Of a stretch of 64,000 nt of DNA, positions 1 to 64,000 are shown in pieces (position 1 is the first letter of the stretch; each line of letters opens with the position of its first letter). The stretch comes from Pseudomonas sp. LS.1a. Its GTDB lineage: Bacteria; Pseudomonadota; Gammaproteobacteria; Pseudomonadales; Pseudomonadaceae. The position numbers and the translations under genes were made by a program. The notes beneath the pieces were generated by a model. The model saw only the letters and a list, made by a program, of their open reading frames with translations, did not search any database and had not been told where the DNA came from. The stretch covers positions 4,752,001 to 4,816,000 of the forward strand of contig NZ_CP092827.1 of the NCBI RefSeq assembly GCF_022533585.1, given 5' to 3'.

Positions 1-1836
<1,836 letters not shown>

Positions 1837-1840
<4 letters not shown>

Positions 1841-2784
1841 CGCAGTTTCTCCGCCACGCGCATCACGGCGCTACGCGACCGTGGGTTGGCCTTGAGCTCG
1901 GCTTCGGAGGCGAACTGGGCCTTGCCGATGAGCTTGATTTTCGGCTCGAAGACCTTGTGCTGAACCGGCAGGTTGCGCGGCAGGTTGTCGGCCTCTCCCT
2001 TGGCCAGCTTGCGCATGAACAGTTTGACGATGCGGTCTTCCAGCGAGTGGAAGCTGATCACCGCCAGGCGGCCCCCAACTTCCAGCGCATCGATCGCGGC
2101 CTCGAGGCCCGCCTCGAGGTCACCCAGTTCGTTGTTGACGTGAATGCGCAGGCCCTGGAAGGCGCGGGTCGCCGGGTTCTTGCCCTTCTCCCAGGCCGGG
2201 TTGGCCACCTTCAGCACCTCGGCGAGGTCACCGGTGCGGGTGAACGGTTGCTGTTCGCGGCGCTGCACCACGGCGCGAGCCATGCGCTTGGCGAAGCGCT
2301 CTTCGCCGTATTCCTTGAACACGCGGGCAATTTCTTCTTCAGGTGCAGTGGCGATGAACTCGGCGGCACTGATGCCCTGGTCCGGGTTCATGCGCATGTC
2401 CAGCGGGCCATCATTGAGGAAGCTGAAGCCCCGCTCAGGGTCATCCAGCTGCGGCGAGGAAACGCCCAGGTCCAGCAATACGCCGCTGACCTTGCCATCC
2501 AGGCCGCGCTCGGCCACTTCCGCGCCCAGCTCGGCAAAGCTGCGCTGCACAATGACAAAGCGGCCGTCTTCGGCCGCCAGCGCTTGCCCCGTGGCAATCG
2601 CCTGTGGATCTTTGTCGAAACCCAGCAGCCGCCCTTGCGGCCCGAGCTTGCTGAGAATCAACCGGCTGTGCCCGCCACGGCCAAAGGTGCCGTCCAGATA
2701 GCAACCGTCGGCGCGCAGGGCCAATGCCTCGACAGCTTCGTCGAGCAGGACGGTAATGTGGTTGAAGCCGCTATCTATGGTCAC
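1837..2784 (-). CDS. rsmH: 16S rRNA (cytosine-1402 N4)-methyltransferase RsmH
   Basis: SAM-dependent methyltransferase (formerly MraW) that methylates C1402 in the decoding centre of 16S rRNA. The protein has 315 residues, normal for the family. The SAM-binding glycine loop is seen as [10 protein letters not shown] at residues 31-40, and the family block [14 protein letters not shown] follows. The start is GTG at 2784, overlapping the mraZ stop by GTGA, which implies coupling to mraZ. In other bacteria MraZ represses this operon and RsmH counteracts MraZ effects; that functional link is family knowledge, not shown here. Confidence 0.97.
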
Positions 2785-3236
2785 AGGATCAGGTCACGCA
2801 ATTCGTCGGGCATGGCGCCCGGTTGTTGAATAGCTGCAAGGTCAGCTGCCGAAACCGCGTTCCAGGCATCCTCATCCCACAGCTGGAATTTGTTCAGTTG
2901 CCCCACCAGCATCGCCTTCTTGTCGAGCTTGGCGTACTCACGCAGACGGGGCGGCACCAGGAAACGCCCACTGCCATCGAGCTCCAGGTCAACCGCATTA
3001 CCGATCAGCAAACGCTGCAGGCGGCGGTTTTCCTCACGCAACGATGGCAAGGCACGCAACTTGGCTTCTATCTGTTCCCACTCATCGAGGGGATAAACAC
3101 ACAAGCAGGGGTCAACGGCGTCGATGGTCACGATCAGCTGACCATTGCAACGCGAATCGAGCTCGTCACGGTACCGGCTCGGCATGGCGAGACGGCCCTT
3201 GGCATCGAGGCTGACGGCGTTGGCTCCGCGGAACAC
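2781..3236 (-). CDS. mraZ: Transcriptional regulator MraZ
   Basis: DNA-binding regulator with two AbrB-like SpoVT/MraZ domains that controls the division and cell-wall (dcw) operon, of which it is the first gene. The 151-residue product starts [25 protein letters not shown] and repeats the GRF.VPPRLR-type motif in its second half. An open frame extends to a TTG at 3254, but the GTG at 3236 gives the family-standard start and has a GGGGA Shine-Dalgarno 9 nt upstream, so it is preferred. A triple GTGGG-type repeat lies just upstream, which suggests autoregulation. Confidence 0.95.
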
Positions 3237-3278
3237 GGCTGCGATTCCCCACAATGTTAGCTTTTTTGTGCCAGAAAA

Positions 3279-3303
3279 CCCACTTCATCCCACTTTCTGC
3301 CAC
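3279..3303 (-). promoter_or_regulatory. Probable MraZ operator: three pentamer repeats with 10-bp period
   Basis: On the minus strand the order is GTGGC, 5 nt, GTGGG, 5 nt, GTGGG. E. coli MraZ is known to bind three GTGGG-like direct repeats separated by 5-nt spacers ahead of its own operon. The block lies immediately downstream of the -10 element listed separately, in the expected position for repression. Binding is inferred. Confidence 0.72.
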
Positions 3304-3311
3304 TTGCGCAC

Positions 3312-3341
3312 ACTATAGGAATCCGCCCGCAGCACCGTCAA
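3312..3341 (-). promoter_or_regulatory. Sigma-70-type promoter for the mra/fts operon
   Basis: Minus-strand TTGACG (3336-3341) and TATAGT (3312-3317) are separated by 18 bp. Both hexamers are close to consensus, which is rare in this GC-rich genome. Transcription would begin near 3305, inside or next to the MraZ repeat block. Confidence 0.68.
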
Positions 3342-3546
3342 GGCACGTTCGGAAGGAAAAGCCTTACAGGACCGAGATTTAGCGCAATAAGGGAATGCGG
3401 AAGGATTACCAAGGAGAAAAAAACACGAGAAAAATCAAACCCACGCAAGCAGGTGGAGTTCGAAGTTAAAGTGATTTATCAAGAGTAAGATTTTTTCGGT
3501 ATTACCAGCGGGCATCTGCTATCGAATCAAGCAGGGAAGGAAAGGT
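3342..3546. other. Intergenic stretch between mraZ promoter and rnpB
   Basis: AT-richer spacer with poly-A runs. I see no open frame with a ribosome binding site, no repeat and no RNA gene here. Part of it may serve as terminator or 3' processing region for the RNase P RNA. Confidence 0.5.
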
Positions 3547-3908
3547 GGAGAGTCGATCTGTAAGCCGGGTTTTGTCGAGGACAGTCATTCCTCTACGACG
3601 GCCATCGCTGGACGCCTCTAGCAACCTACCCGGTTCCGACGCGGGCCACGCCTGATGGAACCCTATTTGGTCTTGCTCCGAGTGGGGTTTACCTAGCCAC
3701 GAACTGTTGCCAGCCGTGCGGTGCGCTCTTACCGCACCTTTTCACCCTTACCGGCACCGAAGTGCTTAGGCGGTTATTTTCTGTGGCACTTTCCGTAGGC
3801 TCGCGCCTCCCAGGCGTTACCTGGCACTCTGCCCTATGGAGCCCGGACTTTCCTCCCCCTGCTATTGCGGAACAAAAGCAGGCAGCGACTGTCCGATCGA
3901 CTCTCCAC
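3547..3908 (-). ncRNA. rnpB: RNase P RNA (M1 RNA), class A
   Basis: Catalytic RNA subunit of RNase P, which removes the 5' leader from tRNA precursors. The minus strand shows the conserved core GAGGAAAGTCCGGGCTCC near the 5' end, the GTAAGGGTGAAAAGGTGCGGTAAGAGC block, GGTAAACCCC, and the 3' block ending in CCCGGCTTACAGATCGACTCTCC. The two ends pair (AGAGTCGAT with ATCGACTCT), forming helix P1. The length of about 360 nt is normal. End positions are estimated from the P1 pairing and may be a few bases off. Confidence 0.96.
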
Positions 3909-3971
3909 CGCCAAGATTAACGGCACGCGCGCCCAAGGACAAGCAATACCGGCATTTATATCAATTAGCCA

Positions 3972-4856
3972 CTACTCGGTTTTCTGCTTTTCCAGGGCAA
4001 GTTGATACAGCAGGTTCTTGCGCACCCCGGTAATTTCCGCGGCCAGCGCCGCCGCCCGCTTGAGCGGGAGCTCGGCCAGCAGCAGGTCGAGCACCCGCCG
4101 CGCCTCGGCACTGATCGCCTGCTCGCCCTCCGGCGCACTCCAGCCACCGACCAGCACCACGCACTCACCGCGCTGCTGGTTGCTGTCACCGGCAACGAAT
4201 GCGCGCAGTTCGGCCAGGGGCAGGCCCTTGAGGGTCTCGAAGGTCTTGGTCAGCTCTCGCGCCAACAGCGCCGGGCGCTCGCCACCGAATACCGCCTCCA
4301 TGTCTTCAAGGCACTCCAGGATACGGTGCGGGGCCTCATAGAAGATCAGCGTGCGCGGTTCCTCCTTTACCTGCTCCAGGCGCGCCCGACGCCCCGCCGC
4401 CTTGGCCGGCAGGAAGCCTTCGAAGATGAAGCGGTCCGACGGCAGGCCGGCCGCCGACAGTGCGGCGATCAGCGCGCAGGCGCCCGGCACCGGCACCACG
4501 TTCACCCCTGCAGCCCGCGCCTGACGCACCAGGTGGTAGCCCGGATCGGAAATCAGCGGCGTGCCTGCATCGGAAACCAACGCCACATTCTCACCCGCCA
4601 GCAACTTGGCAAGAAAACGCCCGCCCTCGTCACGCTCGTTGTGCTCATGGCAGGCCGCCAGCGGCGTGTCGATGCCGAAGTGCTGCAGCAGGCGGATCGA
4701 ATGACGGGTATCTTCCGCCGCGATCAGGGCCACGTCCGCCAGCACCTTCAGCGCCCGAGCGCTCATGTCGTCGAGGTTACCGATGGGGGTTGCGACCACG
4801 TACAGCGTCCCCACGGTGGATTTCGAAGCCCCTGCCACATCAGTCACTGCGCACAC
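3972..4856 (-). CDS. rsmI: 16S rRNA (cytidine-1402 2'-O)-methyltransferase RsmI
   Basis: Tetrapyrrole-methylase-fold enzyme that adds the 2'-O-methyl group to C1402 of 16S rRNA, the same nucleotide that RsmH modifies at N4. The product has 294 residues. Recognisable blocks: [15 protein letters not shown] near residue 18, AEDTRHS near 50, and the glycine loop [12 protein letters not shown] near 95-106. It is divergent from lpoA, the same arrangement as rsmI (yraL) and lpoA (yraM) in enterobacteria. The start codon used gives a roughly 15-residue tail before the conserved region; a later start cannot be excluded. Confidence 0.96.
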
Positions 4857-5033
4857 CTGTCGTTCGGATCAAAGGCGCCATTGTAGCCCGAGCGCCTGCA
4901 ACAGGGCGCAAAGAAACTCGCCGACGACCGATGGCAGGCCACCTATAGTGAAGGATCGACACGGCGACATCGCGCCCCGGCCAGCGCTTGGGTACAATTG
5001 CCGGCCACCTTGATCGAGTAACAGGACCTTTAC

Positions 5034-6851
5034 ATGATCGCTTGCCTGCGGCTGTTCACAGCCCTCTGCCTTGCCGCCCTGCTGGCAGCCTGTGCCAGCT
5101 CGCCCTCATCCAGCCTGGGCGAACTGCCACGCACCCCGGACGCCAGCATCGAGCAACTGCTCGAAAAGGCAGCTTCCAGCAAGTCCGCGGAAGACGCCGC
5201 CCTGCTGCGCCTGAGCGCAGCCGACCTGGCCTACAAGCAGAAGGACTTCCCACGCGCCGCACGCATCCTTGAGCAGGTGCCGCTGGACACGCTCAAGCCG
5301 GCCCAGCAAGTGTTCGCCAGCACCCTCGGTGCCGAGCTGGCCATGAGCCGCAACCAGCCCAAGGCTGCACTGACCGCCCTGGCTCACCCCAGCCTGCAAC
5401 GCGTCGCCGAACTGCCAGAACAACAACAGGCGCGCACCTACAGCGTGCACGCAGCCGCCCTCGAAGCCGATGGCCAGGCCCTGGCCGCCGCGCAACAGCG
5501 CGTACTGCTGGCCCCGCTGCTCAGCGGCCAGGCCGCCAGCGCCAACAATGACGCCATCTGGGCCCTGGTCGCCTCGCTGCCGGCAGAGCAACTGCAGCAG
5601 CCAGGCAACGACCAGACCCTGGCCGGCTGGACCAGCCTGGCCTTCGCGGTAAAAAGCGCCGGCACCCTGGAGCAGCAGCAAGCGGCTATCGAAGCCTGGG
5701 TCAAGCAGCACCCGGACCACCCGGCCGCCCAGCAACTGCCGCTGGCGCTGACCAAGCTCAAGGAGCTGGCCAGCCAGCCGCTGACCAAGATTGCCCTGCT
5801 GCTGCCCCAGGAAGGCCCGCTGGCCGGTGTTGCCCGCGCCTTGCGTGACGGCTTCATGGCTGCGCACTTCCAGGCCCAGCAAGCCGGCCAGCAGGCGCCA
5901 GCCGTGCAGGTATTCGACAGCTCGCGCATCGGCTCGCTCGACGACTTCTATCGCCAGGCCCAGGCCGCTGGCGTACAGCTGGTCATTGGCCCGCTGGAAA
6001 AACCGCTGGTCAAGCAACTGGCTGCCAAGCCACAACTGCCGATCACTACCCTGGCCCTGAACTACGCCGACGCCGGCCAGAAGGCTCCGCCGCAGCTGTT
6101 CCAGTTCGGCCTGGCTGCCGAAGACGAAGCCCGTGAAGTGGCACGCCGCGCCCGCGCCGATGGCATGGTCCGCGCCGTAGCCCTGGTGCCGAGCGGCGAA
6201 TGGGGCGACCGCGTGCTTGCCGCCTTCCGCCAGGACTGGGAGGGCAACGGTGGCACCCTGCTCGCCGCCGAGCGCATCGCCCAGCCGGTCGCCCTGGCCC
6301 AGCAGATTGCCGACCTGTTCCAACTGCGCCAGAGCGAGGGCCGCGCCAAGAGCCTGCAGAGCACGGTAGGCGGCAGCATCGCCGCACAGCCGTCGCGCCG
6401 CCAGGACATCGACTTCATCTTCCTCGCCTCGACCCCGCAACAGGCCCAGCAGATCAAGCCGACCTTGAACTTCCAGTACGCCGGTGACGTACCGGTCTAC
6501 GCCACCTCGAACCTGTACAGCGCCAGTGGTGACGTCAACCAGTACAACGACATGAACGGCATCCGCTTCTGCGAAACGCCGTGGCTGCTCGACACCAGCA
6601 ACAGCCTGCGCCAGCAGGTCGTGCAGCAGTGGCCGCAAGCCGCCGGCAGCCTGGGCCGCCTGTATGCCATGGGCATCGATGCCTACAGCCTGGCGCCACG
6701 CCTGGGCCAGCTGAAAGCGCTGCCGGACAACCGCGTACTGGGCCTTTCGGGCAGCCTGAGCATGAACGCCAACCAGCGCGTCGAACGCCAGTTGCCCTGG
6801 GCCGAGTTCTCCGGCGGCCAGGTCCAGCGCCTGCCTGACACCCCTCGCTGA
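5034..6851 (+). CDS. lpoA: Penicillin-binding protein activator LpoA
   Basis: Outer-membrane lipoprotein that reaches through the peptidoglycan to activate the bifunctional synthase PBP1a. The 605-residue product begins with a signal peptide ending in a lipobox (LLAAC, Cys20), then a TPR-like alanine/glutamine-rich helical half (about 25-250), then a periplasmic-binding-protein-like fold starting around LTKIALLLPQEGPLAG (about 252 on). It is divergent from rsmI and its stop overlaps the start of yraN by one base, the conserved lpoA-yraN-diaA-dolP order. Confidence 0.93.
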   Translation: MIACLRLFTALCLAALLAACASSPSSSLGELPRTPDASIEQLLEKAASSKSAEDAALLRLSAADLAYKQKDFPRAARILEQVPLDTLKPAQQVFASTLGAELAMSRNQPKAALTALAHPSLQRVAELPEQQQARTYSVHAAALEADGQALAAAQQRVLLAPLLSGQAASANNDAIWALVASLPAEQLQQPGNDQTLAGWTSLAFAVKSAGTLEQQQAAIEAWVKQHPDHPAAQQLPLALTKLKELASQPLTKIALLLPQEGPLAGVARALRDGFMAAHFQAQQAGQQAPAVQVFDSSRIGSLDDFYRQAQAAGVQLVIGPLEKPLVKQLAAKPQLPITTLALNYADAGQKAPPQLFQFGLAAEDEAREVARRARADGMVRAVALVPSGEWGDRVLAAFRQDWEGNGGTLLAAERIAQPVALAQQIADLFQLRQSEGRAKSLQSTVGGSIAAQPSRRQDIDFIFLASTPQQAQQIKPTLNFQYAGDVPVYATSNLYSASGDVNQYNDMNGIRFCETPWLLDTSNSLRQQVVQQWPQAAGSLGRLYAMGIDAYSLAPRLGQLKALPDNRVLGLSGSLSMNANQRVERQLPWAEFSGGQVQRLPDTPR

Positions 6852-7222
6852 TGGCAGCAGCGTCGCCCACCCGCGCCGGGCAGGCAGCAGAAACCCAGGC
6901 CCTTGAGTACCTTCAAGGGCAGGGTCTGCAACTGCTGGCGCGCAACTGGCGATGCAAAGGTGGAGAGCTTGATCTGGTCATGCTCGACGCCGATACAGTA
7001 GTATTCGTCGAAGTCCGCTACCGGTTGCACGCGGGCTTCGGTGGCGCCCTCGGCAGTATCGACGGGCGCAAGCAGAAACGGTTGGTGCTCGCCGCCAGCC
7101 TGTTCCTGCAGAAGGAGCCCCACTGGGGCAACCACCCCTGCCGCTTCGACGTAGTCGCCCTGCAGGGCAGCCACCATGCAGGCAGACCGCTTCAATGGCT
7201 GAAAAATGCCTTCGAATGCTGA
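6851..7222 (+). CDS. yraN: UPF0102 (YraN) family endonuclease-like protein
   Basis: Small 123-residue protein with the restriction-endonuclease-like fold of UPF0102. The core motif GELDLVMLDADTVVFVEVRYR (E, D and ExK/R-type residues) is visible around residues 38-58, preceded by the G..AE..A..YL.....L.LL.RNWR helix-strand unit. The biological substrate of this family is not established. The start overlaps the lpoA stop, so it is translated from the same message. The last residue of the usual ExK motif is Arg here (EVRYR). Confidence 0.9.
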   Translation: MAAASPTRAGQAAETQALEYLQGQGLQLLARNWRCKGGELDLVMLDADTVVFVEVRYRLHAGFGGALGSIDGRKQKRLVLAASLFLQKEPHWGNHPCRFDVVALQGSHHAGRPLQWLKNAFEC

Positions 7223-7299
7223 ACCCACTCCGATTTTTTTGCTCTATGTTTCGCGGGCTGGTCGTTGTTGCGCGTAGCAAAGGCCACCGCCCCATTTAA

Positions 7300-8477
<1,178 letters not shown>

Positions 8478-8485
8478 TTCACTGA

Positions 8486-8539
8486 TTGCCTGTGCTGGCC
8501 TCTTCGCGGGCAAGCCCGCGAAGAGGCCAGCACAGGCAA
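8486..8539. repeat. REP-type palindrome with 25-nt perfect arms
   Basis: Two exactly complementary 25-nt arms are separated by the 4-nt loop CAAG. The inner part (CTCTTCGCGGG) is the core of the P. putida REP family. It lies between the BON lipoprotein and the next small gene and probably acts as a strong hairpin that stops or stabilises the upstream message. Confidence 0.85.
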
Positions 8540-8578
8540 CAACACTGCCCCACCTTTCGTAAACCCAGGAAACACCGC

Positions 8579-8797
8579 ATGAAAAAGCTTCTGCTGCCCG
8601 CCCTGCTGTTCGGCACTTTCGCCACCCTGGCCGGCTGCTCCACCCCAAGCCTGATCACCCTCAACGATGGCCGTGAAATCCAGGCCGTCGACGCACCGAA
8701 GTTCGACCGCGACGCCGGCTTCTACGAGTTCCAGCAACTCGACGGCAAGCGCACCCGCATCAACAAGGACCAGGTACGCACCATCAGCGACCTGTAA
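8579..8797 (+). CDS. Small YgdI/YgdR-like (DUF903) lipoprotein
   Basis: A 72-residue lipoprotein: signal peptide with lipobox LAGC (Cys20) followed by the compact Sm-like DUF903 fold, recognised from ITLNDGREIQ, a middle FYEFQQLDGK segment and the end INKDQVRTI. Family members sit in the outer membrane or periplasm; no precise function is known. An AGGA-type ribosome binding site (CCCAGGAAAC) precedes the ATG. The gene lies between a REP palindrome and a bidirectional terminator, so it may be its own transcription unit. Confidence 0.85.
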   Translation: MKKLLLPALLFGTFATLAGCSTPSLITLNDGREIQAVDAPKFDRDAGFYEFQQLDGKRTRINKDQVRTISDL

Positions 8798-8816
8798 CCC
8801 AAAGTTGGCGGCAAAG

Positions 8817-8847
8817 AAAAAGGCGATCCGGTTGGATCGCCTTTTTT
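8817..8847. terminator. Bidirectional rho-independent terminator
   Basis: Stem GGCGATCC/GGATCGCC with a GGTT loop, preceded by A-run and followed by T6. It lies between the convergent small lipoprotein gene and sspB, whose stop is at 8849, and reads as a terminator on both strands. Confidence 0.9.
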
Positions 8848-8848
8848 G

Positions 8849-9274
8849 TCACTTGACCACTTTCAGGCTTGGTCGCCCAGTCGGACGCGGCGGCTGGCCG
8901 CCCCCTTCCGGCGGGCCATCGTCATCCGGCTGTACATCATCGTCCTCAAGGTCGTCGCCATCCGGCGACTCCAGTTCGAAGACCATACCCTGGCCATTTT
9001 CGCGGGCGTAGATGCCCAGGATGGCGCCAACCGGCACGAACAGCGAGTGAGCCACGCCGCCGAAACGGCCCTCGAAGCTGACCGCATCGTTGTCCATGTG
9101 CAGGCTGCGCACGGCGCTTGGCGAGATATTCAAGACGATCTGGCCATCACTGGCGAAACCGTCCGGCACCTGGACTTTCGGGAACTCGGCATTGACCAGC
9201 ATATGGGGCGTGCAATCGTTGTCGACGATCCACTCGTACAGTGCTCGAACCAGATAGGGGCGACTGGAGTTCAT
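8849..9274 (-). CDS. sspB: ClpXP adaptor protein SspB
   Basis: Specificity factor that binds ssrA-tagged and other substrates and delivers them to ClpXP. The product has 141 residues: an SM-like substrate-binding domain (starting MNSSRPYLVRALYEWIVDN and including NISPSAV and FGG..HS..VP) and a long acidic, glycine/proline-rich linker ending in the ClpX-docking motif GRPSLKVVK at the C-terminus, matching the XB tail of E. coli SspB. Start ATG at 9274 is backed by AAGGAG 6 nt upstream. It follows sspA by 10 bp, as in most gammaproteobacteria. Confidence 0.95.
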   Translation of the reverse strand: MNSSRPYLVRALYEWIVDNDCTPHMLVNAEFPKVQVPDGFASDGQIVLNISPSAVRSLHMDNDAVSFEGRFGGVAHSLFVPVGAILGIYARENGQGMVFELESPDGDDLEDDDVQPDDDGPPEGGGQPPRPTGRPSLKVVK

Positions 9275-9284
9275 CAACGGCTCC

Positions 9285-10025
<741 letters not shown>

Positions 10026-10805
10026 TCAGTGCACGTCCTTCCAGTATTCACGCTTGAGCAAGTAGGCGAATACGAAGAAGAAAGCCAGGTACAGCAACAC
10101 GTAGGTACCGATGCGCTGGCTTTCCAGTTTGACCGGGTTGGCCGAATAGGCCAGGAAGGTCACCAGGTTCTTGACCTTCTCGTCGAACTGCTCGGTCGTC
10201 AGGGTACCGGAATTCGGCGTAATGGTCAGCTGGTCGCAGGCTTCATGGGTTATCGGGGTGCCGGTCAACGGGTCGAATTGCTTCTTGCCATCGATCACGG
10301 TCTGCACCTGCTTGCAACCAACATGCTGGTTGCCCTGCAGGCCAACCAGTACGTTGGGCATGCCGACGTTCGGGAACACCTTGTTGTTCACCCCGTAAGG
10401 CCGCGACGGGTCCTCGTAGAAGCTGCGCAGGTAGGTGTACAGCCAGTCGGTGCCACGCACCCGGGCAACCAGGGTCAGGTCGGGCGGTGCCGCACCGAAC
10501 CAGGTCTTGGCGTCACTGGGCTTCATGCCGATCTGCATGTGGTCACCGATCTTTGCCCCCGTGAACACCAGCTTCTCCAGCATCAGCTCGTGCGGGATGC
10601 CCAGGTCATCGGCCACCCGCTCGTAACGCTGGAACTTGGCACTGTGGCAACCCATGCAATAGTTGGCAAAGGTACGCGCACCGTCCTGCATGGCGGCCTT
10701 GTCACTCAGGTCGATGTCGACCTTGTCCAGCTCCAGGCCGGGTTCGGCCGCGAAGGAAAAGGCAGGCATCACTGCCAGCAAAAATACTGCAATCAACTTT
10801 TTCAT
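10026..10805 (-). CDS. petC: Ubiquinol-cytochrome c reductase, cytochrome c1 subunit
   Basis: Membrane-anchored c-type cytochrome of the bc1 complex that passes electrons from the Rieske centre to soluble cytochrome c. The 259-residue protein has a signal peptide (MKKLIAVFLL..), the heme-binding CMGCH at residues 50-54, and a single C-terminal membrane helix near 230-250 with a positive tail. The open frame extends upstream into petB, but the ATG at 10805 with signal peptide is clearly the start and overlaps the petB stop. Third gene of petABC. Confidence 0.97.
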   Translation of the reverse strand: MKKLIAVFLLAVMPAFSFAAEPGLELDKVDIDLSDKAAMQDGARTFANYCMGCHSAKFQRYERVADDLGIPHELMLEKLVFTGAKIGDHMQIGMKPSDAKTWFGAAPPDLTLVARVRGTDWLYTYLRSFYEDPSRPYGVNNKVFPNVGMPNVLVGLQGNQHVGCKQVQTVIDGKKQFDPLTGTPITHEACDQLTITPNSGTLTTEQFDEKVKNLVTFLAYSANPVKLESQRIGTYVLLYLAFFFVFAYLLKREYWKDVH

Positions 10806-12016
10806 CAGCCAGTCACCCTTTCCGGAACCGGTTTGGTCTTCTCGAGCCTTGTGTAGAACGGCATCAGCAGGAAGTAGGCGAAGTACAACACCGTGCACAC
10901 CTGCGACAGCAAGGTACGCCCAGGTGTCGGCGCCAGTACGCCCAGCACGCCGAGGATGACGAAGGCCACGCAGAACACCAGCAGGAAGAGCTTGCTGATC
11001 CAGCCCTTGTAGCGCATTGAACGCACCGGGCTGCGGTCGAGCCAGGGCAGCACGAACAGCACGGCAATCGCCGCACCCATGGCGATAACACCCATCAGCT
11101 TGTCAGGTACCGCACGCAAGATCGCGTAGAACGGTGTGAAGTACCACACAGGCGCAATGTGCTCTGGGGTCTTGAAGGCGTTGGCCTGCTCGAAGTTCGG
11201 TTTTTCCAGGAAGTAACCGCCCATTTCCGGGAAGAAGAACACCACGGCGCAGAACACGAACAGGAACACCACCACGCCGACAATGTCCTTGACGGTGTAG
11301 TACGGGTGGAACGGGATACCGTCCAGCGGGATACCGTTTTCGTCCTTTTTCTTCTTGATGTCGACGCCATCGGGGTTGTTCGAACCCACTTCGTGAAGGG
11401 CAAGGATGTGCAGCACCACCAGGCCGAGAATCACGATTGGCAGGGCGACCACGTGCAGGGCGAAGAAGCGGTTCAGGGTGATGCCCGAGATCAGGTAGTC
11501 ACCGCGGATCCACTGGGTAAGGTCGCCACCGATCACCGGGATGGCACCGAACAGCGAGATGATCACCTGGGCACCCCAGTACGACATCTGGCCCCACGGC
11601 AGCAGGTAGCCCATGAACGCTTCGGCCATCAGCGCCAGGTAGATCAGCATGCCGAACAGCCATACCAGTTCACGCGGCTTCTGGTAGGAGCCGTAGAGCA
11701 GGCCTCGGAACATGTGCAGGTAGACCACGATGAAGAACGCCGATGCACCGGTGGAGTGCAGGTAGCGCAGGATCCAGCCGTATTCCACGTCACGCATGAT
11801 GTACTCGACCGAGGCGAACGCCTCTTCCGCCGAGGGCGTGAAGCTCATGGTCAGCCACACACCGGTGACGATCTGGTTGACCAGCACCAGCAGCGCCAGG
11901 GAGCCGAAGAAGTACAGGAAGTTGAAGTTCTTGGGCGCGTAATACTTGCTCAGGTGGTCTTCCCACATTTTGGTGGCGGGGAAGCGAGCATCAATCCAGT
12001 CCATGAACTTGCTCAT
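10805..12016 (-). CDS. petB: Ubiquinol-cytochrome c reductase, cytochrome b subunit
   Basis: Multi-pass diheme quinol-oxidising subunit of the bc1 complex, 403 residues with at least eight hydrophobic segments. Heme-ligand helices are visible (RYLHSTGASAFF..HMFRG and NRFFALHVVALP...LHILALHEVGS). The Qo-site motif that is PEWY in mitochondria reads PVWY here at residues 289-292. Two ATG codons are possible (12019 and 12016); the second overlaps the petA stop. A lysine-rich loop (DIKKKKDENG) lies between the two halves. Confidence 0.97.
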   Translation of the reverse strand: MSKFMDWIDARFPATKMWEDHLSKYYAPKNFNFLYFFGSLALLVLVNQIVTGVWLTMSFTPSAEEAFASVEYIMRDVEYGWILRYLHSTGASAFFIVVYLHMFRGLLYGSYQKPRELVWLFGMLIYLALMAEAFMGYLLPWGQMSYWGAQVIISLFGAIPVIGGDLTQWIRGDYLISGITLNRFFALHVVALPIVILGLVVLHILALHEVGSNNPDGVDIKKKKDENGIPLDGIPFHPYYTVKDIVGVVVFLFVFCAVVFFFPEMGGYFLEKPNFEQANAFKTPEHIAPVWYFTPFYAILRAVPDKLMGVIAMGAAIAVLFVLPWLDRSPVRSMRYKGWISKLFLLVFCVAFVILGVLGVLAPTPGRTLLSQVCTVLYFAYFLLMPFYTRLEKTKPVPERVTG

Positions 12017-12609
12017 CATGCGTTCTCCTGGTCAACGCCGATGACGACGATCTCGTCCGACTCGTAAGAGTGCGGTGGCACGGGCAGGTTGAGAGGCGCC
12101 GGCTGCGACTTGTAGACACGGCCAGCCAGGTCGTAGTGGGAGCCGTGGCACGGGCAGAAATAGCCACCGACCCATTTCGGGCCGAGGTCGGCGGGTGCGA
12201 CTTCCGGGCGGAAGGTAGGCGAGCAGCCCAGGTGCGTGCACAGGCCGACGAGGATGAGGATTTCCGGTTTGATCGAACGAACCTGCGGATCGACGTAGGT
12301 CGGCTGAACCGAGGCCTTGGACTCGGGGTCAGCCAGATCACCGACGACTTTTTTCAGGTTGCCGAGAATCTCGTCCGTTCGCCGCACGATGAACACAGGC
12401 TGGCCACGCCACTCGGCCACCATCTGCTGCCCGGCCTCGACCTTGGCGATATTGACCTTCACCGGTGCACCCGCGGCTTTCGCCTTGGCACTGGGAAACC
12501 ATGACCCCACGAACGGTACCGCAGCCCCCACTGCCCCCGCCGCCCCGACTACGGATGTCGCGGCTACGAGGAAGCGGCGCCGGCCTGCGTTGACGCCGTC
12601 ATTGCTCAT
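12016..12609 (-). CDS. petA: Ubiquinol-cytochrome c reductase, Rieske iron-sulfur subunit
   Basis: Rieske [2Fe-2S] protein of the bc1 complex. The 197-residue product carries a twin-arginine-type N-terminus (GRRRFLVAATSVVG) and membrane anchor, then the Rieske fold with the two cluster-binding boxes CTHLGC and CPCHGSHYD. First gene of the petABC operon, with a ribosome binding site-like GAGAGGA upstream of ATG 12609. Twin-arginine export is the known route for Rieske subunits. Confidence 0.97.
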   Translation of the reverse strand: MSNDGVNAGRRRFLVAATSVVGAAGAVGAAVPFVGSWFPSAKAKAAGAPVKVNIAKVEAGQQMVAEWRGQPVFIVRRTDEILGNLKKVVGDLADPESKASVQPTYVDPQVRSIKPEILILVGLCTHLGCSPTFRPEVAPADLGPKWVGGYFCPCHGSHYDLAGRVYKSQPAPLNLPVPPHSYESDEIVVIGVDQENA

Positions 12610-12821
12610 TCAGTCCTCTCCCATCAGCTTGCTTGGCCTGTTGAACCAGACCCTGTACTTAGGTTGTGTCAATGGCGCTAAAAATTGGCCGCCATGGTAA
12701 GAAACAAATCCACACACTGACAAGGTGATTACCCCAACCAGGGGCGACTACCCGTGCTTTGCTTGATCTGCGTCTATGCGACAAGTGGTCACTGACATGC
12801 TGACAGGTTAGTTCAAGACAT
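12610..12821. other. Upstream region of petABC
   Basis: Non-coding spacer between petA and the rpsI terminator. It must carry the petABC promoter, but I cannot single out one pair of -35/-10 elements. No open frame with a plausible start or RNA gene is visible. Confidence 0.5.
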
Positions 12822-12856
12822 AAAAAAAGCCCGGTTCCAAGGAACCGGGCTTTTTT
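12822..12856 (-). terminator. Rho-independent terminator of rplM-rpsI
   Basis: Perfect 10-bp stem GCCCGGTTCC/GGAACCGGGC with a 2-nt loop, flanked by A7 and T6, located 17 bp downstream of rpsI on the minus strand. Confidence 0.93.
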
Positions 12857-12873
12857 CGACTGCCGAAGCGGTA

Positions 12874-13266
12874 TTAACGCTTGGAGTACTGAGGACGCTT
12901 ACGCGCTTTACGCAGACCCACTTTCTTACGCTCGACTTCACGAGCGTCGCGGGTGACGTAGCCAGCACGACGCAGAGCGCCACGCAGGGTTTCGTCGTAT
13001 TCCATCAGAGCGCGGGTGATACCGTGACGGATCGCACCGGCTTGACCGCTGACACCACCACCGGAAACGGTGACGTAGATGTCGAACTTCTCAACGGTTT
13101 CGGTCAGCTCGAGCGGCTGACGAACAACCATGCGAGCGGTTTCGCGACCGAAGAACACGTCCAGAGAACGGTTGTTGATGGAAATGTTACCAGTACCCGG
13201 ACGCAGGAATACGCGAGCGGTTGCGGTCTTGCGACGGCCAGTGCCGTAGTTTTGAGTCGCCGACAT
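12874..13266 (-). CDS. rpsI: 30S ribosomal protein S9 (uS9)
   Basis: Ribosomal protein S9, 130 residues, the exact family length. N-terminus [26 protein letters not shown] and the basic C-terminal tail ending [12 protein letters not shown], whose last arginine contacts P-site tRNA, are intact. It is 14 bp downstream of rplM, the universal rplM-rpsI pair, and is followed by a strong terminator. Confidence 0.99.
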
Positions 13267-13280
13267 AATGAACTATCCCG

Positions 13281-13709
13281 TTAGATCTTCAGTTCTTGAG
13301 GCTGCTGAGCAGTGTGTGGGTGAGCAGCACCCGCGTACACTTTCAGCTTGCGGTACATGTCGCGACCCAGCGGGTTCTTCGGCAGCATGCCTTTGACCGC
13401 AGTTTCGATAACACGCTCAGGGGCCTTGGCGATCAACTTCTCGAAGTTGATTTCCTTGATGCCGCCCGGGAAACCGGAGTGGGAGTAGTACATCTTGTCG
13501 GAAGACTTGGCACCAGTCACACGAACCTGTTCAGCGTTGATAACGACGATGTAGTCGCCGGTGTCAACGTGAGGGGTGTATTCTGGTTTGTGTTTGCCAC
13601 GCAGACGGCTAGCGATTTCGGTAGCCAGACGACCCAGGGTCTGGCCAGCGGCGTCGACTACGAACCACTCGCGCTTTACTGTTTCCGGTTTAGCAGTAAA
13701 AGTTTTCAT
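13281..13709 (-). CDS. rplM: 50S ribosomal protein L13 (uL13)
   Basis: Ribosomal protein L13, 142 residues, the standard size. Characteristic segments [37 protein letters not shown], and [24 protein letters not shown] are all present. First gene of the rplM-rpsI operon. The E. coli operon leader is autoregulated by L13; the 5' region here is short of obvious homology to that element and I make no call. Confidence 0.99.
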
Positions 13710-13965
13710 TCTCTAAAGCCTCAGAGGCCGCCCAGCGAAAAATAGACGGCGAATCTTACTGGATAGTGCACAGCTTGCCAAGGGCAAGCGCGCAGCCGAA
13801 CGCTGACGCTTTGGGGGCTCGGGTCAGGCACGCCAATGTTCGACGGGGTTCTTCCTGCGTGGTGGTGCATCACTTCCGCCACACGGAGAGGTGCCGAATT
13901 ATCCAGATTGCGCGAAAAATTTCAACCTGCTTTGATGAGCTTCTTTGCCAAGGAGTGTCTACCCG

Positions 13966-15006
13966 ATGGAATACCGCCAGCTCGGCCGTACCGACCTCAC
14001 CGTCAGCGCCCTGTGCCTGGGCACCATGACCTGGGGCGAACAGAACGTCCAGGCCGAGGCCTTCGAGCAGATTGCCCGGGCCAAGGCCGCGGGGGTCAAC
14101 TTCATCGACACCGCCGAGATGTACCCGGTGCCGCCCCGCCCCGAAACCTATGCCGCCACCGAGCGCATCATCGGCAACTGGTTCCGTGACAATGGCGATC
14201 GCGACGACTGGGTGCTGGCCAGCAAGGTCGCCGGCCCCGGCAACGGCATCAGCCACATCCGCGACGGCCAGCTCAAGCATAATCGCCAGCACATCGTCGC
14301 GGCGCTGGACGAGAGCCTCAAGCGCCTGCAGACCGACCGCATCGACCTGTACCAGCTGCACTGGCCCGAGCGCAGCACCAACTTCTTCGGCAAGCTGGGC
14401 TACCAGCACCTGCCACAGGACCACTTCACCCCGTTGGAAGAAACCCTCGAAGTGCTCGACGAGCAGGTGCGCGCAGGCAAGATCCGCCACATCGGCCTGT
14501 CCAACGAAACGCCGTGGGGCACCATGAAGTTCCTGCAACTGGCCGAAAGCCGCGGCTGGCCACGGGCGGTATCGATCCAGAACCCGTACAACCTGCTCAA
14601 CCGCAGCTTCGAAGTGGGCCTGGCGGAAGTGGCCATCCGCGAACAGTGCGGCCTGCTGGCCTATTCGCCGCTGGCGTTCGGCATGCTTTCCGGCAAATAC
14701 GAGAACGGCGCACGCCCGGAAAACGCACGCCTGACCCTGTTCAGCCGCTTTGCCCGCTACTCCAACCCACAGACCGTGGCGGCCTGCAGCCGCTATGTGC
14801 AACTGGCCCGCGAACATGGCCTGGACCCGGCGCAGATGGCCCTGGCGTTCGTCACCCGGCAGCCGTTCGTGACCAGCAACATCATTGGTGCGACCAGCCT
14901 CGAGCAGCTGGACAGCAACCTGGCCAGCCTCGAGCTGAGCCTGAGTGATGAACTGCTGGCGGCGATCGAGGCGATTCACCAAGAGCAGCCAAACCCGGCA
15001 CCTTGA
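13966..15006 (+). CDS. tas: Tas-family aldo/keto reductase
   Basis: NADP(H)-dependent oxidoreductase of the AKR TIM-barrel family, 346 residues, the same length as E. coli Tas. The catalytic tetrad context is visible: FIDTAEMYPVP (Asp and Tyr), a VLASKV lysine strand, and LYQLHWPER (His), with the C-terminal cofactor block NIIGATSLEQLDSNL. The frame opens at 13945, but ATG 13966 with AGGAG ten bases upstream gives the family start MEYRQLGRTDL. Physiological substrate unknown. It stands alone, divergent from rplM, 128 bp ahead of an AraC-type regulator on the same strand. Confidence 0.92.
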   Translation: MEYRQLGRTDLTVSALCLGTMTWGEQNVQAEAFEQIARAKAAGVNFIDTAEMYPVPPRPETYAATERIIGNWFRDNGDRDDWVLASKVAGPGNGISHIRDGQLKHNRQHIVAALDESLKRLQTDRIDLYQLHWPERSTNFFGKLGYQHLPQDHFTPLEETLEVLDEQVRAGKIRHIGLSNETPWGTMKFLQLAESRGWPRAVSIQNPYNLLNRSFEVGLAEVAIREQCGLLAYSPLAFGMLSGKYENGARPENARLTLFSRFARYSNPQTVAACSRYVQLAREHGLDPAQMALAFVTRQPFVTSNIIGATSLEQLDSNLASLELSLSDELLAAIEAIHQEQPNPAP

Positions 15007-15021
15007 GCCGACCCTGTACCG

Positions 15022-15051
15022 GTTTCTTCGCGGGCGAGCCCGCGAAGAAAC
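15022..15051. repeat. REP-type hairpin
   Basis: Perfect inverted repeat GTTTCTTCGCGGGC/GCCCGCGAAGAAAC with a 2-nt loop, just downstream of the aldo/keto reductase gene. Core sequence matches the other REP copies in the window. Confidence 0.8.
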
Positions 15052-15134
15052 ACGCGCAGTCCGGCAGGCTAGACACAATCGCCAAAAAATAAGACGATCC
15101 AGCCGGTGATTGACCACTCTACCCTATAAGAACA

Positions 15135-16139
15135 ATGACAATGATGTTTACCCAACCCCCCGCGTCGCTGCGGCGCGTCAGCATCCTGGCCATTGACAAG
15201 GTGTTCGCTTCGACCTTGATGCAGGCCAAGGACTTCTTCCACCTCGCCAGCTTGCGCTACGGCAAACAGCTGGGCCTGGGCCTGCAGCCCATGTTCGAGA
15301 TCCGCCTGGTGAGCCCGGACGGCCAGCCCGTGGACAGCTTCAGCCATGTGCAACTGCCGGTCGACGGCGGCCTGGACGACGCCGATGTGATCATCCTCCC
15401 GGCTTTCTGGGACGACTTCGACAACCTGCTGCAACGTTATCCACAGGTGCTGCCGTGGCTGCGTGAACAGCATGCCCGCGGCGCGGTGCTGTGCGCCGAG
15501 GCCAGTGGCGTGTTCTGGCTGGCCGAGTCCGGCCTGCTCGACGGCAAGGAAGCGACCACCTACTGGCGCTTCTTCACCAGCTTTGCCGAACGCTTCCCGA
15601 AGATCCGCCTGAACCAAGACAAGCACCTGACCGACGCCGACAATATCTATTGTGCTGGCGGCGCCACTTCAGCCTGCGACCTGTACATCTACCTGATCGA
15701 ACGCTTCTGCGGCGCCAACGTGGCCCGCGCCGTGTCCCGCGACATCCTCTACGAAGTACAGCGCAACTACACCCCCGGGCGCATGGGCTTTGGCGGGCAG
15801 AAGCTGCACCAGGACCTGATCATCCTGCAGATCCAGCATTGGCTGGAGGAACACTTCGCCGACAAGTTCCGCTTCGAGGACGTGGCTCGCAACCACGGCA
15901 TGAGCATTCGCAACTTCATGCGCCGCTTCCAGGGCGCGACGGGGGACAAACCGCTGCACTACCTGCAACGGTTGAGGATCGAGACGGCCAAGGGGTTGCT
16001 GTCGAGCACGCGCAAGAGCATCAAGACCATCAGTTACGAGGTCGGCTATGACGATGCCAGTTTCTTTGCGCGGCTGTTCCGCCAGCACACCGAGTTGTCG
16101 CCGAACCAGTATCGGCAGCAGTTCATGCAGGAGGCTTGA
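15135..16139 (+). CDS. GlxA/FtrA-type AraC-family transcriptional regulator
   Basis: Regulator of 334 residues with an N-terminal DJ-1/PfpI-like domain (about 10-200) and a C-terminal AraC helix-turn-helix pair (about 230-330). The elbow of the first domain reads GAVLCAEASGVFWLAESGLLDG, as in amidase-like regulators, and the second domain has SIRNFMRRFQGATGDKPLHYLQRLRIETAKGLL and IKTISYEVGYDDASFFARLFRQ, the two HTH motifs. Such proteins often control catabolism of nitrogenous compounds. Its target is not evident; neighbours are tas and, convergently, zapE. Confidence 0.9.
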   Translation: MTMMFTQPPASLRRVSILAIDKVFASTLMQAKDFFHLASLRYGKQLGLGLQPMFEIRLVSPDGQPVDSFSHVQLPVDGGLDDADVIILPAFWDDFDNLLQRYPQVLPWLREQHARGAVLCAEASGVFWLAESGLLDGKEATTYWRFFTSFAERFPKIRLNQDKHLTDADNIYCAGGATSACDLYIYLIERFCGANVARAVSRDILYEVQRNYTPGRMGFGGQKLHQDLIILQIQHWLEEHFADKFRFEDVARNHGMSIRNFMRRFQGATGDKPLHYLQRLRIETAKGLLSSTRKSIKTISYEVGYDDASFFARLFRQHTELSPNQYRQQFMQEA

Positions 16140-16145
16140 GGCCTT

Positions 16146-16168
16146 CCGGGGCTGCTTTGCAGCCCCGG
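16146..16168. terminator. Hairpin between convergent genes
   Basis: Ten-base perfect stem CCGGGGCTGC/GCAGCCCCGG with a TTT loop, between the convergent regulator gene and zapE. It lacks a T-run on either side, so termination is plausible but not certain. Confidence 0.5.
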
Positions 16169-16172
16169 ATTC

Positions 16173-17267
16173 TCAGGGCTTGTGCGCCCGCGCCAGGAAC
16201 TCGTGCGACTGCATCTCCAGCAAGCGGCTCAGGGTGCGCTGGAACTCGAAGGCCAAGCGCCCGCCGGTATACAGGTCCTTGAGCTCCACCTCGGCCGAGA
16301 TGATCAGCTTGACGTTGCGGTCGTAGAACTCGTCCACCATGTTGATGAAGCGGCGGGCGATGTCGTCGGTGGTGACGCCCATCTGCTCCACGTTGCTCAA
16401 CAGCACGGCATGGAAGATCTTGCCCAGTTCGATGTAGTCGTTCTGGCTACGAGGGCCGTCGCACAGCGCGCGGAAGTCGAACCAGGCCACGTCGTCACAG
16501 GTCAGCAGGGCCTGGATCGGGCGATTCTCGATCATCAGCACGTCGTTCTCGACCGCCTGGGTGCACTCAGGAGTCAAGGCCTTGAAGCTGGCGCGCAGGC
16601 TCTGGTGCGCCGCCTCATCGAGCGGGTAGTGGTACAGTTCGGCCTGCTCGAGGTGACGCAGACGATAGTCGACCCCGCTGTCGACGTTCACCACGTCGGT
16701 GTACTGCTTGATCATGGCGATGGCCGGCAGGAAGCGCGCGCGCTGCAGGCCGTCCTTGTACAGGCCGTCGGGCACGATGTTGGAGGTAGCCACCAGCGAT
16801 ACGCCGTTCTTGAACAACTCTTCCATCAGGGTGCCGAGGATCATCGCGTCGGTAATGTCCGACACGAAGAATTCGTCGAAGCAGATCACCTTGGCTTCTT
16901 CGCTGAAGCGCCTGGCGATGATGGTCAGCGGGTTCTTCTCGCCCTTGAGGGTTTTCATTTCCTCGTGCACACGCTTCATGAAGCGGTGGAAGTGCGTGCG
17001 CATCTTCTGCTTGAACGGCAGCGCCTCGAAAAAGGTATCGACCAGGTAGGTCTTGCCGCGCCCTACCCCACCCCAGAAGTACAGGCCCTTGACCGGGGTC
17101 TGCTCCTTCTTGCCGAACAGCTTGCCGAACACGCCCGGCTTGTTGTTCTGCGCGTGTACCAGGTCGTCGTACAGGCGCTGCAGGTGACGCACCGCAGTTT
17201 CCTGCGCCGCGTCATGGAAGAAGTCGGGACGTTTCAGATCTGCTTGATATCGTTCTAGGGGCGTCAT
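16173..17267 (-). CDS. zapE: Cell division protein ZapE (AFG1-like ATPase)
   Basis: P-loop ATPase of the AFG1/ZapE family, 364 residues. Walker A is GGVGRGKTYLVD near residues 66-77, the Walker-B-like strand is VICFDEFFVSDI, and sensor-like RFL/ATSNIVPDGLY follows. E. coli ZapE associates with the Z-ring and destabilises FtsZ polymers under stress; eukaryotic AFG1 works in mitochondria. In this window it lies with trpS, a hydrolase and zapG, and near rplM-rpsI, a common gammaproteobacterial neighbourhood. Confidence 0.93.
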   Translation of the reverse strand: MTPLERYQADLKRPDFFHDAAQETAVRHLQRLYDDLVHAQNNKPGVFGKLFGKKEQTPVKGLYFWGGVGRGKTYLVDTFFEALPFKQKMRTHFHRFMKRVHEEMKTLKGEKNPLTIIARRFSEEAKVICFDEFFVSDITDAMILGTLMEELFKNGVSLVATSNIVPDGLYKDGLQRARFLPAIAMIKQYTDVVNVDSGVDYRLRHLEQAELYHYPLDEAAHQSLRASFKALTPECTQAVENDVLMIENRPIQALLTCDDVAWFDFRALCDGPRSQNDYIELGKIFHAVLLSNVEQMGVTTDDIARRFINMVDEFYDRNVKLIISAEVELKDLYTGGRLAFEFQRTLSRLLEMQSHEFLARAHKP

Positions 17268-17285
17268 GATTCGTTAGCGAGGCAA

Positions 17286-17320
17286 CAAAAAACGGGCCGT
17301 CACTGTAGCGACAGGCCCGC
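17286..17320 (-). terminator. Terminator downstream of trpS
   Basis: On the minus strand a stem GCGGGCC/GGCCCG with a 15-nt loop is followed by TTTTTTG. It lies between trpS and zapE, so the two genes are probably separate transcription units. Confidence 0.7.
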
Positions 17321-17375
17321 TTAATGGCAATGCGACTTGCGTCAATATGCCTCATCCAGACCAACTAAGTGCTGG

Positions 17376-17424
17376 ATGGCACCGGCTTTGCCGGTGTTCG
17401 CGGGTAAACCCGCTCCTACAGGCG
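17376..17424. repeat. REP element, single copy
   Basis: ACCGGCTTTGCCGGT palindrome followed by TTCGCGGGTAAACCCGCTCCTACAGG, the P. putida REP consensus, directly downstream of trpS. Confidence 0.8.
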
Positions 17425-17431
17425 AAATGCC

Positions 17432-18781
17432 TCAGTCCTGTTGTGGCTGAAGCGCTGCACGCAGGCTTTGAATGGCTGCATCACGGGCTTCGGCGCTGTC
17501 GAACTGCGGCCCGTCGGCAACCTGTTCGCCGTTCAGCCACAGGCCAAAGCCCAGGCCTTCGACGCGCACATCCGCCTCGCCACCCTGCTGCAACTGCTTG
17601 CTCACGGCGCCGGCGCTCTTGCCGTCGGCGAAGCTGCGCGACAGCAGCAGTTGTTCACCGTCGGCGGCCAGCAGACGGAAGCGGAAGCTGCCGTCGTCGT
17701 CACGGAAGCTGACAAAACGTGCACTCTTGGCGGCCTTCTTCTTCACTTCGGTGCTGGCCTGCACGCTGCTGCGGAACGAACGCAGGCCAACGGCCTCGCG
17801 CAACTGCTCGAGGAACGGCGTGGCGATCTTGCGGGCCTTGGCGGCGCCGGCCAGCAGGATGTCTTCCAGGTCCGCCGGGCGGGCGATCAGCTGGTGGTAG
17901 TACTCGCGCTTCTCGGCCAGCTGGCCATCCAGCAGCTGGAACAGCCGCTGCTTGGCTTCACCCCAGCCCAGGCCCTGCAGCAGCTCTTCACGGAACTCGG
18001 CGCACTGCGCCGGCGTCGAGAAGGCCTGGAACAGGGTGAACAGGTGCGCGTTGTCCGGGTCTTTCGCTTCGCCAGGCGCACGCGAGTCGGTGACAATGCG
18101 CGAGATGGCGTCCTTCATGTCCTTGGCGCTGGTGAACAGCGGGATGGTGTTGTCGTAGCTCTTGGACATCTTGCGCCCGTCCAGGCCCGGCAGGGTCGCC
18201 ACGCTCTCCTCGATCACCGCTTCCGGCAGGGCGAAGAAGTCCTTGCCCTGGCCGAACAGGTGATTGAAGCGCTGGCCGATGTCGCGGGCCATTTCCACGT
18301 GCTGGATCTGGTCACGGCCGACCGGCACCTTGTTGGCGTTGAACATCAGGATGTCCGCGGCCATCAGCACCGGGTAGCTGTACAGGCCCATGGTCACGCC
18401 GGCATCCGGGTCTTCGCCGTTTTCCAGGTTCTTGTCCACCGAAGCCTTGTAGGCATGCGCGCGATTGAGCAGCCCCTTGGCGCTGACGCAGGTCAGCAGC
18501 CAGGTCAGCTCGGGGATTTCCGGGATGTCGGACTGGCGGTAGAAGGTCACCTTGTCCGGGTCGAGGCCACCGGCCAGCCAGGTGGCGGCGATTTCCAGGC
18601 GCGAACGCTGGATGCGCAGCGGGTCGTCGCACTTGATCAGGGCGTGGTAGTCGGCCAGGAAGTAGAACGAGTCGACACCGGGCTGCTGGCTGGCACGGAT
18701 CGCCGGGCGAATGGCGCCGGCGTAGTTGCCCAGGTGCGGAGTGCCGGTGGTGGTGATACCGGTAAGAATGCGCGTGGTCAT
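17432..18781 (-). CDS. trpS: Tryptophan-tRNA ligase with C-terminal extension
   Basis: Class I aminoacyl-tRNA synthetase charging tRNA-Trp. The HIGH-type motif is [11 protein letters not shown] near residue 12 and the KMSKS loop [11 protein letters not shown] is intact. At 449 residues it is about 110 longer than E. coli TrpS (334). The surplus is C-terminal: after a K/A-rich hinge ([10 protein letters not shown]) comes a compact domain with [18 protein letters not shown] and [11 protein letters not shown], which resembles the DUF1508/YegP fold. Long TrpS of this type is known in pseudomonads; the role of the extra domain is not known to me. Confidence 0.95.
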
Positions 18782-18806
18782 GGGTGTTCGCTTATTCAGG
18801 CTTGGC

Positions 18807-19442
18807 TCAGTTCGAAAGGCGCGGCAGCAGCAGATCCTTCAGATCGGTCAGCTTGCCATGGAAGAAGTGTCCGCATTCTGCCACTTTCAGCAGCTCATGG
18901 GGGCGCGACAGGCTGTCGGACCAATCGTAAACCAGCTGCGGCGCGACGACTTCGTCGGCGTCCGGCTGCACCACGGTGATCGGGCAGCGCTGCGGCAGCG
19001 GGAACTCCGCCGTCAGGCGCATGACCGCCGGGGCGATCATGAACAGCTGTTGCAGCTCTACTCCGGCAGCTTCCAGGCGGCCGGCCAGGCTGGTGGCGAC
19101 GAAGCCGCCGAACGAGAAACCCATCAGCACCAGCGGCAGGCCCAGGTGCTTTTCGCGCAACCAGGCCGCAGCGGCCTCGGCATCGGCCACTTCGCCAGCG
19201 CCCATGTCATGACTGCCGGCGCTCTGCCCGACGCCACGGTAGTTGAAACGCAGGGTCACATAGCCGGCGTCACGGGCGGTGCGCTGCAGGGTCGAGACCA
19301 CCTTGTTGAGCATGGTGCCGCCCTGGACCGGGTTGGGGTGGCAGATCAGCACCACGCCACGGGCATTGGCCACGTCCAGGTACAAGGCTTCCAGCTGGCC
19401 ACTGGGGCCATCGATGAACAAGGGGGTTTCGCGGACAAGCAA
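18807..19442 (-). CDS. Alpha/beta hydrolase (serine hydrolase, CocE/Dlh-like)
   Basis: Hydrolase of 211 residues with nucleophile elbow GFSFGG (Ser110), an acid residue in [10 protein letters not shown], and His in AECGHFFHG near the C-terminus. The N-terminal HPNP.QGGTM.N.VV motif is typical of the bacterial family often labelled alpha/beta fold hydrolase next to yhcB. Start is probably TTG at 19442, supported by GGAG seven bases upstream; no better ATG or GTG exists. Substrate unknown. Divergent from zapG across a 135-bp promoter region and 25 bp upstream of trpS. Confidence 0.85.
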
Positions 19443-19577
19443 GGCACTACTCCGTGACCTCGGGAGGGGTCGATTCGTCTAGGTGAGGAATTCTGTTCTG
19501 ATTTGCGATCGCTCGCGGTATACAGCGCAGGTCTGAGCCGTTAACGTAAAGCAAAGCCGTTTATAGAGGAAGGACTC

Positions 19578-20015
19578 GTGGAACTCTCGCTCCTTGTTTG
19601 GTTGTTGCCGACCCTGGCCCTGGTCATCGGCGTGGTAGTCGGTTTCGTCGTCGCTCGCCTGCTGCCCAATGCCGCGCCGAGCAGCACCCAGCGTCAGCTG
19701 GATGACATCCAGAAGCGTTTCGACAGCTACCAGAACGAAGTGGTCACCCACTTCAATAGCACCGCCGTGCTGGTCAAGAAACTGACCCAGAGCTACCAGG
19801 ACGTCCAGGACCACCTGGCCGAAGGCGCCAACAGCCTGGCCCTTGATGACGTCACGCGCCAGCGCCTGCTGGCCGCCCTGCACTCCGAAGGCAGCCAGGG
19901 CCCACGCGACCGCCTGACCCCACCGAAGGACACCGCCGAAGTGCCACGCGACTACGCGCCGAAAGCGCCGAACGCGCCGGGCATGCTCGACGAGAGCTAC
20001 GGGCTCAAGCGTTGA
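19578..20015 (+). CDS. zapG: ZapG/YhcB family inner-membrane protein (DUF1043)
   Basis: Bitopic membrane protein of 145 residues: an N-terminal hydrophobic helix (about 3-29, LLVWLLPTLALVIGVVVGFVVARLL) then a coiled-coil segment (QRQLDDIQKRFDSYQNEVVTHFNSTAVLVKKL) and a disordered proline-rich C-terminus. Family knowledge: YhcB/ZapG links envelope growth, phospholipid supply and division. Start is GTG at 19578 with a GGAAGGA ribosome binding site upstream. A strong terminator follows. Confidence 0.9.
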   Translation: MELSLLVWLLPTLALVIGVVVGFVVARLLPNAAPSSTQRQLDDIQKRFDSYQNEVVTHFNSTAVLVKKLTQSYQDVQDHLAEGANSLALDDVTRQRLLAALHSEGSQGPRDRLTPPKDTAEVPRDYAPKAPNAPGMLDESYGLKR

Positions 20016-20030
20016 TCTGCCGAACATGAC

Positions 20031-20056
20031 AAAGGCCTCGCAAGAGGCCTTTTTTG
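20031..20056 (+). terminator. Terminator after zapG
   Basis: AAAGGCCTC/GAGGCCTTT stem with a 4-nt loop and further T residues, 15 bp downstream of the zapG stop. Confidence 0.92.
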
Positions 20057-20070
20057 TGGGCTGGATTCAC

Positions 20071-20275
20071 TGGCCTCTTCGCGGGCACGCCCGCTCCCAC
20101 AGGTACGCCACCGCATCCGAAATCTGCGCAATGCCTGTGGGAGATTGCCCAGCCCTTGGCCTGCACTGTCGCGTAGATAAATGAAATTGCGAGCAATCCC
20201 ACAGGGCCCCTGCTAACTCAATGAGTTATGGGCAGTTCTATGAAAGGAGCGTGCCCGCGAAGAGGACCGCCCCAG
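20071..20275. repeat. Cluster of partial REP elements
   Basis: One good REP copy (TGGCCTCTTCGCGGGCACGCCCGCTCCCACAGG, opening at the first base of this span) and degenerate copies in inverted orientation near 20131-20210 and 20250-20275 (GTGCCCGCGAAGAGG). The rest of the span shows no gene. It forms the left border of the accessory islet. Confidence 0.7.
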
Positions 20276-20280
20276 GCAAC

Positions 20281-20415
20281 CTAGCTGCAAGCCTTTAACG
20301 CCTGCTCGACATCCGCCAGCAGGTCCTCCACATCTTCCAACCCCACCGACAAGCGCACCAGCCCCTCCGATATCCCGTGATGCGCCCGCTCCTTCGCAGT
20401 ATGGCTGGAGTGCGT
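20281..20415 (-). pseudogene. Orphan 3' end of an mdeA allele
   Basis: Read on the minus strand this encodes THSSHTAKERAHHG...ADVEQALKACS followed by TAG: the last 44 codons and stop of a methionine gamma-lyase gene with no promoter, start or body. Compared with the intact mdeA end at 22201-22335, 39 of 44 residues are identical and a 95-bp core (20299-20393) differs at only two positions (20335 and 20340), while the last 18 bp differ at 8 positions. Homology stops abruptly above about 20418. It is a direct repeat of the intact gene end, bracketing the bacteriocin islet. Confidence 0.9.
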
Positions 20416-20418
20416 AAT

Positions 20419-20664
20419 GCATCGCCCAGCCTGCCTTGATGCGCCCAAGCAGCAAGATCCTACAAATCATCAGGTGTGGTCCTACACCCTGTTTGGCCGC
20501 TCTTCTGACATACAAAAAAGTCGTCATTAGGCACACTATAAAAACATTCAGAACGGCCTATGGCATAAGAATATTGAAACACCCTCTCATGTCCATTCGC
20601 GTAACCAAGAGCGCTCGCAGGGCTTCCCTACTGAAATTTTCAATAACCCACTCAGAGATGACAT
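20419..20664. other. AT-rich upstream region of the bacteriocin gene
   Basis: Visibly AT-richer than the core genome. A TATAAA box near 20537-20542 could be a -10 element for the bacteriocin gene, but no well-spaced -35 was found. I looked for an SOS box (CTGT-N8-ACAG type) and a pyocin P-box and saw no convincing match. The ribosome binding site before ATG 20665 is weak (GAGATGA). Confidence 0.4.
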
Positions 20665-21483
20665 ATGAGTATTGAACTTCCGGCTTTGTATATCTATCCA
20701 AATAATTACGGCACAAGTCGTCCTAATGGCTTACAAACACCACACCCCGCAGCCATGATAGGTCGTGCCATTGAGGAGCGTAGCGCTGGCTATGCACAAG
20801 GCCACTGGAGGGAAATGCTAAACCTGCATCTTCCTAAAATGCAGTACACCCGTCCCATCGCTTTTACGCTTGACGGTTTCCTGATTCGTGAACTCAAAGC
20901 TGGGTCTGGTGCAGACGCAATAATGCTGGCCAATTCGAGCATCAGTATTCCAGATGCTTGGAACAAAGCATTTGAGTACACCAAAGAAAATCTTGATACT
21001 GCCCCCTTAGCTCAACCTATTGAATTTTCTGGGGGGTGGTTCACTCCGTTCAGAGCAATTGCACACTGGCTTTTAGGGAAAGGGCAGCAGGCTAAAGTCA
21101 ACATAAACAATATAGGCATCGCACCCGAATTGCATAAAATTCCTCAACTACAGGCAACATTCGCTAGAGCAAGCGCAGGCACTAGTCGGATTGATGTCAC
21201 CTTCCCATATAACACAGGCATGGATAGTAATATATCACGCATCTACCTAGGTTCTATTACCCTACGAGTTATTGGCGACCTGAATAAGGGTAGTGACGGA
21301 AAGCTCATTTTCGTCGGTGTGGTTCGCGCCTATTCGGATAAATATGATGCAAATGCGAGCAGCCACCGCGGCGGCTTCGACGAGAAAGCCACGACACTGC
21401 TTCGTGAAGTTGGGCGCGTTGCAAATGCACAAGACTACGAAATTCTAATTGAAGGCGACCTACCGCTAAACATAGCAAATTAA
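20665..21483 (+). CDS. Colicin-M-like bacteriocin (lipid II phosphodiesterase)
   Basis: A 272-residue protein without a signal peptide. Near its C-terminus it carries DKYDANASSHR at residues 225-235 (bases 21337-21369), an exact match to the DxYDx5HR signature of colicin M, whose catalytic residues Asp226, Tyr228, Asp229, His235 and Arg236 fall one position later. Known members cleave undecaprenyl-pyrophosphate-linked peptidoglycan precursors in the periplasm of susceptible relatives. A C-terminal catalytic domain of about 120 residues is preceded by a glycine/aromatic-rich region expected to bind a receptor and cross the outer membrane. Codon use and base composition are AT-richer than the flanking genes. 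No lysis gene is present, as is usual for pseudomonad bacteriocins. The next gene encodes its probable immunity protein. Confidence 0.88.
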   Translation: MSIELPALYIYPNNYGTSRPNGLQTPHPAAMIGRAIEERSAGYAQGHWREMLNLHLPKMQYTRPIAFTLDGFLIRELKAGSGADAIMLANSSISIPDAWNKAFEYTKENLDTAPLAQPIEFSGGWFTPFRAIAHWLLGKGQQAKVNINNIGIAPELHKIPQLQATFARASAGTSRIDVTFPYNTGMDSNISRIYLGSITLRVIGDLNKGSDGKLIFVGVVRAYSDKYDANASSHRGGFDEKATTLLREVGRVANAQDYEILIEGDLPLNIAN

Positions 21484-21576
21484 TGGGAGGCCGCGACAAC
21501 GAAGCGCAGCACGGGCGACACCATTGAATTGGCTTTTATTCTATACTATCTTAGCCCACTGAATTCAAGGTGGATT

Positions 21577-22002
21577 ATGAATATCTCGAAAACGCTCTGT
21601 ACAGCCACGGCCTCAGCCTTGAACGTAATTGCAACAGCACTATTGTTTAGCGCTTCGGAAGCTGCGCTCGAAAACCCTGGTGACCCGTATGACACTTCAG
21701 GCATACCCGCGTTATCGATGTATATAGTACTGCTAATAATTTCTACCACATTTTCAGTATTTTTCATGCTTGGAGGAACGATAGCAAACAAGCTGCTCAC
21801 TGGCAAACTACCCAAGGCCATCAGACTTTTTCTTGAATTTATCCCAACTTTCGCGACAGCAACTCTTGGTATTTTTGTTTCCTTCGCTTACACCGACAAC
21901 ACAATATCGATGAACATGACTGCGCTTATTTATTTCCTATCAGCCGGATTCTCACTTGCTACTGCGATTTTTCTTCAAAAGAAACCCAGGAAGCGGACCT
22001 GA
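21577..22002 (+). CDS. Probable immunity protein for the colicin-M-like bacteriocin (four-TM)
   Basis: A 141-residue integral membrane protein with four predicted hydrophobic helices (about residues 5-27, 44-68, 83-103 and 111-131) and a basic C-terminus KKPRKRT. Start ATG 21577 has AAGGTGG four bases upstream; the longer frame to 21529 is less likely. It lies 93 bp downstream of the colicin-M-like gene, same strand, with the same low GC. I recall that small polytopic membrane immunity proteins have been described for Pseudomonas colicin-M-type bacteriocins. Assignment is by position and topology; I recognise no diagnostic motif. Confidence 0.7.
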   Translation: MNISKTLCTATASALNVIATALLFSASEAALENPGDPYDTSGIPALSMYIVLLIISTTFSVFFMLGGTIANKLLTGKLPKAIRLFLEFIPTFATATLGIFVSFAYTDNTISMNMTALIYFLSAGFSLATAIFLQKKPRKRT

Positions 22003-22138
22003 CTATCAGGTTCTCGGCTGCAACAGTGGCGGCCTGATCATCAGGAACCGTATGCTCTACGACATTGACGATACGCCGTTGTTTGCTCTCTCTTCGGGCG
22101 ACCACACCATTGACATCAGCTTTGCACCACCTAACTAG
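21989..22138 (+). pseudogene. C-terminal remnant of an unidentified gene
   Basis: An open frame overlapping the end of the immunity gene encodes about 49 residues (GSGPDYQVLGCNSGGLIIRN.. to ..HTIDISFAPPN, then TAG) with protein-like composition and GC-richer codons than the islet. It has no own start or ribosome binding site that makes sense, and looks like the tail of a larger gene truncated at the islet border. Source gene not recognised. Confidence 0.4.
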
Positions 22139-22200
22139 CTTGATGTCAGCATCCAGTGATGCCGTAACGGTTTTTGCCGCGAAGAGAGAGCTTCGGCAAT

Positions 22201-23397
22201 TTACCTACACGCGTCCAGCGCCTGCTCGACATCCGCCAGCAGGTCCTCCACATCCTCCAGCCCCACCGACAAGCGCACCAGCCCCTCCGATATCCCGTGA
22301 TGCGCCCGCTCCTGCGGCGTATAGCTGGAATGGGTCATGCTCGCCGGGTGCTGCGCCAGCGACTCGGCATCGCCCAGGCTCACCGCCCGGGCAAACAGTT
22401 GCAGGGCATTCATGAACCTGCGCCCGGCCTCGATACCGCCCTTGAGCTCGAAGGCGATCATCCCGCCCGGCAAACGCATCTGCCGCTGCGCCAGCTCGTA
22501 CTGGGCAAACGTCGGCAACCCCGGGTAGTGAATCAGCTCCACCTGCGGCTGCCGAGCCAGAAACTCCGCCACCTGCTGGGCATTGGCGCAATGTCGGTCC
22601 ATGCGCAGGGCCAAGGTCTTGATCCCGCGCATCAGCAGCGCTGCGTCGTGGGGTGACAGGACCGCCCCGGTCATATCCTTCAACCCTTCCAGGCGGATAC
22701 GGTCAATCAGCGCCTTGCGTCCCACCACCAGGCCGGCAGTGATATCACCGTGGCCACTGAGGTACTTGGTCGCCGAATGCACCACCAGGTCCGCTCCCAG
22801 CTCCAGCGGCCGCTGCAGGTAGGGCGTGCAGTAGGTGTTGTCGACCACCACATGTACATCATGCCCGCGCACCGCCTCGGCCACCGCGGCGATATCCACC
22901 AGTTGCATGTTGGGGTTGGCCGGCGTTTCGAAGTAGATCATTCGTGTTTTGCTGTTGATCGCCGACTTCAGGGCCTTGGCATCGTTCAGGTCGACATGGC
23001 GGATTTTCACGCCGAATTCGCCAATGCCATGGTGCAGGAAGGCAAAGGTGCAGCCATACAGCGTGCGCCCGACGATCAGCTCGTCACCGGGCCGCAGCAG
23101 GGTCCAGATCGTCGAGGTAATGGCCCCCATGCCCGACGCCAATGCCAGCCCCGCCTCGCCGCCCTCCAGCGAGGCCATGCGCTGTTCCAGCAGGGCCAGG
23201 GTCGGGTTGGAGATGCGGCTGTAGAAATGGCCGGGCTCCTCCCCTGCGAAGCACGCAGCGCCGTATTCCACGGTGGGGAAGGCATAGGTAGCGGTCTGGT
23301 ACACCGGCGGCACCAGGGCGCCGCCGTGGGAAAGCGGGTCGTAGCCATGGTGAATGGCCCGTGTGGAAAAACCGGTGTTGTTATGGGAGTCGCGCAT
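22201..23397 (-). CDS. mdeA: L-methionine gamma-lyase
   Basis: PLP-dependent enzyme splitting L-methionine into methanethiol, 2-oxobutyrate and ammonia. The 398-residue product follows the P. putida MdeA sequence closely as I recall it, including RAIHHGYDP at the N-terminus, Tyr114 and Cys116 in LYGCTF (Cys116 distinguishes the lyase from related Cys/Met enzymes), and the PLP lysine Lys211 in HSATKYLSGH. O-succinylhomoserine sulfhydrylase is the alternative label, but Cys116 favours the lyase. Divergent from the Lrp-type mdeR. Its 3' end is repeated at 20281-20415, and the mdeB gene described downstream of mdeA in another P. putida strain is absent. Confidence 0.93.
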   Translation of the reverse strand: MRDSHNNTGFSTRAIHHGYDPLSHGGALVPPVYQTATYAFPTVEYGAACFAGEEPGHFYSRISNPTLALLEQRMASLEGGEAGLALASGMGAITSTIWTLLRPGDELIVGRTLYGCTFAFLHHGIGEFGVKIRHVDLNDAKALKSAINSKTRMIYFETPANPNMQLVDIAAVAEAVRGHDVHVVVDNTYCTPYLQRPLELGADLVVHSATKYLSGHGDITAGLVVGRKALIDRIRLEGLKDMTGAVLSPHDAALLMRGIKTLALRMDRHCANAQQVAEFLARQPQVELIHYPGLPTFAQYELAQRQMRLPGGMIAFELKGGIEAGRRFMNALQLFARAVSLGDAESLAQHPASMTHSSYTPQERAHHGISEGLVRLSVGLEDVEDLLADVEQALDACR

Positions 23398-23524
23398 CGC
23401 AACAGCCTCTTGTGGTTTGTTATAAGCTTATGCCACCGAGCTGCCCGATTTTTTCCAAAGTTACCCACGCATCCGCGTGTTTGCTGGAACAAAAACAATA
23501 ATTACCGGATCAGGAGGGCAAAAC

Positions 23525-24004
23525 ATGCCTTCAAGCCTCGACCGCACCGACCGCGCCCTGCTCGCCGCCCTGCAGGACAACGCCCGCCTCACCGTTGCCG
23601 AACTGGCCGACAAGGTGGCACTGACCACCTCGCCCTGCTGGCGACGGGTCAAGCTGTTGGAGGACAACGGCTACATCACCGGCTACCAGGCCATCCTCTC
23701 GCCCAAGTCGCTGGGGTTTGGCGTGACCGCGTTCGTCAGCATCATGATGGACTCGCACACCAAGGACATGGCGCTGGCGTTCGAGCAGCGGTTGATGGAG
23801 ATTCCCGAGATTGTCGCCTGCCACAACATTTCCGGGAGGTATGATTTTCTGCTGGAGATCCTGGCGCGGGACCTGGAGTCGTTTGGGGAGTTTGCGCGAG
23901 AGGTTTTGCAGCGATTGCCAGGCGTAAAGGAGATCTACTCGAGCTTTTCCTACAAAGAGGTGAAAAGCAAACGAGTAATTCCGGTAACAGAACGACACAT
24001 CTGA
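23525..24004 (+). CDS. mdeR: Lrp/AsnC-family regulator MdeR
   Basis: Leucine-responsive-type regulator of 159 residues: winged HTH at the N-terminus (LDRTDRALLAALQDNARLTVAELADKVALTTSPCWRRVKLLEDNGYI) and a RAM/AsnC effector domain after about residue 65 (VTAFVSIMM..., SGRYDFLLEIL). Start ATG 23525 has the excellent AGGAGGG six bases upstream. Divergent from mdeA with about 125 bp between starts, the arrangement known for mdeR, which activates mdeA in response to methionine-type ligands. Confidence 0.93.
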   Translation: MPSSLDRTDRALLAALQDNARLTVAELADKVALTTSPCWRRVKLLEDNGYITGYQAILSPKSLGFGVTAFVSIMMDSHTKDMALAFEQRLMEIPEIVACHNISGRYDFLLEILARDLESFGEFAREVLQRLPGVKEIYSSFSYKEVKSKRVIPVTERHI

Positions 24005-24037
24005 GCGATAAACTCAGCCCACCTATCCAGGGACACA

Positions 24038-24070
24038 TTATAAGCTGCAAGACATGCTTGCAGCTTATAA
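24038..24070. terminator. Perfect palindrome between convergent mdeR and lectin gene
   Basis: Arms TTATAAGCTGCAAG and CTTGCAGCTTATAA, each 14 nt and perfectly complementary, with loop ACATG. It lies between two convergent stops and likely acts as a bidirectional terminator, although there is no long T-run. Confidence 0.65.
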
Positions 24071-24100
24071 CGTTACTACAATCAAAGAGCACGATAATCC

Positions 24101-24625
24101 CTATGGAAAATCATGAGGAATGCTAATCAACGGACGTGGAATTGGCGGATATATCTCTGGGTAAATTTTTGGTTTTTCGGGTATCCGTCCCGGCACGAAA
24201 CCAAACCGCGCCCATCGAACCTCTGCATTGCGTCCATCAAAAATCAAGATATTGCCAGTGTCGGTTACGTTGAGATAATTATTCTCCCAATAGGATCTAT
24301 CAAGTGTTTCCGTACTCGCTGCGGCCCACAGTCGCTCGCGAGCCGGGTCATACAGAAAACCAGAATTACTGACGACGAACTGCAGCGGTTCACGCTTCTT
24401 GGTATGGAGCGTATAACTATATGCCTGCCTTTCGTCTGCGACCCAGATAACGGAGCCATTCTCTTCTAGGACCAGGTTTCCATCGTGCCGGAGACGAAGC
24501 AGAAACCTGCCGCTGCGGGACCTGATGAATTGTCCCGGCTGCATCGCCTCATTTGGAGGAAGCAATTCGCCTCCAGAATTCTGAAACGGCTTGTATTGAA
24601 TCTTCCGATATTTACTCTTCCCCAT
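24101..24625 (-). CDS. Single-domain B-lectin (monocot mannose-binding lectin fold) protein
   Basis: A 174-residue protein without signal peptide or membrane helix. Residues 30-140 form a bulb-type lectin domain of three pseudo-repeats: FLLRLRHDGNLVLEENGSVIW, then LQFVVSNSGFLYDP...LW, then NYLNVTDTGNILIFD...VRWA. Only the first keeps the D-x-N-x-V core (Asp48, Asn50, Val52) of the QxDxNxVxY sugar pocket; the flanking Gln and Tyr are Arg and Glu. A proline-rich tail of about 30 residues follows (PEKPKIYPEIYPPIPRPL). LlpA/putidacin L1 bacteriocins use two such domains, so this may be a related lectin or its relic. AT-rich, ATG 24625 preceded by GAGG. Confidence 0.7.
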   Translation of the reverse strand: MGKSKYRKIQYKPFQNSGGELLPPNEAMQPGQFIRSRSGRFLLRLRHDGNLVLEENGSVIWVADERQAYSYTLHTKKREPLQFVVSNSGFLYDPARERLWAAASTETLDRSYWENNYLNVTDTGNILIFDGRNAEVRWARFGFVPGRIPEKPKIYPEIYPPIPRPLISIPHDFP

Positions 24626-24909
24626 TACAAACCTCGATTTCAAGAAAGTTAACAAGCCGTCTACCTAAGCTTGCAAGCCCATTTTCCTCGGAACCGCCCC
24701 TTATAAACAGCCAGAAATCCCCCCGATGGAACCAGTAAAAAATCTTACAGCCTAAGAAGATCAAGACCACATAAATTCCCGCAGACTCAACTTACAGAGC
24801 GCGAGATAATACCTACGCAAAACAGCACCAATACGATTGCAATCTTTAAAAACACCAACCTTGACTTGCGACAAAAGCAGGTTTCAGTCATCACCAGGAG
24901 ATCATATCC
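24626..24909. other. AT-rich intergenic region
   Basis: Low-GC spacer between the divergent lectin gene and the small lipoprotein gene. It probably holds promoters for both, but none is assigned. No repeat or RNA gene seen. Confidence 0.45.
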
Positions 24910-25092
24910 ATGAAACATCTGACATTACTCAGTGTCCTGCTGTTATCAGGGTGCAGCGGTGAGCGCCCCCTAATACTTCCTGACCGTGAGCATGAAAAAT
25001 TCAGCTGTGATATGGACCCCTACAAACAGGGGTGCGAACGGATGAAAGACTACCAAGAGCACTTCCGACTGATAAAAACACCCGTGAAGTGA
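24910..25092 (+). CDS. Small predicted lipoprotein of unknown function
   Basis: A 60-residue protein: signal peptide MKHLTLLSVLLLSGC with lipobox LSGC (Cys15) and a polar mature part with two further cysteines (FSCDMDPYKQGCERMKDYQEHF). AGGAG lies nine bases before the ATG, supporting expression. No family recognised. The Cys pair separated by eight residues could form a disulfide in the periplasm. It is on the border between the AT-rich accessory stretch and the core cys genes. Confidence 0.6.
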   Translation: MKHLTLLSVLLLSGCSGERPLILPDREHEKFSCDMDPYKQGCERMKDYQEHFRLIKTPVK

Positions 25093-25215
25093 CGCTGCGC
25101 AAGTCACTTCAACCGTTCAAACGAAACGGACCTGCCAGCGACAGCCTCACGCTTTGCGCGGTTACTCATATGAAGTCTGTACGGATCGTGGCTATGCTGG
25201 GGCTGCTGCGCAGCC

Positions 25216-25256
25216 CATCGCGACACAAGGCCGCTCCTACAAGGGGCCGCGCACGC
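25216..25256. repeat. Degenerate REP-like element
   Basis: CATCGCGACACAAGGCCGCTCCTACAAGG resembles the REP subtype at 30.5 kb (TCGCGACGCAAGGCCGCTCCCACAG) with some mismatches. The flanking non-coding bases hold nothing else visible. Confidence 0.5.
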
Positions 25257-25271
25257 AAGTCGGGCAAAAAC

Positions 25272-25298
25272 AAAAAACCCCGCCGAAGCGGGGTTTTT
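25272..25298 (-). terminator. Terminator of cysD-cysNC
   Basis: CCCCGC/GCGGGG stem with CGAA loop, flanked by A6 and T5, 16 bp downstream of the cysNC stop on the minus strand. Confidence 0.9.
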
Positions 25299-25313
25299 CT
25301 TGCAAGCCAGTGC

Positions 25314-27215
25314 TTAGATCGCGCCACGCTGACGCAGCAGGTCCAGCACCTGTTTGACGCCCTCGTCCACACTGGTGGACTGGGTATCGATCACCAGGTC
25401 GGCGTCCAGCGGCACATCGTACGGGAAGCTTTCGCCCGGGATGTTGTCGCCACCGGCAGCGTACAGGCCTTGCGGGTCACGCTCGCGGCAGGCCAGCGGC
25501 GAGGCCTGGACGTAAACGGTCAGCAGGCGTTCCTTGCCGATCAGCGCCTTGGCCTGCTCACGGCCCTCGGCATCCGGAGCCACGAACGCGGCCAGGGTCA
25601 GCAGACCGGCTTCGTTGAACTGGCGCGCCACATGGGCGGCGCGGCGCCAGTTCTCGGTACGGCCGGCGCGGTCCTGCGGCAGGCCCTTGTTCAGGTCGTG
25701 GCGCAGGTTCTGGCCGTCGAGCACGTACACCGCTCGGCCCATGTCGAACAGCTTGCGCTCCACGGCGTAGGCCAGGGTGCTCTTGCCTGCGCCGGACAGG
25801 CCGCTGAACAGCACGGTGGCTGGCTGCTGGCCGAAGCGCAGGGCGCGCTCTTCGGTGGCCACATGGCACAGCTTGCCATGATGACCGGTGCTGCCGTGCG
25901 GCAACACTGGCGGGGCGATGATCATGCCCGCGCCGACGGTACCGTTGGTCAGGCGGTCGATGACGATGAACGCACCGGTGGTGCGGTTGCTGTCGTAACC
26001 GTCCAGGGCGATCGAGGCGTCCAGGGACACCTTGACGCGGCCGATCTCGTTCAGTTGCAGTGCGCTGGCAGCGCCCTGCTCCAGGGTGTTCACATCGACC
26101 TTGTGGGTGATGCTGGCAATCGAGCCCGGCACGTAGCTGGTAGCGCGCTTGATGTCGTATTTCTTGCCCGGGAGCATCGGCTCCTCGGCCATCCACACCA
26201 GCATGGCGTCAAACTGGTCGGTGACCGGCGGGACGTTGTCGGCATGCACCAGCAGGTCGCCACGGGAGATGTCGATCTCGTCTTCCATGGTCAGGGTCAC
26301 GGCCTGGCCAGGGCCTGCGTTTTCCAGCTCACCTTCGTAGGTGACGATGGACTTGACGCGGCTGCTCTTGCCCGACGGCAGCACGACGATTTCGTCACCC
26401 TTGTGCACCACGCCGCTGGCAATGGTACCGGCGAAGCCACGGAAGTTCAGGTTGGGGCGGTTGACGTACTGCACCGGGAAGCGCAGGTCGGTGAAGTTAC
26501 GGTCGGCCGACACTTCGACGGTTTCGAGGATTTCCATCAGCGTCGGGCCGGCGTACCACGGCGAACGCTCGCTGGGGTTGACCACGTTGTCACCCTTGAG
26601 CGCCGACATCGGCACGAAGTGCAGGCTGCTCGGGGTCAGGTTGATGGCGTCGGCGAACTTCAGGTAGTCGGCCTTGATCGACTCGAAGACGTCCTGATCG
26701 AAGCCTTTGAGGTCCATCTTGTTGACCGCGACCACGATGTGCTTGATGCCCAGCAACGAGGCAATGTAGCTGTGGCGGCGGGTCTGGGTCTGCACGCCGT
26801 AGCGGGCGTCGACCAGGATGATCGCCAGGTCGCAGGTGGACGCGCCGGTGGCCATGTTGCGGGTGTACTGCTCATGGCCCGGGGTATCGGCAATGATGAA
26901 CTTGCGCTTGGCGGTGGAGAAGTAGCGGTAGGCGACATCAATGGTGATGCCCTGCTCGCGCTCGGCCTGCAGGCCGTCGACCAGCAGTGCCAGGTCGACT
27001 TCCTCGCCGGTGGTGCCGACTTTCTTCGAATCACGGGTGATGGCCTCGAGGTGGTCCTCGTAGATCATCTTCGAGTCGTGCAGCAGACGCCCGATCAGGG
27101 TGCTCTTGCCGTCGTCGACGTTGCCGCAGGTCAGGAAGCGCAGCAGTTCCTTGCGCTCGTGCTGGGCCAGGTAGGCGAGGATGTCCTCGCTGATCAGATC
27201 AGATTGGTGCGACAT
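25314..27215 (-). CDS. cysNC: Bifunctional sulfate adenylyltransferase subunit 1 / adenylylsulfate kinase CysNC
   Basis: Fusion of the GTPase subunit of ATP sulfurylase (CysN, about residues 1-440) and APS kinase (CysC, about 450-633). It activates sulfate to APS and then PAPS for cysteine synthesis. CysN motifs: G1 [14 protein letters not shown]3 DTPGHEQY, G4 NKMD. CysC motifs: P-loop GLSGAGKST, then [10 protein letters not shown] and [13 protein letters not shown]. The 633-residue length matches pseudomonad CysNC. It follows cysD by 15 bp, forming the sulfate activation complex. Confidence 0.97.
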
Positions 27216-27230
27216 GGAGTAACCCTGAAA

Positions 27231-28148
27231 TTAGAAGTAGCCTTGGCGTTTCTTGTCTTCCATGGAACCGGCGCCATCGTGGTCGATGACACGGCCCTGG
27301 CGTTCGGACGTACGAGTCAGGAGCATTTCCTGAATGATGTCCGTCAGGGTCTCGGCTTCCGACTCGACAGCGCCCGTCAGCGGGTAGCAGCCGAGGGTAC
27401 GGAAACGCACCTTCTTCTTGACGATGCGCGCTTTCTCTTCATCGGTGAGATGTTCGAGGATGCGCTCGTCGTCGATCATGATCAGGGTGCCGTTCTTCTC
27501 GATGACCTCACGCTCGGCGGCGAAGTACAGCGGCACGATCGGGATACCTTCGAGGTAGATGTACTGCCAGATGTCCAGCTCGGTCCAGTTCGACAGCGGG
27601 AAGACACGGATCGACTCGCCCTTGTTGACCTTGCCGTTGTACACGTTCCACAGTTCCGGGCGCTGGTTCTTCGGGTCCCAGCGGTGCTTGCTGTCACGGA
27701 ACGAGTACACGCGCTCCTTGGCCCGCGACTTCTCTTCGTCGCGGCGCGCGCCACCGAAGGCGGCGTCGAAACCATGCTTGTCCAGCGCCTGCTTCAGGCC
27801 CTGGGTCTTCATGATGTCGGTGTGCTTGGAGCTGCCATGGGTGAACGGGTTGATGCCCTGCGCCACACCCTCGGGGTTGACGTGGGTGATCAGCTCCAGG
27901 CCCATTTCCTCGACCATCTTGTCGCGGAAGCTGTACATCTCCTGGAATTTCCACTGGGTGTCGACGTGCATCACCGGGAACGGCAGCTTGCCCGGGAAGA
28001 AGGCCTTGCGCGCCAGGTGCAGCATCACGGCGGAATCCTTGCCGATCGAGTACAGCATCACCGGGTTGTCGAACTCGGCGGCCACCTCGCGGATGATGTG
28101 GATGCTCTCCGCCTCCAGCTGTTTCAAGTGCGTCAGTTTGTCGACCAT
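27231..28148 (-). CDS. cysD: Sulfate adenylyltransferase subunit 2 CysD
   Basis: ATP-PPi-type catalytic subunit of ATP sulfurylase, 305 residues. The PP-loop [17 protein letters not shown] lies at about residues 36-52, and the downstream blocks [26 protein letters not shown] and the C-terminal GRVIDHD...[10 protein letters not shown] are intact. The last block is the typical CysD end. First gene of cysD-cysNC. Expression in pseudomonads is usually under CysB and sulfur limitation; no CysB site was identified here. Confidence 0.97.
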
Positions 28149-28301
28149 GGCTACTCACGAAAAACGATCTTATGGACGGCCTGCGGGCCGTGTTCGAGCG
28201 AGCCACTTTATCACAGCGGCTGCTTCTATTTAGGAGGCCGGCTAGATCGAAAAAGTCTAACGATATGACTGGGGGTTTGGGCTGGAATTGGGCCGCTCTG
28301 C

Positions 28302-28374
28302 GGCCTTTCGCGGGCACGCCCGCTCCCACAGGTGCAGCGCGTACTTGTGGGAGCGGGCGCACCCGCGAAGAAGG
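28302..28374. repeat. REP doublet upstream of cysD
   Basis: Two inverted REP halves: CCTTTCGCGGGCACGCCCGCTCCCACAGG and TTGTGGGAGCGGGCGCACCCGCGAAGAAGG around a 17-nt centre. Lies between the start of cysD and the 3' end of the Nif3-family gene. Confidence 0.85.
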
Positions 28375-28385
28375 CGACGCCGATG

Positions 28386-29144
28386 TCAGATCGGGTTCGG
28401 GCAATCGATGAACAGGTGCTCCACGGCAAACCGCCGCGCCAGGTAATCACCCAGCGCCTGCACCCCATAGCGCTCGGTGGCATGGTGCCCGGCGGCAATG
28501 AAGCTGACACCATTCTCGCGGGCACTATGATAGGTCTGCTCCGACGCCTCGCCCGTCAGGTACAGGTCTACCCCGGCCGCGATCGCCGTGTCGATGTAGC
28601 CCTGCCCGCCCCCGGTGCACCAGCCGACCCGACTGATCATCTGCTCGCCTTCGACCAGCAACGGCTCACGCCCCAGCACCTCTCGCACCCGCCGGGCAAA
28701 GTCGCGCGCGGTCACTGGCTCGGCCAGCGAGCCGACCAGCCCGACCACCTTGGGGTTTTCCGGGTCCAGCGGCCCTTCGACGGTGATGTCCAGCTGCCGC
28801 GCCAGTTGCACGTTGTTGCCCACATCCGGGTGCACGTCCAGCGGCAGGTGGAAGGCCAGCAGACTGATGTCGTTGTTCAACAGGGTCTTCAGCCGGCGCT
28901 GCCGGATACCGGTGACGCACGGGTTCTCACCCTTCCAGAAGTAGCCATGGTGCACCAGCACCAGGTCGGCCTGGGCCTCGACCGCCGCATCCAGCAACGC
29001 CTGGCTGGCGGTAACACCGCTGACGATGCGGCTGACCTGCGGCCGGCCTTCTACCTGCAAACCGTTGGGGCAATAATCCTGGATCTTCGCGCTGCCCAGG
29101 TAACGCTCGGCTTCCTCGACCAGGGTGTTCAGAGCGACAGCCAT
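28386..29144 (-). CDS. Nif3-like dinuclear metal center protein (YbgI family)
   Basis: A 252-residue member of the Nif3/YbgI family, toroidal hexamers with a dimetal site. Probable metal ligands are in LVLVHHGYFWKG and the C-terminal AGHHATER, with a conserved acidic GEASEQTYHSARE in between. Function in the family is debated (GTP cyclohydrolase FolE2-like role suggested, not established). Start ATG 29144 with GAGGAG upstream, not the frame opening at 29189. Divergent from algW with about 165 bp between, an arrangement conserved in pseudomonads. Confidence 0.92.
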   Translation of the reverse strand: MAVALNTLVEEAERYLGSAKIQDYCPNGLQVEGRPQVSRIVSGVTASQALLDAAVEAQADLVLVHHGYFWKGENPCVTGIRQRRLKTLLNNDISLLAFHLPLDVHPDVGNNVQLARQLDITVEGPLDPENPKVVGLVGSLAEPVTARDFARRVREVLGREPLLVEGEQMISRVGWCTGGGQGYIDTAIAAGVDLYLTGEASEQTYHSARENGVSFIAAGHHATERYGVQALGDYLARRFAVEHLFIDCPNPI

Positions 29145-29311
29145 GAAAATCTCCTCGAAATCTGCGTTTTTCTCGGGCACAACGCCCATGCAACGCCCGT
29201 ATAATGCCGGCCATTATGAGCCGTCGCCGGCACTGGGGGAACCGGTGTATGATCGCGCGCGCTCATGCCCCACCGCGCGGCCACCGTACCCGCTCTTTCC
29301 AGGATTCATTC

Positions 29312-30475
<1,164 letters not shown>

Positions 30476-30501
30476 CGCTGCAATCCTGGCTGTTTCGCAA
30501 A

Positions 30502-30620
30502 CCTGTGGGAGCGGCCTTGCGTCGCGATGGGGCGCAAAGCGGCCCCAGGATTTCAGCTTCGCAGCATAAATGCCTGGGGCCGCTTTGCGGCCCTTTCGCG
30601 ACGCAAGGCCGCTCCCACAG
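30502..30620. repeat. REP pair forming a large inverted repeat (REPIN)
   Basis: CCTGTGGGAGCGGCCTTGCGTCGCG...GGGCGCAAAGCGGCCCC on the left is mirrored by GGGGCCGCTTTGCGGCCC...CGCGACGCAAGGCCGCTCCCACAG on the right. Found between convergent algW and aapP, where it may end both transcripts. Confidence 0.88.
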
Positions 30621-30647
30621 TGGACCGCGTCAGCGGCCCCTCTTGCA

Positions 30648-31412
30648 TCAATGCAGGATCTGGCTCAGGAACAACTTGGTCCGGTCACTGCGCGGCCGGT
30701 CGAAGAAGTCATCCGGCGCCGCCTGCTCGACGATCTCGCCCTTGTCCATGAAGATCACCCGGTTCGCCACGGTCCGGGCAAAGCCCATCTCGTGGGTCAC
30801 GCAAAGCATGGTCATGCCATCTTCGGCCAGGCCCACCATGGTATCGAGCACTTCCTTGACCATTTCCGGGTCCAGCGCCGAGGTCGGTTCGTCGAACAGC
30901 ATGATCTTCGGCTTCATGCACAACGCACGGGCAATCGCCACACGCTGCTGCTGGCCACCGGACAACTGCCCAGGGTACTTGTGCGCCTGCTCCGGAATAC
31001 GCACCCGCTCCAGGTAATGCATGGCGATTTCCTCGGCCTTGCGCCGGGGCATCTTGCGCACCCACATCGGTGCCAGGGTGCAGTTCTCCAGGATGCTCAG
31101 GTGCGGGAACAGGTTGAAATGCTGGAACACCATGCCCACCTCACGGCGGATCGCCTCGATCTGCTTGAGATCGTTGGTCAGCTCCACGCCATCGACCACA
31201 ATGCGCCCCTGCTGGTGCTCTTCCAGGCGGTTGAGGCAACGGATAGTGGTGGACTTGCCCGAGCCGGACGGCCCGCACAGCACGATGCGCTCGCCCTGGC
31301 GCACGTTCAGGTTGATGTCCTTGAGCACATGGAACTGGCCGTACCACTTGTTCACGCCCTGCATCTGGATGATGCCTTCGGGGCCGGCAGGCTGCTTGAT
31401 CGCTTCACTCAT
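30648..31412 (-). CDS. aapP: Amino-acid ABC transporter ATP-binding protein AapP
   Basis: ATPase subunit of a polar/general L-amino-acid importer, 254 residues. Walker [16 protein letters not shown] signature LSGGQQQR, Walker [15 protein letters not shown] and the H-loop CVTHEMGFA are all intact. Last gene of the aapJQMP operon, 10 bp after aapM. Substrate (glutamate, aspartate and neutral amino acids) is inferred from the family. Confidence 0.96.
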
Positions 31413-31422
31413 TTCGAAACTC

Positions 31423-32520
31423 CTAACGCTTGTGGCCAGTGTCCAGCTTGCGCTCCAGATGCATGGAGTAGCGGGACATACCGAAACAGAAAATCCAGAA
31501 CACCAGGGCGGCGAACACGTAGCCCTCGGTAGCCATGCCCAGCCAGGCCGGGTCGGCGGCAGCTTGCTTGACGCTGTTCAGCAGGTCGAACAGGCCGATG
31601 ATGATCACCAGGCTGGTGTCCTTGAACAGGGCAATGAAGGTGTTGACGATGCCAGGGATCACCAGCTTGAGCGCCTGCGGCAGAATCACCAGGCCCATCG
31701 CCCGCCAGTAACCCAGGCCCATGGCCGCGGCGGCTTCGTACTGGCCCTTGGGGATGGCCTGCAGGCCGCCCCGCACCACCTCGGCGATGTACGCCGACTG
31801 GAACAGGATCACGCCGATCATCGCCCGCAGCAGCTTGTCGAAGCTCATGCCCTCGGGCAGGAACAAAGGCAGCATCACCGACGACATGAACAGCACCGTG
31901 ATCAACGGCACGCCGCGCCAGAACTCGATGAAGGTCACGCACACCACCTTCACCGCCGGCATCTTCGAACGCCGCCCCAGGGCCAGCAGGATGCCCAGCG
32001 GCAAGGCGCCGACGATGCCCACGGTGGCGATCACCAGGGTCAGCATCAGCCCGCCCCACTGGCTGGTCGCTACGTTTTCCAGGCCCAGGACGCCCCCGTG
32101 CAGCAGGGTGTAGGCCAGCACGGGGTACAGCACCAGGAAGCCCAGGCCATAGAAGGCCTTGCGCGGGAAACGCTTGATGAACAGTGGCGCGGTGCCGAGC
32201 ACGGCAAGCCACACGGTCAGGTCCACGCGCCAGCGCAGCTCGGCCGGGTAGTAGCCGTACATGAACTGGCCGAAGCGCTGCTGCACGAACACCCAGCAGG
32301 CGCCCTCCTTGGTGCAGTCGGCACGGGTGGTGCCGACCCAGTTGGCGTCAAGCAACGCCCACTGCAGCAACGGCGGCACGATCAGCCACACCAGATAGAT
32401 GGCGAACAGGGTCAGCAGCGTGTTGAGCCAGCTGGAGAACAGATTGGCACGCATCCATGCGAGCACGCCGACGGTTTTCACCGGTGGCGGCATATCGGGT
32501 TTGAAAACATGGGCATTCAC
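31423..32520 (-). CDS. aapM: Amino-acid ABC transporter permease AapM
   Basis: Permease of 365 residues, with the HisM/GlnP-type inner-membrane domain in the C-terminal two thirds. The EAA loop reads [30 protein letters not shown] longer N-terminal region with two extra hydrophobic segments is typical of the AapM/BztC group and separates it from short GltK-type permeases. Forms a heterodimer with AapQ. Confidence 0.95.
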
Positions 32521-32530
32521 GGGCGTATCC

Positions 32531-33709
32531 TCACCGCTCGATCAGCGCAATGCGCTTGTTGTACCAGTTCATCAGCAGCGAAATGCTGATGCTGATGGCG
32601 AGATAGACACTCATGGTGATGGCGATCACCTCGATGGCCTGGCCGGTCTGGTTGAGCACGGTACCGGCGAACAGCGAAACCATCTCCGGGTAGCCGATAC
32701 CGGCCGCCAGCGACGAGTTCTTCGCCAGGTTCAGGTACTGGCTGGTCAGCGGCGGAATGATCACCCGCAGTGCCTGGGGGATGATCACCTTGCGCAGGGT
32801 CGGGCCCTCGCGCAGGCCCAGCGAGCGCGCGGCCTCGGTCTGGCCATGGCTGACCGAACGGATACCGGAGCGCACGATTTCGGCGATGAACGCTGCGGTA
32901 TAGATGGTCAACGCCAGGGTCAACGCCAGCAGCTCGGGGATCAGCACCCACCCGCCGACGAAGTTGAATCCTTTCAATTGCGGCACTTCCCAGTGCACCG
33001 GGCTGCCGAACAGCAGTACGCAAACGCCCGGAATGGCGATGAACAGCGCCAGCCCCACCCAGAACTTGTGGAACGGTACACCGGTCTCGTCGAAGCGCTT
33101 GTTGGCAAAGCGCACCATTACCACGATGGCCAGCAGCGCCAGGACCAGGGCCACGACGAACGGCCAGAAGCCTTCGGCCATGGACGCGCCGGGCATGTTA
33201 AGGCCACGGTTGCTGATGAAGAAGGTGTCGTCGATATTGATACTGCCCCGCGGTCCCGGCAGGGTTAGGAACACGGCGAAGTACCAGAACAGGATCTGCA
33301 ACAACGGCGGGATGTTGCGGAAGGTCTCCACATACACGGTCGCCAGCTTGTTGATCATCCAGTTCGGCGACAACCGCGCCACACCGATGATGAAGCCGAG
33401 GATGGTCGCCAGCACCACACCGATGAAGGTCACCAGCAGGGTGTTGAGCAGGCCGATGACGAACACCCGCGCATAGCTGTCGGATTCCACATAGGGAATC
33501 AGGTGCTGGGCGATGCCGAAGCCGGCACTGCGGTCGAGAAAGTCGAAGCCCGAGGTGATACCCCGGTGTTGCAGGTTGGTTTGCGTGTTGTGGAACAGGT
33601 ACCAGCCCAGGCCGACCACGAAGACGATCGTGAGGATCTGGAACAGCCACGCGCGCACACGCGGATCGTTAAGGGACAAGCCCTTGGGTGCGCCGATTTG
33701 ATTTTGCAT
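32531..33709 (-). CDS. aapQ: Amino-acid ABC transporter permease AapQ
   Basis: Permease of 392 residues with the coupling loop TEAARSLGLREGPTLRKVIIPQALRVIIPP and about eight hydrophobic segments. It carries the AapQ/BztB-specific insertion between the first and second conserved membrane segments (SRAF-rich region around residues 120-240). Sits 10 bp ahead of aapM. Confidence 0.95.
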   Translation of the reverse strand: MQNQIGAPKGLSLNDPRVRAWLFQILTIVFVVGLGWYLFHNTQTNLQHRGITSGFDFLDRSAGFGIAQHLIPYVESDSYARVFVIGLLNTLLVTFIGVVLATILGFIIGVARLSPNWMINKLATVYVETFRNIPPLLQILFWYFAVFLTLPGPRGSINIDDTFFISNRGLNMPGASMAEGFWPFVVALVLALLAIVVMVRFANKRFDETGVPFHKFWVGLALFIAIPGVCVLLFGSPVHWEVPQLKGFNFVGGWVLIPELLALTLALTIYTAAFIAEIVRSGIRSVSHGQTEAARSLGLREGPTLRKVIIPQALRVIIPPLTSQYLNLAKNSSLAAGIGYPEMVSLFAGTVLNQTGQAIEVIAITMSVYLAISISISLLMNWYNKRIALIER

Positions 33710-33776
33710 GAAGTGCCCCGGACAGTAGGGATTCGAACAGCCTGCGGCGGCGGGATGCCGCCGCAGGGTGCAGCCA

Positions 33777-34805
33777 TCAGCGCACAGGTGGCGCGTACTG
33801 GATGCCGCCGTTGTTCCACAGGGCGTTCATGCCACGGTCGATCTTCAGGTCGGTGCTCTGGCCCAGGTTCTTCTCGAACACTTCGCCGTAGTTACCGACT
33901 TGCTTCACGATTTGCACTACCCAGTCCTTGGGCAGCTTGAGGTCCTTGCCGTACTCACCATCCGCGCCCAGCAGGCGGGCGACGTCCGGGTTCTTGGTGC
34001 TCTTGGCTTCGGCCTCGACATTCTTCGAGGTGATGCCCGCCTCTTCGGCGTTGAGCATGGCGAACAGGGTCCACTTGACGATGCTGAACCATTCTTCGTC
34101 GCCCTTGCGCACCACCGGGCCCAGCGGTTCCTTGGAGATGGTTTCCGGCAGTACCACGTACTCGGTCGGCGCGGCCAGCTTGGAGCGCTGGGCGAACAGC
34201 TGCGACTTGTCCGAGGTCAGCACGTCGCAACGGCCCGACTCCAGCGACTTGGCGCTTTCGTCCGAGGTGTCGAAGGTGATCGGGGTGTACTTCAGGCCAT
34301 TGGCGCGGAAGTAGTCCGATACGTTCAGCTCGGTGGTGGTACCGGCCTGGATGCAGATAGTCGCGCCATCGAGTTCCTTGGCACTGGATACACCCAGCTT
34401 TTTGTTGGCCAGGAAGCCAACGCCGTCGTAGTAGGTAACACCGGCGAATACCAGGCCCATGCCGGCATCACGCGAGCTGGTCCAGGTGGTGTTGCGCGAC
34501 AGCACGTCGACTTCGCCCGACTGCAGGGCGGTAAAGCGTTCCTTGGCGTTGAGCTGGCTGAACTTGACCTTGGTGGCATCGCCGAACACGGCGGCGGCCA
34601 CGGCGCGGCACACGTCGGCGTCGATACCAACGATCTTGCCCTGCGCATCAGGTACCGAGAAGCCTGGAAGACCGTCGCTCACGCCACACTGGACGAAGCC
34701 CTTCTTCTTTACCGCATCGAGGGTGGCGCCGGCCTGGGCGTTGCTCACGGCGCCCAGCGCGGCGGCAGCGGTCAGGACTGCCAGGGTGGTTTTCAACATC
34801 TTCAT
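33777..34805 (-). CDS. aapJ: Amino-acid ABC transporter substrate-binding protein AapJ
   Basis: Periplasmic binding protein of 342 residues with signal peptide ending near AQA/GATLD. The mature protein starts LDAVKKKGFVQCGVSDGLPGFSVPDAQGKIVGIDADVCRA, the AapJ/BztA hallmark. It captures amino acids, with glutamate and aspartate likely favoured, and delivers them to AapQM. First gene of the operon, GGAGG upstream of ATG 34805. A sigma-54-type promoter lies about 180 bp upstream, which fits nitrogen- or acidic-amino-acid-responsive control. Confidence 0.96.
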   Translation of the reverse strand: MKMLKTTLAVLTAAAALGAVSNAQAGATLDAVKKKGFVQCGVSDGLPGFSVPDAQGKIVGIDADVCRAVAAAVFGDATKVKFSQLNAKERFTALQSGEVDVLSRNTTWTSSRDAGMGLVFAGVTYYDGVGFLANKKLGVSSAKELDGATICIQAGTTTELNVSDYFRANGLKYTPITFDTSDESAKSLESGRCDVLTSDKSQLFAQRSKLAAPTEYVVLPETISKEPLGPVVRKGDEEWFSIVKWTLFAMLNAEEAGITSKNVEAEAKSTKNPDVARLLGADGEYGKDLKLPKDWVVQIVKQVGNYGEVFEKNLGQSTDLKIDRGMNALWNNGGIQYAPPVR

Positions 34806-35794
<989 letters not shown>

Positions 35795-35895
35795 GCCAAG
35801 GCAGCCTGTAGTTGTGAGGCTATTCCGCTACGCCGCGCCTGAATCTTGCATTACACTGCCCGGCGTACATTCCTTAACCAGTTGATGAGACGATC

Positions 35896-37359
35896 GTGCT
35901 CAAGGCACTCAAGAAAATATTCGGCAAGGGAGACGCCGCGCCACAGGCCGTCGCTCCTGCTGCCAGCGTGACCCCGCCTGTGCCCGCGCCAGCCAGCGAG
36001 GCCCGGCCCGCAGCAAAGCCGGCCACCCCGCGCGCCAACCGCACTGCCGAGGCTGAACAGCCTGCCGCCGTTACGCCAGCCACCGACAAGCCGGCCAAGG
36101 ACAAACCGCGTCGCGAGCGCAAGCCCAAGCCGCAGGCCAGCCTGTGGAAACCCGAAGACTTCGTGGTCGAGCCGCAAGAAGGCAAGACCCGCTTCCACGA
36201 CTTCAAGCTGTCCAACGAGCTGATGCACGCCATCCACGACCTGGGCTTCCCGTACTGCACACCGATCCAGGCACAGGTGCTGGGTTACACCCTGCGTGGC
36301 CAGGACGCCATCGGCCGGGCCCAGACCGGTACCGGCAAGACGGCGGCGTTCCTGATCTCGATCATTTCCCAGCTGCAGCAGACGCCGCCGCCGAAGGAAC
36401 GCTACATGGGCGAGCCACGCGCGCTGATCATCGCGCCCACCCGCGAGCTGGTGGTGCAGATCGCCAAGGACGCCATCGCCCTGACCAAGTACACCGGCCT
36501 GAACGTGATGAGCTTTGTCGGCGGCATGGACTTCGACAAGCAGCTCAAGGCCCTGGAAGCGCGCCACTGCGACATCCTGGTGGCCACCCCGGGCCGCCTG
36601 CTGGACTTCAACCAGCGCGGTGAGGTGCACCTGGACATGGTCGAGGTAATGGTGCTGGACGAAGCCGACCGCATGCTCGACATGGGCTTCATCCCCCAGG
36701 TACGCCAGATCATTCGCCAGACGCCGCCGAAAAGCGAGCGCCAGACCCTGCTGTTCTCCGCCACCTTCACCGACGACGTGATGAACCTGGCCAAGCAGTG
36801 GACCACCAACCCGGCCATCGTCGAGATCGAGCCGGAAAACGTGGCCAGCGAAACGGTGGAGCAGCACGTGTATGCGGTGGCCGGCAGCGACAAGTACAAG
36901 CTGCTGTACAACCTGGTGACCCAGAACAAGTGGGAACGGGTGATGGTATTCGCCAACCGCAAGGACGAAGTGCGGCGCATCGAGGAAAAACTGGTGCGCG
37001 ACGGCATCAATGCCGCGCAGTTGTCGGGCGACGTGCCGCAGCACAAGCGTATCCGTACCCTGGAAAACTTCCGCGAAGGGCGAATCACCGTGCTGGTGGC
37101 CACCGACGTGGCAGGGCGTGGTATTCACATCGATGGCATCAGCCACGTGATCAACTTCACCCTGCCGGAAGACCCGGACGACTATGTGCACCGCATTGGC
37201 CGGACCGGCCGTGCGGGGACCAGTGGCGTGTCGATCAGCTTTGCCGGCGAGGATGACTCCTACCAGCTGCCGGCGATCGAAGAGCTGCTGGGGCGCAAGA
37301 TCAAGTGTGAAATGCCGCCGGATGAGCTGCTGAAGCCGGTGCCGCGCAAGCACCATTGA
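35896..37359 (+). CDS. rhlB: ATP-dependent RNA helicase RhlB (DEAD-box)
   Basis: DEAD-box helicase of 487 residues. An N-terminal low-complexity Ala/Pro/Lys-rich extension (about 1-90) is typical of the pseudomonad protein and absent from E. coli RhlB. Core motifs: Q-motif [10 protein letters not shown], motif I AQTGTGKT, Ia [45 protein letters not shown]. RhlB unwinds RNA, often with RNase E in the degradosome. Start is GTG at 35896. Confidence 0.94.
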
Positions 37360-37360
37360 C

Positions 37361-37460
37361 CTGTGCCGGCCTCTTCGCGGGTAAACCCGCTCCCACAGAG
37401 GTACTCCACAGCTTTCGAAACCTGTGCAGTACCTGTGGGAGCGGGTTTACCCGTCGAACC
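37361..37460. repeat. REP pair (REPIN) between rhlB and moaE
   Basis: CTGTGCCGGCCTCTTCGCGGGTAAACCCGCTCCCACAGAGG and its inverted partner ending CTGTGGGAGCGGGTTTACCCGTCGAACCGGGG, with about 35 nt between. It lies between the convergent rhlB and moaE. Confidence 0.88.
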
Positions 37461-37490
37461 GGGGCTACGCCCCGGCCATCAAACAAGGAT

Positions 37491-37937
37491 CTACCAGCGC
37501 CCAGCGGCATCCTGGTCACTCTGCTTCCCTTCCACCCACCTTGCCCCTTCCTGAGTATTTTCCTTCTTCCAGAACGGCGCCCGGGTCTTCAGGTAGTCCA
37601 TGATGAAGTTGCAGGCATCGAACGCCGCCTGCCGATGGGCACTGGCCACGCCGACGAACACGATCGGCTCGCCCGGTTCCAGCGCACCGATGCGGTGCAG
37701 CACCTCCACCTTGAGCAACGGCCAGCGCTGCTCGGCCTCGACCACGATCTTGGCCAGCGCCTTTTCGGTCATGCCCGGATAGTGCTCAAGGAACATCCCC
37801 GCCACTTCGCGGCCATCGTTGAAGTCCCGCACATAACCGACAAAACCGACCACCGCACCTACGCCGACATTGGCCGCATGCATGGCATTGGTCTCGGCCC
37901 CCGGGTCGAACGCGCCTTCCTGTACTCGCACAGCCAT
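37491..37937 (-). CDS. moaE: Molybdopterin synthase catalytic subunit MoaE
   Basis: Large subunit of molybdopterin synthase (148 residues) that converts cyclic pyranopterin monophosphate to molybdopterin with sulfur from MoaD. Recognised from NVGVGAVVGFVGYVRDFNDGREVAGMFLEHYPGMTEK, the RIGALEPGEPIVFVGVASAHRQAAFDAC block with conserved Arg/His, and the catalytic-site KTRAPFWKKE. It lies 2 bp downstream of moaD. Confidence 0.97.
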   Translation of the reverse strand: MAVRVQEGAFDPGAETNAMHAANVGVGAVVGFVGYVRDFNDGREVAGMFLEHYPGMTEKALAKIVVEAEQRWPLLKVEVLHRIGALEPGEPIVFVGVASAHRQAAFDACNFIMDYLKTRAPFWKKENTQEGARWVEGKQSDQDAAGRW

Positions 37938-37939
37938 GT

Positions 37940-38185
37940 TCAGCCTCCGGTCACCGGCGGGAAGAACGCCACTTCATCGCCCTCTGCCAGCGGCTCATCG
38001 AGCTTGCACAGCTCTTCGTTGCGCGCACACATCAGGTTCTGCTCGGCCAGCACTTCGTACTGCCCGCCCTTGGCCACCAAAGCCTGGCGCACATCATCGA
38101 GCACCTTGAACACGCCCTCCACCCGCTCGGCATCCACGCCCAACAGTTCGCGGTAACGGGCGAAGTACATCACCTTGACCTTCAT
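37940..38185 (-). CDS. moaD: Molybdopterin synthase sulfur carrier subunit MoaD
   Basis: Ubiquitin-like protein of 81 residues ending in the diagnostic Gly-Gly (PPVTGG), whose C-terminal carboxylate is converted to thiocarboxylate. N-terminus [18 protein letters not shown] and the LxxGDEVAFFPPVTGG tail are typical. ATG 38185 overlaps the moaC stop; a GTG one codon upstream is a less likely start. Confidence 0.96.
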   Translation of the reverse strand: MKVKVMYFARYRELLGVDAERVEGVFKVLDDVRQALVAKGGQYEVLAEQNLMCARNEELCKLDEPLAEGDEVAFFPPVTGG

Positions 38186-38655
38186 CACGCCTCCACCTTG
38201 TAGTGGCCGCTCTTGCCGCCAAGTTTTTCCAGCAGGCGCACCTGCTCGATGACCATACCTTTATCCACAGCCTTGCACATGTCGTAGATCGTCAGCGCGG
38301 CCACGCTGGCGGCGGTCAGCGCCTCCATCTCCACGCCAGTCTGCCCGGCCAGCTTGCAGCGGGCGACGATGCGCACGGCGTCCTGCCCCTCGGCACTGAG
38401 CTCGACCTTGACGCTGGTCAGCATCAGCGGGTGGCACAGCGGGATCAGGTCGCTGGTCTTCTTGGCCGCCTGGATCCCGGCGATGCGCGCCACGGCGAAC
38501 ACGTCGCCCTTGGGGTGTTCACCGTCGACAATCATCTGCAAGGTCTGCGGCAACATGCGCACCCGCGCCTCGGCGGTGGCCTCGCGCTCGGTCACGGCCT
38601 TTTCAGTGACGTCGACCATGTTGGCCCGCCCCTGGGAATCAAGATGTGTCAGCAC
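38185..38655 (-). CDS. moaC: Cyclic pyranopterin monophosphate synthase MoaC
   Basis: Catalyses the second half of pyranopterin formation after MoaA. 156 residues with [19 protein letters not shown] at the N-terminus, [17 protein letters not shown], and [28 protein letters not shown], all diagnostic of MoaC. Start is GTG at 38655 with AGGAG seven bases upstream. Leads the moaC-moaD-moaE operon; moaA is not in the window. Confidence 0.97.
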
Positions 38656-38730
38656 TGCTCTGCTCCTGTGAAGGGAACTCGCAGTGTAAACCTGTGAGTC
38701 AGGTTTGAGCAGAGGGATGCGTCAACCGGT

Positions 38731-38785
38731 ACGGGCTCTTCGCGGGCGTGCCCGCGAAGAGGCCGGGCGGCGAACCGCCCGGCGC
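38731..38785. repeat. REP hairpin pair
   Basis: Hairpin CTCTTCGCGGGC/GCCCGCGAAGAG followed by a second stem GCCGGGCGG/CCGCCCGGC. Located just after the 3' end of the PhoH gene, probably ending its transcript. Confidence 0.75.
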
Positions 38786-38791
38786 AGAGGG

Positions 38792-40186
38792 TTACAGATG
38801 CGACTCGGCGTACTCGGCCAGCACCGAGCGTGGCACGCCCTGCAGGGTGATGTGCACGCCATGGGGGAAGTCCTTGAAGCGCTCGGTCAGGTAGGTCAGG
38901 CCCGAGCTGGTCGCGGACAGGTAGGGGGTGTCGATCTGCGCCAGGTTACCCAGGCAGACCACCTTGGAGCCGGAGCCGGCACGGGTGATGATGGTTTTCA
39001 TCTGGTGCGGTGTCAGGTTCTGGCACTCGTCGATCAGGATCAGGCTCTGCTGGAAGCTACGGCCACGGATGTAGTTCAGCGACTTGAACTGCAACGGCAC
39101 GCGTTCGAGGATGTACTCGACGCTGCCATGGGTGCTTTCGTCATCCATGTGCAAGGCTTCGAGGTTGTCGGTGATGGCGCCCAGCCAGGGCTCCATCTTC
39201 TCGGCCTCGGTGCCCGGCAGGAAGCCGATCTCCTGGTCCAGCCCCTGCACACTGCGGGTGGCGATGATGCGCCGGTAGCGCTTGCTGACCATGGTCTGCT
39301 CGATGGCCGCGGCCAGGGCCAGGATGGTCTTGCCGGAACCGGCGGCGCCGGTCAGGTTGACCAGGTGGATATCCGGGTCGAGCAGGGCGAACAGCGCCAG
39401 GCTCTGATGGATGTCCCGCGGCTTCAGGCCCCAGGCTTCCTGGTGCAGTAGCGGTTCCTGGTGCAGGTCGAGCAACAGCAACTCATCGTTGCGGATACCC
39501 TTGATCCAGCCGACGAAGCCCTGTTCATCGATGATGAACTCGTTGACATGCACCGCCGGCAGGTTGTCGATCAATTGCACGCGGTGCCAGGTACGGCCAC
39601 GCTCCTGGCGGGTATCGACCTTGCTCACCCGGTCCCAGAACGAGCCGGTGACCGAATGGTAGCCCTTGGACAGCAAGGACACGTCATCGACCAGCTGGTC
39701 GGTGCTGTAGTCCTCGGCCGCGATGCCACAGGCACGTGCCTTCAGGCGCATGTTGATGTCTTTGGTGACCAGCACAACGTCCAGGTCGGTGCGCCGGGCC
39801 CGTACTTCGAGCAACTGGTTGATGATGATGTTGTCGTTGAGGTTTTCCGGCAGCAGCTTGTTCGGCTCGTTGCGCGGGGTCATCAGGATGGACAGGAAGC
39901 CCTTGGGCCCGCTCTTGCCACGCTGGATCGGAACGCCCTGCTCGACATCGCTGGGCGAGGCGTCACCCAGGGTCTGGTCGATCAGGCGAATGGCCTGGCG
40001 GCATTCGGCGGCGATGGTCTGTTTGCCGGTCTTGAGCTTGTCGAGTTCCTCCAGCACCGTCATCGGGATGGCGACATGGTGCTCCTCGAAGTTCAGTAAC
40101 GCGTTAGGGTCGTGAATCAGGACGTTGGTATCGAGCACATACAGGATAGGCTTGCTGGAGGAAGGGTTGCGTCCTTGGTCATCCAT
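38792..40186 (-). CDS. PIN-domain/PhoH-family ATPase
   Basis: Protein of 464 residues with an N-terminal PIN ribonuclease domain (YVLDTNVLIHDPNAL at about 14-28, acidic residues LVTKDINMR and AEDYSTDQL) and a C-terminal PhoH ATPase domain (Walker A GAAGSGKTILALAAAIE, Walker B LILIDECQNLTPHQMK). This PIN-PhoH architecture (PhoH2-like) has shown RNA helicase and ribonuclease activity in other bacteria. The cellular target is not known. Single gene, minus strand. Confidence 0.92.
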   Translation of the reverse strand: MDDQGRNPSSSKPILYVLDTNVLIHDPNALLNFEEHHVAIPMTVLEELDKLKTGKQTIAAECRQAIRLIDQTLGDASPSDVEQGVPIQRGKSGPKGFLSILMTPRNEPNKLLPENLNDNIIINQLLEVRARRTDLDVVLVTKDINMRLKARACGIAAEDYSTDQLVDDVSLLSKGYHSVTGSFWDRVSKVDTRQERGRTWHRVQLIDNLPAVHVNEFIIDEQGFVGWIKGIRNDELLLLDLHQEPLLHQEAWGLKPRDIHQSLALFALLDPDIHLVNLTGAAGSGKTILALAAAIEQTMVSKRYRRIIATRSVQGLDQEIGFLPGTEAEKMEPWLGAITDNLEALHMDDESTHGSVEYILERVPLQFKSLNYIRGRSFQQSLILIDECQNLTPHQMKTIITRAGSGSKVVCLGNLAQIDTPYLSATSSGLTYLTERFKDFPHGVHITLQGVPRSVLAEYAESHL

Positions 40187-40548
40187 ACTCGGTCACCTTA
40201 TGTCGAAGCCACACGGCGTGGTCTGTTACGCCGCAGAGTGACTGCCGCTGTCCCCGTATCCGCGTTGTTACGGGCGGGAAGCGAACCTGGCTAGGTGGGC
40301 CTGGATGACGCCACCTGTGCTGCAGGAATCGGCTGTCTGGTTTCTTCATACCGCAAAAATGATGACTAAAAAAAGTCTTTTTACGTGTAGGTGAAGTTTA
40401 TTTTTCCAAATGACGAACAGGGGTTGGCGAGGGGGCGCGTGAGGACTACAGTAAAAATTCAGGCTGGCCTTGCCGAGGCCATCGCCAGCAGCCCATGCAC
40501 GGTACCTGTGGAAGCTGGCGTGCCGGCGATGGGCCGCAAAGCGGCCCC
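40187..40548. other. Intergenic region upstream of the PhoH gene
   Basis: About 360 bp without a gene. It contains an A/T-rich patch near 40358-40400 that may be the PhoH promoter area, a short GACT..AGTC hairpin followed by T5, and a GC-rich stem GGGCCGC/GCGGCCC at 40531-40547 just after the deacetylase-like stop, probably its terminator. Confidence 0.5.
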
Positions 40549-41676
40549 CTACTCCCGCCAGGCATACGCCTGACAGTCCTCCCAACCAATCCCGCTCTGC
40601 GCGGTATTGCGCAACAACCACTCCACCGCCGGCTGCGCCTTGGGCAGGCTGTCATGGAACTGGATCACCCCTTTGCGCCACAGCAGCATCAAGGTCAGCA
40701 CCCGCTGCGCCGAGGCCTCGGCGCTCAGTGCGCCATCATCCTGGGCATCGATGTCCCACAATGACACCCGCAACTGCTGGCTGGCCATGAATGCCTCGCC
40801 ATCGGCCCGACGCTGCCCGTAAGGTGGCCGGAACAACGGCACATACTGCTCCGGCAGGTCTGCCTGCACCCGCGCCTGGCTACGCCGCAACGAGTCCTGC
40901 CAACCATTCCACAGCGCATGGGAGCGGTACTCCCAACCCTGTATCCCCACGCACTGCCCGCCATAGAGCTGACGCAAGGCATTCGCCACCCCGGCGTCGC
41001 GGCGTTGCTGCAGGCGGTTGCCGAGCACGAAGAACGTGCCTTCAAGCTTTTGCCGGCGCAGGTAATCAGCCAGCAGGTCGGTGCTGCCGCCCTCCGGCCC
41101 GGGCCCGCCGACGAAGGTCAGCAGGAACATGCGGTCGTTCAGTTCATCCCCGTTGCGCTCGCGCGAGGACAGCCGCTCCAGCTCGCTACTGGTCTGTGGC
41201 AGCAACGCAGCCTTGCGCAGTTGCTCGTCCAGGTAGCGCACATGGAACTGGTGACTCGGCTCGACCCAGCCGGTGTAGAACGTGCCGACATCGGCAGCGA
41301 ACGTCGCCGCTTGAGCACGCAACTCCGCCATCGACGTTACCGGGTAACAGAACGACGCATCCTGCTCGCAACTGCGCTGCGCCTGTTGATAACCTTCCCA
41401 CAACCGCTGCCACATGCGCGCCCGCACCAGGCGCACCTTCTGCAGGTTGATCTGCCGCAGCCCCAAGCGTGCCGCCAGCGCTGCGTCGTCCAACTGCTCG
41501 CTTTCGTGCAGCACCTGGGCGAACGAGAGGATTTCGGCGCGCGAGGCCACATCGAACAGCGCCGGGCTGTCCAGCTGTTCGGGCCACAGGCTGCGGTCCA
41601 GGCTCGCCTGGGGTAACGGGGCAGCTTGCACGGCCAGGCTCAGCAGAGCGGCCAGCAAGGCAGAGGCAATGCGCAC
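40549..41676 (-). CDS. NodB-fold polysaccharide-deacetylase-like protein with degenerate active site
   Basis: Exported protein of 375 residues. Signal peptide from GTG 41676 (GGAG nine bases upstream): VRIASALLAALLSLAVQAAP. The C-terminal half matches the carbohydrate esterase 4 (NodB) fold: TFVGGPGPEG replaces the catalytic TFDDGP box (residues 187-192), SHALWN replaces the metal-binding HxxxH (His253, Asn257), while RPPYG (283-287) and QFHDS (His341) remain. Loss of both motif-1 aspartates and one histidine suggests it is not a classic metal-dependent deacetylase. The N-terminal half is unassigned and helical. Note its position beside the alginate operon. Confidence 0.8.
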   Translation of the reverse strand: MRIASALLAALLSLAVQAAPLPQASLDRSLWPEQLDSPALFDVASRAEILSFAQVLHESEQLDDAALAARLGLRQINLQKVRLVRARMWQRLWEGYQQAQRSCEQDASFCYPVTSMAELRAQAATFAADVGTFYTGWVEPSHQFHVRYLDEQLRKAALLPQTSSELERLSSRERNGDELNDRMFLLTFVGGPGPEGGSTDLLADYLRRQKLEGTFFVLGNRLQQRRDAGVANALRQLYGGQCVGIQGWEYRSHALWNGWQDSLRRSQARVQADLPEQYVPLFRPPYGQRRADGEAFMASQQLRVSLWDIDAQDDGALSAEASAQRVLTLMLLWRKGVIQFHDSLPKAQPAVEWLLRNTAQSGIGWEDCQAYAWRE

Positions 41677-41813
41677 GGTTGAAGGCTCCGCAACGGCAAA
41701 ACGCGCACTATAGCGCCTGCACCGGCCATGGTCTGTGACTATCGTCGCCATAGTTTGGACTTGCACCGCCCAGCCCGTAGAATCCACGGTCAACGATGCC
41801 AGGAGCCGACCCG

Positions 41814-42593
41814 ATGCTGACGGTGATTTCCCCCGCCAAGACCCTCGATTACGACACCCCGCCGGTGACCGAGCGTTTCACCCTGCCCCAGTACCTGGAC
41901 GACTCCCAGGAACTGATCCAGCAACTGCGCGACCTGTCGCCGGCGCAGATCAGCGAACTGATGCACCTGTCCGACAAGCTCGCCGGCCTGAATGCCGCGC
42001 GCTTCGGCAGCTGGACCCCGGACTTCACCCCGGCCAATGCCAAGCAGGCGCTGCTGGCGTTCAAGGGTGACGTGTACACCGGCCTCGACGCCGAGAGCCT
42101 GGGCGAGGATGACTTCAGCTACGCCCAGCAGCACCTGCGCATGCTTTCGGGCCTGTACGGCCTGCTGCGCCCGCTCGACCTGATGCAACCCTACCGCCTG
42201 GAAATGGGCACCAAGCTGGCCAACGCCCGCGGCAAGGACCTGTACGCCTTCTGGGGCACACGCATCAGCGAATGGCTGAACCAGGCCCTGGCCGAACAGG
42301 GCGATGACGTGCTGCTGAACCTGGCCAGCAACGAGTATTTCAGTGCGGTGAAACGCAGTGCGCTCAAGGCCCGGGTGATCAACGTCGACTTCAAGGACCT
42401 GAAGAACGGCCAGTACAAGATCATCAGCTTCTACGCCAAGAAAGCCCGCGGCATGATGAGCCGCTTCGTCATCCAGCAGCGCATCAGTGACCCGGAGCAG
42501 CTCAAGCAGTTCGATGTGCAGGGGTACTACTACAGTGCCGAGCAGTCGAAGCCTGACCACCTGGTGTTCCTGCGCGATCATCCTTCCGAGTGA
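41814..42593 (+). CDS. yaaA: Peroxide stress protein YaaA (DUF328)
   Basis: Protein of 259 residues with [17 protein letters not shown] at the N-terminus, typical of YaaA, and downstream blocks [39 protein letters not shown] and [12 protein letters not shown]. In E. coli YaaA lowers free iron during hydrogen peroxide stress and has a DNA-binding fold. Start ATG 41814 with AGGAG eight bases upstream, rather than the frame opening at 41796. Confidence 0.95.
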
Positions 42594-42602
42594 TCCTGTC
42601 AC

Positions 42603-42694
42603 GCCCTCTTCGCGGCTGAAGCCGCTCCCACAGCCCCCCCACTGAACTCAAGACCAGTGCAAAACCTGTGGGAGCGGCTTTAGCCGCGAAGAGG
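42603..42694. repeat. REP pair downstream of yaaA
   Basis: CCTCTTCGCGGCTGAAGCCGCTCCCACAG and inverted CTGTGGGAGCGGCTTTAGCCGCGAAGAGG around a 34-nt centre. Arms are perfect complements over 29 nt, giving a long hairpin. Confidence 0.88.
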
Positions 42695-42813
42695 CCAGCA
42701 GCCATTACGCACCTCTCCTGCCCCGCAACAGGGCGCACTTCATATCGCCATTACGTCATAAACCTGGCGTCAATAAATCGCCACCACCCTACTTATAGCC
42801 AAACGCCATAAGA

Positions 42814-42822
42814 CCGTTCGTA
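42814..42822 (+). promoter_or_regulatory. AlgR-box-like sequence upstream of algD
   Basis: CCGTTCGTA matches 8 of 9 positions of the P. aeruginosa AlgR consensus CCGTTCGTC. It lies about 210 bp upstream of the predicted algD start of transcription; the P. aeruginosa sites are at several distances upstream and one near -50. Binding is inferred. Confidence 0.5.
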
Positions 42823-42990
42823 GCTTTTTTGACGAATTTTTCAAAATATTTTTCGATGCTGGCATAAAAATATCTCGCAACAGTTTCGCCCTTTATATAT
42901 CGGGGTAAAACACCCGTGTGCTATCAGATTGAAATTGTCCGCCACTGAAAAAATATTTAGAAATCTTTCATCCGCGCCGAACCCACTCCG

Positions 42991-43018
42991 GAACTTCTGC
43001 TACGACGAATCGCTCATA
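42991..43018 (+). promoter_or_regulatory. Sigma-22 (AlgU/AlgT, RpoE-type) promoter of the alginate operon
   Basis: GAACTT (42991-42996), 17 bp, TCATA (43014-43018) fits the extracytoplasmic consensus GAACTT-N16/17-TCnnA, and the sequence around -35 (CCGGAACTTC) is the same as at P. aeruginosa algD. Predicted start near 43025 gives a leader of about 430 nt. Confidence 0.82.
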
Positions 43019-43024
43019 GTGCCG

Positions 43025-43460
43025 TAACGATTTTCCTGCCCCCGGGCTGTGAGAGATGACTTACAAGTGACAACGGCAGGTATCCACTACCAGCCCCAAC
43101 AACTTCGACAGGTATGACAGGCACCCCCTGAAAACCCTGTCCACGCAGGAGAGACGCGTCCCTTACATATCGTCCTAGTGGTTGATTTCAAAGGATTTTT
43201 CCACTTGAAAAAACAAGCACAGCAACGCGCCATGTAGCGCATTGCAATAAAGACGGCTGCATTCCAGGGCACGTTTTTTAATTAATGGCTTTTTACTGCC
43301 ACATTTGAGTGCATAACTTTTTGCGCTCCGGATTTATTTTGCCTGCGCTCGGCGAAGTGTGCATTTCGCCATGGATCCGTGCGCCCGAAAACTGTTGTTA
43401 ATCAACCCAGCCCGGCTCTTCCCGGAGAGGCCGGCGTGATAAACACATGAGGTGATAGCG
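43025..43460 (+). other. Long 5' leader of the alginate operon
   Basis: AT-rich untranslated region between the predicted promoter and algD. No open frame with a ribosome binding site stands out. P. aeruginosa algD also has a leader of several hundred nucleotides that is a target of post-transcriptional control. The 300 bp upstream of the promoter (42700-42990) are also AT-rich and gene-free. Confidence 0.6.
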
Positions 43461-44777
43461 ATGCGTATCAGCATCTTTGGTTTGGGTTATGTGGGTGCAG
43501 TCTGTGCAGGCTGCCTGACGGCGCGAGGCCATGAAGTGATCGGTGTGGACGTGTCCAGCACCAAGATCGACCTGATCAATCAGGGCAAGTCCCCCATCGT
43601 CGAACCTGGCCTGGAAGCACTGCTGCAACAGGGCATCGCCAACGGCCGCCTGCGCGGTACTACCGATTTCGCCGAAGCCATCCGTGCCAGCGACGTATCG
43701 ATGATCTGCGTGGGTACCCCAAGCAAGAAGAACGGCGACCTGGGCCTGGAATACATCGAGTCGGTGTGCCGCGAAATCGGCTACGTACTGCGCGATAGCG
43801 AGCGCCGTCACACCATCGTGGTACGCAGCACCGTGCTGCCAGGCACCGTGAAGAACGTGGTGATCCCGATCCTCGAAGACTGCTCGGGCAAGAAAGCCGG
43901 CGTCGACTTCGGTGTCGCGGTCAACCCGGAATTCCTGCGTGAAAGCACCGCGATCAAGGACTACGACCAGCCACCGATGACCGTCATCGGCGAACTGGAC
44001 AGCGCCAGCGGCGACATCCTGCAGGCCCTGTACGAAGAGCTCGACGCACCGATCATCCGCAAGCCGATCGAAGTGGCCGAGATGATCAAGTACACCTGCA
44101 ACGTATGGCACGCCACCAAGGTCACCTTCGCCAACGAGATCGGCAACATCGCCAAAGCCGTAGGCGTGGATGGCCGTGAGGTGATGGACGTGGTCTGCCA
44201 GGACAAAGTGCTGAACCTGTCCCAGTACTACATGCGCCCTGGCTTCGCCTTCGGCGGCTCGTGCCTGCCCAAGGACGTGCGCGCCCTCACCTATCGTGCC
44301 GCCAGCCTCGATGTACGCGCACCGCTGCTCGACTCGCTGATGCGCAGCAACGAGTCGCAGGTGCAGAACGCCTTCGAGCTGATCGAAGCCCACGACAAGC
44401 GCAAGGTCGCCCTGCTCGGCCTGAGCTTCAAGGCCGGCACCGACGACCTGCGTGAAAGCCCGCTGGTGGAACTGGCCGAGCGCCTGATCGGCAAGGGCTA
44501 CCAGCTGGACATCTACGACGAGAACGTCCAGTACGCCCGCGTCCACGGCGCCAACAAGGACTACATCGAATCGAAGATCCCGCACGTGTCGTCGCTGCTC
44601 AACGCCGACTTCCAGAAGGTGATCGACAACGCCGACATCATCGTCCTGGGCAACCGTGACGAGCAGTTCCGTGCACTGGCCCAGCAAGCACCGGCCGGCA
44701 AGCACGTGATCGACCTGGTCGGCTTCATGAGCAAACCGACCTGCGCCACCAGCCGCACCGAAGGCATCTGCTGGTAA
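43461..44777 (+). CDS. algD: GDP-mannose 6-dehydrogenase AlgD
   Basis: Oxidises GDP-mannose to GDP-mannuronate, the committed step of alginate synthesis. The 438-residue product begins [17 protein letters not shown] (Rossmann GxGxxG) and carries the catalytic cysteine in [15 protein letters not shown] near residue 268. Start ATG 43461 has GAGGTG upstream. First gene of the twelve-gene alginate operon. The C-terminal end (TSRTEGICW) is two residues longer than the P. aeruginosa protein as I recall it. Confidence 0.98.
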
Positions 44778-44841
44778 GTGCTGGCCGGGCAGCGGGGGCC
44801 TCCCCACCCCCGCTGCCCACCTTTTCCCGAATTCTCGACGG

Positions 44842-46332
44842 ATGCTGAACATGCAAAGGCTCCAGACAGTGCTGTTGCAGTGCGCCGGTTGGCTGCTCTA
44901 CATGAGTCTGCTCATGCTGATCGCCCTGGCCCTGCCAGCCGATATCTTCGACTCGCAGTCGAAGCACTTCATCTTCCTGGTCGGCGCAGTCGGCATCTGG
45001 CGCTATTCCATGGGCGCCACCCATTTCATCCGCGGCATGATCTTCCTCTACGGCGTGTATCCGTACCTGCGCCGCAAGGTGCAGAAGATGGGCAAGGACA
45101 CCGACCCGTCCCACGTGTACCTGATGGTGACCAGCTTCCGCATCGAAGCACTCACCACCGCCCAGGTGTACAGCTCGGTGATCCGCGAAGCGATCAACTG
45201 TGGCTTCCCCACCACCGTGGTCTGCTCGCTGGTGGAAATGTCGGACGAACTGCTGGTGAAAAGCCTGTGGGCCAAATACAACCCGCCAGCCCACGTGAAG
45301 CTGGACATCGTGCGCATCGCCGGTACCGGCAAGCGTGACGGCCTGGCCTACGGCTTCCGTGCCATCTCGCGCATGCTGCCGGACGACAACGCCGTGGTGG
45401 CGGTGATCGACGGCGACACCGTGCTGGGCGATGGCGTGGTACGCAAGACCGTGCCGTGGTTCAAGCTGTTCCCCAACGTCGGCGGCCTGACCACCAACGA
45501 GTTCTGCGAAGTGCGTGGCGGCTACATCATGAGCGAGTGGCACAAGCTGCGCTTCGCCCAGCGCCACATCAACATGTGCTCGATGGCCCTGTCCAAGCGC
45601 GTGCTGACCATGACCGGGCGCATGTCGATGTTCCGCGCCAGCGTGGTGACCAACCCCGAGTTCATCGCCGACGTCGAAAGCGACTCGCTGATGCACTGGC
45701 GCCTGGGCCGCTTCAAGTTCCTTACCGGTGACGACAAGTCCAGCTGGTTCAGCCTGATGCGCCTGGGCTACGACACTTTCTACGTGCCGGACGCCGCCAT
45801 CAACACGGTCGAGCACCCGCCGGAGAAGAGCTTCCTCAAGGCCAGCCGCAAGCTGATGTACCGCTGGTACGGCAACAACCTGCGGCAGAACTCCCGCGCG
45901 CTTGGCCTGGGCCTGCGCCGCCTGGGGCTGTTCACCAGCATCGTCCTGTTCGACCAGCGCGTGTCGATGTGGACCAGCCTGCTGGGCCTGACCGTGGCGG
46001 TGATCGCCAGCCTCAAGTTCGGCCTGGGCTTCCTGCTGGTGTACCTGCTGTGGATCGGCATCACCCGCCTGATCCTCACCATCATGCTGCTGTGCTCCGG
46101 CCACAACGTAGGCCCGGCCTACCCGCTGATTCTCTATTACAACCAGATCATCGGCGCGCTGATGAAGATCTACGTGTTCTTCCGCCTCGACAAGCAGTCC
46201 TGGACGCGTCAGCCCACTGCCCTCAAGCGTGACCTCGCCAGCTTTCAACAATGGTTCAACACCTGGTCCTCGCGGACCATGACCTTCTCGGCTGCCAGCA
46301 TCTTCGTCGCTGTGCTGTTCATGGTCGTGTGA
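44842..46332 (+). CDS. alg8: Mannuronan synthase Alg8
   Basis: Inner-membrane family-2 glycosyltransferase that polymerises mannuronate from GDP-mannuronate. 496 residues: N-terminal membrane segments (about 10-40), a cytosolic GT domain with [20 protein letters not shown] and the QxxRW-like MYRWYGNN, and C-terminal membrane helices. Needs Alg44 with bound cyclic-di-GMP. ATG 44842 or 44851 may start it; the former is listed. Confidence 0.97.
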
Positions 46333-46368
46333 GCCCAACCCGGATCGGAACTAACAGGAACAAACCAC

Positions 46369-47535
46369 ATGAATACCGCCGTGAACGTCAACGTCGTGCA
46401 TGAGTCCGAAGCCCAGCGCCAGCATGCCCGGGTACGCATCCCCGCCAAGCTACGGTTCCTCGACCCTCAGCGCCAGGCCCACGATGTGAAGGTCGACGAC
46501 CTCTCTGCCGGTGGCCTGAGCTTCCACACCAAGCAACAACTGACGGTTGGCGACGTACTACGCGGACGGCTGCAGTTCACGGTCGACAACCTCGGCCTGT
46601 CGATGGACATCGAGTTCCAGGTGCGCTCCTACCACCCGGACAGTGGCCGCACCGGCGCGCAGTTCCAGAACCTCGAGCCACGCGACATCGCCACGCTGCG
46701 CCATATCATCACTTCGCACCTCTCGGGTGAGCTGATCACTGCCGGCGATGTGCTCAGCACCTTGCAGCGCGACAACTTCACCAAGGCACGCAAGCAGAAG
46801 GATGGCGGCAGTGGCCTGAGCGCCTTCGGCCGCCTCAAGGCGGTCACCGTCACCCTCGGCGTGTTCGTGGTCGGTGTCGCCGCCTTCGGCTTCATCGCCA
46901 AGTCGCTGTACGGCATGTACTTCGTCAGCCATGCCGAAGCCGGCGTGGTCGCAGTGCCCACCACCACCATCACCATGCCGCGCGACGGCACCGTGAACAG
47001 CCTGGTCGACAGCGGTGGGCAGATCGCCAAGGGCGCGCCACTGGCCAGCTTCACCACCAGCATGCTGGACATGCTCAAGGGCAACCTGGAGGACGCACAG
47101 CTGGAGCCGGCGAAGATCGAGGAACTGTTCGGCAAGCAGCTGTCCGGCACCCTTACCAGCCCATGTGATTGCGTGGTCGCCCGCCAGCTGGTGGACAACG
47201 GCCAGTACGCCGCCAAGGGCCAGCCGATCTTCCAGCTGATCCCGCGCACCACCAACCCGATGATCGAGGCGCGCTTCACCTACCGCCAGTTCGACGAGGT
47301 CAAGCCAGGTACCCGGGTCAACTTCCAGGTAGCCGGCGAAGACGAAGTGCGCACCGGCCAGATCGTCAGCAGCGCCAGCCTCAACAGCGAAGACCTGGCC
47401 GCCGACATCCGCGTGCAGATCAAGCCCGACAGCGCCCTGCCCGCCGAACTCGCCGGCCGCCCGGCTTCGGTCAACAGCGACCGTGGCCCGTCGCTGAACT
47501 GGCTGATCGACAAAGCCATGGCCCGTGGGCTGTAA
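46369..47535 (+). CDS. alg44: Alginate co-polymerase Alg44 (PilZ c-di-GMP receptor)
   Basis: 388 residues. The N-terminal PilZ domain has Arg17-xxx-Arg21 and Asp44-x-Ser46-xx-Gly49, the c-di-GMP-binding pattern, so ligand activation is likely intact. One membrane helix (about 160-185, VTLGVFVVGVAAFGFIAKS) is followed by a periplasmic membrane-fusion/HlyD-like domain with DNGQYAAKGQPIF. Bridges Alg8 to the periplasmic scaffold. Confidence 0.97.
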   Translation: MNTAVNVNVVHESEAQRQHARVRIPAKLRFLDPQRQAHDVKVDDLSAGGLSFHTKQQLTVGDVLRGRLQFTVDNLGLSMDIEFQVRSYHPDSGRTGAQFQNLEPRDIATLRHIITSHLSGELITAGDVLSTLQRDNFTKARKQKDGGSGLSAFGRLKAVTVTLGVFVVGVAAFGFIAKSLYGMYFVSHAEAGVVAVPTTTITMPRDGTVNSLVDSGGQIAKGAPLASFTTSMLDMLKGNLEDAQLEPAKIEELFGKQLSGTLTSPCDCVVARQLVDNGQYAAKGQPIFQLIPRTTNPMIEARFTYRQFDEVKPGTRVNFQVAGEDEVRTGQIVSSASLNSEDLAADIRVQIKPDSALPAELAGRPASVNSDRGPSLNWLIDKAMARGL

Positions 47536-47547
47536 GAGGATCACAAC

Positions 47548-48975
47548 ATGATTCCCTACAAGAAAAGCGCCAGCCTGGGCCTGTGTGCCCTGGCTGCAGC
47601 CATCACCCTGGCTGGCTGTGCCGGCCTGCCCGACCAGCGCCTGGCCAACGAAGCCATGAAGCGCGGTGACACGGCACTGGCCGAGCGCAACTACAAGGCC
47701 CTGGCCGACCTGGGCTACAGCGAAGCGCAAGTGGGCCTGGCCGACATCAAGGTCGCCACCCGCGACCCCGCGAAAATCAAGGAAGCCGAGGCCACCTACC
47801 GCGCCGCGGCCGCCATTTCGCCGCGTGCCCAGGCGCGCCTGGGCCGCCTGCTGGTGGCCAAGCCCGACAGCACCCAGGCCGAGCGCGAAGAAGCCGAGAC
47901 CCTGCTCAAGCAAGCCGCCAGGCAGGGCGAAAGCAACACCCTGATCCCGCTGGCGATGCTCTACCTGAGCTACCCGCAAAGCTTCCCCAAGGTCAACGCG
48001 CAACAGCAGATCGACCAGTGGCGCGCCGGCGGCAACCCGGAAGCGGGCCTGGCCCAGGTGCTGCTGTACCGCACCCAGGGCACCTACGACCAGCACCTGG
48101 GCGAAGTGGAGAACATCTGCAAGGCCGCGCTGAACAGCACCGACATCTGCTACGTCGAGCTGGCCACCGTGTACCAGAAGCGTGGCCAGGCCGACCAGCA
48201 GGCCGCCCTGCTCGGCCAGCTCAAGGCTGCCTACGCCCGTGGTGCAGTACCGGCCACCCGGGTCGACAGCGTTGCCCGGGTACTGGCTGACCGCAGCCTC
48301 GGCCAGACCGACGAGAAAACCGCCAAGGACCTGCTCGAACAGGTAGCCCCGGCCAACCCGGCGTCCTGGGTCAGCCTGGCGCAGCTGGTGTACGACTTCC
48401 CCGAGCTGGGCGATACCGACCAGCTGATGGCCTACATCGACAAAGGCCGCGAAGCTGAACAGCCACGCGCCGAACTGTTGCTGGGCCGCCTGTACTACGA
48501 AGGCAAGACCGTACCTGCGGATGCGGCCAAAGCCGAACAACACCTGCAGGCTGCCGCCGACGCCGGCGAAGTCAGCGCCCATTACTACCTGGGCCAGCTC
48601 TACCGCCGCGGCTACCTGGGCAACGTCGAGCCGCAAAAGGCCGTCGACCACCTGCTGGCCGCCGCCCGCGGTGGGCAGAACAGCGCCGACTATGCCCTGG
48701 CCCAGCTGTTCAGCGAAGGCCACGGCATTCGCCCGCAACCGGGTAACGCCTGGGTCTTCGCCCAGCTGGCCCAGGTCAACCCGACGCCACAGTCCGCTGA
48801 ACTGCTGCAGCAGCTCGACCAGCAACTCACGCCTGACCAGCGCAGCCAGGCCCAGCAACTGCTGGCCCAAGAAAAACAGGCGCGCGGCAGCATGAGCCAA
48901 GGCGCCAACAGCACCTTGGCCATCGAAGCCCTGCAAGACGACGAAAAAGAAGTAACCGGTGAGGACTCGCTATGA
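47548..48975 (+). CDS. algK: Alginate secretion lipoprotein AlgK
   Basis: Outer-membrane lipoprotein of 475 residues, lipobox LAGC at Cys24, and a superhelix of Sel1/TPR-like repeats (for example [40 protein letters not shown]). It positions the AlgE pore and ties it to AlgX and Alg44. Stop overlaps the algE ATG. Confidence 0.96.
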
Positions 48976-50450
48976 CGCTCAATCCCCTCGTGAAAGCTGG
49001 CATCGGCCTGAGCTTCGCCCTGCTGTGGTCCTGCCCGACCCTGGCGGCAATGACCGCTGAAAAGAACTTCGGCCTGGATGTGAAAATCACCGGCCAGTCG
49101 GAAGACGACCGTGACCTGGGCACCCGCTCCGGCGGCGACGTCAACGGCCTCGGTCTCGATCTGCGCCCCTGGGTATATGGCGAGCGTGGCAACTGGAGCG
49201 CCTATGCCATGGGCCAGGCCGTCACCGCCACCGACACCATCGAAACCGACACCCTGCGCCAGAACGACGACGGCACCAGCACCGACACCGCCGCCGACGG
49301 CCGCGAGCAGGACAAGAGCTACCTGGCCATGCGCGAATTCTGGGTCGGCTACAGCGGCCTCACCGCCTACCCTGGCGAGCAACTGCGTTTCGGTCGCCAG
49401 CGCCTGCGCAGCGACGATGGCATGTGGCGTGACACCAACATCGAGGCGCTGAACTGGACCTTCGACACCACGTTGCTCAAGGCCGACCTGGGTGTGGCCC
49501 AGCGCTTCAGCGAATACCGCACCGACCTCACCGAGCTGGCCCCGGAAGACAAGGACCGCACACACCTCTACGGCAACGTCGCCACGCAGTGGACCCCTGG
49601 CCACTGGGTCGGCGTACGCGCCCACCACACCCACGACGGCGGCAGCCTGAAGAACCCGGGCGAAACCGTCGATGCGCTGGACAAGACCCGCACCGGCGAC
49701 CTCACCTGGCTGGGCCTGGAAGCCAACAGCGACGCCTACAACTGGCGCAACGATCACACCGTCAACTACTGGGGCAGCGTCACCTGGCTGACCGGTGACC
49801 GCGACACCCTCAGCAGCCAGGTCGTCGGCGACCAGACCGTGGCCACCGGCAAGCAGAGCGGTGACGTCAACGCCTGGGCCACCGACTTCGGCGTCCGCCT
49901 GCGCCTCGACCCGCAATGGCAGGTTGGTGCGGCCTACGCCCGTGGCAGCGGCGGTGGTGGCGACGACGGTTCGAGCAACTACGAGCAGACCGGCCTGGAG
50001 AGCAACCGCTCCAACTACACCGGTACCCGTTCGCGCGTACACCGCTTTGGTGAAGCCTTCCGTGGCGAGCTGGGCAACCTGCAGGCGGCCACCCTGTTCG
50101 CCTCCTGGCAGCTGCGCGACGACTACGACGCCAGCTTCATCTACCACAAGTTCTGGCGTGTCGATGGCAACCAGAACATCGGTTCCAGCGGCATCAACGC
50201 GGTGGTCAACGACAACGGTGTGAACCGCCCACTGGTCGATGGCGAAAAAGACCTTGGCCAGGAGATGGACGTGGTCGTGACCAAGTACTTCAAGCAAGGC
50301 CTGCTGCCAGCTTCGATGAGCCAGGCCATCGACGAGCCATCTGCCCTGGTGCGTCTGCGTGCCGGTGTGTTCAAGCCGGGCGATGCCTACGGCAAGGAAG
50401 CGGACTCGTACATGCACCGCGCCTTCGTCGATGTGATCTGGCGCTTCTGA
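48972..50450 (+). CDS. algE: Alginate outer-membrane porin AlgE
   Basis: Outer-membrane beta-barrel of 492 residues with a signal peptide (ending near TLAAM), alternating hydrophobic/polar strands and a terminal phenylalanine (DVIWRF), the beta-barrel assembly signal. In P. aeruginosa it is an 18-strand anion-lined channel for alginate. Loops are rich in Asp, Gly and Ser. Confidence 0.95.
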
Positions 50451-50472
50451 GGCCGGTAGAGGACTTACCGTT

Positions 50473-52032
50473 ATGAACCTTCACCCGCACTTACGCCACA
50501 GCCTGTTGGCCAGCGCCTTGCTGCTGGCCAGTGGCCTGGTCGCTGCCGCAGAACCCCAGGTGATCGCCAAGGAACTGCAGCAAGCCAAGACCTATACGGT
50601 CTCCAGCGCACCGATCGAGCCGCTGCACATGGACCCGCCGAAGCTGCCTGACCTGACCGGCTACACCTTTGATGCGGTGCAGAAAAAAATCGACCGCCGC
50701 CACAAGGGCAAGGTCAGCCTGCGCCGCATGTTCCAGGAGGATACCCTCAAGGAATTCGTCGGTGGCGACAACAAGGCGGCCGAGTGGGTCCAGCGCCAGC
50801 ATGGCATTCCGCAGGCGATCTTCGTCGATGACGGCCATGTCGACCTGGTCGAACTGAGCAAGAAGGTACCCAGGCAGTACCTCAGCGAAGTCGAGCCGGG
50901 CGTTTACCTGGCGCGCCTGCCGATCGTGGTCGGGCCGAAGGGCATCCTCGAGATCGACGGTAAGGTCAAGCAACTGCGCCTGTCCCAGGAAGGCGGTTCG
51001 TTCCTGGTCAACGACGGCAAGCTGTTCGTCACCGACACCCAGGTGACCGGCTGGCGGGAAAAGGACAACGGCCCGGCGACCTTCCGCTCGCCCAAGGAAT
51101 TCCGCCCGTTCCTGCTGTCGTGGGGCGGCACCGAGACCTACATCGTCAATACGAAAATGGCCAGCTTCGGCTATGCCAAGTCCAAGTCGTATGGCGTGAG
51201 TATCTCGCAGTACACGCCGAACATGGCCAAGCGCATGGGCCGCCCTGAACCCACCGGCTGGATCATCGGCTCCGAGTTCAGCGACATGTGGTACGGCTTC
51301 TACTGCTACGAGACCCAGGACTTCGTGGTCAAGGACAGCACCTACCGCGACAACATCGTCTACGGCATCGACCCGCACGACCGCTCGCACCGGCTGATCA
51401 TCGCCGGCAACACGGTGTACGGCACCAAGAAGAAGCACGGCATCATCGTGTCGCGTGAGGTCAACGACAGCTGGATCATCAACAACAAGAGCTTCGACAA
51501 CAAGCTCTCGGGCGTGGTGATCGACCGTAACAGCGTCAACAACCTGATCGCCTACAACGAGATCTACCGCAACCACACCGACGGTATCACCCTGTACGAA
51601 AGCGGCGACAACCTGATCTGGGGCAACAAGCTGATCAACAACCGCCGCCACGGCATCCGCGTGCGTAACAGCGTGAACATTCGCCTGTACGAAAACGTCG
51701 CCATGGCCAACGGCCTGGTGGGTGTGTACGGCCACATCAAGGACCTGTCCGATACCGACCGCGACATCGCCCTCGACCCGTTCGACACCAAGGTGTCGCT
51801 GATTCTGGTCGGTGGCGAACTGTCGGCCAACGGCTCCGGCCCACTGTCGATCGACTCGCCACTGTCGGTCGAACTGTACAAGGTGTCCATGCTCGCCCCG
51901 CGCAAGGCCAGCGGCATCAGCCTCAACGGCGTCCTCGGCGAACGCCAGGACGAAATCCTCGACCTGCTGGTACGCCAGCAAAAGGCTGTGCTGATCGACC
52001 CGGTCGAACGCCAGACCGAAATGATCGATTAA
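50473..52032 (+). CDS. algG: Mannuronan C5-epimerase AlgG
   Basis: Periplasmic right-handed beta-helix enzyme that converts mannuronate to guluronate in the polymer and protects it from AlgL. 519 residues with signal peptide; repeats of the parallel beta-helix (for example GVVIDRNSVNNLIAYNEIYRN, GIRVRNSVNIRLYENV) and the catalytic GIDPHDRSHRL segment are visible. Confidence 0.96.
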   Translation: MNLHPHLRHSLLASALLLASGLVAAAEPQVIAKELQQAKTYTVSSAPIEPLHMDPPKLPDLTGYTFDAVQKKIDRRHKGKVSLRRMFQEDTLKEFVGGDNKAAEWVQRQHGIPQAIFVDDGHVDLVELSKKVPRQYLSEVEPGVYLARLPIVVGPKGILEIDGKVKQLRLSQEGGSFLVNDGKLFVTDTQVTGWREKDNGPATFRSPKEFRPFLLSWGGTETYIVNTKMASFGYAKSKSYGVSISQYTPNMAKRMGRPEPTGWIIGSEFSDMWYGFYCYETQDFVVKDSTYRDNIVYGIDPHDRSHRLIIAGNTVYGTKKKHGIIVSREVNDSWIINNKSFDNKLSGVVIDRNSVNNLIAYNEIYRNHTDGITLYESGDNLIWGNKLINNRRHGIRVRNSVNIRLYENVAMANGLVGVYGHIKDLSDTDRDIALDPFDTKVSLILVGGELSANGSGPLSIDSPLSVELYKVSMLAPRKASGISLNGVLGERQDEILDLLVRQQKAVLIDPVERQTEMID

Positions 52033-52045
52033 GGAAGCCCAGACC

Positions 52046-53488
52046 ATGACGCCACATCTGATGAAACTGCTGGGCCTGTCCGCCGCCCTCCTGGCGATCA
52101 GCCAGGGCGTGCGCGCCGAAGACGTCAAGGCCCCCACCTTCAGCGCCGAGCCCTGCTGCCAGCTGTGCCCTGAAGCACATGACGCCAGCCGCTACACAAC
52201 CCGCTACCAGCAGAACTTCACCACGCTGGTGCAGGCCCAGGGCGACTGGCTGTTCCGTACCCGCGAAGACCTGCGCACCGAGTTCAACACCACCCCTGCC
52301 GGCTACAAGCGCCTGCAGCAGGTGCACGACGCGTTCAAGAAGCGCGGCGTGGAACTGGTGGTGGTGTACCAGCCGACCCGTGGCCTGGTGAACCGCAACA
52401 TGCTCAACCCGGCGGAAAAAGCCGCCTTCGACTACCAGAAGGCCCTGGGCAACTACCAGGCCATGCTCAAGCGCTTCGCCAGCATGGGCTACAACGTGCC
52501 CGACCTGTCGCCACTGACCAACGAACAGCTGGCCGCTGCCGACCAGGGCAAGGACTTCTACTTCCGTGGCGACCAGCACTGGACGCCGTATGGCGCCGAG
52601 CGTGCGGCGAAGATCGTGGCCGACACCGTGCACAAGATGCCGGCCTTCGAAGGCATCCCGCGCAAGGAGTTCGAGACGAAGAAGTCCGGGCGCATGGGCA
52701 AGACCGGCACCTTGCATAACGTCGCCGGCCAGCTCTGTGGCACCAGTTACGCCGTTCAGTACATGGACCAGTTCGCCACCGAGCCGAAAGGCTCCGACGG
52801 TGGCGGTGACGACCTGTTCGGTGACGCCGGCAACGCGCAGATCACGTTGGTGGGTACCAGTCACAGCGGCAAGAACTACAACTTTGCGGGCTTCCTGCAA
52901 CAGTACATTGGTGCCGATGTATTGAACGTGGCCTTCCCTGGCGGTGGCCTGGAAGGCTCGATGATCCAGTACCTGGGCAGCGAAGAATTCCAGAAGAACC
53001 CGCCGAAGATCCTGATCTGGGAATTCTCCCCGCTGTATCGCCTGGACCAGGAAACCATCTGGCGGCAAATCCTTGGCCTGCTCGACGACGGCTGCGATGA
53101 CCGCCCGGCCCTGATGAGCGCCAGCGCCACCCTCAAGCCCGGCAAGAACGAGCTGATGGTCAACGGCAAGGGTGGCGTGCTCAAGGACCTGGTCAACCGC
53201 AACATACAAATGGACGTGAAGTTCGAAGACCCGTCGGTGAAGGTGCTGCAGGCCACCCTCTGGTACCTCAACGGCCGCCACGAGGACATCAAGCTGGAGA
53301 AACCGGAAACCTCCGACACCGACGGCCGCTTCGTCTTCCAGATGCGCGAAGACGAGGACTGGGCCAGCCAGAGCCTGTTGGCGTTCGAGGTGCAGGGGCC
53401 GGAAAGCGGTACCCAGAAGGTCGAAGCCAAGCTCTGCAAACGCAACAACTTCGCCGTGCCCGCGCAGACCGCGCAGGCCGGCCAGTGA
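52046..53488 (+). CDS. algX: Alginate O-acetyltransferase AlgX
   Basis: Periplasmic protein of 480 residues with an SGNH-hydrolase-like domain and a C-terminal carbohydrate-binding module. Catalytic dyad/triad: Asp176-x-His178 in RGDQHWTP and the nucleophile in GTSHSGKN (Ser about 272). It transfers acetyl groups to mannuronate and is part of the secretion scaffold with AlgK. Signal peptide ends near VRA/ED. Confidence 0.96.
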
Positions 53489-53495
53489 GGCGACC

Positions 53496-54599
53496 ATGAT
53501 CCCGTTCAAGCGAATTTCCCGCCCCGCCCTGCTTGCCCTTGCGTTGTGCGGCGGTGCCGCGCACGCCGCGCTGGTACCACCCCAGGGTTACTACGAGGGG
53601 ATCGAAAAGCTCAAGACCGGCGACGGCAACTTCCGCTGCGAGGCTGCCCCCAAGCCGTACACCGGCGCCCTGCAGTTCCGCAGCAAGTACGAAGGCTCGG
53701 ACAAGGCGCGGGCCACGCTCAATGCCGCCTCGGAAAAGGCCTTTCGCAAGTCCACCGAAGACATCACCACCCTTGAGAAAGGTGTGAGCAAGATGATCGG
53801 CCAGTACATGCGTGACGGCCGCCCGGCACAGCTCGACTGCACCCTGGCCTGGCTGGGCAGCTGGGCCCGCGCCGATGCGCTGATGTCCACCGACTACAAC
53901 CACACCGGCAAGTCGATGCGCAAATGGGCACTGGGCAGCATGAGCGGTTCGTGGCTGCGCCTGAAGTTCTCCAGTTCGCAGCCGCTGGCCGCGCACCAGG
54001 CCGAAGCCGAGCTGATCGAAAAATGGTTTGCCCGGCTGGCCGAACAGACCGTGCGCGACTGGAGCGACCTGCCGCTGGAGAAGATCAACAACCACAGCTA
54101 CTGGGCAGCCTGGGCGGTAATGGCCAGCGCCGTGGCCACCGACCGTCGCGACCTGTTCGACTGGGCCGTGAAGGAATACCGGGTTGGCGCCAACCAGGTC
54201 GACCAGCAGGGCTTCCTGCCCAACGAACTGAAACGCAAGCAACGCGCCCTGGCCTACCACAACTACGCCCTGCCACCGCTGGCGATGATCGCCAGCTTCG
54301 CCCAGGTCAATGGCGTGGATGTGCGTGGCGAGAACAACAACGCCCTGCAGCGCCTGGCGCAGCGGGTGCTGAACGGGTCGAAGGACCCCAGCGCGTTCAA
54401 GGCCCGCAATGGCGAGAAACAGGACATGAAAGACCTGAAGATCGACAGCAAGTACGCGTGGATGGAGCCCTACTGCAGCCTGTATGCGTGCAGTGGCGAC
54501 ACCCTGCAACGCAAGCGTGGCATGCAGCCGTTCAACAGCTTCCGGCTGGGCGGCGACCTGACCCGGGTCTACGACCCGAGCGCAGAATCGAAAAAGTAA
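53496..54599 (+). CDS. algL: Periplasmic alginate lyase AlgL
   Basis: Polysaccharide lyase family 5 enzyme, 367 residues, with signal peptide. The active-site loop KINNHSYW (Asn199-His200) and the later [21 protein letters not shown] (Arg and Tyr) are typical. It degrades alginate that stays in the periplasm. It is 7 bp from algX, but 180 bp and a REP pair separate it from algI. Confidence 0.97.
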
Positions 54600-54608
54600 C
54601 GCAAAACC

Positions 54609-54699
54609 CCTGTGGGAGCGGGTTTACCCGCGAAAAGGCCAGACCTGCCATGTGCGGTGCCTGTGCCGGCCTCTTCGCGGGTAAACCCGCTCCCACAGG
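54609..54699. repeat. REP pair inside the alginate operon
   Basis: CCTGTGGGAGCGGGTTTACCCGCGAAAAGGCC and inverted GGCCTCTTCGCGGGTAAACCCGCTCCCACAGG around a 27-nt centre, in the algL-algI gap. Nearly perfect arms of about 32 nt. Confidence 0.9.
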
Positions 54700-54781
54700 A
54701 ATCTAGGTAGCCCGCCACGAACATGTGGGGGGTTTGGGGGGCGCTTTGCCCCGGATGCTGTGAACAAAAAGGAGAACCGGG

Positions 54782-56239
54782 ATGGTCTTCTCGTCCAACG
54801 TGTTCCTGTTCCTGTTCTTGCCGATCTTCCTCGGCCTGTACTACTTGAGCGGGCAACGTTATCGCAACCTGCTGCTGCTGGTCGCCAGCTACATCTTCTA
54901 CGCCTGGTGGCGGGTGGACTTCCTGGCCCTGTTCGCCGGGGTCACCCTGTGGAACTACTGGATCGGCCTGAAAGTCGGCGCCGCCGGTGTACGCACCAAG
55001 CCCGCGCAGCGCTGGCTGCTGCTCGGCGTCGGTGTCGACCTGGCGATCCTCGGCTACTTCAAGTACGCCAACTTCGGCGTCGACAGCCTCAACGCGATCA
55101 TCTCCTCGTTCGGCCTGGAGCCGTTCATCCTCACCCATGTGCTGCTGCCGATCGGTATCTCGTTCTACATCTTCGAGTCGATCAGCTACATCATCGACGT
55201 GTACCGCGGCGATACCCCGGCCACCCGCAACCTGATCGACTTCGCGGCGTTCGTGGCGATCTTCCCGCACCTGATCGCCGGCCCCGTGCTGCGCTTCAAG
55301 GACCTGGTCGACCAGTTCAACAACCGTACCCACACCCTGGACAAGTTCTCCGAAGGCTGCACCCGCTTCATGCAGGGCTTCATCAAGAAAGTGTTCATCG
55401 CCGACACCCTGGCGGTAGTGGCAGACCACTGTTTCGCCCTGCAGAACCCGACCACCGGCGATGCCTGGCTCGGCGCCCTGGCCTACACCGCGCAGCTGTA
55501 CTTCGACTTCAGCGGCTACAGCGACATGGCCATCGGCCTGGGCCTGATGATGGGCTTCCGCTTCATGGAAAACTTCAAGCAGCCGTACATCAGCCAGTCG
55601 ATCACCGAGTTCTGGCGGCGCTGGCACATCAGCCTGTCGACCTGGCTGCGCGACTACCTGTACATCACCCTGGGTGGTAACCGCAAAGGCACCTTCAACA
55701 CCTACCGCAACCTGTTCCTGACCATGCTGCTGGGCGGCCTGTGGCACGGCGCCAACTTCACCTACATCATCTGGGGTGCCTGGCACGGCATGTGGCTGGC
55801 CATCGAGCGCGCGCTGGGCATCGACACCAACCCGCAGCGTTTCAACCCGGTGAAGTGGGCGTTCACCTTCCTGCTGGTGGTGGTCGGCTGGGTGATCTTC
55901 CGTGCCGAGAACCTGGAAGTGGCCGGCCGCATGTACGGCGCCATGTTCAGCTTCGGCGACTGGCAGCTGTCGGAACTCAACCGTGCCCAGCTCACCGGCC
56001 TGCAGGTAGCCACCCTGGTGGTCGCCTACATCACCCTGGCGTTCTTCGGCCTGCGCGACTTCTACCGCAACGCCAGGCCAACGCCCAAGGCCACCCCGGT
56101 GGAGGTCAACAACGACGGTTCGATCGGCCTGGACTGGACCCGGGTGATGACCCGCGCCCTGGTGCTGCTGCTGTTCGTGGCCTCGATCCTCAAGCTTTCG
56201 GCGCAGAGCTACTCGCCGTTCCTTTACTTCCAGTTCTGA
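54782..56239 (+). CDS. algI: Alginate O-acetylation MBOAT protein AlgI
   Basis: Polytopic membrane-bound O-acyltransferase of 485 residues that moves an acetyl group across the inner membrane. The MBOAT histidines are His322 (LWHGANF) and His335 (AWHGMW). It supplies AlgJ, AlgF and AlgX. ATG 54782 has GGAG upstream. Confidence 0.97.
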   Translation: MVFSSNVFLFLFLPIFLGLYYLSGQRYRNLLLLVASYIFYAWWRVDFLALFAGVTLWNYWIGLKVGAAGVRTKPAQRWLLLGVGVDLAILGYFKYANFGVDSLNAIISSFGLEPFILTHVLLPIGISFYIFESISYIIDVYRGDTPATRNLIDFAAFVAIFPHLIAGPVLRFKDLVDQFNNRTHTLDKFSEGCTRFMQGFIKKVFIADTLAVVADHCFALQNPTTGDAWLGALAYTAQLYFDFSGYSDMAIGLGLMMGFRFMENFKQPYISQSITEFWRRWHISLSTWLRDYLYITLGGNRKGTFNTYRNLFLTMLLGGLWHGANFTYIIWGAWHGMWLAIERALGIDTNPQRFNPVKWAFTFLLVVVGWVIFRAENLEVAGRMYGAMFSFGDWQLSELNRAQLTGLQVATLVVAYITLAFFGLRDFYRNARPTPKATPVEVNNDGSIGLDWTRVMTRALVLLLFVASILKLSAQSYSPFLYFQF

Positions 56240-56249
56240 GGTTGATGAC

Positions 56250-57407
56250 ATGACCCGGACATTACGCATTACCTATTCGCTGTCGTTCCTTGGCCTGCTG
56301 GTGGGCATGGGCGTGTGGTCCACCGGTGGCCTGCAAAGCTTCCAGCGTACCGAGCAGATGACCCTGCTCAACGGCAAGCTGGCCAAGGCCGCCGAGACCC
56401 ACTACGACGAGCAGTTCCCGATCAAGCGCCTGGGCACCAACCTGTGGGCGGCGATGGACTTCAAGCTGTTCAACGAAGGCCGCCCCGGCGTGGTTCTGGG
56501 CCGCGACCAGTGGCTGTTCAGTGACGAAGAGTTCAAGCCCACCGCCGGTGCCGAGCAGCTGATGCAGGAAAACCTGGCGCTGATCCGTGGCGTGCGCGAC
56601 ACCCTGCAGCAGCACGGCAGCCAGCTGGTGCTGGCGATCGTGCCGGCCAAGGCGCGGGTGTATGCCGAGTACCTGGGCAATGAGCTGCCGACCAGCCTGC
56701 ATGACGACCTGTACAACCAGTTCCATGCCCAGGTGCGCCAGGCCAACGTGTTCGCCCCGGACCTGATGGCACCTATGGAGCAGGCCAAGGCCCGCGGCCA
56801 GGTGTTCCTGCGCACCGACACCCACTGGACGCCGATGGGCGCCGAAGTGGCGGCACAGGCACTGGCCGAAGCGGTAAGCCGCCAGAGCCTGCTCAATGGC
56901 GCCCCACAGACGTTCATCACCGAAGCCGGCAGTACCGCGCCGTACAAGGGCGACCTGACCAACTTCCTGCCACTGGACCCGCTGTTCAGCAACCTGCTGC
57001 CGGCCCCGGACAACCTGCAGCAGCGCACCACTCGCCCGGTCGAGGCCGAAGGTGAAGCCGGTGACGCACTGTTTGCCGACACACAGATCCCGGTTGCGCT
57101 GGTAGGCACCAGCTACAGCGCCAACCCGCACTGGAACTTCCTCGGCGCGCTGCAGCAGGCCTTGCGCAGCGACGTGGCCAACTACGCCGAAGACGGCCAT
57201 GGCCCGCTACTGCCGATGCTCAAGTACCTGCAAAGCGATGCTTTCAAGAACGCCGCCCCGCAAGTGGTGGTGTGGGAATTCCCCGAACGTTATCTGCCAA
57301 TGAAGAACGACCTCAGCAGCTTCGATCCACAGTGGATCGCCCAGCTGAAGAACACCCGTAAATCCGAAGAAAACCTGGCTTTGTCGTCCACCCGGACAAC
57401 CCACTGA
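56250..57407 (+). CDS. algJ: Alginate O-acetylation protein AlgJ
   Basis: Periplasmic SGNH-like acetyltransferase homologous to the N-terminal domain of AlgX, 385 residues, anchored by an N-terminal hydrophobic segment. Active-site pattern matches AlgX: RTDTHWTP and GTSYSANPHW. Works with AlgI and AlgF. Confidence 0.96.
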   Translation: MTRTLRITYSLSFLGLLVGMGVWSTGGLQSFQRTEQMTLLNGKLAKAAETHYDEQFPIKRLGTNLWAAMDFKLFNEGRPGVVLGRDQWLFSDEEFKPTAGAEQLMQENLALIRGVRDTLQQHGSQLVLAIVPAKARVYAEYLGNELPTSLHDDLYNQFHAQVRQANVFAPDLMAPMEQAKARGQVFLRTDTHWTPMGAEVAAQALAEAVSRQSLLNGAPQTFITEAGSTAPYKGDLTNFLPLDPLFSNLLPAPDNLQQRTTRPVEAEGEAGDALFADTQIPVALVGTSYSANPHWNFLGALQQALRSDVANYAEDGHGPLLPMLKYLQSDAFKNAAPQVVVWEFPERYLPMKNDLSSFDPQWIAQLKNTRKSEENLALSSTRTTH

Positions 57408-57424
57408 TCAGAGGAAACATACAC

Positions 57425-58072
57425 ATGACTACCAAGACTTCCATTGCCAAAGCCCTCACCCTCGCAGCCGGCCTGTCCCTGGCCTCCATGCAGGCCTTCG
57501 CCGGCGCCGACGCCGCGCTGTACGGCCCGAGCGCACCGAAAGGCTCGACCTTCGTACGCCTGTACAACGCCTCCAGCGCACCGGCTGCAGCCTCGGTCGG
57601 CAACACCCAGATCAAGCAGGTTGGCGCCCAGGCCAGCAGCGACTTCAGCTTCCTGCCAGGGGGCGACTACACCGCCCAGGTCGGCGGCAAGAGCGTGCCG
57701 GTCAAGCTGGCCTCGGACAAGTACTACACCCTGGTCAACAGCGCCAGCGGCAACCCGCAGCTGATCGAAGAGCCGCCGTTCAAGAACAAGCAGAAAGCCC
57801 TGGTTCGCGTGCAGAACCTGAGCGACCAGCAACTGACCCTGAAGACTGCCGACGGCAAGACCGAAGTGGTCAAGCCGGTGGCCGCCAACGGCCGTGGCGA
57901 ACGCGAAATCAACCCGGTCAAGGTCAACCTGGCGCTGTACCAAGGAGACAAGAAAGTGGGTGACGTCAAACCCGTCGCCCTGGAGCGCGGCGAAGCCGCA
58001 GTGCTGTACGTAACGGGTTCCGGCAACGCCTTGTCGCCGGTGTGGGTAACTCGCCCCGTGGCTAGCAACTGA
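57425..58072 (+). CDS. algF: Alginate O-acetylation protein AlgF
   Basis: Periplasmic adaptor of 215 residues with signal peptide (ending near AFA/GADA). Two beta-sandwich-like halves, no known catalytic motif. Required for acetylation with AlgI and AlgJ. Lies 17 bp after algJ. Confidence 0.95.
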   Translation: MTTKTSIAKALTLAAGLSLASMQAFAGADAALYGPSAPKGSTFVRLYNASSAPAAASVGNTQIKQVGAQASSDFSFLPGGDYTAQVGGKSVPVKLASDKYYTLVNSASGNPQLIEEPPFKNKQKALVRVQNLSDQQLTLKTADGKTEVVKPVAANGRGEREINPVKVNLALYQGDKKVGDVKPVALERGEAAVLYVTGSGNALSPVWVTRPVASN

Positions 58073-58104
58073 TTCCCCTGCCTCTCAACGACTATTGGAG
58101 AAAC

Positions 58105-59562
58105 ATGATGATCCCGGTAATTCTTTCTGGTGGTAGCGGTTCCCGTCTGTGGCCTCTGTCGCGCAAGCAGTTCCCCAAACAGTTCCTGGCCCTGACCAGT
58201 GAACACACGCTGTTCCAGCAAACCCTCGAGCGCCTGGTGTTCGAAGGCATGGACACGCCGATCGTGGTCTGCAACAAGGACCACAAGTTCATCGTCCAGG
58301 AGCAACTGGCCGCGCTGAAGCTGGAAACCCAAGGCATCCTGATGGAACCGTTCGGCCGCAACACCGCGCCGGCCGTGGCCATGGCGGCCATGAAACTGGT
58401 CAACGAAGGCCGCGACGAGCTGATGCTGGTGCTGCCCGCCGACCACGTGATCGAGGACCAGAAGGCCCTGCAACGCGCCCTGGCCCTGGCCACCGTGGCC
58501 GCCGAGCGTGGCGAGATGGTGCTGTTCGGCGTGCCGGCGACCAAGCCGGAAACCGGCTACGGCTACATCCGTTCCAGCCAGGACGCCCTGCTGCCTGAAG
58601 GCGTGGCGCGCGTGGCGCAGTTCGTCGAGAAGCCCGACGAAAAACGCGCCGCCGAGTTCGTCCAGGCCGGCGGCTACTTCTGGAACAGCGGCATGTTCCT
58701 GTTCCGTGCCAGCCGCTTCCTCGAAGAGCTGAAGAAGCACGACGGCGACATCTACGACACCTGCGTACTGGCGCTGGAGCGCAGCCAGGAAGACGGTGAT
58801 GTGCTGAGCATCGACGAGGCCACCTTCGCCTGCTGCCCGGACAACTCCATCGACTACGCGGTGATGGAAAAGACCCAGCGCGCCTGCGTGGTGCCGATGT
58901 CGGCCGGCTGGAGCGACGTTGGCTGCTGGTCGTCGCTGTGGGAAGTGCACGAGAAGGACGACAACGGCAACGTCACCAAGGGCGATGTGGTGGTGCAGGA
59001 CAGCCGCAACTGCATGATCCACGGCAACGGCAAGCTGGTGTCGGTGATCGGCCTGGAGAACATCGTGGTGGTCGAGACCAAGGACGCCATGATGATTGCC
59101 CACAAGGACAAGGTCCAGGGCGTCAAGCAGATGGTCAAGACCCTCGACGAGCAGGGCCGCAGCGAAACCCAGAACCACCTGGAAGTGTATCGCCCATGGG
59201 GCTCGTACGACTCGGTGGACATGGGTGGCCGCTTCCAGGTCAAGCACATCACCGTCAAGCCGGGCGCCAGCCTGTCGCTGCAGATGCACCACCACCGCGC
59301 CGAGCACTGGATCGTGGTGTCCGGCACCGCCGAGGTGACCTGTGACGAGAACGTGTTCCTGCTGACCGAGAACCAGTCGACCTACATCCCGATCGCCTCG
59401 GTGCACCGCCTGCGCAACCCGGGCAAGATCCCGCTGGAGATCATCGAAGTGCAGTCCGGCAGCTACCTGGGCGAGGATGACATCGAACGCTTCGAGGATG
59501 TGTATGGGCGTACCTCCACACCGATCGAGCGTGGTATTTCGGTGAAGACCATCGCGCAGTAA
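58105..59562 (+). CDS. algA: Bifunctional mannose-1-phosphate guanylyltransferase / phosphomannose isomerase AlgA
   Basis: 485 residues. Makes mannose-6-phosphate from fructose-6-phosphate and later GDP-mannose from mannose-1-phosphate. The pyrophosphorylase signature GGSGSRLWPLSRKQFPKQF is at the N-terminus and the type II isomerase cupin metal site QMHHHRAEHW near residue 395-405. The middle enzyme (AlgC) is encoded elsewhere. Last gene of the alginate operon. Confidence 0.97.
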   Translation: MMIPVILSGGSGSRLWPLSRKQFPKQFLALTSEHTLFQQTLERLVFEGMDTPIVVCNKDHKFIVQEQLAALKLETQGILMEPFGRNTAPAVAMAAMKLVNEGRDELMLVLPADHVIEDQKALQRALALATVAAERGEMVLFGVPATKPETGYGYIRSSQDALLPEGVARVAQFVEKPDEKRAAEFVQAGGYFWNSGMFLFRASRFLEELKKHDGDIYDTCVLALERSQEDGDVLSIDEATFACCPDNSIDYAVMEKTQRACVVPMSAGWSDVGCWSSLWEVHEKDDNGNVTKGDVVVQDSRNCMIHGNGKLVSVIGLENIVVVETKDAMMIAHKDKVQGVKQMVKTLDEQGRSETQNHLEVYRPWGSYDSVDMGGRFQVKHITVKPGASLSLQMHHHRAEHWIVVSGTAEVTCDENVFLLTENQSTYIPIASVHRLRNPGKIPLEIIEVQSGSYLGEDDIERFEDVYGRTSTPIERGISVKTIAQ

Positions 59563-59572
59563 GCAAGACCCT

Positions 59573-59598
59573 GGGGCCGCTTTGCGGCCCCGCTTTTT
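59573..59598 (+). terminator. Terminator of the alginate operon
   Basis: Perfect stem GGGGCCGC/GCGGCCCC with TTT loop followed by GCTTTTT, 10 bp after algA. Confidence 0.92.
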
Positions 59599-59660
59599 GA
59601 GCCACTCCCCATTTCGGGCTACGATGGTCAGACCCCGCGCAATCAAGGTCTGCCCGCCCC

Positions 59661-60125
59661 ATGATCATCGGTGCCTTCCTCATCCTCACCTGGCTGGTGC
59701 TGCTGCTGCGCTACCCGGCCAAGGCCCTGCCGATCTCGCTGGCTGCCGTATGCGGCCTGGGCCTGGTGGCCCTGTTCGTCGTCTGGCAGGACACCCGCGA
59801 AACCTCGCAACTGGCCCGTCTGGACCTGCGCCTGACCTACGCCCCCGAACACTGCCCCGCCGACCGCGCCCTGCAGGTGCGCATGAAGAACGGCAACGAC
59901 GTGCCGCTCACCGAACTGCGCTGGCGAGTGGCGGCCTATGCGCCGGGCGATACCGTGAACCTGGCCGAGAATACCTACAACGCCCCGCGCTACCGTGGGC
60001 CGGGTGAACTGCAGCCAGGGGCCGAGTGGAAAGACTGCCTGCCATTGCCACCCCTGCGCTCCGGGTACCGGCCGCAGACCCTGGAATTTCGGGCAGAGCA
60101 CCTGCAAGGTACGTTTGCCAACTGA
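59661..60125 (+). CDS. Small membrane protein of unknown function
   Basis: 154 residues with two N-terminal hydrophobic helices (about 2-18 and 24-42) and a soluble, beta-rich C-terminal part (LDLRLTYAPEHCPADRALQVRMKNGNDVPLTELRWRVAAY). Similar pseudomonad proteins are sometimes labelled multidrug transporter without evidence. The C-terminal part could face the periplasm. Two cysteines (HCP and KDCLP) may form a disulfide. It follows the alginate terminator and is followed by a REP pair. Confidence 0.75.
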   Translation: MIIGAFLILTWLVLLLRYPAKALPISLAAVCGLGLVALFVVWQDTRETSQLARLDLRLTYAPEHCPADRALQVRMKNGNDVPLTELRWRVAAYAPGDTVNLAENTYNAPRYRGPGELQPGAEWKDCLPLPPLRSGYRPQTLEFRAEHLQGTFAN

Positions 60126-60131
60126 TTTATC

Positions 60132-60242
60132 GCCTGTGCGGGCCTCTTCGCGGGTAAACCCGCTCCCACAGGGACCACACAGGTCTCAAATTCTGTGGTG
60201 TACCTGTGGGAGCGGGTTTACCCGCGAAGAGGCCCGCACAGG
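60132..60242. repeat. REP pair (REPIN)
   Basis: CCTGTGCGGGCCTCTTCGCGGGTAAACCCGCTCCCACAGG and its near-perfect inverted copy, about 30 nt apart, between the small membrane protein and the first SDR gene. Confidence 0.9.
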
Positions 60243-60276
60243 AAAAACCAATCCTCCCTGACAACAGGCCCCAACC

Positions 60277-61089
60277 ATGCCCACCGTCCTGATCACCGGT
60301 TGTTCCAGCGGCATCGGCCGCGCCCTGGCCGACGCCTTCCGCGACGCCGGCCACCAAGTCTGGGCCACCGCCCGCAAACCAGAGGATGTCGCACAGCTGA
60401 GTGCCGCTGGTTACACCGCCCGGCAACTTGATGTAAACGACAGCGAGGCGCTGGCCCGCCTGGCCGAGGAACTGGAAAACCTCGATATCCTGATCAACAA
60501 CGCCGGCTACGGCGCCATGGGCCCGCTGCTCGATGGCGGTGTGGATGCCCTGCGCCAGCAGTTCGAAACCAACGTCTTCGCCGTGGTTGGCGTTACCCGC
60601 GCATTGTTCCCACAGCTACGCCGCTCACGGGGCCTGGTGGTGAACATCGGCAGCGTATCAGGCGTGCTGGTCACCCCGTTCGCCGGCGCCTACTGCGCCT
60701 CGAAAGCAGCCGTGCACGCCCTGAGCGATGCCTTGCGCCTGGAACTGGCGCCGTTTGGTGTGCAGGTCATGGAAGTGCAGCCAGGAGCGATTGCCTCGCA
60801 GTTCGCCAGCAATGCCCAGCGCCAGGCCGAGCAGGTGCTGGCGGCGGATTCGGCATGGTGGCCGTTGCGCGAGCAGGTGCAGGCTCGGGCGCGGGCTTCG
60901 CAGGACAAACCTACTTCAGCGGCGGTGTTTGCCCAGGGCGTGCTGGCGGCGGTCGGGAAGTCGCCGGTGCCGGCGGTGGTGCGGTTGGGCAATGGCAGCA
61001 TGGCGTTGCCGTTGATGGCCCGGTTACTACCGCGGCGGTTGCTGGATTGGGCGCTACGCAAGCGGTTTGGCCTACTGCGCCCGCTCTGA
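60277..61089 (+). CDS. Short-chain dehydrogenase/reductase
   Basis: Classical SDR of 270 residues. Cofactor loop ITGCSSGIGRALADAF (TGxxxGIG) at 6-21, NNAGYG, catalytic Ser in NIGSVSG and YxxxK as YCASKAA. The C-terminus has a conserved LP..LARLLPRRLLDW-type hydrophobic end seen in the YbbO/retinol-dehydrogenase-like group. Substrate unknown. The long basic end suggests membrane association. Confidence 0.9.
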   Translation: MPTVLITGCSSGIGRALADAFRDAGHQVWATARKPEDVAQLSAAGYTARQLDVNDSEALARLAEELENLDILINNAGYGAMGPLLDGGVDALRQQFETNVFAVVGVTRALFPQLRRSRGLVVNIGSVSGVLVTPFAGAYCASKAAVHALSDALRLELAPFGVQVMEVQPGAIASQFASNAQRQAEQVLAADSAWWPLREQVQARARASQDKPTSAAVFAQGVLAAVGKSPVPAVVRLGNGSMALPLMARLLPRRLLDWALRKRFGLLRPL

Positions 61090-61097
61090 TTGACGGG

Positions 61098-61212
61098 TTG
61101 CCTGTGCTGGCCTCTTCGCGGGTAAACCCGCTCCCACAGGTACAGTGCAATCTTCGGAATCACACTCTCCCTGTGGGAGCGGGTTTACCCGCGAAGAGGC
61201 CGGTACAGGCAA
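61098..61212. repeat. REP pair (REPIN)
   Basis: TTGCCTGTGCTGGCCTCTTCGCGGG...CCCACAGG and inverted CCTGTGGGAGCGGGTTTACCCGCGAAGAGGCCGGTACAGGCAA, between the two convergent SDR genes. The outermost TTGCCTG/CAGGCAA bases also pair. Confidence 0.9.
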
Positions 61213-61218
61213 AACAGA

Positions 61219-62013
61219 TCAGGCAATGGAACGCAGCACCCCGCCATCCACCCGCAAGGCAGCCCCGGTGGTAGCACTGGCCTGCATCGATGCCAGGTAC
61301 ACCACCATGTTCGCCACCTCCTCCACCGTCGCCAGCCGCTTGATCAGCGAGGTCGGCCGGTGCTCAGCCAGGAAGTTGGCTTCCAGTTCTGCAGTCGACA
61401 CCCCCTGCTCCTCGGCCAGCTTGGCAAAGAAGTCACCCACCCCCTCCGAACGCGTAGGCCCCGGCAGCACCGAATTCACCGTCACCCCGGTACCAGCCAG
61501 CGTCTCGGCCAACCCGCGCGACACCGCCAGCAACGCCGTCTTGGTCATGCCGTAATGAATCATCTCGGTCGGAATCTGCAGCGCCGACTCACTGGACAGG
61601 AACACCACCCGCCCCCATTTGCGCTCGGCCATACCCTGGGCATAGTGGCGCGACAGGCGAACGGCACTGAGCACATTGACGTCGAAGAAACGCTGCCAGT
61701 CCTCATCCCCGATCTCGAAGAACGGCTTGGGCTCGAAGATACCCAGGTTGTTGACCAGGATGTCGGTGTGCGGCACCTGGTTGAACAGCTGCTGCGCACC
61801 GGCCTGGGTGCCCAGGTCGGCAGCAATGCCGATGATGCGCGCCTGCGGCAGGCGCTCGCGCACGGCCTTGAGGGCTTCGTCGACCCGGGCCTGGGTGCGA
61901 CCGTTGAGGACCACTTCGGCCCCCGCCTCGGCCAGGCCAGTGACAATGGCCAGGCCAATGCCGGCGGTGGAGCCGCTGACGATGGCGCGCTTGCCGTTCA
62001 GGGAAATGTGCAT
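61219..62013 (-). CDS. Short-chain dehydrogenase/reductase (FabG-like)
   Basis: SDR of 264 residues: cofactor loop VSGSTAGIGLAIVTGLAEAG, NNLGIF (unusual Leu for the NNAG), catalytic Ser in FLSSESAL and Tyr/Lys in YGMTKTA. The C-terminal block GVGDFFAKLAEEQGVSTAELE..FLAEHRPTSLIKRLATVEEVA is typical of an uncharacterised group. Downstream of the efflux genes on the same strand, with a 55-bp gap carrying a small stem. Confidence 0.9.
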   Translation of the reverse strand: MHISLNGKRAIVSGSTAGIGLAIVTGLAEAGAEVVLNGRTQARVDEALKAVRERLPQARIIGIAADLGTQAGAQQLFNQVPHTDILVNNLGIFEPKPFFEIGDEDWQRFFDVNVLSAVRLSRHYAQGMAERKWGRVVFLSSESALQIPTEMIHYGMTKTALLAVSRGLAETLAGTGVTVNSVLPGPTRSEGVGDFFAKLAEEQGVSTAELEANFLAEHRPTSLIKRLATVEEVANMVVYLASMQASATTGAALRVDGGVLRSIA

Positions 62014-62042
62014 TTGTGCCTCCTCGGTAATCAGGACAATTG

Positions 62043-62066
62043 CCGGGGCTGCTTGGCAGCCCCAAA
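62043..62066. repeat. Short GC-rich inverted repeat
   Basis: GGGGCTGC/GCAGCCCC stem with a 3-nt loop next to A5, between the outer-membrane factor gene and the SDR. It may partly terminate the efflux transcript, but the T-run is on the wrong side for the minus strand. Confidence 0.45.
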
Positions 62067-62068
62067 AA

Positions 62069-63520
62069 TCACACTTTCTTCACAGGCTGCTCATCAAACG
62101 CCTGCCAGCCCCCCCCCAGAGCCTTGTACAGCCCCACCAGCGCCTGCGACACCGCCGCCGAACTGTCAATCCACTGCTCCTCGCTGGCCAGCAATGCACC
62201 CTGCACCGTCAGCACATTGAGAAAGTCCACTGCCCCTTCCACATACTGGCGCTGGGCAGTTTCCAGGGCGATGCGGTTCTGCCGCACTGCCTCGGCCAAG
62301 TGATCGCGGCGCAGCTGGCTGGCGTTGTACAGGCGTAGCACATCGTCGATTTCATGCCAGGCGCCCAACACCACCTTGCGGTAGTTCAGCGCCGCTTCCT
62401 GCTGTTGCGCCTCGCGCAGTTCCAGGGTGCCCGTGAGCCGGCCACCCTCGAAGATCGGCAGCGACAGCTGCGGCCCGAAGGCGAAGCGGCGCGAATCCCA
62501 GGCGCCGAAATCGGACAGCTGCATGGCCTGGAACCCGACACTGCCCGACAGCCGGATGCTGGGGTAGAAGTCGGCCTTGGCCACGCCAATGCTGGCGGTG
62601 GCGGCATGCAGGCGGGCCTCGGCCTGGCGAATGTCCGGGCGGCGCTCAGCCAGTTCGGACGGCAAGCCAATGGCGAACGTCTGCTGCGGCGCAGGCAGTT
62701 CGCCGCCCTGCAGCAACTCGGCCTGCAGGCTGCGCGGCGGTTCGGCGGCGAGCAGGCTGAGGGCGTTGATCAGGTCATCGCGCCGTGCTTCCAGGCTTGG
62801 CAGGCGCGACACGATCGAGGCGACCTGGGCACTGGCCTGGGCCACGTCCAGACGCGTGGCGACACCTTCGGCCTGGCGGTTTTCAGACAACTTCAGGCTG
62901 TGCTGGGCAACTTTGAGGTTGTCGCGGGTCACATCGATGGTGTGCTGCACGGCGCGCAGCTGGATGTAGTTGCCGGCGGTTTCCGCAAGCAATGCCAGCA
63001 GCACGCCACGGCGATCGTTCTCGGCCACTTCGACCGTGGCATCGGCAGCCTCGACCTGGCGCCGCACGCGGCCCCACAGGTCCAGCTCCCAACCAGCCAC
63101 CAGGTCGCCCTGCCAGAGGTTGAAGGCTTCCTTGCCCGCCTTGCCGGACGGGTCACTCAGGCCTTCGGCACTGTTGCGCGCGCGGCTGTAGCCAGCATTC
63201 ACATCCACCGACGGTACTTCGTCGGCAGCCACGGTGCTGCGCAGGGCGCGGCTTTGCAGCAGGCGGGCGCTGGCCATCTGCAGGTCGAGGTTGCGCTCGG
63301 CAACGCGCTGGATCAAGGCACTCAGGCGGGCGTCGTGGAAGCTTTCCCACCAGCGCAGTTCCAGCGGTTCGGCCTGCGGCTGGCTGACTGCCGCCTCACC
63401 TTGCAGCGGCGCCCACTGCTGCGGTGCCTGGCTGTCAGGGCGCTGGAAGTCCGGGCCCAGCGTGCAGCCAGCCATCAACACGGCCAGCAGCAACGGGCTC
63501 AAGCGTAATGCCGGTTTCAT
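62069..63520 (-). CDS. Efflux outer-membrane factor lipoprotein (OprM/NodT family)
   Basis: TolC-like trimeric channel subunit of 483 residues. Signal peptide with lipobox MAGC (Cys19), then the NodT-type start TLGPDFQRPDSQAPQQW, and two repeated OEP domains (for example DLQMASARLLQSRAL, RPDIRQAEARLHAATASIGVAKADFYPSIRLSGSVGF). It overlaps the membrane fusion gene, so both belong to one export pump. The inner-membrane component should be upstream, outside the window. Confidence 0.93.
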   Translation of the reverse strand: MKPALRLSPLLLAVLMAGCTLGPDFQRPDSQAPQQWAPLQGEAAVSQPQAEPLELRWWESFHDARLSALIQRVAERNLDLQMASARLLQSRALRSTVAADEVPSVDVNAGYSRARNSAEGLSDPSGKAGKEAFNLWQGDLVAGWELDLWGRVRRQVEAADATVEVAENDRRGVLLALLAETAGNYIQLRAVQHTIDVTRDNLKVAQHSLKLSENRQAEGVATRLDVAQASAQVASIVSRLPSLEARRDDLINALSLLAAEPPRSLQAELLQGGELPAPQQTFAIGLPSELAERRPDIRQAEARLHAATASIGVAKADFYPSIRLSGSVGFQAMQLSDFGAWDSRRFAFGPQLSLPIFEGGRLTGTLELREAQQQEAALNYRKVVLGAWHEIDDVLRLYNASQLRRDHLAEAVRQNRIALETAQRQYVEGAVDFLNVLTVQGALLASEEQWIDSSAAVSQALVGLYKALGGGWQAFDEQPVKKV

Positions 63521-64000
63521 CGTGCGCTTACCTCTTTGCCGTCGAGCTTGTCGCCACGGGTGTCGATGGTCGCTTCCACCGACATGCCCACGCGCAGGCG
63601 GGCAAGCAGCGGCTGGCCATCATCGAAAACGATCTTCACCGGGATGCGCTGCACCACCTTGGTGAAGTTGCCGGTGGCGTTATCCGGCTTTACGGCGGCG
63701 AAGGTCACGCCGGTGGCCGGAGCGATGCTTTCCACATGGCCTTGCAGCTTCTCACCGGCAAAGGTGTCGACGCTGATGCTCACCGCCTGGCCGGGCTGCA
63801 CGTGGGTCAGCTGGGTTTCCTGGAAGTTGCCGACCACGTAGGCATGCTGCAACGGCACCACCGACAGCAGGCGAGCGCCCGGGTTGACGTAGGCACCGAC
63901 ACGCAAGGCGCGCTCGCCGACCATGCCGTCCACTGGCGCGGTGATGCGGGTGTAGGACAAGTCGAGCTGAGCCTTTTCCAGCCCCGCTTCGGCCCGCTTC
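63517..64000 (-). CDS. Membrane fusion protein of efflux pump (HlyD/EmrA type), N-terminus outside window
   Basis: The last 161 codons of a periplasmic adaptor are present, running through the window end. Recognised from the lipoyl/barrel segments DLSYTRITAPVDGMVGERALRVGAYVNPGARLLSVVPLQHAYVVGNFQETQLTHVQPGQAVSISVDTF and KVVQRIPVKIVFDD. The EmrA/FusE-type pattern suggests an MFS pump partner. The stop overlaps the outer-membrane factor start by four bases. Confidence 0.92.
   Translation of the reverse strand, partial: KRAEAGLEKAQLDLSYTRITAPVDGMVGERALRVGAYVNPGARLLSVVPLQHAYVVGNFQETQLTHVQPGQAVSISVDTFAGEKLQGHVESIAPATGVTFAAVKPDNATGNFTKVVQRIPVKIVFDDGQPLLARLRVGMSVEATIDTRGDKLDGKEVSAR

Follow-up and report, generated by a model that had tools for sequence, protein, structure and literature searches.

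A colicin M-type bacteriocin and its PmiA-type partner beside mdeA in Pseudomonas sp. LS.1a, and a candidate immunity lipoprotein linked to llpB

Results

The window analysed here is a stretch of 64,000 nucleotides from Pseudomonas sp. LS.1a. Within it, two genes on the same strand, 93 nt apart, lie beside mdeA, and the following features were assigned to this part of the window:

20665..21483, + strand: pseuM-type gene for a 272-aa bacteriocin of the colicin M (ColM) family (Pfam PF14859 and fold match)
21337..21369, + strand: catalytic signature DKYDANASSHR, residues 225-235 (DxYDx5HR pattern search)
21577..22002, + strand: pmiA-type immunity gene, 141 aa, four transmembrane helices (hydropathy, AlphaFold, homologues)
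21691..21708, + strand: PmiA motif DTSGIP, residues 39-44, fitting D[T/S]xGxP (sequence; motif from PMC5277000)
20249..20426, no strand: displaced copy of the mdeA 3' end with the intergenic edge, left border of the insert (92.1% to G390)
22195..22340, no strand: right repeat copy, the 3' end of the intact mdeA with its last ~25 nt changed
22201..23397, - strand: mdeA, methionine gamma-lyase, the host gene adjoining the insert (NCBIfam NF005695, 816.7 bits)

Across all six reading frames of the window, 127,996 residues in total, DxYDx5HR occurred once, as DKYDANASSHR in the 272-aa ORF, where the initial annotation had placed it. This ORF is more than the carrier of a chance motif, because Pfam Colicin_M (cut-off 27) matched it with 269.2 bits over residues 5-268. 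In the structural comparison that had been proposed as a check, the predicted model of the protein showed the ColM fold and matched PaeM, syringacin M and colicin M; profile and predicted fold thus bear out the assignment as a colicin M-like bacteriocin. The pLDDT of the model was at its minimum (56) for residues 231-240. The spacing of the signature from the N-terminus agrees with what we take to be the colicin M numbering. NCBIfam returned nothing up to E 1 for the toxin or its partner, and PADLOC nothing for the toxin, the partner or the lectin described below. As the initial annotation had noted, both genes are AT-richer than their surroundings, with a G+C content of 47.1% (toxin) and 43.9% (partner) against 62.2% for the window.

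The protein database held 24 relatives of the toxin at E ≤ 0.001, 13 of them with 99-100% query coverage and 51-99% identity; the cluster at 99% identity (P0006, 50 member sequences) is probably the window's own. ColM toxin matches were present in 31 of 398 genomes of the genus, the own genome counted. When a contig collection was scanned, no toxin relative was confirmed with the single protein, and 17 loci were found with the toxin alignment. The signature was exact in 21 of the 26 rows of the ColM alignment (window row counted). The other five rows (L011, L012, L014, L016 and L017) carry a degenerate motif, with Phe or Trp in place of His, or Phe in place of Tyr.

The partner is a 141-aa protein if translated from the ATG at 21577; a start at the TTG at 21529 would give 157 aa. 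Hydropathy indicated four hydrophobic segments, and the AlphaFold model has helices at residues 5-29, 45-73, 80-104 and 110-134, so that DTSGIP stands directly before helix 2. Immunity proteins of the PmiA type are encoded downstream of the toxin, on the same strand and within 200 nt, have about 137 aa and four helices, carry D[T/S]xGxP ahead of helix 2 and are of low G+C (Ghequire et al., 2017; PMC5277000); a review of ColM bacteriocins gives the same toxin-immunity arrangement (PMC5821083). Five relatives of the partner were found in the protein database, at 71-99% identity, one cluster (P0001) being probably the window's own. Of the 398 genomes of the genus, 15 had a PmiA match, and in 12 of the 14 other than the own genome the homologue directly follows a ColM gene; in G050 the two genes are on different contigs. 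G015 has a PmiA homologue (L037; G015:C1:3094327-3094647) and no ColM match; possibly, this is an orphan immunity gene of the kind described in PMC5277000. We surveyed 29 toxin loci from the 30 other genomes with a toxin match, leaving out G116. A downstream ORF with at least three predicted helices was present at 25 of these loci and absent from four, and the strict D[T/S]xGxP was found in the downstream ORF at 11; in the partner alignment the motif is kept in 16 of 19 rows. The PmiA-type partner stayed below every Pfam and NCBIfam cut-off, and its assignment therefore draws on homology, topology and gene position, together with a short motif. Hydropathy, the modelled helices and the homologues beside ColM toxins agree with the four-helix membrane immunity protein that had been anticipated for this gene. 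In a further genome, G363 (L097:14112-16707), a ColM toxin, PmiA and a single-lectin gene lie inside 2.6 kb, and another lectin gene is located 12 kb away from this group.

The pair shares a full-length Colicin_M domain and the exact motif with PaeM, PflM and PsyM and their PmiA partners. It also has in common with PseuM-PmiA pairs the same-strand downstream partner within 200 nt, the four helices, D[T/S]xGxP, the low G+C, the chromosomal location and the variability of sites (PMC5277000). The toxin is 28-31% identical to PaeM and PsyM in structural alignments, and the yhcB/zapG-mdeA site is absent from the sites named in the available text of PMC5277000. With E. coli colicin M and its immunity protein Cmi, the pair shares the ColM catalytic fold and the motif; Cmi, however, is a YebF-type protein of the periplasm, and its gene lies on the strand opposite to the toxin gene (PMC5277000), whereas the partner in the window is a four-helix membrane protein encoded on the same strand. 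The arrangement is thus the one described for pseuM-pmiA, and the individual pair is new and divergent.

The 3' end of mdeA is present twice, as a 146-nt repeat (20275-20420 and 22195-22340, 88% identity). The left copy, 20249-20426, continues without a break from the yhcB side, shares 92.1% identity with the G390 empty site and lacks a short stretch near its inner end (repeat families D1 and D7); the empty site is present in three close relatives. Between the copies lies the cassette, 20427-22194, with a G+C content of 47.0%. Since the left copy is continuous with the yhcB side and it is the right end, that of mdeA, which has changed, the cassette entered at the mdeA 3' end; we infer recombination inside mdeA on one side of it. 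No ColM or PmiA gene occurs at the mdeA site in seven relatives (L090-L096), and in six of these yhcB/zapG is directly beside mdeA; in the remaining one, G015 (L096:5633-8341, +), a gene for a 902-aa pyruvate-dehydrogenase-like protein stands between the two. Farther to the left, the G390 empty site lacks a stretch of about 100 nt (20144-20248) that adjoins a REP-like inverted repeat. Conversely, mdeA was beside the toxin at none of the 29 relative loci (about 1.5 kb of flank each), and neither mdeA, yhcB nor llpB was near the toxin in the stretches examined of the 17 contig-scan loci. A plasmid search with the cassette DNA gave 49 records; among the matches listed (20 of the 49) all are at the mdeA ends and none at the cassette. 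ARAGORN found no tRNA gene in the window, and a literature search returned no paper on colicin M with methionine gamma-lyase in Pseudomonas.

Past mdeA and its regulator, a second stretch of low G+C (47.4%) carries two further genes:

24101..24655, - strand: llpB-like gene for a single B-lectin bacteriocin, likely ATG at 24625 (NF033557 over one half, relatives)
24910..25092, + strand: gene for a 60-aa lipoprotein with CX8C, divergent from llpB, candidate LlpB immunity protein

The lectin gene product matched NF033557 in its first half only (115 bits; cut-off 275) and Pfam B_lectin with 19.4 bits (cut-off 32.4); its size and site fit LlpB. A genome search with Pfam B_lectin matched neither the lectin-carrying genome studied here nor any control genome, and is therefore uninformative. 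Like LlpB as described in PMC6465234, the gene neighbours cysN and would code for one B-lectin domain with a C-terminal extension; its G+C content is 48.3% compared with about 47%. An opposite-strand lipoprotein gene is conserved beside llpB, whereas the available text of PMC6465234 makes no mention of one.

Lectin matches were found in 69 genomes. We took as the LlpB set the 40 best-matching, the own genome included (39 besides the window), and as the LlpA set 20 genomes, drawn from the remaining 29, whose open frames measure 279-339 aa. A lipoprotein pattern (a lipobox, then CxxDP-C, within 1000 nt of the lectin gene) was present at 32 of 39 LlpB loci and at one of 20 LlpA loci; its two hits in 455,549 background bases were the window itself and the LlpB locus of G015. 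A profile of the family detected it at all 39 other LlpB loci, including eight outside the profile-building set, as compared with one of 20 LlpA loci and one of 72 background loci, the latter again being that of G015. At all 39 loci the lipoprotein gene is opposite in strand to llpB. Twelve of the loci are at the cysN site (eight convergent, four divergent) and 24, all convergent, at an amine-oxidase site (amine oxidase identified in L148); neither flank gene was seen at three. The window shows the divergent arrangement at cysN.

Searched over whole genomes, the profile matched 45 of the 69 lectin genomes, including all 40 of the LlpB set, two with broken single-lectin genes (G290 and G367) and three others, where the match is beside an LlpA gene (G336) or elsewhere (G089 and G215). 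The lipoprotein of G336 is encoded downstream of its LlpA-type gene on the opposite strand (L178:2894-3046, -). The profile found no member of the family in the remaining 24; among these are G363, whose single-lectin gene is more distant (201-aa frame, 36% identity), and G065, which carries an llpB remnant. By a rough criterion, llpB is broken or partial at nine of the 39 loci (L096, L157, L165, L168, L169, L171, L173, L174 and L175), and the lipoprotein is complete at all nine. The lipoprotein test was passed at 27 of the 30 loci where llpB is intact; of the other three, L158 is degenerate, and L146 and L151 have near-lipoboxes (LFAC and TSGC) outside the test pattern. The profile also matched 14 of 160 lectin-free genomes searched (of 329), three of them weakly (E 6e-4 to 9e-4). 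We saw the lipoprotein gene without an intact llpB there in 16 genomes (19 stretches, three genomes being represented twice; L196-L203, L205-L207 and L222-L229). The flanks align with those of LlpB loci in 13 of the 16, which therefore have it at the same site, and G364 and G125 keep an llpB-like remnant at the lipoprotein locus. At most three of 33 members of the family match Pfam and NCBIfam entries (best E 0.0062), and the named ones among 80 database relatives are called hypothetical protein, one also Lipoprotein.

Discussion

With the family, predicted fold, motif, linkage, insertion and, by homology, the identity of the partner established here, the best explanation overall is that the two genes form a pseuM-pmiA bacteriocin-immunity cassette, and we regard this, together with the mode of action that follows, as very probable. 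By analogy with studied relatives, a small number of producer cells would most likely lyse and set free the 272-aa protein, which would attach to a TonB-dependent siderophore receptor of related Pseudomonas and be imported into the periplasm. In this compartment, the C-terminal ColM domain of the protein is expected to cut lipid II between undecaprenol and pyrophosphate, via the residues of the signature, so that wall synthesis would stop, while PmiA in the inner membrane would protect the producer. The cassette probably came by horizontal transfer into the yhcB/zapG-mdeA gap, duplicating the mdeA 3' end.

The initial annotation had read the pair as a bacteriocin with a membrane immunity protein, which stands, and had added that the receptor-binding half has no obvious relative and that the target range may be new, which does not. 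A receptor unlike that of the FiuA-using pseudocins would be in keeping with a single-sequence phmmer search, in which only residues 82-271 align significantly to solved ColM proteins, and with the expectation that some other ColM pseudocins, whose N-terminal halves are long or unrelated, act on other receptors (PMC5821083). The N-terminal half, however, is conserved in full-length relatives (47-90% identity in the toxin alignment, falling to 32% for more distant ones), and most rows of the close group share a beginning that resembles xELPxxxxYPDxYGTSR. Moreover, it tracks PaeM, which the model follows from residue 3 and with which the family profile aligns from profile position 16. Because of these relatives and of the match of profile and model to PaeM, neither an orphan receptor half nor a new target range is supported, and we consider a novel receptor unlikely. 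PaeM and PflM use FiuA (PMC5358913), and FiuA or a close relative is therefore our best guess for the receptor, although the likeness of the N-terminal half to the FiuA-targeting pseudocins is one of predicted fold only.

It is also conceivable, if highly improbable, that the cassette is silent, with intact genes that are unexpressed or inactive. We found no convincing promoter for it in 20400-22250, where four promoter-like sites compare with 2.1 expected and the sole one on the toxin strand is inside the toxin gene; in addition, what borders it on the left is the decayed remnant of a gene. Against this, both ORFs are intact, the toxin keeps the signature residues, and the toxin's own cluster represents 50 sequences. 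The ColM pair is one more divergent PseuM-PmiA couple and shows clearly that such a cassette can settle next to a metabolic gene, the 3' end of which is now present twice.

Lectin-like bacteriocins have been described as needing no immunity factor (PMC6240691), and the target and killing step of LlpB are still open (PMC6465234). That a lipoprotein family is nevertheless kept beside llpB makes it a candidate for an LlpB immunity protein. Chance placement is unlikely, because the pattern and the profile rarely match the LlpA and background loci. Linkage on the opposite strand, at two sites and in two arrangements, together with survival after the loss of llpB, is as expected of an immunity gene. 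A colicin-type lysis protein was set aside as the less likely reading, given that the gene runs opposite to llpB and is retained where llpB is missing; alternatively, the lipoprotein may serve release or another function tied to LlpB. We incline, by a small degree, to the view that LlpB has a dedicated protector, a CX8C lipoprotein of 45-70 aa encoded on the opposite strand that would shield the producer at the envelope. The region would then, with the same slight preference, hold two bacteriocin modules, the second of which breaks the published rule of no immunity. No lipoprotein partner for LlpB is reported in the titles and abstract openings that searches of the open literature returned, subscription papers being outside their scope; the full-text comparison drew on the available text of PMC6465234, PMC6240691 and PMC10135246. 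Although a side result, the lipoprotein weighs more than the ColM pair. If it is the protector, lectin-like bacteriocins of the LlpB class have an immunity partner after all, and this partner would point to the target of LlpB and to its killing step.
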